A stretch of 33,781 bases of DNA. It comes from a virus. The stretch covers positions 1 through 33,781 of IMG/VR virus record IMGVR_UViG_3300013122_000362. The stretch is one strand, 5' to 3'. The stretch's first letter is position 1; every line of letters starts with the position of its first letter. The position numbers were made by a program, and so were the translations under genes. The notes under the pieces were generated by a model. It saw nothing but the letters and a program-made list of their open reading frames with translations. It was not told where the DNA came from and did no database searches. Positions 1 through 33,781 of the stretch are shown here, in pieces.

Positions 1-121
1 CGGCACGCCGCGCGACGACGCGCACCAGAACGGGCGCGCCGCCATCGGCTATGTAGACCGCGTCCCGCCCCATGTTTGGATCGGCGAAGAGCGCGCCCAC
101 GGCGGCGGCGAAGGCGCTCAT
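1..121 (-). CDS. Phage head-tail joining protein (N-terminal part, cut by window edge)
   Basis: Forty residues are visible, beginning MSAFAAAVGALFADPNMGRD and continuing VYIADGGAPVLVRVVARRA before the window ends. Its ATG overlaps the stop of the DUF2190 gene as TGATG, so the two are translationally coupled. A small protein with this opening, placed directly after the decoration-type gene, is typical of the head-tail connector slot in alphaproteobacterial prophages. The function is inferred from position and general resemblance only. Confidence 0.6.
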   Translation of the reverse strand, partial: MSAFAAAVGALFADPNMGRDAVYIADGGAPVLVRVVARRA

Positions 122-456
122 CAGAACGCCCCGTTCAGCCGCACCCGGCCGATCAGGTCGGTCGCGCCACCCGCCACCGCCTCGGTCGCCACGCCGATCA
201 GCGTGTTTGCGGTCAGGGTCTTGGTCGTCTGCTTTGCGGTGTTGTCCCAGTAGATCCTGTCGCCTGCGGCCCATGCCTGCGACGCGACCTTCTTCAGATC
301 GTAGACGCCCTCGACAGCGGTTTCGACCGCTTCGCCAAGGGCGGCGGTGCCTGCGGCGATGCCGAAGATGGAGCCGACGAGCAGGCCGTCGCCGGAGGTG
401 ACGGCATAGGGTGCCGTCAGGGTGATGGTGTTGCCGGGCTGGACGAAGTTTTTCAT
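121..456 (-). CDS. DUF2190 family phage protein (capsid decoration-like)
   Basis: This is a 111-residue protein beginning MKNFVQPGNTITLTAPYAVT, rich in Gly, Ala, Thr and Val with alternating short beta segments and no membrane segment. The opening and the stretch GDGLLVGSIFGIAAGTAALG are characteristic of DUF2190, a family found next to the major capsid gene in many tailed phages and presumed to be a capsid-associated or decoration protein. It would normally follow the capsid gene directly; here an HNH endonuclease gene sits between them. Its stop overlaps the start of the next head-tail gene. Confidence 0.85.
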   Translation of the reverse strand: MKNFVQPGNTITLTAPYAVTSGDGLLVGSIFGIAAGTAALGEAVETAVEGVYDLKKVASQAWAAGDRIYWDNTAKQTTKTLTANTLIGVATEAVAGGATDLIGRVRLNGAF

Positions 457-471
457 GACGGGGATCCTTTC

Positions 472-1044
472 TCAGACGCGCTGATTGGTCAGGTGTTTCC
501 GGATGCGACCGGTCTTCAGGGCGGCGACGTGGCTGACGGTGACGCCGAACGCCCCGGCGACCTCGCGGCGGGAGAACCCGGCGCGGAGGCAGTCGAGCAT
601 CCGGCTGCACTGGTGATCGGTGAGACGCGAGAGATGCGAGCGGTCGCCGCAGTGCATCGTGCCGTGATCGCGCTTGTGCTCTATGTTCTCGCGTTGCGTG
701 ACATAGGCGAGGTTCTCGACCCGGTTGTTGGACTTGTCTCCATCGAGATGGGCGACGACCAGTCCCTCCGGTCGCGACCCCAGGAACGTGGTCGCGACCA
801 GAATGTGCAGGGCGATCCGCTGGCGGTTGCCTTCGCCGTCGCGGACCAGCGTGTGGTGCAGATACCCCTCCGGGTCACGCCACGGCTGCCTCAGCGTCCA
901 GTCGCGGCAATCCAGCCAGCGAGACCACGCACCGCGAGGGATCCTGCCCTTGCGATGCGCGCTCCAGACCCGACCGGTCCGGTCGATGTGGTATCCGGGG
1001 AAGCCGGGGATCGGCACCGCGCCCTGTCGATCATCGATCGTCAT
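472..1044 (-). CDS. HNH homing-type endonuclease (NUMOD4 + HNH)
   Basis: This 190-residue protein has an N-terminal NUMOD4-like segment (PIPGFPGYHIDRTGRVWSAH, about residues 11-30), then an HNH core in which ALHILVATTFLG is followed by VVAHLDGDKSNNRVENLAYV (about residues 78-120). A C-terminal helix-turn-helix-like part (SRREVAGAFGVTVSHVAALK) probably binds DNA. This is the composition of free-standing phage homing endonucleases. It lies 15 bp after the capsid gene and 15 bp before DUF2190, interrupting an otherwise tight head operon, as expected of a selfish insertion. No intron is visible because both neighbours are intact. The cleavage target is unknown. Confidence 0.85.
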   Translation of the reverse strand: MTIDDRQGAVPIPGFPGYHIDRTGRVWSAHRKGRIPRGAWSRWLDCRDWTLRQPWRDPEGYLHHTLVRDGEGNRQRIALHILVATTFLGSRPEGLVVAHLDGDKSNNRVENLAYVTQRENIEHKRDHGTMHCGDRSHLSRLTDHQCSRMLDCLRAGFSRREVAGAFGVTVSHVAALKTGRIRKHLTNQRV

Positions 1045-1059
1045 GGGAGCCAGCCGGAC

Positions 1060-3093
1060 CTACGCCCCAGGATTTTTGTAAAGGCCGCGCCAGTCGATGG
1101 CCTTGGCCCCGAAGTCGAGGCGGCACTTGATCTCGACCCCGTCGACGTCAAAGCCGTTGCGGGTTTCGATGTAGGCGCCCTGCTGGCCCTCGAGATAGGC
1201 GTACTCGATGGTGTCGATCTGGTTCGGGCTCGCGGCCAGATACCAGGCGGTGGCGCTGGCCGCATCGAGCCGGGGCTCGCTGATGGGCGAGAGCGTCCGG
1301 ATCGACTGCGGCACCACCTTGGCGCTGTCGGCGGGGACGAGGTTCTGGGCCACCAGCTGCTCGGCCTTCAGTTCGAGCGCCGCGGGGACGATCAGGAAGG
1401 CGGGCCGGATGTTCAGCACCGTCTTCTTGTCGAGGCCGGTCTGCAGCGCCATCGCCGCCCGCGCCGCGCCGACACTCGCCACATCCAGCGCAGCGCCAGT
1501 AGCGGCGAGGTTCTTGTGCGTCGTGTGGAACAGCGCGTTGCCGTCCGCCATCGCCGGGTTGGCGGTGATGATGCCCCAGACCACGTCCGACTCCAGCTGG
1601 GCGATGGAGTTGCCGTACATCGCCGGGATCCGGGTGAACGCGTCGAGATCGTCGTTGATCAGCACCTGCCGGGTGATGGCGACGACCCGGCCATAGGTCT
1701 TGACCTTGTAGCTCTCCTTGCTCTCGCCGAGCGTCCCGCGCTTGAACTCGCCGCTTTCGCCCACTTCCAGCAGTTGCGGGGCCTCGCCGAGTTGCACCCG
1801 GTTCATCGCCTTGAAGTCGGTGGCCAGCACCTGGCGGCAGAACAGCATGAAGGTGCGGGGATAGGCGTCGTAGGCCTGCCGCAGCGTCTTGTTGGTGACG
1901 GCGGAGAGGATTTCGGGGAAGTCTGAGGTGGAATGCAGCGAGCGCGTCGCCACCTCGTCGCGCGACAGACCGCGCGTGTTGACCCCGGCATTGCCGAGGC
2001 TTTCGCGGGCCAACTCCAAGAGTGTCATGCCCCGGTACTGGCGCGCGGCGTCCTCGAGCGGGAAGAGCGTCGGGCTGTAGCGGTGCAGCAGCGCATTGGC
2101 CACGGCGTCGCGGCGGGTCACGCGTTCGTCGCGGCCGCCAAGCGGGATCGAGACATGCGGGAAGGTGCGGGTCTCATCCGACCTGGCGGCAACCTGGTTG
2201 AGGATCAGGCGGCGGGATTCATCGACAGTGACACCGCGCCTGACCAGATCCTCGGCAAAGCCGCGCTCGAGGTTCAGGCGACCCGCCAGATCGTAGATGG
2301 TGGAGACGCGGTCGCGTTCACCCTCGCGCGCCCGGGTGGCGATGGCTTCGGTGTCGGGCGGGGTCGCCGGGGCGGCCTGCGGCAGCGCGCGCGTCTCGCC
2401 GGTGCGGGCCTGCGGTTCGGCCGCGGGATTGGTGAGGGTGGTCATCTGGGTCTCCTCGGTCGCATGGGGTTCGGCGGCCACTGCGGCCGGGGTCTGGGTC
2501 GGGTCGGTCATCGGGGATGCTCCTTGTCGTGGGGTGGAAGCGTCCCGGCGATGAAGGACGCAGTCGTGAAGGGATTGCTGGGCGCGGAAACCGGCGGCGG
2601 GGTCGGCCCCGACCGGCACGGCGGAGACCTCGAAGGGCGTCCAGTCGACCGCGCGCCAAAGCTCGCGGCCGCCATCGGGTTTGGAGACCTCGAAGCGGTG
2701 CACCTGGTAGCCGATGGACACCGCCCGGATGTGCCCGGCCTGAATGTCGCGCCAGATCGGCTCGACATCGTCGCGTTCGCTGATCCGGACCAGTGCGATG
2801 CCCCGGCCGTTTTCAAGGCGGGCAGAGCCGGGGACCACAGAGCCGATGACGGCGTCCAGCGCCCCCAACTCATGCACTTTCAGGAAGGGCGCGCCCGCGT
2901 TCAGCCGTTCCAGCCGCACATGGGCGGGATCGAGGCTGAGTTCCTCGTCATAAGGTTCGCCGAAGAAGGTGGCGCGGCGGACGCGGGCCCCGGCCGACCA
3001 GACCACCTCGACGGTGCGGCTGTCGGCATCGGCCGTGTTCGGCGCAAGCTCCGCCGACCGGCGCATGGCCGGCAGTTCGATCATCGTATCCAT
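1060..3093 (-). CDS. Prohead protease / major capsid protein fusion
   Basis: The start chosen is the ATG at 3093 (MDTMIELPAMRRSAELAPN), 4 bp after the portal stop; the frame stays open upstream but only across portal coding sequence. The product is 677 residues. The first ~180 residues form an HK97-type prohead protease domain with a candidate catalytic His in FLKVHELGALDAVIGSV and a candidate Ser in HIRAVSIGYQVHRFE, closed by the usual WTPFEVSAVPVGADP segment. A low-complexity Ala/Pro/Thr linker follows (about 180-290). The C-terminal ~380 residues are a capsid subunit with TYGRVVAITRQVLINDDLDA and a C-terminal LDFGAKAIDWRGLYKNPGA. Fused protease-capsid proteins are known in alphaproteobacterial prophages. 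The protease would process the scaffold/delta region after shell assembly. Confidence 0.93.
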   Translation of the reverse strand: MDTMIELPAMRRSAELAPNTADADSRTVEVVWSAGARVRRATFFGEPYDEELSLDPAHVRLERLNAGAPFLKVHELGALDAVIGSVVPGSARLENGRGIALVRISERDDVEPIWRDIQAGHIRAVSIGYQVHRFEVSKPDGGRELWRAVDWTPFEVSAVPVGADPAAGFRAQQSLHDCVLHRRDASTPRQGASPMTDPTQTPAAVAAEPHATEETQMTTLTNPAAEPQARTGETRALPQAAPATPPDTEAIATRAREGERDRVSTIYDLAGRLNLERGFAEDLVRRGVTVDESRRLILNQVAARSDETRTFPHVSIPLGGRDERVTRRDAVANALLHRYSPTLFPLEDAARQYRGMTLLELARESLGNAGVNTRGLSRDEVATRSLHSTSDFPEILSAVTNKTLRQAYDAYPRTFMLFCRQVLATDFKAMNRVQLGEAPQLLEVGESGEFKRGTLGESKESYKVKTYGRVVAITRQVLINDDLDAFTRIPAMYGNSIAQLESDVVWGIITANPAMADGNALFHTTHKNLAATGAALDVASVGAARAAMALQTGLDKKTVLNIRPAFLIVPAALELKAEQLVAQNLVPADSAKVVPQSIRTLSPISEPRLDAASATAWYLAASPNQIDTIEYAYLEGQQGAYIETRNGFDVDGVEIKCRLDFGAKAIDWRGLYKNPGA

Positions 3094-3097
3094 GGGG

Positions 3098-4639
3098 TCA
3101 GTCCTGTTGGTCGGCCTGCGCCGGGTCGGTTTCCGCTTCGGCGGAGGGGTCGTCAGCGGCGGTATCGGTCGCCGGATCGCCGATCTGCGCGCTGCCGGTT
3201 TTCGTGACCCGTCGCGGATCGCTGTCGAGCACCAGCCCCAGCGCGTCGAGCTTTGCATTGGTCGCGGCGATCTCGGCCAGCACGGCGTCGGGGTTCCGGC
3301 CTTGCCGCGCGATCACTTCGGCCAGCGTCATGGTGCCGGAGCGGATCGACAGCAGGTTCGCCATCGCGTCCTTCTGCGGATCGACCGCCTCGAACTTCGG
3401 CGGCGACCACTCGACCGGCACGGTCGGCGACGGGATCTGCCCCGCCGCCCATGCAGCCTCGGTGAACCAGCGCCAGACCTGGGCGCAGAGCATCGGAATG
3501 AAGAGCTGCCACTGCACCGCGTCGATCATGCGGCGGAACTCGACGAGCCCCGCCCGGATCGAGGAATAGTTGACCTGGCTGAGATCGCCGGTCAGCAATT
3601 CGTAAGGCACCCGGAACCCGGCCGAGATCGTGTGCAGGCTGGCGCGCTTGTATTCGCCATAGCCGCCCGTGGCTGCGGGCTGGTTGAAGCGGATGTCCTT
3701 GCCGCCGCGCGCATAGGCGATCAGTCCCGGCTCGAACTGCTCGACCCGGTTGCCGTCGGCATCGACCACAGTGGGTGCGATGCCCTGTTGGGATTCATCG
3801 TCGCCGAAAACGATGGCGGTGACGCAGGCCTCGGTTTTCTTGCGGACCAGTTCGGCGACCTCGTAGTCGTCGAGATCGCGCAAGCTGCGGATCACCGGCG
3901 CGCCCCAGGGAACGCCCCGGACTTGCGTGCGCTGTTTTTCGTAGACATGAGCGATCTCAGTCGCTGGGACCGGACGGCTGGCCGCCCCACCCCGCAGGCT
4001 GGCTTGGGCATCGCCGGGATGATCGGTGTAAAGCCAGTAGGCGCGACGCTTGCCGACCGGGTCGAACTCGATGCCCTGCACGATGCGGGCAGAACTGGCA
4101 TCGCCGCGCTTGCTGGCATCAAGGAAGTCAGCCTCAAGCACCTGCAATTGCAGCGGCACGGCCAAGCCATCGCTGGCCCGCCGCAGCCTGCGGCGCACCA
4201 GCACCTCGCCCGCCTCGACCATTTCGCGGCAGATCAGCGTCTGCAGGCCGTAGAAGTCGAGTTGGCCAACAGCATCGCAATCCTCCGTCCAGCGTTCGAA
4301 GAGCGCGTCGACCTTCCGGTCGAGCGTGTCGTCGCCGCTGGCGGCGCGGGGCATGATGCCAGCGCCGATGATGTTGTTGACCAGCACCGCCACGGCCTTG
4401 GCCGCATGCGGGTTGTTGCGCACGAGATCGCGCATCCGGTCGCGCAAGAGCGCCCCGGCCACGCCGATCTCGGTGTCGGCCGAGGATCCCGGTGCGCGCC
4501 AGCCCTCGGTCCGCCGCCCGCGTGCAGCGCCGTCATAGCCTCGCGCCAGCGTCTCGAAGGCCTGACGCGCCATGACTCGGCGCGCGGCCATGCGGGGCGC
4601 CACCGTGGCGATAGCGTGATCGAACCAGGTCGCGGACAT
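3098..4639 (-). CDS. Phage portal protein, lambda GpB-like family
   Basis: This is a 513-residue protein of usual portal length. Near the N-terminus it has RDLVRNNPHAAKAVAVLVNN followed by IIGAGIMPRA, the signature opening of lambda-type portals. The central part holds MVEAGEVLVRRRL and LQLQVLEADFLD, and later there is LLTGDLSQVNYSSIRAGLVE. The portal forms the dodecameric DNA entry ring at one vertex and docks the terminase. Its ATG overlaps the stop of the gpW-like gene (TGATG), and the protease-capsid gene starts 4 bp after its stop, so it sits inside one packaging/head operon. Confidence 0.94.
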   Translation of the reverse strand: MSATWFDHAIATVAPRMAARRVMARQAFETLARGYDGAARGRRTEGWRAPGSSADTEIGVAGALLRDRMRDLVRNNPHAAKAVAVLVNNIIGAGIMPRAASGDDTLDRKVDALFERWTEDCDAVGQLDFYGLQTLICREMVEAGEVLVRRRLRRASDGLAVPLQLQVLEADFLDASKRGDASSARIVQGIEFDPVGKRRAYWLYTDHPGDAQASLRGGAASRPVPATEIAHVYEKQRTQVRGVPWGAPVIRSLRDLDDYEVAELVRKKTEACVTAIVFGDDESQQGIAPTVVDADGNRVEQFEPGLIAYARGGKDIRFNQPAATGGYGEYKRASLHTISAGFRVPYELLTGDLSQVNYSSIRAGLVEFRRMIDAVQWQLFIPMLCAQVWRWFTEAAWAAGQIPSPTVPVEWSPPKFEAVDPQKDAMANLLSIRSGTMTLAEVIARQGRNPDAVLAEIAATNAKLDALGLVLDSDPRRVTKTGSAQIGDPATDTAADDPSAEAETDPAQADQQD

Positions 4640-4848
4640 CAGCGATCCCCGCGCGAGAAGCCCGCGAGCCCGGCCACCGGCAGCGGCCGCGCCGTACCGG
4701 CGATGGCGCGTTCGATGGTCCGGATGCGGCCCAGCAGATCCTCGGCCGAGCCATAGTCCACCGACTTGCCGTCATAGCTGACCCGGGTCGTGCCGCTGGC
4801 ATAAGCCCGGCGGAGGGCCGCAAGTTCGGTTTCCGTCCAATCTGCCAT
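4639..4848 (-). CDS. gpW-like head-tail joining protein
   Basis: This 69-residue protein begins MADWTETELAALRRAYASGT and contains SAEDLLGRIRTIERAIAG. It has the size and the two-helix-plus-hairpin pattern of the lambda gpW family. The ATG at 4848 was chosen because it lies one base past the terminase stop; the longer open frame upstream only reads through terminase sequence. gpW-type proteins join the head to the tail or plug the portal after packaging. The place between GpA-type terminase and GpB-type portal matches lambda gene order. Confidence 0.88.
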   Translation of the reverse strand: MADWTETELAALRRAYASGTTRVSYDGKSVDYGSAEDLLGRIRTIERAIAGTARPLPVAGLAGFSRGDR

Positions 4849-4849
4849 G

Positions 4850-6853
4850 TCAGAACCATCCTCCGCGTCGGCCAAGCCAATCCGACTGCCGTTTTCCCTG
4901 GGGTGCGGCTTGCGGCCGGTTGACCCGCCCCGCCGCATCCACAGTCGTTGGTGCGGCCCCGAGTTGATCCTCGAGATCGCGCCATTTCTCGTCGGTCCAG
5001 CGATCCGCACCCGCGATCCAGGCAGCAGCGCGGGCATAGACCCGGCAATCCAACGCCTCGTTACGCTCGCGCAGCTTCTGCCATTCCAGCCGGGCAAAGC
5101 CGCGCTTGGTGCGCACCGTCACCAGCTGTTCGGCTACGAACTGCTTCAGCCATTCGTTCTCGACCCAATGCGGCAGGTGCACCGAGCCGGGCGGGAACGC
5201 GGCCCCATCGGCCATGTCTTCCTCGGTCGGACGTTCCAGCCGCAGGAAGCGGTAGGTTTCGGCCTTGAAGGTCGAGACCGCCACGGTCCAGAGCCGAGCC
5301 CCGCGCCGCAACCGCTTGCCGCCCTCGGTCGCATCGACGAATGTCGGCCCCGAAACGGGGCTCGAACGGTTGAAACCCTCGACGCCTTTGACCGGCGACA
5401 CCTGCGCGAAGCCTTGCGCCCGCGACCAGGAATAGACCGCCGGGGCCTCGTAGCCGGTGTCGATGGCCAGCCGCGCGATCCTGAGATGCGCCCCGCGTTC
5501 GTGTGGCCATGACCGGTCGAGTAGCGCGGTCAGTTCAGACCAAGCATCATGCCGGTCCGGCCCGCCCTCGATCACCACGTGTTCGACCAGCCAGCTTTCC
5601 AGACCCCGACCCCAAGCCCAGACGTCGACCTCAATCCGGTCCTTCTGCACGTCGGCACCGGCGGTCAGGAACAACCCGCCCGCTGGCACGGTGCCGGATG
5701 TCCAGCGCTCGCGCCGGTCGTAGAGCCTTTGCCAATCCGGGGCTTCGCCGGTCTCGACCCAGGTTTCGCCAAGGATTGTGTTGCGAAACGCCTTGATCGC
5801 CTCGTCCGACCCTTGGGCCGATTCCCATGACCGCACGATCCGCTCCCAACTCAGCCAGCCGATCGGTGAATAAAGCGCCGAGAGATGGTACCCGACCGTG
5901 GTCGGATCGGCGGCAACAGCCGTCGCCCGCCATTCGCCGCCCTCCAGCATTGCCGTTTTGTGGTGTTCCGCGATGGGCGTCTCGCAGCCCTCGCAGTGAT
6001 ACTCGGCCGTCTCCGGGCGGCCTTTCTGCCAGCGCAGCCGGTCGAACTTCAGCCATTGCATCGCGCCGCAATGCGGGCACGGCACGAAATACCGGCGCTG
6101 GTCGCTGGCCTCGTACTCGCGCTCGATCCGGCTCAGCCCCCGGATGGTGGGCGTCGAGACCAGCAGCACCTTGCGCCGGTGCGCGAAGGTCAGCGACCGC
6201 GCTTCCGCCAGCGTGACAGGGTCGCCTTCCTCGTCGGCCGAGGCCGGATAGGCGTCGACCTCGTCGAGGAAGATGTACCGCGCCGGGGTGGACCGCAGGC
6301 CGACCGCCGAGTTGGCGCCCGTCATGATCAGGATGCCGCCCGCGAATTCCTTGGACAGCATCGTGTTGCCCGCATCACGGGATCGCGCCGGTTTGACTCG
6401 CTCCCGCAGGTCGGGGCTTTCGTCGATCAGCGGATCGATCCGCTGCCGCGAGTTGCGCTTGGCCAGTTCCACCGTCGGCTGGACCGCAAGCATCGGACCC
6501 GGCGCCTGGTGGATGGCAAAGCCGATCCAGTTGTTGCCTGCCTCGGTCGCGCCGACCTGTGCCGCCTTCATGAACACGATCCGCTGCGTGGGATCGCCCG
6601 GCGACAGCCGGTCCATGATCTCGCGCATGTAAGGCGTACGCGCCGTCCGATAGCGCCCGGGTTCCGCCGAAGCCCGTCCCGACAACATCCGATGCTTGTC
6701 CGCCCATTGCGACACGGTCAGGTCGGGGTCCGGCGTCAGCCCCGCGCCCCAGGTACGCAGGATTTCGGCCGCTCCGTCGAAGTCGGTCAGACCATCATCG
6801 TCACCGGAAATCAGGCCGGACCTCGGCAAGTTCGTCGAGGTGGGAACGGACAT
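4850..6853 (-). CDS. Phage terminase large subunit, GpA family
   Basis: The 667-residue product packages phage DNA by ATP hydrolysis and cuts it. Visible motifs are a Walker A-like KAAQVGATEA (residues 96-105), Walker B RYIFLDEVDAYP (192-203), a zinc-finger pair CPHC (259-262) and CEGC (287-290), and nuclease acidic residues in LTAGADVQKDRIEVDVWAWG (D401). A second acidic motif is LAIDTGYEAPAVYSW. The C-terminus is basic and ends in DWLGRRGGWF. The ATG at 6853 gives a 53-bp overlap with the small-subunit gene, which is long but tolerated; a later start would lose conserved N-terminal sequence. Confidence 0.95.
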   Translation of the reverse strand: MSVPTSTNLPRSGLISGDDDGLTDFDGAAEILRTWGAGLTPDPDLTVSQWADKHRMLSGRASAEPGRYRTARTPYMREIMDRLSPGDPTQRIVFMKAAQVGATEAGNNWIGFAIHQAPGPMLAVQPTVELAKRNSRQRIDPLIDESPDLRERVKPARSRDAGNTMLSKEFAGGILIMTGANSAVGLRSTPARYIFLDEVDAYPASADEEGDPVTLAEARSLTFAHRRKVLLVSTPTIRGLSRIEREYEASDQRRYFVPCPHCGAMQWLKFDRLRWQKGRPETAEYHCEGCETPIAEHHKTAMLEGGEWRATAVAADPTTVGYHLSALYSPIGWLSWERIVRSWESAQGSDEAIKAFRNTILGETWVETGEAPDWQRLYDRRERWTSGTVPAGGLFLTAGADVQKDRIEVDVWAWGRGLESWLVEHVVIEGGPDRHDAWSELTALLDRSWPHERGAHLRIARLAIDTGYEAPAVYSWSRAQGFAQVSPVKGVEGFNRSSPVSGPTFVDATEGGKRLRRGARLWTVAVSTFKAETYRFLRLERPTEEDMADGAAFPPGSVHLPHWVENEWLKQFVAEQLVTVRTKRGFARLEWQKLRERNEALDCRVYARAAAWIAGADRWTDEKWRDLEDQLGAAPTTVDAAGRVNRPQAAPQGKRQSDWLGRRGGWF

Positions 6854-7361
6854 GTTTTTCCAAGGCCTTCTGCATCGCGGCCGGTTCCACGCCCAGTTCC
6901 GCCGCCATCAATGCCGACGACCGCGCGGGCCAGTTCACCCAAGCGTCCCGCGCCTCCCGCGCCAGCCGGAACACCAGCGACAGCGCGCGTGCCCGCTCGA
7001 TCAATTCCCCCTTCAGCTTCTGGAGCCGGATCCGCCGCTCCTGCGCTTTCAGCACCTCGTTGGCTGTCTTCGCCTGCAGGTAGGTCGTGCCCCCGCCAAC
7101 CGCTGGCACCGCCAGCCCCTGTTCGCGCAGGGTCTCGCCCACAGCAGCAACGGCCGCCTCGGGCACCGGCTTCAGCTTGGGCTCGGGCGGCTTTCGGGTC
7201 TTCGACGGGTCGGTCGTTTCCGCCCGACGCACATCGCTGGCCTCGGCATCGATGCTGCCATCGGGGAACAGCACCAGCCGCTCGGCCGTCTTCGCCTTCT
7301 GGATCGCGCCCCGCGACAGGCCGACATGCGCGGCGTACTGGCGCTCGCTCATGCCCTGCAT
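6801..7361 (-). CDS. Phage terminase small subunit (Nu1-like)
   Basis: This is a 186-residue protein. The N-terminus (MSERQYAAHVGLSRGAIQKA) is a winged helix-turn-helix of the Nu1 type for recognising the packaging site. A charged Pro/Lys linker follows, then a long helix (VLKAQERRIRLQKLKGELIE) typical of small-subunit oligomerisation. It is first in the minus-strand packaging operon and overlaps the large subunit. An alternative start is the Met at residue 4 (7352). A GAGGG sequence lies just ahead of the chosen ATG. Confidence 0.85.
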   Translation of the reverse strand: MQGMSERQYAAHVGLSRGAIQKAKTAERLVLFPDGSIDAEASDVRRAETTDPSKTRKPPEPKLKPVPEAAVAAVGETLREQGLAVPAVGGGTTYLQAKTANEVLKAQERRIRLQKLKGELIERARALSLVFRLAREARDAWVNWPARSSALMAAELGVEPAAMQKALEKHVRSHLDELAEVRPDFR

Positions 7362-7391
7362 TGCTACCCTCGATTATCATTCAGAAACATC

Positions 7392-7412
7392 TGCTTATCC
7401 CGTTGATAAGCA
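7392..7412. promoter_or_regulatory. Candidate operator: 8-bp inverted repeat in divergent intergenic region
   Basis: TGCTTATC and GATAAGCA are perfect inverted repeats separated by CCGTT. They sit between the minus-strand packaging operon (start 7361) and the plus-strand gene at 7474, in sequence richer in A and T than the flanks. A repressor operator or divergent promoter control site is the natural reading. The bound protein is unknown. Confidence 0.45.
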
Positions 7413-7473
7413 TCGCGGACAGAGCGAACACGGATGCAGGACAACGATGCAACCCGACCACGGAGCCGCCAGA

Positions 7474-7698
7474 ATGACTCGCCGCGCACAGGACAACACC
7501 AAGGCCCTCGACGCCTTCATTGCTGCCAAGTTCGAGATCGACGCGATGCTGGAACGCCTCGCCGCCCTCAGCGCCGACCATTTCGAGACCAGCCCCGACG
7601 AGATTCATTGGGGACACGTCGGCACCCTGAACCACTACCGCGCCAAGCTGCGCGAGATCACCGACAGCGCCTTTGGCGAGGGCGAACACGCCGAGTGA
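7474..7698 (+). CDS. Conserved hypothetical phage protein (74 aa)
   Basis: The protein begins MTRRAQDNTKALDAFIAAKF and ends ITDSAFGEGEHAE. It is mostly helical and acidic with no catalytic motif visible. Short proteins with this pattern (a KALDAFIAAK-like opening and a late HWGHVGTL segment) accompany DUF3489 genes in related prophages, so I regard it as real. The ATG at 7474 is chosen because CGGAG lies about 8 bases upstream; an in-frame ATG at 7447 has no clear ribosome-binding site. The function is unknown. Confidence 0.7.
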   Translation: MTRRAQDNTKALDAFIAAKFEIDAMLERLAALSADHFETSPDEIHWGHVGTLNHYRAKLREITDSAFGEGEHAE

Positions 7699-7700
7699 TC

Positions 7701-7739
7701 TCCGGCACTGCCGGAACTCCCGCCGCGCCAAGGCGCGGC
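7701..7739 (+). terminator. Two adjacent short hairpins between small genes
   Basis: TCCGGCA-C-TGCCGGA (7701-7715) and GCCGCGCC-AA-GGCGCGGC (7722-7739) are perfect inverted repeats, lying just past the stop at 7698 and before the DUF3489 gene. No T-run follows either, so this may be an RNA-stabilising or weak termination element rather than a classic terminator. Confidence 0.4.
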
Positions 7740-7793
7740 TCGGGGTCGTAGAAGGGTCGCGACGGTCGCGGCCCCGAAGATGGAGACGACCCC

Positions 7794-8381
7794 ATGACCA
7801 AGCTTTCCGACACCCAGCTCGTGATCCTCAGCGCGGCCGCGCAGCGGGATGACCGCAACGTCCTGCCGCTCCCCGGCTCCCTTCGCGGAGGCGCCGCCAC
7901 CAAGGTGGTCGGCGCGCTGCTCTCCCGCGGGCTGATCGCCGTGGCGACGACGGACAGTCAGACGAAGGCCGACGCCGCGCTCAACCGCATCTGGCGCAAC
8001 GACGAGGACGGCCGCGCCATCCTCCTGCACATCACCGACGCCGGTCTCGTCGCCATCGGCATCGAGTCCGAGGACGCGAACACCGCGCCTGCGGGCGCGA
8101 CCGACGCGCCGACCGAGGAGTCCGCGCCGGACACCCCCACCGAAACCGAGGCCGCGCCCAAGGCGCGCACGCCGCGCGAGGGCACCAAGCAGGCCACGCT
8201 GATCACCATGCTGCGCGCGCCGGACGGCGCGACCATCGAGGAGATCATGGCCGCGACGAACTGGCAGTCGCACACGGTTCGCGGGGCGATGGCCGGGGCG
8301 CTGAAGAAGAAGCTCAGGCTCGAGGTCACCTCGGAGAAGGTCGAGGGACGCGGGCGGGTGTACAAGCTCCCTGCCGCCTGA
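7794..8381 (+). CDS. DUF3489 domain-containing protein
   Basis: This is a 195-residue protein. The N-terminal ~85 residues (beginning MTKLSDTQLVILSAAAQRDD) look like a winged helix. A low-complexity Ala/Pro/Glu/Thr linker covers about residues 95-130. The C-terminal part (REGTKQATLITMLRAPDGAT, then IEEIMAATNWQSHTVRGAM) is the DUF3489 domain, a winged-helix fold found in many proteobacterial prophages, presumably DNA binding. A GGAG sequence lies upstream of the ATG. The biological role is not established. Confidence 0.88.
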   Translation: MTKLSDTQLVILSAAAQRDDRNVLPLPGSLRGGAATKVVGALLSRGLIAVATTDSQTKADAALNRIWRNDEDGRAILLHITDAGLVAIGIESEDANTAPAGATDAPTEESAPDTPTETEAAPKARTPREGTKQATLITMLRAPDGATIEEIMAATNWQSHTVRGAMAGALKKKLRLEVTSEKVEGRGRVYKLPAA

Positions 8382-8407
8382 ACCACCCGATCCCGACAAG
8401 CTGATGG

Positions 8408-8430
8408 CCGCCGTCCCTCCGGGGCGGCGG
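8408..8430. terminator. GC-rich hairpin between convergent genes
   Basis: CCGCCGTCCC and GGGCGGCGG can pair (one bulged T) around a TCCG loop. The hairpin lies 26 bp past the DUF3489 stop and just past the stop of the minus-strand gene ending at 8435. It is placed to stop transcription from both sides, though there is no long T-run on either strand. Confidence 0.5.
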
Positions 8431-8434
8431 TTGA

Positions 8435-8659
8435 TCATTTGGCGCCCCGCATCCGGATCGCCTCGAACACCCGCCGCAAGGCGAAGGAACGGGCGATGCT
8501 CACCACGGTGAACACCGCGCCCATCTTGAGGTTCTGCGCCAGCGTCGTGTGCAGCCCGAAGATTGGGAAGATCAGGATCTGCGTGACGACCGCGACGCCG
8601 TAGCCAACGATCACGTTGGCAATGGACTCGACCAGCGACATGAGGCGCGACTGCTTCAT
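8435..8659 (-). CDS. Small membrane protein, DUF7220-like
   Basis: This 74-residue protein begins MKQSRLMSLVESIANVIVGY. It has a hydrophobic segment at about residues 14-33 and a second, weaker one at about 44-58, then a basic end (RRVFEAIRMRGAK), suggesting two membrane passes. It resembles the DUF7220 small proteins of Rhodobacterales prophages. Its ATG overlaps the remnant stop of the cytosine methyltransferase as ATGA, which shows that the two genes were once in one operon before IS-A separated them. Confidence 0.75.
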   Translation of the reverse strand: MKQSRLMSLVESIANVIVGYGVAVVTQILIFPIFGLHTTLAQNLKMGAVFTVVSIARSFALRRVFEAIRMRGAK

Positions 8660-8694
8660 GCCAGCGCCCCGTCATCCATCGGCCAGCAGTTCAG
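8656..8694 (-). pseudogene. C5-methyltransferase, fragment 4 of 4 (last 12 codons)
   Basis: Downstream of the IS-A left end the minus strand reads LNCWPMDDGALA then stop, with the stop overlapping the start of the DUF7220 gene (ATGA). Joined to fragment 3 at the shared dinucleotide CT (minus strand), it gives an in-frame ending ELSRLNCWPMDDGALA. The assignment is inferred from the junction and the operon overlap. Confidence 0.65.
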
Positions 8695-8869
8695 ATGCCG
8701 TAATGGGGCTCGGCGCGAGTCGGCACCGTCTGGGCATCTTGATGCGTGGTTTGACGTGTTGATGACTGGCGGCAGATAAGGTGTCGTTGTCCCTGACACG
8801 GCTGGCGTGTCGACGGGGTCAGGCCGCGAGGCGCGCCCCAATTCCCTGGTCAGGAAGAAGGACAACGAC

Positions 8870-9919
8870 ATGGATCTGTTTATTGCTCTTGATGTCTCGC
8901 TGGCAAGCACGGCGCTCTGCGCCCTGAATGCCCATGGCAAGGTGGTGAAGGAGGCGAAGGTCGACAGCGAACCGGAGGCGCTGATCGCGGCCCTGCGCGC
9001 GCTGCCCGGCGATGTTGTGGCTATGGGTCTGGAAGCGGGCCCACTGTCGCAATGGCTGCACCGGCACATGACCGAGGCGGGATTTCCGGTCGTGCTGCTG
9101 GAAACCCGGCAGGTGAAGGGCGCCCTGAAAGCGATGCCGATCAAGACCGATCGCCGGGATGCGGAAGGGATTGCCCGGCTCTTGCAGATGGGCTGGTTCC
9201 GGCCGGTCCACTGCAAGTCGGTCTCGGCGCAGGAGATGCGGGCCGTTCTGAGCACGCGCAAATCGCTCCAGCAGACCCTGATCAACCTCGAGCTTTCGCT
9301 GCGCGGCGTGCTGCGCAACTTCGGCCTCAAGATGGGGGCGGTGACGAAGATCCGCTTCGAGGCGCGGGTCCGCGAGCTGGTCGATGGCAACCCGATGCTG
9401 GAACGGGCTGCCGCACCCGTCCTGCGCGCCCGAGAGGAATTGCGCAAGGAACTCGCGGGGGTGGAGAAGCTGCTGCGCGATCTGGCCAAGACGGATCCTG
9501 ACTGCCGGTTGATGATGACGATGCCGGGGGTTGGCGCGGTCGTGGCGTTGACCATGCGGACGGCGGTGGATGATCCCGAGCGTTTCCGCTCGTCGAAAGA
9601 TATCGGCCCCTGGGCGGGCCTGACCCCGCGGCGCACCCAGTCCGGTGAGCGCGATGTCATCGGCCAGATCACGAGAGCCGGGGATGCCGCCTTGCGCACG
9701 GCGCTTTATCAGGCCGCGAATGCGGTGTTGTGCCGAAGCGCGCCGAGCTGGCTCAAGGCCTGGGCGCTGCGGGTGGCGGCGCGTCGTGGCAAGAAGCGCG
9801 CCACGGTCGCGCTGGCCCGACGGATCGGAGTCGTGCTGCACCGCATGTGGCGCGACGGGACGGAATTCCGTTTCACCCGCGATGAGGCCATGGCGGCGAT
9901 GACGCGACACACCTGCTGA
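8870..9919 (+). CDS. IS110-family transposase (IS-A)
   Basis: The 349-residue protein starts MDLFIALDVSLASTALCALN after AGGAAGAAGG. The N-terminal RuvC-like DEDD domain shows D in FIALDVS, E in VAMGLEAGPLSQWL and the pair D-D in IKTDRRDAEGIARLL. The C-terminal Transposase_20 domain is seen as RLMMTMPGVGAVVALTMRTA, with the later Ser-bearing RTQSGERDVIGQITRAGDAA, which supplies the serine of the composite active site. The open frame begins earlier (8807) but the ATG at 8870 fits the ribosome-binding site and family length. It appears intact. Confidence 0.95.
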   Translation: MDLFIALDVSLASTALCALNAHGKVVKEAKVDSEPEALIAALRALPGDVVAMGLEAGPLSQWLHRHMTEAGFPVVLLETRQVKGALKAMPIKTDRRDAEGIARLLQMGWFRPVHCKSVSAQEMRAVLSTRKSLQQTLINLELSLRGVLRNFGLKMGAVTKIRFEARVRELVDGNPMLERAAAPVLRAREELRKELAGVEKLLRDLAKTDPDCRLMMTMPGVGAVVALTMRTAVDDPERFRSSKDIGPWAGLTPRRTQSGERDVIGQITRAGDAALRTALYQAANAVLCRSAPSWLKAWALRVAARRGKKRATVALARRIGVVLHRMWRDGTEFRFTRDEAMAAMTRHTC

Positions 9920-10009
9920 AAGCCGTTCGGCAGGAAACCCAGAACAGGAGGAACAGGCCGGGCATGAACGCCATGGCTTGCCGAGGTCCCGACCGGGACG
10001 CGGTTCCCG

Positions 10010-10170
10010 ACGATGCCGCCTGGCGGCTTGCATCCGGACGCTGTCCGAGAGCGCAGTTCAGATTGGCACGCGGGAACCGCACTTGAACCAGGCATGGAGA
10101 GGCGGCCATCGCGCCGACCTCGGATGGAAGCAACATCCCGGGCCGGGAACGACCAGGCGGCATCCCAGAA
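10010..10170 (+). ncRNA. Predicted bridge RNA / seekRNA of IS-A
   Basis: The non-coding RNA-like region lies downstream of the transposase. It contains GCAGTTCAG (10053-10061), identical over 9 nt to the left insertion flank plus the AG core. It also contains GCGGCT (10023-10028), complementary to the core plus the right flank AGCCGC. Two segments match the element's own ends: ATGGAAG (10124-10130) equals the right IS tip plus core, and CGGCATC (10158-10164) is complementary to the left tip. The right target guide comes before the left one, as in IS-B. The ends of the RNA are not defined by sequence alone. Confidence 0.55.
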
Positions 10171-10345
10171 ACGTCAGTTCACGGGCCGAACCACACAGGC
10201 ATCGACGGATCGATCCGGCGCTGGCACCGCTCCGATCCATGACGTCTCCGCGCTGCCAGCGCCTTCGCGCCGCGAATGGGCAACCCTTTCGCGCTCGATT
10301 TCTTGGTGTCCATGGCGCTTGACTACTCCCGCCCCATTATGGAAG

Positions 10346-10513
10346 CCGCGAGAGTTCGCAGCGCATGCGCCGCAACCAGCGGGACCACTCCATTGCCACA
10401 GAGGCGAAGCCGGTCCACCCGGTGGGCCAGCCCATCAGCGCCTCGACGAACAGCGGGTTCAAGGTTCGGCGCGGCTCGGAGGTATTGCTCCCAGCCATCG
10501 GCGTCACCAGGAC
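10346..10513 (-). pseudogene. C5-methyltransferase, fragment 3 of 4 (motif X region)
   Basis: This frame reads VLVTPMAGSNTSEPRRTLNP and LFVEALMGWPTGWTGFASVA, then SRWLRRMRCELSRL. The NPLFVEALMGWPTGWT segment is the C-terminal motif of phage Dcm-like C5-methyltransferases. It is cut upstream by IS-B and downstream by IS-A, where the frame runs into the IS and stops within two codons. It is non-functional by itself. Confidence 0.85.
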
Positions 10514-10531
10514 CTTGTGTGGATGCCGCCC

Positions 10532-10788
10532 GGTCTGCAAGGGAATTTGCTTTCTTCTGTGCATTTGATCGAGTGCGTGCTTGTGTCAGGCCTGAATGTG
10601 CGGCCTTTCACGCGCCGCTGGCCGGTATGGTGATCCGCGGGGCAGGTCCAAATCTGGCGGACGAGCGATAGCTCTGTGTCCTGGACTGGTTTTCCCGACC
10701 CTGATCCTGGCGATCAATTGCCCATGAAGTTTAGCGCCTCTCCTTACATCCCCGACTTACCGGGTTCAGACGATGGACGGTGCGGTAG
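10532..10788 (-). ncRNA. Predicted seekRNA-type guide region of IS-B
   Basis: The 257-bp 3' non-coding part contains CCAGGAC (10678-10684), complementary to the right insertion flank GTCCTGG. It contains CCGCCAG (10654-10660), identical to the left flank plus AG core, and ACACAAG (10580-10586), identical to the IS right tip plus core. The order (right target guide, left target guide, then donor guide) and the shared CAGATT following the left target guide match IS-A. I could not find an exact right-donor guide; CACCAT (10627-10632) is a weak candidate. The transcript ends are unknown. Confidence 0.5.
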
Positions 10789-11820
10789 TCACGCCGCCAT
10801 CAACTGCCCCGGATCCCGATAGTTCTCATTCCGCGTCAGCATCGCCCAGATGCCGCGCGCCATCTTGTTCGCCAAGGCGACGGCTACAAGCATGCGCGGC
10901 TTCGTCGCCAGCATGCGGGCCAGCCATGTTCCGGGGCGGGCGCCCTTTTGGCTCGTCCATCGCACCACGGCCATGGCGCCGATGATCAGCAGCCGTCGGA
11001 TATCCTGCTGGCCCATCTTCGACGTGCGTCCAAGCCTTTGCTTGCCACCAGTCGAATTCTGTCGTGGCACAAGACCAAGCCAGGCAGCAAAGTTGCGGCC
11101 ACAGCCGAAGGTTTCCATGGGCGGCGCGAAGGTCTCAATGGCCAGCGCGCCGATCGGCCCAATGCCCGGCATGGTCTGCAGCCGTCGCGTCGTCTCCGCC
11201 GTCCGCGCGAGTTCGCCGATCCGCTTCATCAGCACGTCGATCCGTGCCGTCTGAGCGGCAATCTGCGAGAGCAGGTCGCGGCACGTCTCGCGTGCAAGCT
11301 GTGGCAGATCGGTCCCATCGTCGTCGAGGATTTCCTCAATCCGGCGAAGCTGGTGTATGCCTTGCGGTGCTACATACCCGAACTCGTACAGGTGAGAACG
11401 CAGGGCGTTCACCAGCTCGGTCCGCTGCTTCACAAGCTGCTCACGGGTCCGGAACACGACCGCTCGGGCCTGTTGCTCGGCGTTCTTGACCTCGACGAAG
11501 CGCATCGACGGCCGGGTTGCCGCCTCGACGATCGCTTCGGCATCAGCCGCATCGTTCTTCTGCCGCTTGATGAACGGTTTCACATAGCGCGCCGAGATCA
11601 GCCGCGTCACGTGACCAAGCCGCGCCAGTTCTCGCGCCCAGTAATGCGCTCCGCCACAAGCTTCCATGACAACCGTGCAACCTGGCTGCTCGGACATGAA
11701 ACGGTGGAATTGTGGTCGGCTGAGCTTCTTGCGGAACAGGACCGTCCCGTCAGCCGCCGCGCCGTGAAGTTGAAAGCTGTGTTTTGCAAGATCGACCCCG
11801 ATGATGATAGCCTTTTCCAT
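10789..11820 (-). CDS. IS110-family (IS1111 group) transposase (IS-B)
   Basis: The 343-residue protein starts MEKAIIIGVDLAKHSFQLHG at the ATG at 11820, after an AGGAGAAGGAGG ribosome-binding site. DEDD residues are visible in IIGVDLAKHSF, VVMEACGGAHYWAREL and QKNDAADAEAIVEAA. The phrase CGGAHYWARELARLGH followed by VKPFIKRQKNDAADAEA is the IS1111-group hallmark. The Transposase_20 domain is LQTMPGIGPIGALAIETFAP, and the C-terminal Ser-containing segment includes PRQNSTGGKQRLGRTSKMGQ. It appears intact. The frame is open upstream into methyltransferase sequence, but that read-through is an accident of insertion. Confidence 0.95.
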   Translation of the reverse strand: MEKAIIIGVDLAKHSFQLHGAAADGTVLFRKKLSRPQFHRFMSEQPGCTVVMEACGGAHYWARELARLGHVTRLISARYVKPFIKRQKNDAADAEAIVEAATRPSMRFVEVKNAEQQARAVVFRTREQLVKQRTELVNALRSHLYEFGYVAPQGIHQLRRIEEILDDDGTDLPQLARETCRDLLSQIAAQTARIDVLMKRIGELARTAETTRRLQTMPGIGPIGALAIETFAPPMETFGCGRNFAAWLGLVPRQNSTGGKQRLGRTSKMGQQDIRRLLIIGAMAVVRWTSQKGARPGTWLARMLATKPRMLVAVALANKMARGIWAMLTRNENYRDPGQLMAA

Positions 11821-11906
11821 GGATGCCTCCTTCTCCTCTCGTGGAACCAAGCACCACGAGCGTGGCACATGGCGCTGCCGTCGAGGAAGGGCGGCATCCA
11901 CCCCAT

Positions 11907-12550
11907 CTGGCGGCCAAGCAGGCCGTTCACCGGCGTGTTGGCGAGGCTCGTCGCCCCGTCCTTGTGATCGCGCGCCGTCGGCGTCATCCACAACCCTGCG
12001 GAATGGGTCAGATCGGCCGTCTTTCGGTTGCCCGCGCTCGGCTTGCAGACATCGTTCGCCATCGGCGTCGGCCAGAGCCGCAGCATCTCCGTCCGGTTGC
12101 CGCCACTCGAGCGGGTCCCGGAGCAGGCGCGCGGGGTCGGCCAACTCGTCGCCCTCGCGGATCGCGAGGATGAACAGCCGCTCGCGCTTGTGGGGAGCGC
12201 CGACTTCCGCCGCCGTGAAGAGGCCTGCCGCAAGGCGGTAGCCCATGCCGACCAGTCCGCAGGCGACTTCGGGAAAACCGAGGCGGAGATGATGGGCGAC
12301 ATTTTCGAGGAAGACGAAGGGCGGCTCGGTCTCGCCGATGACGCGGGCGACATGCGGCCAGAGGTGGCGCGGATCGTCCGCGCCCCGGCGCTTGCCCGCC
12401 ACGGAGAACGGCTGGCACGGATAGCCCGCAGTGACGATGTCCACCGCGCTGCGCCACGGGCGGCCGTCGAAGCTGGCAACGTCGTCCCAGACAGGCGCCC
12501 GATCCAGGGCCGCGTCTTCCATCCGCGCCACGAGGATGGCTGCGGCGAAG
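11907..12550 (-). pseudogene. C5-methyltransferase, fragment 2 of 4 (motifs IV-VIII), frameshifted
   Basis: The first part, in one frame, reads AAAILVARMEDAALDRAPVW, the catalytic motif IV TAGYPCQPFSVAGKRRG, motif VI FVFLENVAHH and motif VIII KRERLFILAIR. The second part continues in another frame with LWPTPMANDVCKPSAGN and WMTPTARDHKDGATSLANTP, then VNGLLGRQ, a run typical of phage Dcm-like proteins. The switch lies at about 12090-12160. The four fragments sum to 1009 nt, which is 336 codons plus one base, consistent with a single inserted base (or loss of two). It is flanked by IS-C upstream and IS-B downstream. Confidence 0.85.
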
Positions 12551-12562
12551 TATCCGTCTTGA

Positions 12563-13495
12563 TCAAGCGGCTTTTGCGTTCCATTTCCGGTCATCGCGCA
12601 GTAAGGCGTTCGCCAGAACGAGCAGCTTTCGCATGATGGCGGTGATGGCGACCTTCGAGGGTTTTCCGGCGTCCTTGAGGGCTTGATACTTCTGCTTCAG
12701 GTCCGGGTTGAAGCGCAGAGCCACGAGGGCAGGCATGTAGAGCGCCGTGCGAAGGCTGCGTCGGCCTCCTCGGATGCGTGCCCGTCCGGACCAGGTTCCG
12801 GACTGGCGCGTCATGGGCGCAAGACCGGCAAGGCTGGCGGCCTGTTTGTTGTCCAGCGTGCCGAGTTCTGGCATCTCGATCAGGATCGCCATGGCCGTCA
12901 GTGTTCCGATGCCGGGAATGGAAGCCAGAACGTCCCGGCGGCGGGACAGGCCGGGATCGGTGTCGACCAGGGTCGCGATCGCGGCATCGATTTCCTTCAG
13001 CTGAATGCCGATCTGCTTCAGGCGGGCGCGCAACTGGCGCTTGATGACGAGGTTCACGGCAATCTGTTCCCGGTTGGTCGCTGCGATGCGGTCCTTGACC
13101 AGAGCCTGCCGGGCGACACCCAACTCCCTGAGATCATGCAGGGTTTCGGTCTTCGCCGGTCGCCCTTCAAGATCGAGCACCGCGCCCATCCGCGCCAGGA
13201 TGGCCGCGTCGATCCGATCGGTCTTGGCCAATTCCCCGGTCGCCTCTGCGAAACGGCGCGAGGATCGGGGATTGACCTTGACCGCCGCGATGCCTGCCGC
13301 GACCAGCGATGCTTCGAAAATCCGGTGGTAGGGGCCGGTCGGTTCGAAGACGACCCTCACGGCTGACGCGCCGATCCAGCGGATCAGGGCAGCGCATCCC
13401 GCCCGATCATTCGGAAATTGCCGATGCTCGCGCGTGCTCAGACGAAAGGCATCAAGAGTGGGTTTCGAGATGTCGACGCCGATGGTATCATCCAT
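12563..13495 (-). CDS. IS110-family transposase (IS-C)
   Basis: The 310-residue protein begins MDDTIGVDISKPTLDAFRLS at 13495, preceded by AGAGGAAGAGG. DEDD residues appear in IGVDISKPTLD, VVFEPTGPYHRIFEA and LAKTDRIDAAILARMG. The C-terminal domain carries DVLASIPGIGTLTAMAILIE and the Ser-bearing PMTRQSGTWSGRARIRGGRR. It is shorter than the IS-A and IS-B proteins and of the IS110 group rather than IS1111. It appears intact and ends 13 bp before the element's right end. Confidence 0.95.
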   Translation of the reverse strand: MDDTIGVDISKPTLDAFRLSTREHRQFPNDRAGCAALIRWIGASAVRVVFEPTGPYHRIFEASLVAAGIAAVKVNPRSSRRFAEATGELAKTDRIDAAILARMGAVLDLEGRPAKTETLHDLRELGVARQALVKDRIAATNREQIAVNLVIKRQLRARLKQIGIQLKEIDAAIATLVDTDPGLSRRRDVLASIPGIGTLTAMAILIEMPELGTLDNKQAASLAGLAPMTRQSGTWSGRARIRGGRRSLRTALYMPALVALRFNPDLKQKYQALKDAGKPSKVAITAIMRKLLVLANALLRDDRKWNAKAA

Positions 13496-13496
13496 T

Positions 13497-13680
13497 GTCT
13501 TTTCCTCTTCCTCTGCTTGTCATCCGGGCCCAGAACCCGGGTATCCGTTCAGGACAGATGAAAAGACGGGGGCGATCACACTACGCCTCGGTGGTGAAGC
13601 ACCTGGTTTCCCTCGATCCGACCCCCGCCGCTGCCCGGCATATATGCCGTGCCAGGCAGCGGCTCCTTTATCGCAAAGGA
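13497..13680 (-). ncRNA. Predicted bridge RNA of IS-C
   Basis: The segment lies between the left IS end and the transposase start, where IS110-group bridge RNAs are encoded. In transcript order: hairpin TCCTTT-GCGAT-AAAGGA (13664-13680); a long stem-loop with 9-bp outer arms GCCGCTGCC/GGCAGCGGC; a GGGGG...CCCCC-closed loop holding GGGAAACC (13605-13612) and GGCGTAG (13581-13587); and a GTCTTTTC/GAAAAGAC-closed loop (13560-13567 with 13497-13504) holding CGGATAC (13541-13547) and GACAAG (13516-13521). These match the left target, the right target (one mismatch), the right IS tip and the left IS tip, each meeting the CT core. Confidence 0.7.
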
Positions 13681-13703
13681 GCCGAGGGAAGTCATAAGAC
13701 AAG

Positions 13704-13861
13704 GTTTCCCGTTCGACATGGCCCACAGCACGATATCCGGGGATGGCGATGGCGAGCCCGAGATCGAGCCCGCCCGCGCCGGAGCAGAGGGAGAGGCCGA
13801 ACAGACATGCGTCTCCGGCTCCGGAAGTGTCTCCGGAGGAAGGTAAAGCCAGGTCATGCAT
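13704..13861 (-). pseudogene. C5-methyltransferase, fragment 1 of 4 (N-terminus, motif I)
   Basis: The ATG at 13861 lies one base past the stop of the ParB-methyltransferase gene (TGACATG). The fragment reads MHDLALPSSGDTSGAGDACL, then FGLSLCSGAGGLDLGLAIAI and PGYRAVGHVERE. SLCSGAGGLDLGL is the S-adenosylmethionine binding motif I of C5-methyltransferases. IS-C interrupts it immediately after VERE. In an intact phage this orphan methyltransferase would protect DNA from host restriction; here it cannot be made. Confidence 0.88.
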
Positions 13862-13862
13862 G

Positions 13863-15248
13863 TCACGCGGCGGTCTTGCGCTTTCGCGCGGGTTCGGGGG
13901 CGGCGTCCGGGTCCGGCGTATCGGACCGGGCTTCGGCATCGTCGCCCAGCCTCTCGGTTCTCACCTGCGCGAAGGTCCGACCGTCGCCGTCAAGGATCGC
14001 GTCGCGGCCGGTCTCGGCCTGCCAACGTTCCACCGCAACATCGACATAGGCCGGGCTGATTTCCATCGCGAAGACGCGGCGGCCATCGGCTTCGCCCGCC
14101 ATGATCTGCGAGCCCGAACCCGAGAAGGGCTCATAGCAAAGCCCGCCGCGCGCGACGTGCTGGCGCATCGGAATGCCGAAGGCGTCGAGCGGCTTCGGGG
14201 TCGGATGGTCGGGCCGGTCGTCCTTGGCGAAGCTCGGCAGCGCCCATGTCGAGGCCAAGGTTTCCTCGGCGACCTTCGGGGGGCGCTTGCCCTTGATCCA
14301 GCCCATGAAACAGGGCTCGTGCTTCCAGAGGTAGTGGGACCGGGTCAGGACACCGCGGTCCTTCACCCAGATGATCTGCTGATGCACGAAGGCACCCGCT
14401 TTCTCCCAGCAGGCCTCCAGCATCGCCTGGCGGCGTGAGGCGTGCCAGCAGTACCAGGCGGCGTCCTCGGTGATCGCCTCTGCGACGGCGGCGGCGATGA
14501 AGCCGTCGTAGAGTTCCGCGCCTTGCGAACTGTCGTCCCAGGTTGTGCCGTAGGACGCCGACCAGTCCTTGTTCCGCGTCGGATGGTTCGAGCCGTCGTA
14601 GTCGACGAGATACGGCGGGTCGGTCGCGAACAGGATCGCCCGCTCGCCGTTCATCAGGCGGCGCACATCGGCAGCGCTGGTGCTGTCACCGCAGAGCAGT
14701 CGGTGGTCCCCGAGGATCCACAGATCGCCGGTGCGCGACGCAGGATTGCGCGGCGGCTCGGGGATGGTCACCGGCGGCACGGAGCCCCCGGCGCCACCTT
14801 CTTCACCGTCGTCTTCCGCGACGTAGGCCAGCAGCTTGTCCAAATCGCCGTCGGAGAAGCCGACGAGCGACAGGTCGAAGTCGTCGACCAAGAGTTCGTT
14901 CAGTTCCGCCGAGAGCAGCGCCTCGTCCCAGGTCCCGAGTTCCGTCAGCTTGTTGTCCGCGATCCGGTAAGCCCGGCGTTGTGCCTCGGTCAGGTGCCCG
15001 AGCACGATCACCGGCGCTTCGGTCAGCCCCAGCTGCGTCGCGGCCAGCACCCGGCCATGCCCGGCGATCAGCTCGCCGTCCTCGCCGACGAGGCAGGGCA
15101 CGGTCCAGCCGAACTCGGCCATGCTGGCGGCGATCTTCGCGACCTGGTCCGCGCCATGCGCCTTCGCGTTCTTCGCGTAGGGCTGGAGGCGCGACAGCGG
15201 CCACGTCTCGATCGCGTCCGGGGCGAAGCTCAGCGTCATGGTGGGCAA
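13863..15248 (-). CDS. ParB-like nuclease domain / DNA (N4/N6) methyltransferase fusion
   Basis: The 461-residue protein has an N-terminal ParB-like domain (residues ~10-100; LQPYAKNAKAHGADQVAKIA, then ELIAGHGRVLAATQLGL). An acidic Gly-rich linker follows. The methyltransferase domain has motif IV ATDPPYLVDYDGS and motif I CYEPFSGSGSQIMAGE, with HPTPKP between them; catalytic DPPY before the SAM motif is the beta-class order. It transfers a methyl group to an exocyclic amino group of A or C. ParB-methyltransferase fusions are common in phages as orphan, anti-restriction enzymes. The C-terminus is a Pro/Asp/Arg tail. It heads the unit that ran into the C5-methyltransferase. Confidence 0.93.
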   Translation of the reverse strand: MPTMTLSFAPDAIETWPLSRLQPYAKNAKAHGADQVAKIAASMAEFGWTVPCLVGEDGELIAGHGRVLAATQLGLTEAPVIVLGHLTEAQRRAYRIADNKLTELGTWDEALLSAELNELLVDDFDLSLVGFSDGDLDKLLAYVAEDDGEEGGAGGSVPPVTIPEPPRNPASRTGDLWILGDHRLLCGDSTSAADVRRLMNGERAILFATDPPYLVDYDGSNHPTRNKDWSASYGTTWDDSSQGAELYDGFIAAAVAEAITEDAAWYCWHASRRQAMLEACWEKAGAFVHQQIIWVKDRGVLTRSHYLWKHEPCFMGWIKGKRPPKVAEETLASTWALPSFAKDDRPDHPTPKPLDAFGIPMRQHVARGGLCYEPFSGSGSQIMAGEADGRRVFAMEISPAYVDVAVERWQAETGRDAILDGDGRTFAQVRTERLGDDAEARSDTPDPDAAPEPARKRKTAA

Positions 15249-15659
15249 GGTTTCTCGGTCGGGGTGGATGCCGGTGGCTTCCGGACTCCGGATGCCGCGC
15301 TGGACTCCACGCGGGGTCCAGCGGCCACCAGCGGTGTCCGGTCAGAAAGGTTCGTGTTTATTGAGGCTTGCGCGGGTTGCGGATGGGTCCGGCTTCCGGG
15401 TGGCTTCCCAAAAATCCGGCCCTGTCGCTGGCGATGTCCCGCGCTTCGCCCGCCAGCATACGATTTCGGCCCGGAAGGAACCGGAAACTCCCTCGCGGTG
15501 GACCCCGGCCGGACTCTCGCTGGACACCGGGGTCCAGTGGACCCGGCTTCAACGCAAAGGGGAGAGCGAGCCCTTCGGCGCACTCTCCCCCATCTTGTCC
15601 TTTGGATAGCACGATCATGTTGCAGATGTCGAAGGAAAAAGTGTTGCAACACATTGGAG
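15249..15659. other. Intergenic stretch with short palindromes, no convincing gene
   Basis: This 411-bp stretch lies between the DUF6362 gene and the ParB-methyltransferase gene. It contains GGGTCCA-G-TGGACCC (15530-15544), further scattered GGTCC/GGACC copies, and the perfect 12-bp palindrome GTGTTGCAACAC (15641-15652). Open frames cross it but none has a good start, ribosome-binding site or recognisable sequence. A promoter/operator for the methyltransferase genes is plausible. Confidence 0.4.
15641..15652. promoter_or_regulatory. Perfect 12-bp palindrome, candidate operator
   Basis: GTGTTGCAACAC is fully self-complementary and lies in a locally AT-richer patch just downstream of the DUF6362 stop and upstream of the methyltransferase unit. 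It could be the binding site of a dimeric regulator; no specific regulator can be named. Confidence 0.35.
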
Positions 15660-16040
15660 TCACTGTGCATTCAGGCGCGCAGCGATCTTGGTCAGCGCCA
15701 GCTGCCAGCGCCGCCACGCCGTCGTGCGGTCGCAGCCGAGCTCGCCGCTGATCTGTTTCCACGGCACACGGGCCGCGCGGGACCAGACGAGCTTTCGCTC
15801 CGCCTCCTCAATCCAGAGCACCCAGTCGAAGGTCTGCTCGAGTCGGGTGATCGCGGCGGCCGAGGGCCAGACCCGCATCGGCTGCGGCTCCATCGCGGCG
15901 ATCTCGCGGCTGGTGCGCACGATGTCGGGCCAGGTGTTGAAGTAGCCCTGCGCCTTCACCGTCGGCAGTTTGCGCAGGGTGCGGAACGCCTCCTCGAAAT
16001 GATCTGCAACGCAGTCTGCCGTCCAGATCCGGTCAGCCAT
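15660..16040 (-). CDS. DUF6362 domain-containing protein
   Basis: The 126-residue product starts at MADRIWTADCVADHFEEAFR. It contains LRKLPTVKAQGYFNTWPDIV, RTSREIAAMEPQPMRVWPSA and a C-terminal helix-turn-helix-like VPWKQISGELGCDRTTAWRR. These are the features of DUF6362, a phage-associated family whose C-terminal part looks like a sigma-region-4 or transposase-type DNA-binding helix-turn-helix. The longer open frame upstream (to 16217) is read across the neighbouring gene, so the ATG at 16040 is preferred; it overlaps the 3' end of that gene by 8 bp. Confidence 0.8.
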   Translation of the reverse strand: MADRIWTADCVADHFEEAFRTLRKLPTVKAQGYFNTWPDIVRTSREIAAMEPQPMRVWPSAAAITRLEQTFDWVLWIEEAERKLVWSRAARVPWKQISGELGCDRTTAWRRWQLALTKIAARLNAQ

Positions 16041-16233
16041 GCCGAACCTCCTTTCCCATTGGGCGTCGCCCGTAGAGCTTCTCGCCGAGCTGGCGCACCA
16101 GTTCACGCTCGGGCCAGGTGAGGCGGTCGTCATCGGCTGAGACCGCGAGGACGCCCTGTTCCCGCCAGCCCTCGCGCTTGACCTGTTCGGGATCCCGGCG
16201 CCGGCCGCCGTAGCCATGGGGGTGCCATCTCAT
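16033..16233 (-). CDS. Small conserved hypothetical phage protein (66 aa)
   Basis: The product begins MRWHPHGYGGRRRDPEQVKR and contains DDDRLTWPERELVRQLGEKL. It is basic and small with no catalytic motif seen. Its ATG overlaps the stop of the RuvC-like gene (ATGA) and its end overlaps the DUF6362 start, so it sits in a tightly coupled three-gene set. The coupling and the phage context support it being real. Function unknown. Confidence 0.65.
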   Translation of the reverse strand: MRWHPHGYGGRRRDPEQVKREGWREQGVLAVSADDDRLTWPERELVRQLGEKLYGRRPMGKEVRHG

Positions 16234-16769
16234 GCGAAACCCCCGTTCGTCTCGATCGCCCAGAGCAGGAGCGCGATGGCGTCGGCCTCGTTGTCGTCGG
16301 CCGGGCTGAAGCCGCGGGCGCGGACGGCGGCGATCATGGCGGCCTTGTCGGCATTGCCCTTGCCCGCGGCGTGGCGCTTGATCGTGCCGACAGGGACGCC
16401 CTCGTAGGGCACGCCGCGCAGTTCGGCCCATGCGGTCAGCGTGGCCATGAGCCCGCCGTAGATATGGCTCGCGTCGGTGCCCGCGTGGCGGCGGACTTCC
16501 TCGAACCAGATGGCGGCGACGGGCCCGGACAGCCGGTCGATCTCGGTCAGCCAGTTGGTGAAGCGCAAGTAGCGCATACCGCCGCCATCGAAGCGGCCCG
16601 GGCGCAGCGAGACGGTGCCGCTGGTGATCAGGCCGTCGTGGCTGCGGATCGCCCAGCCGGTCGAGGTGCCGAGGTCGAGCGCGAGGATGCTGCGGTTGCG
16701 GGGTGTGTCGAGCGGCAGCGATTCAAACCTTGCGCCGTCGCAATTCGGGATCAGAGTCGGCTGAGCCAT
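16230..16769 (-). CDS. RuvC-like Holliday junction resolvase (phage type)
   Basis: The 179-residue product starts MAQPTLIPNCDGARFESLPL. It has an RNase H-like fold with acidic residues in the expected order: D32 in ILALDLGTSTGWA, E90/E91 in AAIWFEEVRR, and D158/D159 and D163 in SPADDNEADAIALLLWA. Lys-rich KRHAAGKGNADKAAMIAA precedes the last motif, as in phage RuvC-like resolvases. It would cut branched DNA formed during replication and recombination before packaging. The ATG at 16769 is chosen because the upstream extension has no family resemblance. Confidence 0.87.
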   Translation of the reverse strand: MAQPTLIPNCDGARFESLPLDTPRNRSILALDLGTSTGWAIRSHDGLITSGTVSLRPGRFDGGGMRYLRFTNWLTEIDRLSGPVAAIWFEEVRRHAGTDASHIYGGLMATLTAWAELRGVPYEGVPVGTIKRHAAGKGNADKAAMIAAVRARGFSPADDNEADAIALLLWAIETNGGFA

Positions 16770-16806
16770 GCTGGGTCTCCTTTGTCGGGGGCCTGTGGTG
16801 GTGGAA

Positions 16807-16850
16807 GACGACGGCGGTCTGGTGCTTGGCGGTACGGGGCCGCCGTCGTC
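16807..16850. promoter_or_regulatory. 11-bp perfect inverted repeat upstream of resolvase gene
   Basis: GACGACGGCGG and CCGCCGTCGTC are perfectly complementary and separated by 22 bases. The structure lies in the leader of the RuvC-like gene (start 16769). It could act as a leader hairpin or attenuator. Confidence 0.45.
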
Positions 16851-16900
16851 GAATCGGGAAGCGCAAGGGAGCGTCACGGCGGCGCGCGCGGCTGGCCCGG

Positions 16901-16955
16901 ACGTATGGGAGGAGTGGCCAACCCTGTGGGGTGGCCCTCCCATACGTAGTATGGG
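16901..16955. promoter_or_regulatory. Overlapping, mutually exclusive hairpins (attenuator-like)
   Basis: ACGTATGGGAG (16901-16911) can pair with CTCCCATACGT (16937-16947), with inner pairing GGCCA/TGGCC. The same right arm (CCCATAC, 16939-16945) can pair instead with GTATGGG (16949-16955). Competing pairings of one arm are typical of conditional terminators or operators. The structure is upstream of the minus-strand resolvase gene and downstream of the primase-helicase. Confidence 0.45.
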
Positions 16956-16959
16956 GGTT

Positions 16960-17134
16960 TGACACCTAACTGTTCCGGGGAGGACAAGTCGCTGAAATCA
17001 TTGCGGAATAAGACGTCATGAAGTCTTCGGGCATGAGTCAGGGACCTGACTCTTATTTTCCCGTAAGCCGTTGATTTCATTGAGTGCACAGTTGGCGCTG
17101 TCATATGAGTCAGGCCTCACTCATATGAGTTAGG
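16960..17134. other. Origin-like or operator cluster: iterated TGAGTCAGG and palindromes
   Basis: This AT-richer stretch holds TGAGTCAGG at 17034-17042 and 17106-17114, the variant TGAGTTAGG at 17126-17134, and an inverted copy, so that GAGTCAGG-GA-CCTGACTC (17035-17052) is a perfect palindrome. TCATATGAGT is repeated at 17101-17110 and 17121-17130, and ATATGAGT (17103-17110) pairs with ACTCATAT (17119-17126). AAGAC (17010-17014) pairs with GTCTT (17023-17027). It abuts the end of the primase-helicase gene, a usual place for a phage replication origin. No gene was called here. Confidence 0.4.
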
Positions 17135-19455
17135 TCGTCCTCGAGCCCCTCCGGGTAGACCCAGACGGCGGGGTTTTCGACCTGCAGGCAGAGCCCGGAT
17201 TGGGGGCATTTGAAGTGGCTGGGCAGGACCGGACGGGCGGTCGTGGTGACCTCGCCGGTGTCCGGATCGACGTGATCGACGGGCGCGCCGAACTGCATGC
17301 CCTCGACGCAGAGGTAGCCGAACCGCGACCGGGTGACGGGGAAGCCGAACCCCGAGGGGTCGCGCAGGAACTTCACGAAGCCTTTGGTCGACAGCACGCT
17401 GAGGCGCTCGCGGATGGTGTGCTTGCTGCCCAGACCGCCCCGGTTCTCGAAGGTCTCGGCGAACTGCATGGCGGTGTAGAGGCGCTCACCGGCCGCCTCG
17501 TCCAGCAGCATGCCTAGGATGACGTCGTGCTTGCGCAGCCGCTCGGCATCGAGTTTGGCGCCGACCTCCTTGCGCACGAGGCGCTCGTTCAGCGGGTTCA
17601 GCTCGACCCATTCGCCCTTCACCTTGTCGATCAGCTTGCCCGGCAGCGCGGGGCCGTTGCGCAGCTCGATCTCCAGCCTGCGGACGCTGCTGTCCTCGTC
17701 GGGGCGGTGCATGAGCAGCCCGGAGGTGTAGAAACCCCGCAGCGCGCTGGCGCCGGAGAGCGCGAGGAATGGGTCGTCCTTGACCTGGTGCTTGGTGGCC
17801 TTGCGGGTGTGGTGGGCGAGGATGACGCCCGCGTCCGGATTGACCGCCTCGCGCAAGAGCTCCACCCGGTCCTTCAGGAAGAACATCATCGCGGTGTTGT
17901 CGTTCTCGCCACCACCCTCGGGTCCGCCGTCGAAGAGATTGCGGATCGGGTCGATGACGATGATGTCGGGCGGCGCGTCGGCGAATGCGGCCCGGATCGC
18001 CTCGGCCACGCGGGCGACGCCCTCCGCGTCGAGCAGCAGCTTCAACTTCGGCGTGGCGATGAAGGTGTCGCGCGCGGCGGCGATCACGGCGGCGGGCAGC
18101 GCGATCTGCTGCATGCGCTCGCGCAGGTAGTGATACTGGATCTCAGCCTGCAGATAAAACACTCGCAGCGGCCGGGGCGGCGTGAAGCCGAGGAACGGCG
18201 CGCCAGCGGCCATGTGCACGAGCCATGAGATCAGGAAGTCGCTCTTGCCGACCTTGGGCGCGCCGCCGAGCACCAGCAGCCCGCCCGGCGTCAGCACTCG
18301 GGGGCCGATGATGTCCTCGGGCATGGGGCTCGTGTCGTCGAGGAGCGCGCCAAGGCTGAAGGTTGGCAGCGGGCTGGCAGGGGCACTGGCGTGGGCCGCG
18401 CGCAGGAGCGGCGGGCCGTTGCGCTTCACATGCAGCGCCCAGAGCCGTTCGGACTCGGCCATCATCCGATCGAGCGGCCAGGACGGGCGCAGCATGGCGG
18501 CGTTGTAACCGCAGATCGCCTCCCAGCCTGCGAAGGGGTCGAGGCGGCCTTCGTGGACGAGGCGGACGTAATGGCCGATCGCGGCACTGGCCCCCTGGAA
18601 CCGGGACCAGTCGTCGACCGCGCCCTCTCGCACCGGGGTGGTCAGGACGGCATCGACGCCGGGCTTTGCGACCGACAGCGGCGTGCTGGTCATGCCCACG
18701 CCCGGCAGCGGTGGCATGTCGGCCACCCATTCCGCGAAATCCGCAAGGTCGACCTCGACGTCTCGATGTTCGCGGATCTGCACAAGGCGCTGGTGGCCGT
18801 TCTTGTGATAGACGGTGCCAGGCACCCGGATCGGCTGGTGCGCCGAGCGAAAATGCGTGTCGCCGCCGACCTTCACGGCGATCTCGCCGCGCAGGCGGCA
18901 GAGGGTGGCCAAATCCTCCCCCTCGGCCGGTTCGGTCAGTTTCCACCAGACATGGAGCTTCGCGGCGCCCTCGGGCGTGCGACCCCCGCTTTCGACGATC
19001 AGCGTGGGCACCCCAAGGTGGCTGACGATGTGATCCAGCTTGGCCGGGATGTCGCCCGCGTCGAGGTCGACCACGAGGGCCTGCATCTGCAACACATCTG
19101 CGGCGCGGGCCTGACCCTGTTCGGCGACCGTGCCGGGGATGACATAGACGGCCGCCCCTTCACGATTGGCCCATGCCGCGAAGGTCGCCAGTTTTTCGCG
19201 GGCGGTACCATCGGCCGCGATCCAGATGTTGTGCGGCTTGCCGTCCCGGCCTTGTCCCTTGTCGACGAAGCCGCGCAGGGGGATCAGCCCTTCGCACCAG
19301 CTGAACACGGTGTCGAGGAAGGTGGAAATCTGATCGGGGTCAGGATCACAGCCGGACGGGGTCGCAGTCGACGGCCCCTCGTTGAAGTCCGTCCAGGGGT
19401 TGAAGTGCACGATGTCACTGGTCAAGGCGCAAGGCTCCAGCAACGTGCCGCCCAT
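17110..19455 (-). CDS. Phage primase-helicase (RepB-like primase + RecA-like ATPase)
   Basis: The start taken is the ATG at 19455 (MGGTLLEPCALTSDIVHFNP), giving 781 residues; 19470 is an alternative and both overlap the nuclease gene. The N-terminal half resembles archaeo-eukaryotic/RepB-type primases: acidic ALVVDLDAGDIP (~residue 130), HVWWKL (~165) and THFRSAHQPIRVPGT (~200). The C-terminal half is an AAA_25 RecA-like domain with Walker A VLGGAPKVGKSD (~395-405), Walker B DIIVIDPIRNLFDGG (~495) and GVILAHHTRK. The C-terminus carries a winged-helix-like part and CPQSGLCLQVENPAVWVYPE. It should prime and unwind DNA in phage replication. Confidence 0.87.
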   Translation of the reverse strand: MGGTLLEPCALTSDIVHFNPWTDFNEGPSTATPSGCDPDPDQISTFLDTVFSWCEGLIPLRGFVDKGQGRDGKPHNIWIAADGTAREKLATFAAWANREGAAVYVIPGTVAEQGQARAADVLQMQALVVDLDAGDIPAKLDHIVSHLGVPTLIVESGGRTPEGAAKLHVWWKLTEPAEGEDLATLCRLRGEIAVKVGGDTHFRSAHQPIRVPGTVYHKNGHQRLVQIREHRDVEVDLADFAEWVADMPPLPGVGMTSTPLSVAKPGVDAVLTTPVREGAVDDWSRFQGASAAIGHYVRLVHEGRLDPFAGWEAICGYNAAMLRPSWPLDRMMAESERLWALHVKRNGPPLLRAAHASAPASPLPTFSLGALLDDTSPMPEDIIGPRVLTPGGLLVLGGAPKVGKSDFLISWLVHMAAGAPFLGFTPPRPLRVFYLQAEIQYHYLRERMQQIALPAAVIAAARDTFIATPKLKLLLDAEGVARVAEAIRAAFADAPPDIIVIDPIRNLFDGGPEGGGENDNTAMMFFLKDRVELLREAVNPDAGVILAHHTRKATKHQVKDDPFLALSGASALRGFYTSGLLMHRPDEDSSVRRLEIELRNGPALPGKLIDKVKGEWVELNPLNERLVRKEVGAKLDAERLRKHDVILGMLLDEAAGERLYTAMQFAETFENRGGLGSKHTIRERLSVLSTKGFVKFLRDPSGFGFPVTRSRFGYLCVEGMQFGAPVDHVDPDTGEVTTTARPVLPSHFKCPQSGLCLQVENPAVWVYPEGLEDDLTHMSEA

Positions 19456-20192
19456 GGGCAGAAGCGGCATTCGAAGAAATCGGCGCTGGCGGCGATGCGC
19501 GGCAACAACTCGCCCGCATCGGTGGCTTGCAGGATGTTCACCCCGCGATCCGACATGCGCTGCGCGAGATCGGCGTCGAACGGCACCAACTCGTGGTGCA
19601 TCTCGGCCGTGTCCTTGTTGATCGCGGTGAACACGGCGGGCGCGGCGCTGATGCCGGGCACGCTGGCTTCCATGTAGGCCTGATAAACTGCGATCTGCGC
19701 GGCATAGACCGGCTTGGACTTCGTGACCCCGTCCTTGACGCAGGCGCGCCAGTTCTTGGCGTTCATGGTCTTGCATTCCCAGAGCGCGGGAACGGCGAGA
19801 CCGAGGCCCCCGGGCGCAGCGGCAATGATGCCATCGACGTGGCCCCGGATGCGCCCGCCCGCGACGGAAAAGCCGAACTGGCCACCATCGGGCCGGTTGC
19901 CCTTCCGGGTGTAGAGGTCGAAGCCCGCGCCGCGCAGCCACGCCACGGCCAGATCCTCAAGCGCATGGCCGATGGCAAAGATGCGCAGCGACTGGCCGCT
20001 GAAGTCCTGGCCCTCGTCCTTCGGCGTGCCCGTGAATTCAAACTGAAGGGCGCGCTCGCAGTCGTGGCCAAGGCGCGACCCGCCAAGATAGTCGCGGGGC
20101 GTGCGGGTCGCCTGATTGCCGGTCAGGGCGCAATCGACGGCGTCGTTGACCCGGTCGGCGAAGCTGGGGCGACGATTGTAATCGAGGGTCAA
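19422..20192 (-). CDS. Cas4/RecB-like PD-(D/E)XK nuclease with iron-sulfur cysteines
   Basis: The start is a TTG at 20192 that overlaps the previous stop (TTGA) with GGAGG about 8 bases upstream; the product is 256 residues. RecB-type motifs are H76 in IGHALED, D120 in GHVDGII, E139-x-K141 in ALWECKTMN, and Q166-xxx-Y170 in AAQIAVYQAY. Four cysteines (C45 in DCERALQ; C242, C245 and C251 in ECRFCPWAARC) are spaced as in the 4Fe-4S cluster of Cas4 and AddB. It probably resects DNA ends for phage recombination with the Sak4-like ATPase. A longer reading from upstream would run across the preceding gene and is rejected. Confidence 0.87.
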   Translation of the reverse strand: MTLDYNRRPSFADRVNDAVDCALTGNQATRTPRDYLGGSRLGHDCERALQFEFTGTPKDEGQDFSGQSLRIFAIGHALEDLAVAWLRGAGFDLYTRKGNRPDGGQFGFSVAGGRIRGHVDGIIAAAPGGLGLAVPALWECKTMNAKNWRACVKDGVTKSKPVYAAQIAVYQAYMEASVPGISAAPAVFTAINKDTAEMHHELVPFDADLAQRMSDRGVNILQATDAGELLPRIAASADFFECRFCPWAARCWSLAP

Positions 20193-20599
20193 AACGGCAC
20201 CTCCGGCGCATTGGCTTTGGCGATGTCGGACATGGCCTCGCGGAACCCTTCGACAGCCTCTTTGATCAGGGCACGCACTTGCGCCTCGGTCAGACCGGCC
20301 AGCGGGGTGGCCCATCCGATCTCATCAATCAGCAAGGCGACGCGTTTCATGGTGGCGGCGATGGCCGCGCGCTCTTCATCGGTCAGGTCAACCATGGCCA
20401 CACGCTCCCGCGCCAAACGCGTCCAGTAGCCTTGGCAGGGCATCGAGCAGAACCAGACCGATGGCCGGGGCCGCTTCGAGCGGTGCGGATCGAACCAGCC
20501 AAAGCCACGGCTGGGTTGCCGGCAGACAGCACAGAGCGTTCCACGCGGATGCCAAAGCCGCCGCCGGTCCTCGGCCGTGATGATGGTGACGGATGTCAT
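20189..20599 (-). CDS. DUF6511 domain-containing zinc-binding protein
   Basis: The 136-residue product has an N-terminal zinc-binding half, GTLCAVCRQPSRGFGWFDPH then VWFCSMPCQGYW (C23, C26, C51, C55). The helical half reads MVDLTDEERAAIAATMKRVA and AGLTEAQVRALIKEAVEGF. This is the pattern of the phage family DUF6511, of unknown function. It starts 3 bp after the helicase C-terminal reading stops, and its stop overlaps the nuclease TTG start. Confidence 0.82.
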   Translation of the reverse strand: MTSVTIITAEDRRRLWHPRGTLCAVCRQPSRGFGWFDPHRSKRPRPSVWFCSMPCQGYWTRLARERVAMVDLTDEERAAIAATMKRVALLIDEIGWATPLAGLTEAQVRALIKEAVEGFREAMSDIAKANAPEVPF

Positions 20600-20602
20600 G
20601 GG

Positions 20603-21184
20603 TCATGCCGCCCTCCGTTCGGGGCTGGCCGCGCTGTCGATCAACTGGCGGATGGCGCGCTTGTTGAAGCCGAAAGTCATCAGCGCGGAGGCGCGGTAGC
20701 GCGTCAGGCCGAAGTCATGGCGGCACTCGGGGGCCAAGTATTGCAGCTGCTTTTCGGTCGGCGGCTGGCGCAGCCAGGAACGCGTCTTGAAGGCGCTTTC
20801 GTCGGTTTCGTGGGTGTTCAGCCAGTCATCAGCCTGCGCGAGGCAGACGGTGCGTTCGCCGACACCCAGCAGGTGCGGGCGTTCGCCCTTGCCGCCGCCC
20901 ACGGCGTACCAGACCCCATCGAGCCAGAAGATGCCGCCCCAGGCTGCGAAGCCCGTGGCCATCAGCGCGTCGTCCGTGCCGTAGAGGTCGACCCATGCGA
21001 AGCTGGACCGCTTCAGCAGGTCGATCTCGGTCATCATGAAGCCCGAGAGCGGCGCGGCGGCCCCGCCTTCGCCCGCATCCAGATCCTCGCGCGGGAACGC
21101 CTCGCCGCAGAGCGGACATTCGGTAGCGGCCAGCGGAATATCGGCGCTGCAGCCGGGGCAGGATTTCGTCGCGGTGTCACCAGC
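20603..21184 (-). pseudogene. C-terminal zinc-ribbon part of DEAH helicase, after in-frame amber
   Basis: Directly after the TAG at 21185-21187 the same frame continues AGDTATKSCPGCSADIPLAA, then TECPLCGEAF (a four-cysteine zinc ribbon), then ~150 residues including MTEIDLLKRSSFAWVDLYGT, PPTEKQLQYL and MTFGFNKRAIRQLIDS. This is the usual C-terminal domain of this phage helicase family. There is no good ribosome-binding site for the internal Met codons at 21037, so it is made only if the amber is read through. Apart from the stop, the sequence looks well kept. Confidence 0.75.
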
Positions 21185-22291
21185 CTAGGTCTTGCCGTCG
21201 AGATCTACATCCTGTTCCAGCGTGCCGTGGATCAGGCTCGACGTCCCGAAGTCCAGCACGATGCAGTCGGTCTTGACGATGCCGGGGTGCTCTTCTGGAT
21301 CCACGATGCGCAGGCCGCGCCCGACCATCTGGATCATGGTGGACTTGTAGGAACTGGGGCGCAGCAGCACGACGCAGGAGGTGGGCGGGTGATCCCAGCC
21401 CTCGGTCAGCACCGCCACATTAACGATGACGCGGATGCCGCCCGCTGCATAGTCGGCAAGGATGGCCTTGCGGGTGTCGGACGCCAGATCGCCGTGGATC
21501 AGCGCCGCCGTGATCCCTGCCGCGCGGAAGGCTTCGGTGACATGTTCGGCATGGGCGACGGTGGAACAGAAGATGACGGTCTGGCGGTCGCCCGCCTTTT
21601 CCTTCCAGTGGCGGATCACCTCATCGGTGACGGGCGCGCGGTCCATGATGCCCGCCACTTCGGCCATGTCGAAATCCGACAGGGTCTTGCGGACAGACCG
21701 CAACTCGTCCTGCACGCCCACATCGATGACAAAGGTCCGGGGTGGCACAAGGTGGCCCGAAGCGATCAACTCGCCCAGACGCACCTGGTCAGCCACGTTG
21801 TCGAAAACCTCGCGCAGCCCCTTCTTGTCGCCCCGGTTCGGCGTCGCCGTGACCCCGAAGATGCGGGCATCGGGATTGGCATCGCGCACCCGATCAATGA
21901 TGCGGCGGTAGCTGTCGGCCACCGCGTGATGCGCTTCGTCGATCACCAGCAGATCAAGGCGCGGCATGTCGGCCAGGTTCGAAGCCCGGGCCAGCGTCGG
22001 CACCATGGCGAAGGCGACCTGACCGCCCCAGGATTTCTCGGTGGCGTCGATCACCGAGGTGGAAATCCCTGGCACCACCCGCTGGAACTTTGCCCGGTTC
22101 TGGGCGGTCAACTCGTCACGATGCGCCAGCACGCAGGCCTTGGCTCCATCGCCGATCATCTCGCCGGTGACCGCTGACAGCATGATGGTCTTGCCCGCGC
22201 CAGTGGGTGCCACGCCCAGCGTGTTGCCGCGGGAGGCGAGCGCAGCCACACTGCGCTCGACGAAGGTCTTCTGGCGGGGGCGCAGGCGCAT
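21185..22291 (-). CDS. Phage SF2 DEAD/DEAH-box helicase, core part ending at an amber codon
   Basis: The 368-residue product begins MRLRPRQKTFVERSVAALAS. Motifs are Walker A GVAPTGAGKT (26-35), DEAH in LLVIDEAHHAV (118-121), motif III GVTATPNRGD and motif VI QMVGRGLRIVDP (~330). It ends VDLDGKT-stop. Homologous phage proteins usually continue into a zinc ribbon and a C-terminal domain, which here follow in the same frame. The full reading would be 562 codons, with the TAG at codon 369. It would remodel DNA during phage replication or recombination; whether the truncated core is active is unclear. It starts 12 bp after the preceding gene. Confidence 0.9.
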   Translation of the reverse strand: MRLRPRQKTFVERSVAALASRGNTLGVAPTGAGKTIMLSAVTGEMIGDGAKACVLAHRDELTAQNRAKFQRVVPGISTSVIDATEKSWGGQVAFAMVPTLARASNLADMPRLDLLVIDEAHHAVADSYRRIIDRVRDANPDARIFGVTATPNRGDKKGLREVFDNVADQVRLGELIASGHLVPPRTFVIDVGVQDELRSVRKTLSDFDMAEVAGIMDRAPVTDEVIRHWKEKAGDRQTVIFCSTVAHAEHVTEAFRAAGITAALIHGDLASDTRKAILADYAAGGIRVIVNVAVLTEGWDHPPTSCVVLLRPSSYKSTMIQMVGRGLRIVDPEEHPGIVKTDCIVLDFGTSSLIHGTLEQDVDLDGKT

Positions 22292-22303
22292 GGCCGATCC
22301 CCC

Positions 22304-22927
22304 TTACTGCGCCCAGCTCGGCCGACCGGCAGTGCCGGGGGCGGAGGCGGGCTGGCTGGGACGGGCGGCGGGGGTGGTCTGCTGCGGGGCATAGCCCTGC
22401 GGGGTGGCGGTGCCGATCGGCAGGGCAACCGTCCCCATCAGGGCGGCATAGTCGCGGTGGTCCGGCGTGACCGCGCCCCGCACCTCGTTCTTGTCGTCAC
22501 CATTGGTGTCCTGGCCAATGTCGATCCGGGCCACGAACTCCAGCCCGTCCAGATCGCCGAACCCGTTGATGCGGCGACGGGCCTGCGCTTCGGGCGAGTT
22601 GTCCTTGTCGGAAATGCCGCGCGCCGAGTTCAGGATGCCGCGGATCAGGCTGCGGCCCATGTTGGCCCAATCCGGACCCTTGGGGCTGTAGAGGCCGATC
22701 AGCGACCAGATCTTGCGGCGCGCATAGGGCCCGTCGACGACCGTGTATTCGGCGTCGAGGTAGACCGCACCGGTCGCGGCGCGCTTGGCGAAACCGCCAG
22801 TCCAGCCCTGCGAGGGATCATCGAAGCCGCCGGGACGGATGGTAAGCCGCACCTTGGCCAGCGTGCCCTTCGGGATGACGTTGGAGTTGGATTGGGCAGA
22901 GTTGAAGTCGTTCCAGATGCCGGACAT
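22304..22927 (-). CDS. Probable phage ssDNA-binding protein (DUF669-like)
   Basis: The 207-residue product begins MSGIWNDFNSAQSNSNVIPK. A beta-rich core (LAKVRLTIRPGG, AVYLDAEYTVVDGPYARRKI, GLEFVARIDIGQD) is followed by a Pro/Gln/Ala-rich flexible tail that ends in GRPSWAQ. Beta-rich domains with a disordered tail directly after a Sak4-type ATPase gene are often phage single-strand binding proteins. The assignment rests on composition and position; there is no catalytic motif. The leader upstream holds one copy of a structured hairpin element. Confidence 0.55.
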   Translation of the reverse strand: MSGIWNDFNSAQSNSNVIPKGTLAKVRLTIRPGGFDDPSQGWTGGFAKRAATGAVYLDAEYTVVDGPYARRKIWSLIGLYSPKGPDWANMGRSLIRGILNSARGISDKDNSPEAQARRRINGFGDLDGLEFVARIDIGQDTNGDDKNEVRGAVTPDHRDYAALMGTVALPIGTATPQGYAPQQTTPAARPSQPASAPGTAGRPSWAQ

Positions 22928-22958
22928 GGCATGGGTCCTTTCAGTGGGAGGTCAGGAC

Positions 22959-23014
22959 GCGCAGCGGCGTCAAACGGGAAAAGCCATCGCGGGGACCGGA
23001 TCGGGACATCGGGC
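22959..23014 (-). promoter_or_regulatory. Leader hairpin element, copy B
   Basis: GCGCAGCGGC (22959-22968) can pair with GCCATCGC (22983-22990), with wobble pairs, around a loop that starts GTC and ends GAAAA (plus-strand view). Next comes GGATCGGGACATCGGG, the block shared with copy A at 24462-24518. It lies in the leader of the DUF669-like gene. Confidence 0.45.
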
Positions 23015-23028
23015 GTGGCGAGATGTGA

Positions 23029-23904
23029 TCAGCCATTGACCGGCACCTCCGCAGCGGCAGGCTCGGCTGACGTGACGGCCGGATAATTCAGGCGTTCCAG
23101 TGCCGGGCGGATCGGGCTCTGGATCTTGGCCATCAGCCGCCCGAGGTGGGGTTCCTCGACCATGGCCAGACGCCCCGAACGATCCTTGGCCGGGTAACCC
23201 CAGGGGTTCAGCGTCTGACAGACGAAGGTGCGCTGGGGTTGGCCATTTGCATCGGCGATGTCGGCCATGGTGATGACCTGATCGACGATCCCCGGCAGCT
23301 CCAAGCCGGTCTTGCTGCCATCGATCTGCGGCTGGAAGACCTTGCGATTGAAATCGTCCAGCTTCTCGTCAAGGATGCCCACGAACCAGACATGCTTGCC
23401 GCGTGCATGCTGCAGGTGGGTCAACCACCCGATCATCTCGCGGCCATGGAGCCCGTAAGCACCCCGGATGTCCGGTTTGCCGGTCTTGTCCGAGAAGGCT
23501 TCGGGTTGACCCCGGCACCACTGAAAGCAGAGCCGACCGGCCACGGTGATGCTGTCGATGAAGACCGTCTCGTAACGGTCCACCACCGCCGGATCGCCGA
23601 ACCGCCCGCAGACTTCGTCGAAATGCGCCTGGCTGTAGGGCTGGTCCTCCCGCAGCGCCGGGTTCGGCCCGCCGATGAACACGGCGAAGTCGCGGCATTC
23701 CTTCCAAGTGCGGGGCCGCAGCGTGTCGCCATCCCAGCCCTCGACCGCCAGATCCCCGGCTTCGAGATCCATGAACAAGGTGGTCGAGGCGTTCAGCGTC
23801 CACAGCAGGCTGGTCTTGCCGATGCCCGACCGGCCGAAGATGCAGCCCTTGATGCCTTTGCGCTGCGCCAGCCGTTCGTCGGCGCTGATGATCGGGAGGG
23901 CCAT
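23029..23904 (-). CDS. Sak4-like RecA-fold ATPase (AAA_24), phage recombination
   Basis: The 291-residue protein has Walker A CIFGRSGIGKTSLLWTL (about residues 21-37), ending a first beta strand. LFMDLEAGDLAVEGWDGD follows, Walker B is ETVFIDSITVAGRLCF, and there is a sensor-like segment HARGKHVWFVGILDEKLDD. This layout is that of the AAA_24/Sak4 family, RecA-like single-strand annealing proteins that work with a phage SSB. The neighbours (DUF669-like protein after, helicase and Cas4-like nuclease further on) fit a recombination module. Its ATG overlaps the stop of the small gene before it. Confidence 0.87.
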   Translation of the reverse strand: MALPIISADERLAQRKGIKGCIFGRSGIGKTSLLWTLNASTTLFMDLEAGDLAVEGWDGDTLRPRTWKECRDFAVFIGGPNPALREDQPYSQAHFDEVCGRFGDPAVVDRYETVFIDSITVAGRLCFQWCRGQPEAFSDKTGKPDIRGAYGLHGREMIGWLTHLQHARGKHVWFVGILDEKLDDFNRKVFQPQIDGSKTGLELPGIVDQVITMADIADANGQPQRTFVCQTLNPWGYPAKDRSGRLAMVEEPHLGRLMAKIQSPIRPALERLNYPAVTSAEPAAAEVPVNG

Positions 23905-24239
23905 CAGGGCTTCTCCCGCTTCAGGGCAGCGGCGGCGGCACGGTCAGACCCGATGGCACCTGCTTCACGAGCAAGATTATGGAGGCGCTTCAGTGCGGAT
24001 GCCCGTCCGAGGGCTGCCGAGCTTTCCCGTTCCGCCGCGACGATCGCAAAGGCGATGTCGTCGACGGTCGCCTCCATCACGGGCAGCGGCTCCCTCGCGG
24101 GCTCGCTCGGATGCTTCGGAAAACTCATGGTTTCCGGCAGTTCGTCGAGGGCGTAGTGCGACTTGCGAAGACGGGTGATGTCGTCCGGTTGGTCCGGCAT
24201 GTCAGTTCTCCATGGGATGAGGTGATTGAAGAGGCGCAT
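23904..24239 (-). CDS. Hypothetical phage protein (111 aa)
   Basis: The ATG at 24239 overlaps the stop of the preceding gene (TGATG) with CGGAGG upstream; the ATG at 24200 (MPDQPDDITRLRKSHYALDE, 98 aa) also has a good ribosome-binding site and may be the true start. The conserved-looking part is DDIAFAIVAAERESSAALGR, a charged helix, with a Lys/Arg-rich end. No domain recognised. It is coupled to the Sak4-like gene by an overlapping stop/start. Confidence 0.65.
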   Translation of the reverse strand: MRLFNHLIPWRTDMPDQPDDITRLRKSHYALDELPETMSFPKHPSEPAREPLPVMEATVDDIAFAIVAAERESSAALGRASALKRLHNLAREAGAIGSDRAAAAALKREKP

Positions 24240-24433
24240 CAGGTGGCCTCCGGGGTGTCGGGAACCGGATCGCTGACGAAGATCGCCAGCAGCGGCGTGC
24301 CGTCGGCATGGGCGCCGGCGTCCTCGATCTGATAGTTGCGGTGCGCCTCGAAGACCTCGGTCAGTTCCCAGCGCCGGTAGAGGCCGGGGATGCGCTTGAG
24401 GTCCGTGGGCGAAAGGTCGGCAATGCTGTTCAT
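24239..24433 (-). CDS. Small hypothetical phage protein (64 aa)
   Basis: The product starts MNSIADLSPTDLKRIPGLYR and continues RWELTEVFEAHRNYQIEDAG. No known domain. The ATG at 24433 follows the structured leader element copy A and is the first good start after it; the open frame upstream belongs to non-coding sequence and the sigma-like gene. It overlaps the next gene by TGATG, so the small genes and the Sak4-like ATPase form one transcriptional unit. Confidence 0.65.
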   Translation of the reverse strand: MNSIADLSPTDLKRIPGLYRRWELTEVFEAHRNYQIEDAGAHADGTPLLAIFVSDPVPDTPEAT

Positions 24434-24461
24434 GCGTGTCGGCTTTCGGTTGGAGGAAGAC

Positions 24462-24518
24462 GCGCGGTGGCGTCTGAATGTGAAAAGCCACCGCGCTGCC
24501 GGGATCGGGACATCGGGG
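24462..24518 (-). promoter_or_regulatory. Leader hairpin element, copy A
   Basis: GCGCGGTGGC (24462-24471) and GCCACCGCGC (24487-24496) form a perfect 10-bp stem with a 15-base loop starting GTC and ending GAAAA (plus-strand view), followed by GGGATCGGGACATCGGGG. The element fills the gap between the sigma-like gene and the small gene at 24433 and closely resembles copy B at 22959-23014. Confidence 0.5.
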
Positions 24519-25241
24519 TCAGTGGATTTTCTGAAGGGCGTCGCGCAGCCGCTGGGTGGCGCGCTGGTAGCGCTTGCGCGCCGCCGCTTCGGACAGGCCA
24601 AGTTCGATGCCAGCTTCGGCTTGGCTGAAACCCTCGACCGCCACGCGGATCACCAGGATTGCATCGGCACCCACCAGCAGCCGAAGATCGCGAAGCAGTT
24701 GCGCCTCGGTTACCGCCGCGTCGGCAGAACCATCATCGGCAGCAACCTCGTCAGGTTCGGTTTCGCTGCGCAGGTTCTGGCGGCCAGCCTCCCGCTGATG
24801 GGCGCGCAGGATATCCCGCTCGACGTTGCGCAGGATCGTGGCCGCGATCCAGTTGACCCGTTGCAGGTCCAGACCACGAATTGCTTCAGTGGTGCGGCTA
24901 AGGATGTCGGCGGCGATTTCATCGCTGGTGCCGACCTTACGCCAGATGCAACGGCGGCGGATGGCGTCGAGACCGGGCCAGAGCGCCAACAACATCAGGG
25001 TAAGGGCGCAATCGCCCTTGTGCCCATCGGAATGCGCAGCGCGGGCAAGGGCGGCGAGGATCAGGTTCTTCTGATCCGGGCTGCCCGCTTTCTGATGCAG
25101 CGCATCCAGCAAAGCGGCAGGATCGCGGAACGGCACAACCGGCCCCTGATCGCGCCGGATGGCATCGAAGCTGCGCTGAAAGTTGAGGGTGGAAGCGGAA
25201 TGCATGATTTGATCACGGATCTCGTGCCATGCGAAAGACAT
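24519..25241 (-). CDS. Sigma-70-like factor (phage-encoded)
   Basis: The 240-residue product begins MSFAWHEIRDQIMHSASTLN. The middle (VNWIAATILRNVERDILRAH) resembles a sigma region 2-type helix. The C-terminal part (AVEGFSQAEAGIELGLSEAA, then RKRYQRATQRLRDALQK) is a clear region 4 helix-turn-helix. Proteins like this in Rhodobacterales prophages are annotated as sigma factor family and may direct transcription of phage genes. There is no Shine-Dalgarno between the start codon and the hairpin just upstream, so translation may be controlled by that hairpin. An alternative start is Met 13. Confidence 0.78.
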   Translation of the reverse strand: MSFAWHEIRDQIMHSASTLNFQRSFDAIRRDQGPVVPFRDPAALLDALHQKAGSPDQKNLILAALARAAHSDGHKGDCALTLMLLALWPGLDAIRRRCIWRKVGTSDEIAADILSRTTEAIRGLDLQRVNWIAATILRNVERDILRAHQREAGRQNLRSETEPDEVAADDGSADAAVTEAQLLRDLRLLVGADAILVIRVAVEGFSQAEAGIELGLSEAAARKRYQRATQRLRDALQKIH

Positions 25242-25242
25242 T

Positions 25243-25269
25243 GGACGCCTGCCTTACGGCCAGGCGTCC
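25243..25269 (-). promoter_or_regulatory. 9-bp perfect hairpin abutting sigma-like gene start
   Basis: GGACGCCTG (25243-25251) and CAGGCGTCC (25261-25269) are perfectly complementary with a 9-base spacer. The stem ends one base before the ATG at 25241. The only purine-rich segment that could serve as a ribosome-binding site lies inside the hairpin, suggesting sequestration. Confidence 0.5.
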
Positions 25270-25342
25270 AGCGCCTTCTCGTGGCCAGGTCAGGACGTCG
25301 CGCGTCTCTGCGATTTCAGGGGGTTGGTGGTCGTGGGTCGCG

Positions 25343-25588
25343 TCAGTCGGTGGGGCTGGACGCCTGATTCAGCGTCCCGCAGCCGCGGCACGTCGCCTGG
25401 ACGGGGAAGCCCACGAAATACTCGTGCCCTCGCGCAAAACGCAGGTGCATGCGGCCGTCCCGGCAAACGCCGAGCAGCTTGTCACAGCGCGTGCAGCGCC
25501 ATTCCGGGTTCAGTGTGGTGGGCTTGGGTTTCGCGCCGGTCGGCCAGCTCGACGAGGCGGCTTGGCGCGAGGGGAAGGGAGTCGGCAT
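25343..25588 (-). CDS. Com-like zinc-finger protein
   Basis: The 81-residue product begins MPTPFPSRQAASSSWPTGAK. It carries two Cys pairs: WRCTRCDKLLGVCRDG (C32, C35) and QATCRGCGTLNQ (C67, C70). The RCxxCxKLLG opening and the later CRGCGTLN match the Com family of phage Mu, small zinc proteins that allow translation of the mom DNA-modification gene. No mom-like gene is visible nearby. The ATG at 25588 has GAGGAG seven bases upstream. Confidence 0.78.
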   Translation of the reverse strand: MPTPFPSRQAASSSWPTGAKPKPTTLNPEWRCTRCDKLLGVCRDGRMHLRFARGHEYFVGFPVQATCRGCGTLNQASSPTD

Positions 25589-25696
25589 GGAAGTGCTCCT
25601 CTGTGAGTGGAGCACCCCAATTGCATCAGGGAATCATCAACCGACGACCGGCCGAAACATCAATGGAGCATCAATCAAGCTCGGACGGGGACGAAT

Positions 25697-27799
25697 TTAA
25701 GTGCTCAGAGCCCAGAATTTTCGCCGAAGGTTTCGGACGTAGGTGTCTTTGATCGCATCCCATCGTGTTCCGAAAAGTTGCCCAACCGACTTTGAGCTAC
25801 TGTTACCAAGCAACGCGGAGGTCTCGACGCCGACCCCACCACGATGGTGGTCTTCAACCAGAAGACGGATGCAGTTTTGCTGATGTTCGCCATCTACTGG
25901 AAGATGCGGCTTGCCAGGCACTTTGAGGATGAGTTGCTTTCCAGGCCCCGGTTCCAAACTCACCTTTTCGGCCCCAAGCGCAGCAGCAAGGCCGGTCCGG
26001 AAGGCTGCCTCAACGTCACTCGCAGTCAGGACATTGCCAGTTGTCGGGAGAGTCCCGCTTCGCACTATCGGGATCACCACGTGGGGACCGATGTGTTCCC
26101 AGCCAATTTCCTTGCCAGTGAAGACGATTCCGGGGAGCGTCGATACGTCCTGGCGGAATTTGCCGTCTGCCTGCATGTAGCGGTTCGTGTCAGAGAGCCC
26201 GCGGCAAAGGTAGCAGGGGACACTTTGGTCACCGAACCTTGCCGATCCGATCTTTACGAAGTCTCGGTCAGATTGGGCTCGCGGTCGATCATCGATCAAT
26301 CCTTGCAGCGCATCGACCAAGCGTTGCTCAAGCCAACCATGCTTGACCTGGTAGACGACCCGACTGTCTTGGGAAGGGGGGTCCTGTTCCGCGTCGATAT
26401 CTTCAATCAGTATCGGCTCGGCCGAATGTCGAACCAGTAGTCCAGCTTGGACTAGGCGTGTCGGGTCAACGCCGCGCTTCTCAAAAAATTGAGCGGATAT
26501 TTTGTCTTCACCCAAATCAAACAGTTCCGCGAGAATCGGCAGCAGGGCATTAATCTCACTATGATCCAGATCCCGAAAGGGCTGCATCACGCCCCAATGC
26601 GAAAGAAGCGCTCTCCCAAGTCGTCGCAACTCGGAATCGACGTTCGCACTCAAATTGCAGCGATTCCGATCTGATATTGCGAATTCCAACAGTTCGGCAA
26701 CATCGTGACCGTCCCGAGTGAACTTGATTGAAAAAGCAATGCGGCTAACCCCGAGTGCTCGCCGCAATATGCGTTTGTGGCCGATTGTCTGTTCAAGAAA
26801 CTGCGAAATATCATCTCGGAAGGGGACGCGCAGTTTTAGGCGGCGCTCCCACTGCCCGACACGGAGCTCAATCTCTGTGACTGCAGCGCGCTCTATCAAA
26901 AAACCTGGCACTTCGGGGGCATCGAGCTCTAGCGATTGAAGAAATCTGGATGTGTCATAGTTTGCCCATGTCAGTGGCTTGTTCGAGATATCGTGCTTTA
27001 GCGCCACTTTTGCAAAGGTCTCGGACACAGCACTGCGAACTTCAGCTGTTTGCGCGCATACCTCCAGCCTTTGGCTGCTTGGGGTAAAGATCAGGACAAC
27101 CTCATCCTGTGGCAGGAAATAGTGAAGCCGACGACTGCCATCATCAGGGTGCTCAGCAACGCTCGACTGTCGCCCGCCATGTCGAACGATTGCCATTACT
27201 GATGCTGGGTAGTCTTTGTTTTTGGGCAGGTCGATAACGCTGATTCCACATCGTTTTGACAGCTTCAGCTTCTTCTGGATGGCCGTGAGCAATTCAACTT
27301 CGGGCACGTCGTCTCCGACAAAGCCGAAGTTTTCTTCCAACGGGACATCCAGCGCGCTGAAGGCGTGCTCAGCCTTTCGCCACTCACGCGCATTGCGAAA
27401 GGCGACACAATCGTCAAATGCCTTTCGATGCATAACGTGCAGCCAAATCGCACGACAGACATCGTCTGGCTGCGACTGCCACGTTTCAAATTCCTCGTTG
27501 GATAAATGGCGTTTCAGGACCGGTGGACATGAGTCTGGGCCCTTTCCCTCTGCTAGCAGATAAATCCGCTGGCTCTCAGTCTCAATCGGCTGAAGATCTT
27601 CCAATGATAACTTTGAAAGATCTGCGGCAAAAACACTCCGCAGGCTCTCTTCGTCGTGGTCTTCGATGCTACTTAACGACGCCGAAACAACGGCAAAGTT
27701 CTCGTCCGGCTGTTGCAAGTACAACTGGAGATGCTCGGTGCTGGCGTTATCCAGGACGTATGTCAGGGACCGGCCCATACGTTTCGACTGACGCGCCAT
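25697..27799 (-). CDS. Large orphan protein (700 aa), unknown function
   Basis: I do not recognise this protein. It begins MARQSKRMGRSLTYVLDNAS and ends RRKFWALST. It looks soluble, with no signal peptide or membrane segment, mixed alpha/beta, and a fairly even spread of acidic and basic residues. The base composition is clearly lower in GC than the phage genes on its left. It lies between the last phage early gene (Com-like) and the recombinase operon, a common place for lysogeny-conversion or defence cargo. It is transcribed away from the recombinase operon across a divergent gap. No Walker, nuclease or protease motif could be made out with confidence. Confidence 0.7.
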   Translation of the reverse strand: MARQSKRMGRSLTYVLDNASTEHLQLYLQQPDENFAVVSASLSSIEDHDEESLRSVFAADLSKLSLEDLQPIETESQRIYLLAEGKGPDSCPPVLKRHLSNEEFETWQSQPDDVCRAIWLHVMHRKAFDDCVAFRNAREWRKAEHAFSALDVPLEENFGFVGDDVPEVELLTAIQKKLKLSKRCGISVIDLPKNKDYPASVMAIVRHGGRQSSVAEHPDDGSRRLHYFLPQDEVVLIFTPSSQRLEVCAQTAEVRSAVSETFAKVALKHDISNKPLTWANYDTSRFLQSLELDAPEVPGFLIERAAVTEIELRVGQWERRLKLRVPFRDDISQFLEQTIGHKRILRRALGVSRIAFSIKFTRDGHDVAELLEFAISDRNRCNLSANVDSELRRLGRALLSHWGVMQPFRDLDHSEINALLPILAELFDLGEDKISAQFFEKRGVDPTRLVQAGLLVRHSAEPILIEDIDAEQDPPSQDSRVVYQVKHGWLEQRLVDALQGLIDDRPRAQSDRDFVKIGSARFGDQSVPCYLCRGLSDTNRYMQADGKFRQDVSTLPGIVFTGKEIGWEHIGPHVVIPIVRSGTLPTTGNVLTASDVEAAFRTGLAAALGAEKVSLEPGPGKQLILKVPGKPHLPVDGEHQQNCIRLLVEDHHRGGVGVETSALLGNSSSKSVGQLFGTRWDAIKDTYVRNLRRKFWALST

Positions 27800-27838
27800 C
27801 TCACCTCCCGTAATGATTGTTAAATACTGAACCAGATC

Positions 27839-27853
27839 AACTTCCGTGAAGTT
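27839..27853. promoter_or_regulatory. Candidate operator in divergent gap
   Basis: AACTTC-CGT-GAAGTT is a perfect inverted repeat in the 156-bp AT-richer gap between the orphan gene (minus, start 27799) and the recombinase operon (plus, first start 27956). It is a plausible operator for either promoter. Confidence 0.4.
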
Positions 27854-27955
27854 TTAGGCGGCTGCAATCAGATTCTTGCGGAGACAACGCCCGACGTGTC
27901 CCACGGGGGCATCCGGGGTGGCTTTAGTCTTGTGTATGCTCCCACTAGGTCGACG

Positions 27956-28159
27956 ATGAAACGCCCCAATCCCACACCGCCAACCCAGATGACCCCGGCC
28001 CAGCGCCGCGCCGAACTTTGCGGCCTGTTGGCGCTTGGCCTGATCCGGCTGCGAATGCGGGAACGGGGCGAAGTCTCTGACCGGACTGTAGAAAGTTGCC
28101 TACACTGTCCGCCCGACCAATGCCTTCATGCAACTCCAACACACCGGAGAGACGCATGA
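27956..28159 (+). CDS. Small recombinase-operon protein (67 aa)
   Basis: The product contains MTPAQRRAELCGLLALGLIR and LRMRERGEVSDRTVESCLHC. Short proteins of this kind stand immediately upstream of DUF2924 and a serine recombinase in many alphaproteobacteria. Its TGA overlaps the DUF2924 ATG (ATGA). The start at 27956 (MKRPNPTPPTQ) is preferred but Met at 27989 is possible. Function unknown; the C-terminal cysteines may bind metal. Confidence 0.72.
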   Translation: MKRPNPTPPTQMTPAQRRAELCGLLALGLIRLRMRERGEVSDRTVESCLHCPPDQCLHATPTHRRDA

Positions 28160-28611
28160 CGAAACCCGATCCAATCCCCGCGCGCCTGGCTGCGCTGAAG
28201 ACCACATCGACGCCTGACCTGAAGGCGCAGTGGCGCCACCTGTTCGAAACCGAACCGCCGCCTTTCAACCGCCGCTACCTTGAATCACGTCTGGCCTATC
28301 GCATCCAGGAACTGGCCTATGGCGGGCTGAAGCCAGAAACCCTAAAGTGTCTGGAAGCCTTGGGCGAACAGCTTGACGGCGGGAATATCACCATACGCCG
28401 CATCCGCGCTGATCGCGACCGTCCCATCACCGGCACCCGGTTGCTGCGCGAATGGCAGGGCGTCGAACAGATCGTCACGGTCACGCAAGGTGGCTTCGAA
28501 TGGCAGGGGCGGCCATACCAGTCGCTTTCTGCCATCGCGCGCGCCATTACCGGCACGCGCTGGAACGGCTGGGTCTTCTTCGGGCTGAAAAACCATCGGA
28601 GGACCGCATGA
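28156..28611 (+). CDS. DUF2924 domain-containing protein
   Basis: The 151-residue product begins MTKPDPIPARLAALKTTSTP. It contains LKAQWRHLFETEPPPFNRRY, LESRLAYRIQELAYGGL and a basic C-terminal part with GTRLLREWQGVEQIVTVTQG and AITGTRWNGWVFFGL. This is the DUF2924 family, regularly paired with a serine recombinase and thought to assist it or bind DNA. It is coupled on both sides by ATGA overlaps. Confidence 0.9.
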   Translation: MTKPDPIPARLAALKTTSTPDLKAQWRHLFETEPPPFNRRYLESRLAYRIQELAYGGLKPETLKCLEALGEQLDGGNITIRRIRADRDRPITGTRLLREWQGVEQIVTVTQGGFEWQGRPYQSLSAIARAITGTRWNGWVFFGLKNHRRTA

Positions 28612-29915
28612 ACAAACCTGTCGTCCGCAAGCTGCGCTGCGCGGTCTACACCCGGAAATCTTCCGAGGAAGGGCTGGAGCAGGAATTCAATAGCCTGCAC
28701 GCCCAGCGCGAGGCCTGCGAATCCTACATCGCCAGCCAACGGTCGGAAGGCTGGGTGCTGGTGCGCGATCGGTACGACGACGGCGGCATCTCGGGTGGCA
28801 CGCTGGAACGCCCCGGCCTGAAACGGCTGCTGGCCGATATCGAGGATGGGCTGGTTGACGTTGTGGTCGTCTACAAGATCGACCGCCTTTCGCGCTCGCT
28901 GATGGATTTTTCCAAGCTGGTTGAGGTGTTCGACCGGAACAGCGTGACCTTTGTGAGCGTCACCCAGTCGTTCAACACCACCACCTCTATGGGGCGGCTG
29001 ACCCTCAACATCCTACTGTCGTTCGCCCAGTTCGAGCGCGAGGTGACGGCCGAACGCATCAGGGACAAGGTCCGCGCCAGCCGGATGAAGGGCATGTGGA
29101 TGGGCGGCTGTCCCCCGTTAGGCTACGAGGTGAAGGCCCGGAAGCTGGTTGAGAATTCCGCAGATGCCGCGCATGTGCGCTGGGTCTTCGCACGTTTCAT
29201 CGAGATCGGCTCGGGCACGGAACTGGCGCGAGAGCTGGCCGAGCGGGGCGTCACCACCAGCCGGGGCCACCGCATCGACAAGAAGTTCATCTACCGGATG
29301 CTGAACAACCGGGTCTACATCGGCGAGGCCGTTCACAAGGGCACAAGCTATCCCGGCGAACATGCGCCAATCATCGACAGGGAGATGTGGGACCAGGTTC
29401 ACGCCATCCTGACGGAAAGCCCGCGCCAGCGCGCAGCTCGAACCCGCGCCGACACGCCTGCATTGCTGCGGGGATTGCTTTACGGCCCAGATGGCGCGGC
29501 CTTCTCACCGACCCACACCCGCAAGGGCGGGCGGCTGTACCGCTACTACGTCAGCCAGACGGTGCTGAAGCATGGTGCCGGATCGTGCCCCGTGGGCCGC
29601 GTGCCCGCTGGCGAGATCGAGGCTGCCGTCATTGACCAGATGCGCATCGTGTTTCGACAACCCGAAATCGTCGCGTGCACTTGGAAGTCGGCCCGTGAGA
29701 AAGATGTGGGGATCAATGAGGCTGAGTCCCACGCAGCCCTGACCCGGCTTGATCCGCTGTGGGACGAGTTGTTCCCTGTCGAACAGGCCCGCATCGTGAC
29801 GCTGCTGGTCGACCGAGTCGACATCGGAATCGAAGGATTGAACGTGCGATTGCGCGTGGACGGACTGGCTAGGCTGGCGCGCGAAATGCGACCAGAAGTG
29901 GGAGAAGCTGCATGA
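28608..29915 (+). CDS. Large serine recombinase (resolvase/invertase family)
   Basis: The 435-residue product starts MNKPVVRKLRCAVYTRKSSE. The catalytic Ser lies in YTRKSSEEGLEQEFNSLHAQ; supporting residues are in DDGGISGGTLERPGLKRLL and VVYKIDRLSRSLMDFSKLV. The Recombinase domain (PPLGYEVKARKLV, ELAERGVTTSRGHRIDKKFI) and a zinc-beta-ribbon-like region follow. The ribbon's usual first Cys pair is replaced (LLYGPDGAAFSPTHTRKGGR), so zinc binding may be lost. It is the best candidate for the prophage integrase, though similar cassettes also occur outside prophages. It is translationally coupled to the genes on both sides. Confidence 0.92.
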   Translation: MNKPVVRKLRCAVYTRKSSEEGLEQEFNSLHAQREACESYIASQRSEGWVLVRDRYDDGGISGGTLERPGLKRLLADIEDGLVDVVVVYKIDRLSRSLMDFSKLVEVFDRNSVTFVSVTQSFNTTTSMGRLTLNILLSFAQFEREVTAERIRDKVRASRMKGMWMGGCPPLGYEVKARKLVENSADAAHVRWVFARFIEIGSGTELARELAERGVTTSRGHRIDKKFIYRMLNNRVYIGEAVHKGTSYPGEHAPIIDREMWDQVHAILTESPRQRAARTRADTPALLRGLLYGPDGAAFSPTHTRKGGRLYRYYVSQTVLKHGAGSCPVGRVPAGEIEAAVIDQMRIVFRQPEIVACTWKSAREKDVGINEAESHAALTRLDPLWDELFPVEQARIVTLLVDRVDIGIEGLNVRLRVDGLARLAREMRPEVGEAA

Positions 29916-30328
29916 CGCGGACGAAGCCGATTTCCGATACGATCAGCGTGCACGTGCCGTTCCGCTTTGTAAAGCGCGGCGGCCGAACAGAGATAGTCAT
30001 CCCAACCAACAGTACGCCTACACGAAAATCGGACGGCACTCTGGTCAAAGCGCTGGCGAGGGCATTTCGCTGGAAGAGACTACTCGACGACGGGGTGTTC
30101 ACTTCGATCACAGAGATCGCCGAGAACGAGAAGCTGTCTTTCACCTACATTTCCCGGGTTCTTCGACTAAGCACGCTGGCACCCGACATCGTCGAAGCAA
30201 TTGTGGATGGCGATCAGCCAAGATCGTTGATGTTGGCTGAACTGCTCGATGGGGTTCCCCCATGTTGGACGGACCAAAGATCCCGCTGGTCCGACGATGC
30301 CAAGAACTCGGCGGGCCCTGTCGAATAG
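29912..30328 (+). CDS. Recombinase-associated helix-turn-helix protein
   Basis: The 138-residue product begins MTRTKPISDTISVHVPFRFV. KRGGRTEIVIPTN leads to TLVKALARAFRWKRLLDDGV and a helix-turn-helix SITEIAENEKLSFTYISRVL, then RLSTLAPDIVEAIVDG. Proteins of this kind usually follow this class of recombinase and resemble KorB/ParB-type helix-turn-helix domains. The C-terminus (WTDQRSRWSDDAKNSAGPVE) seems altered compared with what I expect of the family, possibly by a sequence change near the end. It starts at an ATGA overlap with the recombinase gene. Confidence 0.8.
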   Translation: MTRTKPISDTISVHVPFRFVKRGGRTEIVIPTNSTPTRKSDGTLVKALARAFRWKRLLDDGVFTSITEIAENEKLSFTYISRVLRLSTLAPDIVEAIVDGDQPRSLMLAELLDGVPPCWTDQRSRWSDDAKNSAGPVE

Positions 30329-30341
30329 CCTGGCAATCCAA

Positions 30342-31313
30342 CTATTGCCAAATATCTGCGGCCCGAGTGGAAAAAGCACGTCTTGCGTCCACATCGGACA
30401 CGAATTCGGTCCACAAGGCCGTCCCAATCTTTCGCTTGCAGAAAGCTCCAGTCATGGCGAGAAAGCCGCGCAGCACGATTGCCAGATCGTCAGCAAAGCC
30501 AGTCAGGTACGTTTCGGTATTTGCCCCATACGCGAGAAAGAGCGCTTCCCGGTAATTGGCTTTGCCGCGATACCTCGATGCCTGATGAACAAAACCGACG
30601 CTCTTCTTGTTCAATCGACTGTCTCGCAATGCCCTTGCATCCTTGGATCGAAAATCCTTGACGTTCAACGCCTTGAAATCTGCCGTCTTCATCAAGTCCT
30701 CTCTGACACGCCAGACATGCCAACTCGCGGTCCCAGAAAGGTATTCGGCAGCCGCGCCCAATGCATCCGAAGCTGTCGTCGGCTTGGAGAGGAGCTTTCC
30801 AGTGCTGCCACTCTTGTAAGCATCGATTTCTGGCCTGTAGACACTTTCTACCAAGCTGCTGACGCGCCAGTCGAACGGCATCATTGCCAGTCCGCGAGCC
30901 GCAATATCACTGTCCCACAACCTTGCTGTTCCGGCATGATCCTCTTGGAAGGAACCAGATTGCGCTGCCGTCATCGCGCTGGCAGCATTGGCGACGCCGT
31001 AATACCACGCGAGGATACCGACCCGCGCATAGTCAGATGCTTTCGATCCGGACCGAAACTGCTCCAAAGCGGATAAATGGTGTAGCCCAAGAAGAAGCTG
31101 CTCCATGACCGTGTTTTCGACAAGCACGTCCATCGTCCGCTTGCCTTGCTTGTTGTAGAACGCTTCGGCGCTGGCGAAATTGATCCCTTGGTCCTCGACC
31201 AGAATCCGCAGCGCATGCATCCAGTTGACGGTCGATGGAAGCGCAAACTGCGGATCGGGCTTGCCGCCCGGTTCATTGATTGTCCCTTGCTTGATAATTC
31301 GGTCGTAAAGCAT
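30342..31313 (-). CDS. Orphan hypothetical protein (323 aa)
   Basis: The start is placed at the ATG at 31313 (MLYDRIIKQGTINEPGGKPD); the frame runs on to 31403 without support. It is largely helical and soluble, with AWYYGVANAASAMTAAQSGS and MKTADFKALNVKDFRSKDAR as recognisable landmarks but no known motif. It faces the recombinase operon tail-to-tail with only 13 bp between stops and is divergent from the methyltransferase at 31431. The base composition is lower in GC than the phage core. It may belong functionally with the methyltransferase, but nothing in the sequence proves it. Confidence 0.68.
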   Translation of the reverse strand: MLYDRIIKQGTINEPGGKPDPQFALPSTVNWMHALRILVEDQGINFASAEAFYNKQGKRTMDVLVENTVMEQLLLGLHHLSALEQFRSGSKASDYARVGILAWYYGVANAASAMTAAQSGSFQEDHAGTARLWDSDIAARGLAMMPFDWRVSSLVESVYRPEIDAYKSGSTGKLLSKPTTASDALGAAAEYLSGTASWHVWRVREDLMKTADFKALNVKDFRSKDARALRDSRLNKKSVGFVHQASRYRGKANYREALFLAYGANTETYLTGFADDLAIVLRGFLAMTGAFCKRKIGTALWTEFVSDVDARRAFSTRAADIWQ

Positions 31314-31430
31314 GACTATCCCGGTCCTGTGAGCTTGGTCGCCCCGTGCAGAGGATTCGGGCGTGCAAACGCGACTTTCGCGCGATAGGGTCATGGAAAA
31401 CAAGCCATTTTACGTATTGGTGAGCCACCC

Positions 31431-33781
31431 ATGTCCGACAGTCTGACCAACCTGATCCTGTCCCTGACCCCCGAAGATGGCTCGACCATTGGTAACGGGG
31501 CCATGATGGCGCTTCTGCGTGAACAGGTTTCCGGTCTGACGGACGACGACTACGCGGCTGCCCGCGATGCGCTGGTGGATGAAGGTCTGCTTGGGCGCGG
31601 CAAGGGGCGTGGCGGGTCGATCTATCGAATCATCGGTGACGACGAGGATGATGCGGAAGATACCGAGGATGATTTCGAACTGACCGCACCGGAGGAAACG
31701 GTACCCCGGACGCGCAAGGCGAAAGCGGCTGGCGCGCGGGCCGCCCCGCGCAAATCTGGTGAGCCGGTGCAAGTGGTATCCTACCGCCATGGCGAGACGC
31801 GGGTGAACAACCCCGAAGTGGGGATGGTGCATGCGGGCACCGATCCGGACGGGGTGAAAACCATTTATGCCTATGACCCGCATCTGGACCCGGTTCTGAA
31901 CTTCGACTCTGCCCGTGCCGGCGTGGAGAAACTGATCGACGACGCGTTGGCCAGCGGCGACGCGCAGGCGATGAAGGACGCGCTGCTGGAACTGAAGCGG
32001 ATGCAGGCCCCTTACCTGACTTGGACCGGCAAGGCGGAACGTACGTCGTTTCAGGTGGATACCGTGTCGCTGCATGTGCATGAACGGGTGGACCCGGCGA
32101 CGATCCTTGCGGCGGCGGCGCGGCGGTTGAAGGGCAAGGATGCGCCCGCCCAGTGGCGGCAGCCTGATCTCTTCGCGGCCCCGTTCGAAAACCTGCCGCT
32201 GCGCCAGGCGCTGGATTTCTACCACCATGAAAAGGGCTGGTCGAACCGCCTGGTGTCGGGCGACAGCCTGCTGGTGATGAACTCGCTGCTGACCAAGGAG
32301 AGCATGGGCGGCAAGGTGCAGATGATTTACATCGACCCGCCCTATGGCATCAAATATGGGTCGAACTTTCAGCCCTTCACCAACAAGCGTGACGTGAAGG
32401 ACAGGTCAGACGAGGATCTGACGCAGGAACCCGAGATGATCAAGGCGTTCCGCGACACCTGGGAACTGGGCATCCATTCCTACCTGACCTATCTGCGCGA
32501 CCGACTGGTGCTGGCGCGGGAACTGCTGACCGAGAGCGGGTCGGTGTTCGTGCAGATTGGGGATGAAAACCTGCATCATGTGCGTGAAATGCTGGACGAG
32601 TTGTTCGGCCCCGAAAACTTCGTTTCAGTCATAACATTTGTCAAAACGAGCAGTTCCACGAATGATGATCTTTCCAACGTGGCAGACTACATCGTCTGGT
32701 TCGCAAAAGACTTCAAAGGCGGAAAGTTCAAATATCGCCCGCTTTACAACTTGAAAGAGGCAGGGCTAGCAGGGGGCACAAACTACAATCGCGTAAGGCA
32801 TCCGATCGCGGGGGCGGTCAGTATCTCGACAAAAATTGATGGGAAGCCAGCTTCGGAAGCAGTTGGCGCAATGATCTACAGCCTTGACAACCTGACAAGC
32901 CAAGGTGCTGGGCGTGAAAAAGGTGAGGGCGCAGCTTCATGGTTTCCGGTCGAGCAAGAGGGCGAAGTTTTTAAGCCCTCGATGCAAGTTCGGTGGAAGA
33001 CCAATGAGGACGGCATGGCCCGTCTCCAGAAAGCAAAGAGGGTTGAAAGCACGGCAAGCCGAGTAGGTTATGTGCGCTACCTCGACGATTTTCCAGTTTT
33101 CCCTTTCACGAACAATTGGACGGACGTCGGCGCAAGTTTCATGGCCGACAAAATCTATGTTGTCCAAACGGTGCAGAAAGTTCTCGAACGCTGCCTCCTG
33201 ATGACAACCGACCCCGGCGACCTCGTGCTCGACCCCACCTGCGGCTCTGGCACCACCGCCTTTGTCGCCGAGAAATGGGGGCGGCGCTGGATCACCTGCG
33301 ACACCTCCCGTGTGGCGATCACCTTGGCGAAACAGCGGCTGATGACCGCCAGCTTTGACTATTTCGCCCTGCGCTATCCGCACGAGGGGCTCAAGGGCGG
33401 CTTCGACTATGAAACCGTGCCGCACATCACGCTGAAATCCATCGCCAACAACCCTGACATCGACACGATCCATGCCGAGGACCACCCGAAGATCGTTCTG
33501 GCCCTGGATGCCCTGAATACCGCACTGACCACTTCGCAGAAAAACAGCCCGCCGCCGCCCTTCCGCCCCACGCAAGGCGTGCGAAAGGGTAAGCTGGTGA
33601 AATTCGACGAAGGCGACACCCTGCACGAATGGGAGGTGCCGTTCGACTGGCCGGTGGACAAAGACGATATGGCTCTCTGGCCGGTGGAGGCGAAGGCTCC
33701 GTTTGATTCCTTCCACACCGCGCGCCTTGCGATGCAGCGCAGGATGGATGCCAGCATTCAGGCCCATGCTGAACAGGAAAC
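31431..33781 (+). CDS. Type III Mod-like DNA adenine methyltransferase with N-terminal winged helix (partial)
   Basis: The frame is open from MSDSLTNLILSLTPEDGS at 31431 to the window end (783 codons), so the C-terminus is missing. Residues ~1-65 (GAMMALLREQVSG, ARDALVDEGLLGRGKGRGGS) look like a winged helix, followed by an acidic linker. Beta-class motif IV MIYIDPPYGIKYGSNFQ lies at ~299-315 and motif I LDPTCGSGTTAFVAE at ~600-614, with the target recognition domain between. That middle part (about 32630-33130) is lower in GC than the flanks. The order DPPY before the SAM motif and the length match type III Mod subunits. A restriction or helicase partner would be expected just outside the window. 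Confidence 0.9.
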   Translation, partial: MSDSLTNLILSLTPEDGSTIGNGAMMALLREQVSGLTDDDYAAARDALVDEGLLGRGKGRGGSIYRIIGDDEDDAEDTEDDFELTAPEETVPRTRKAKAAGARAAPRKSGEPVQVVSYRHGETRVNNPEVGMVHAGTDPDGVKTIYAYDPHLDPVLNFDSARAGVEKLIDDALASGDAQAMKDALLELKRMQAPYLTWTGKAERTSFQVDTVSLHVHERVDPATILAAAARRLKGKDAPAQWRQPDLFAAPFENLPLRQALDFYHHEKGWSNRLVSGDSLLVMNSLLTKESMGGKVQMIYIDPPYGIKYGSNFQPFTNKRDVKDRSDEDLTQEPEMIKAFRDTWELGIHSYLTYLRDRLVLARELLTESGSVFVQIGDENLHHVREMLDELFGPENFVSVITFVKTSSSTNDDLSNVADYIVWFAKDFKGGKFKYRPLYNLKEAGLAGGTNYNRVRHPIAGAVSISTKIDGKPASEAVGAMIYSLDNLTSQGAGREKGEGAASWFPVEQEGEVFKPSMQVRWKTNEDGMARLQKAKRVESTASRVGYVRYLDDFPVFPFTNNWTDVGASFMADKIYVVQTVQKVLERCLLMTTDPGDLVLDPTCGSGTTAFVAEKWGRRWITCDTSRVAITLAKQRLMTASFDYFALRYPHEGLKGGFDYETVPHITLKSIANNPDIDTIHAEDHPKIVLALDALNTALTTSQKNSPPPPFRPTQGVRKGKLVKFDEGDTLHEWEVPFDWPVDKDDMALWPVEAKAPFDSFHTARLAMQRRMDASIQAHAEQE

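What the first reader, a model, noticed from the sequence alone, without database searches (positions are those of the whole stretch)
13497..13701. IS-C carries a bridge RNA whose four guides match its present insertion site and its own ends
In the 5' non-coding end of IS-C, read on the minus strand, GGGAAACC equals the left target plus the first core base. GGCGTAG is complementary (one mismatch) to core plus right target CTTCGCC. CGGATAC equals the right IS end plus the first core base. GACAAG is complementary to core plus left IS end CTTGTC. They occur in the order left target, right target, left donor, right donor, inside two loops closed by GGGGG/CCCCC and GTCTTTTC/GAAAAGAC. This is the layout known for the IS621 bridge RNA, and all four segments meet at the same CT core.
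Basis: partly seen in the sequence, partly recalled or inferred. Interest (0 to 1): 0.85.

Follow-up and report, generated by a model that had tools for sequence, protein, structure and literature searches.

The report
IS110 element with its bridge RNA
A small jumping gene sits in a DNA-methyltransferase gene of what looks like an alphaproteobacterial prophage, and it encodes a guide RNA whose loops match both its landing site and its own ends; relatives show that guides and landing sites change together, so it is a well-supported new example of the known IS110 bridge-RNA system.

Summary
IS-C is an IS110-group insertion sequence (minus strand, 13701-12551, CT core at each end, transposase 12563-13495) that interrupts a C5 cytosine methyltransferase gene of a probable alphaproteobacterial prophage. 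At least 56 of 80 related methyltransferase genes in viral contigs carry the empty site GGGAAAC-CT-[T/A]CGCC, with a single CT. The 206-nt leader folds as the IS621 bridge RNA does. Across 27 relatives, 29 of 37 modelled pairs show double (compensatory) changes (0/500 shuffles). The two target guides follow the flanks of each copy: left guide z=7.2 over 33 non-redundant sites, right guide z=11.1 over 29 sites, 0 of 50,000 permutations for either. The single right-guide mismatch is an allele: the guide fits the common CTACGCC form of the site, and this copy sits in CTTCGCC. Donor guides match the ends but are nearly invariant, so covariation cannot test them. Joining right end to left end creates TTGATC-N17-TATGAC, a sigma-70-like promoter as reported for IS621. 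This is a new member of a known kind. A modest surprise: the same gene holds a second site hit by a sister lineage with other guides, and also a second, IS1111-type element whose 3' end matches its own insertion site.

The parts
12551..13701 (-). IS-C, IS110-group insertion sequence, 1151 bp between the two CT cores
   Evidence: absent from uninterrupted methyltransferase homologues with a 2-base overlap; ends TGTCTTATG.. and ..GACGGATA shared by relatives
12563..13495 (-). IS110 transposase/recombinase, 310 aa, DEDD domain plus Transposase_20
   Evidence: PF01548 E 7.6e-22, PF02371 E 3.2e-22
13496..13701 (-). left non-coding end encoding the bridge RNA (206 nt)
   Evidence: MFE -94.6 kcal/mol, z -4.27; 93.2% of cells paired and 29 pairs with double changes over 27 relatives
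13606..13614 (-). left target guide GAGGGAAAC (last seven bases match the left target)
   Evidence: matches own left flank 7/7; covaries with flanks over 33 sites
13581..13587 (-). right target guide GGCGTAG, complementary to CTACGCC (one mismatch to the occupied CTTCGCC)
   Evidence: covaries with right flanks over 29 sites, z 11.1; CTACGCC is a common allele of the empty site
13541..13547 (-). left donor guide CGGATAC = right IS end plus first core base
   Evidence: sequence identity to 12556-12550; invariant in relatives
13516..13521 (-). right donor guide GACAAG, complementary to core plus left IS end CTTGTC
   Evidence: sequence; invariant in nearly all relatives
13702..13703 (-). left copy of the CT core
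   Evidence: single CT in the empty site of related genes
12549..12550 (-). right copy of the CT core
   Evidence: as above
13704..13710 (-). left target GGGAAAC
12544..12548 (-). right target TCGCC
12561..12566 (-). -35-like box TTGATC in the right end; with TATGAC of the left end it forms a promoter in the circular form
   Evidence: joined RE-LE junction TTGATC-N17-TATGAC; the 17-base spacing is found in 28 of 35 relatives

Best explanation
IS-C is an IS110-group element that moves by bridge-RNA-guided recombination. When it excises as a circle, the joined right and left ends form a sigma-70-like promoter (inferred) that transcribes the left end into a roughly 180-nt bridge RNA (inferred). 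Its first loop pairs with the two strands of a target (GGGAAAC and CT[A/T]CGCC around core CT) and its second loop pairs with the joined element ends (CGGATAC and CTTGTC); the pairing is shown by sequence and, for the target loop, by covariation. The DEDD recombinase then joins element and target at the CT core (inferred from IS621). Here the target was the codons for V-E-R-E-T-F-A-A of a C5 cytosine methyltransferase gene, which the insertion splits.
For: Transposase domains. Exact boundaries and single-CT empty site. Target guides covary with flanks: left z 7.2, right z 11.1, 0/50,000 permutations. Structure covariation 0/500 shuffles and lost when the partner is slid by 1-3 columns. Sister elements with guides AATGGG or CATGGG and GCGGTAG sit at ATGGG-CT-ACCGC in the same gene, a site that is empty in this window. 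Promoter at the RE-LE junction in 28 of 35 relatives. All agree with the published IS621 layout (PMC11208160).
Against: No transcript, RNA binding or recombination was measured. Donor guides do not vary, so covariation cannot test them. The left-guide register is not uniform: some relatives fit best one base to either side. Some relatives match poorly (L058, L057, L053), and L053 also lacks a typical right end.
Confidence: 0.95

Rival explanations
1. The leader is only a structured 5' untranslated region that controls transposase expression, and the matches to target and ends are chance.
For: The leader is very stable (z -4.27) and lies directly upstream of the transposase start codon; the right-target match taken alone is likely by chance (P 0.44).
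Against: Guide segments track the flanks of each copy over about 30 distinct sites, which a purely regulatory leader would not do.
Confidence: 0.02
2. The element uses its guide RNA in the shorter, processed form described as seekRNA rather than as a full bridge RNA with two loops.
For: seekRNA was reported for both IS1111 and IS110 types, with the non-coding region upstream of the transposase in the IS110 type (PMC11187229).
Against: The donor loop and its guides are as conserved as the rest of the leader or more so, which suggests that the whole RNA is kept.
Confidence: 0.15
3. The guides match the flanks because guide sequence was copied from an occupied site after insertion, not because the guides chose the site.
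For: Copies at the methyltransferase site share nearly the same guides.
Against: L085 and L029 carry the same left guide but sit at other sites that resemble it; relatives L030 and L026 share guides but occupy different sites with the same core motif.
Confidence: 0.02

Closest known systems
IS621 bridge RNA, IS110 group (Durrant et al. 2024, PMC11208160)
   Same: DEDD recombinase, bridge RNA in the left end, guide order LTG-RTG-LDG-RDG, core CT included in the guides, promoter across the RE-LE junction
   Different: other target (a methyltransferase coding sequence), two strong 5' hairpins before the target loop, right target guide of about 7 nt instead of the 4 nt described for wild-type IS621
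seekRNA of ISEc21 and IS1111 elements (Siddiquee et al. 2024, PMC11187229)
   Same: non-coding region upstream of an IS110-type transposase holds segments matching both strands of the target
   Different: described as a shorter RNA; IS1111 members have the non-coding region downstream, the target segments in reversed order and subterminal inverted repeats

Membership tests
IS110 group of the IS110 family (bridge-RNA elements) | DEDD_Tnp_IS110 plus Transposase_20 recombinase of 300-460 aa | tested here: met
   310 aa, both Pfam domains well above cut-off
IS110 group of the IS110 family (bridge-RNA elements) | long left non-coding end, short right end | tested here: met
   206 nt left, 12 nt right
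IS110 group of the IS110 family (bridge-RNA elements) | core dinucleotide at both junctions, single in the empty site | tested here: met
   CT
IS110 group of the IS110 family (bridge-RNA elements) | target guides covary with genomic flanks | tested here: met
   left z 7.2, right z 11.1, 0/50,000; with free register z 9.9-11.0
IS110 group of the IS110 family (bridge-RNA elements) | donor guides pair with the joined element ends | tested here: inconclusive
   exact match here, but guides and ends are nearly invariant in relatives
IS110 group of the IS110 family (bridge-RNA elements) | conserved two-loop RNA structure | tested here: met
   target loop and hairpins strongly supported; donor-loop stem more weakly
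IS110 group of the IS110 family (bridge-RNA elements) | sigma-70-like promoter rebuilt at the RE-LE junction | tested here: met
   sequence only: TTGAYC-N17-TATGAN in most of 35 relatives
IS110 group of the IS110 family (bridge-RNA elements) | transcript, recombinase binding and circular form | not testable with these tools
   needs experiments

The most novel reading that the evidence does not exclude
Separate IS110-family lineages have guides tuned to conserved codons of one prophage cytosine-methyltransferase gene and have inserted there repeatedly, so this gene is a programmed landing pad for elements that travel with phages.
Probability: 0.35. Interest if true: 0.5.

Novelty: new member of a known kind. 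Interest (0 to 1): 0.4.

Why it matters
It adds a natural, covariation-supported bridge-RNA clade with about 30 distinct target and guide pairs and a right target guide of about 7 nt, useful for learning targeting rules and for choosing new recombinases to test. The allele mismatch and the off-centre registers are natural data on how much mispairing is tolerated. The clustering of guided sites in one prophage methyltransferase gene raises a testable question about how guides evolve.

Tried and rejected
Rfam search of the window found no family at gathering threshold. A first regex anchor put the guides in the wrong hairpin for many relatives (it still gave z 5.9 and 7.4); replaced by alignment columns. 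A pattern search over 385 genomes gave only 5 hits. Covariation of donor guides could not be tested because they do not vary. A tree of methyltransferase flanks rejects one clade for the site-1 carriers (p 0.005) and needs 6 label changes, but prophage genes recombine, so repeated insertion is favoured and not proven. The rival 'regulatory leader only' was rejected.

Full report
What is there. The window is an IMG/VR virus record of 33,781 bases. On its minus strand an IS110-family transposase ORF lies at 12563-13495 with the DEDD_Tnp_IS110 and Transposase_20 domains. Close relatives (85-95% identical protein) occur in alphaproteobacteria such as Palleronia, Salipiger and Tropicibacter and in viral contigs. 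The host is therefore probably an alphaproteobacterium (inference).

Boundaries. A search for the interrupted gene found at least 592 related C5 cytosine methyltransferase stretches in viral contigs, of which 80 were kept. Aligning the window to uninterrupted copies shows that 13701-12551 is extra, with a two-base overlap of the flanks. The empty site reads TCGAACGGGAAAC-CT-TCGCC in 29 of 80 and -CT-ACGCC in at least 27. The element therefore lies between two CT cores at 13703-13702 and 12550-12549 and splits the codons for V-E-R-E-T-F-A-A. The rest of the gene matches the C5 methylase domain.

The four segments. An ordered set this good did not occur in 20,000 simulated leaders, although the right-target segment alone is unremarkable.

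Guides follow targets. Elements with a recognisable leader were collected from genomes and viral contigs, aligned, and compared with their own and with swapped flanks, using one element per left target. The right guide matches its own right flank at 119 of 145 positions against 48.9 expected (sd 6.35, 29 sites). The left guide matches at 115 of 231 against 65.1 (sd 6.9, 33 sites). No permutation out of 50,000 reached either value. Letting the left register move by one base raises the left signal to z 9.9-11.0. Striking single cases include guide CTGCTTT with flank CTGCTTT (L033), CTCAGGC with CTCAGGC (L044) and CTTTAGC with CTTTAGC (L079).

The mismatch explained. The right guide of this copy is complementary to CTACGCC, while the occupied site reads CTTCGCC. 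Both forms are common alleles of the same gene in related prophages. L080 shows the opposite combination. One mismatch at this position is evidently tolerated, or the allele changed later; the data do not say which.

Fold. The leader folds better than shuffles. Across 27 relatives 93.2% of cells pair, 29 of 37 pairs have changes on both sides, and all five measures beat every one of 500 shuffles; sliding the partners by one column drops pairing to about 45%. The donor-loop outer stem is supported only in part. The donor guides and element ends are almost invariant, so they cannot be tested by covariation.

Promoter. Joining the right and left ends across CT gives TTGATC-N17-TATGAC here, and the same 17-base spacing in 28 of 35 relatives. 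IS621 is reported to express its bridge RNA from such a junction promoter (PMC11208160).

Repeated targeting. A sister lineage (62-65% identical protein: L078, L026, L031, L072) carries other guides and sits at GGCATGGG-CT-ACCGCC, a site about 100 codons further along the same gene that is empty in this window. The six carriers of the IS-C site in the flank tree do not form one clade (p 0.005), and IS-free genes are at least as close to the window's gene as IS-carrying ones. Repeated insertion is the simpler reading, but recombination between prophages could scatter one old insertion.

Verdict. This is an ordinary but unusually well-supported member of the IS110 bridge-RNA elements. Mechanistic steps after base pairing (transcription, recombinase binding, strand exchange) are inferred from IS621.

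Noticed in passing
window 10516-11906, minus strand: A second IS110-family element (IS1111-like) lies in the same methyltransferase gene: transposase ORF ending at 10789, perfect 13-bp subterminal inverted repeats GTGGATGCCGCCC/GGGCGGCATCCAC, and an empty site reading GGCCGCC-AG-GTCCTGG. Its 3' non-coding end holds CCAGGAC (10684-10678) and CCGCCAG (10660-10654), which match the two halves of its own insertion site in the order reported for IS1111 (PMC11187229).
   Followed up: partly
L074, L064, L048, L073 (left junctions): In these relatives the left junction carries AT and the right junction CT, so the two cores differ; the left guide also has A at that position. Possibly insertion into a non-CT core.
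   Followed up: no
L062, L045, L043, L085 (left junctions): The left guide fits best one or two bases away from the usual register, and in three of them the left end starts GTTGTC or CATGTC, which suggests variable left-end joining.
   Followed up: no
L083, L084, L032, L086: Several more distant relatives sit at GATTCC....-CTCTAG-like sites, probably a repeated intergenic element.
   Followed up: no
L022 compared with the window: The 3' end of this element resembles the sister lineage (L026-like right end) while the 5' part resembles the window, suggesting recombination between IS lineages.
   Followed up: partly
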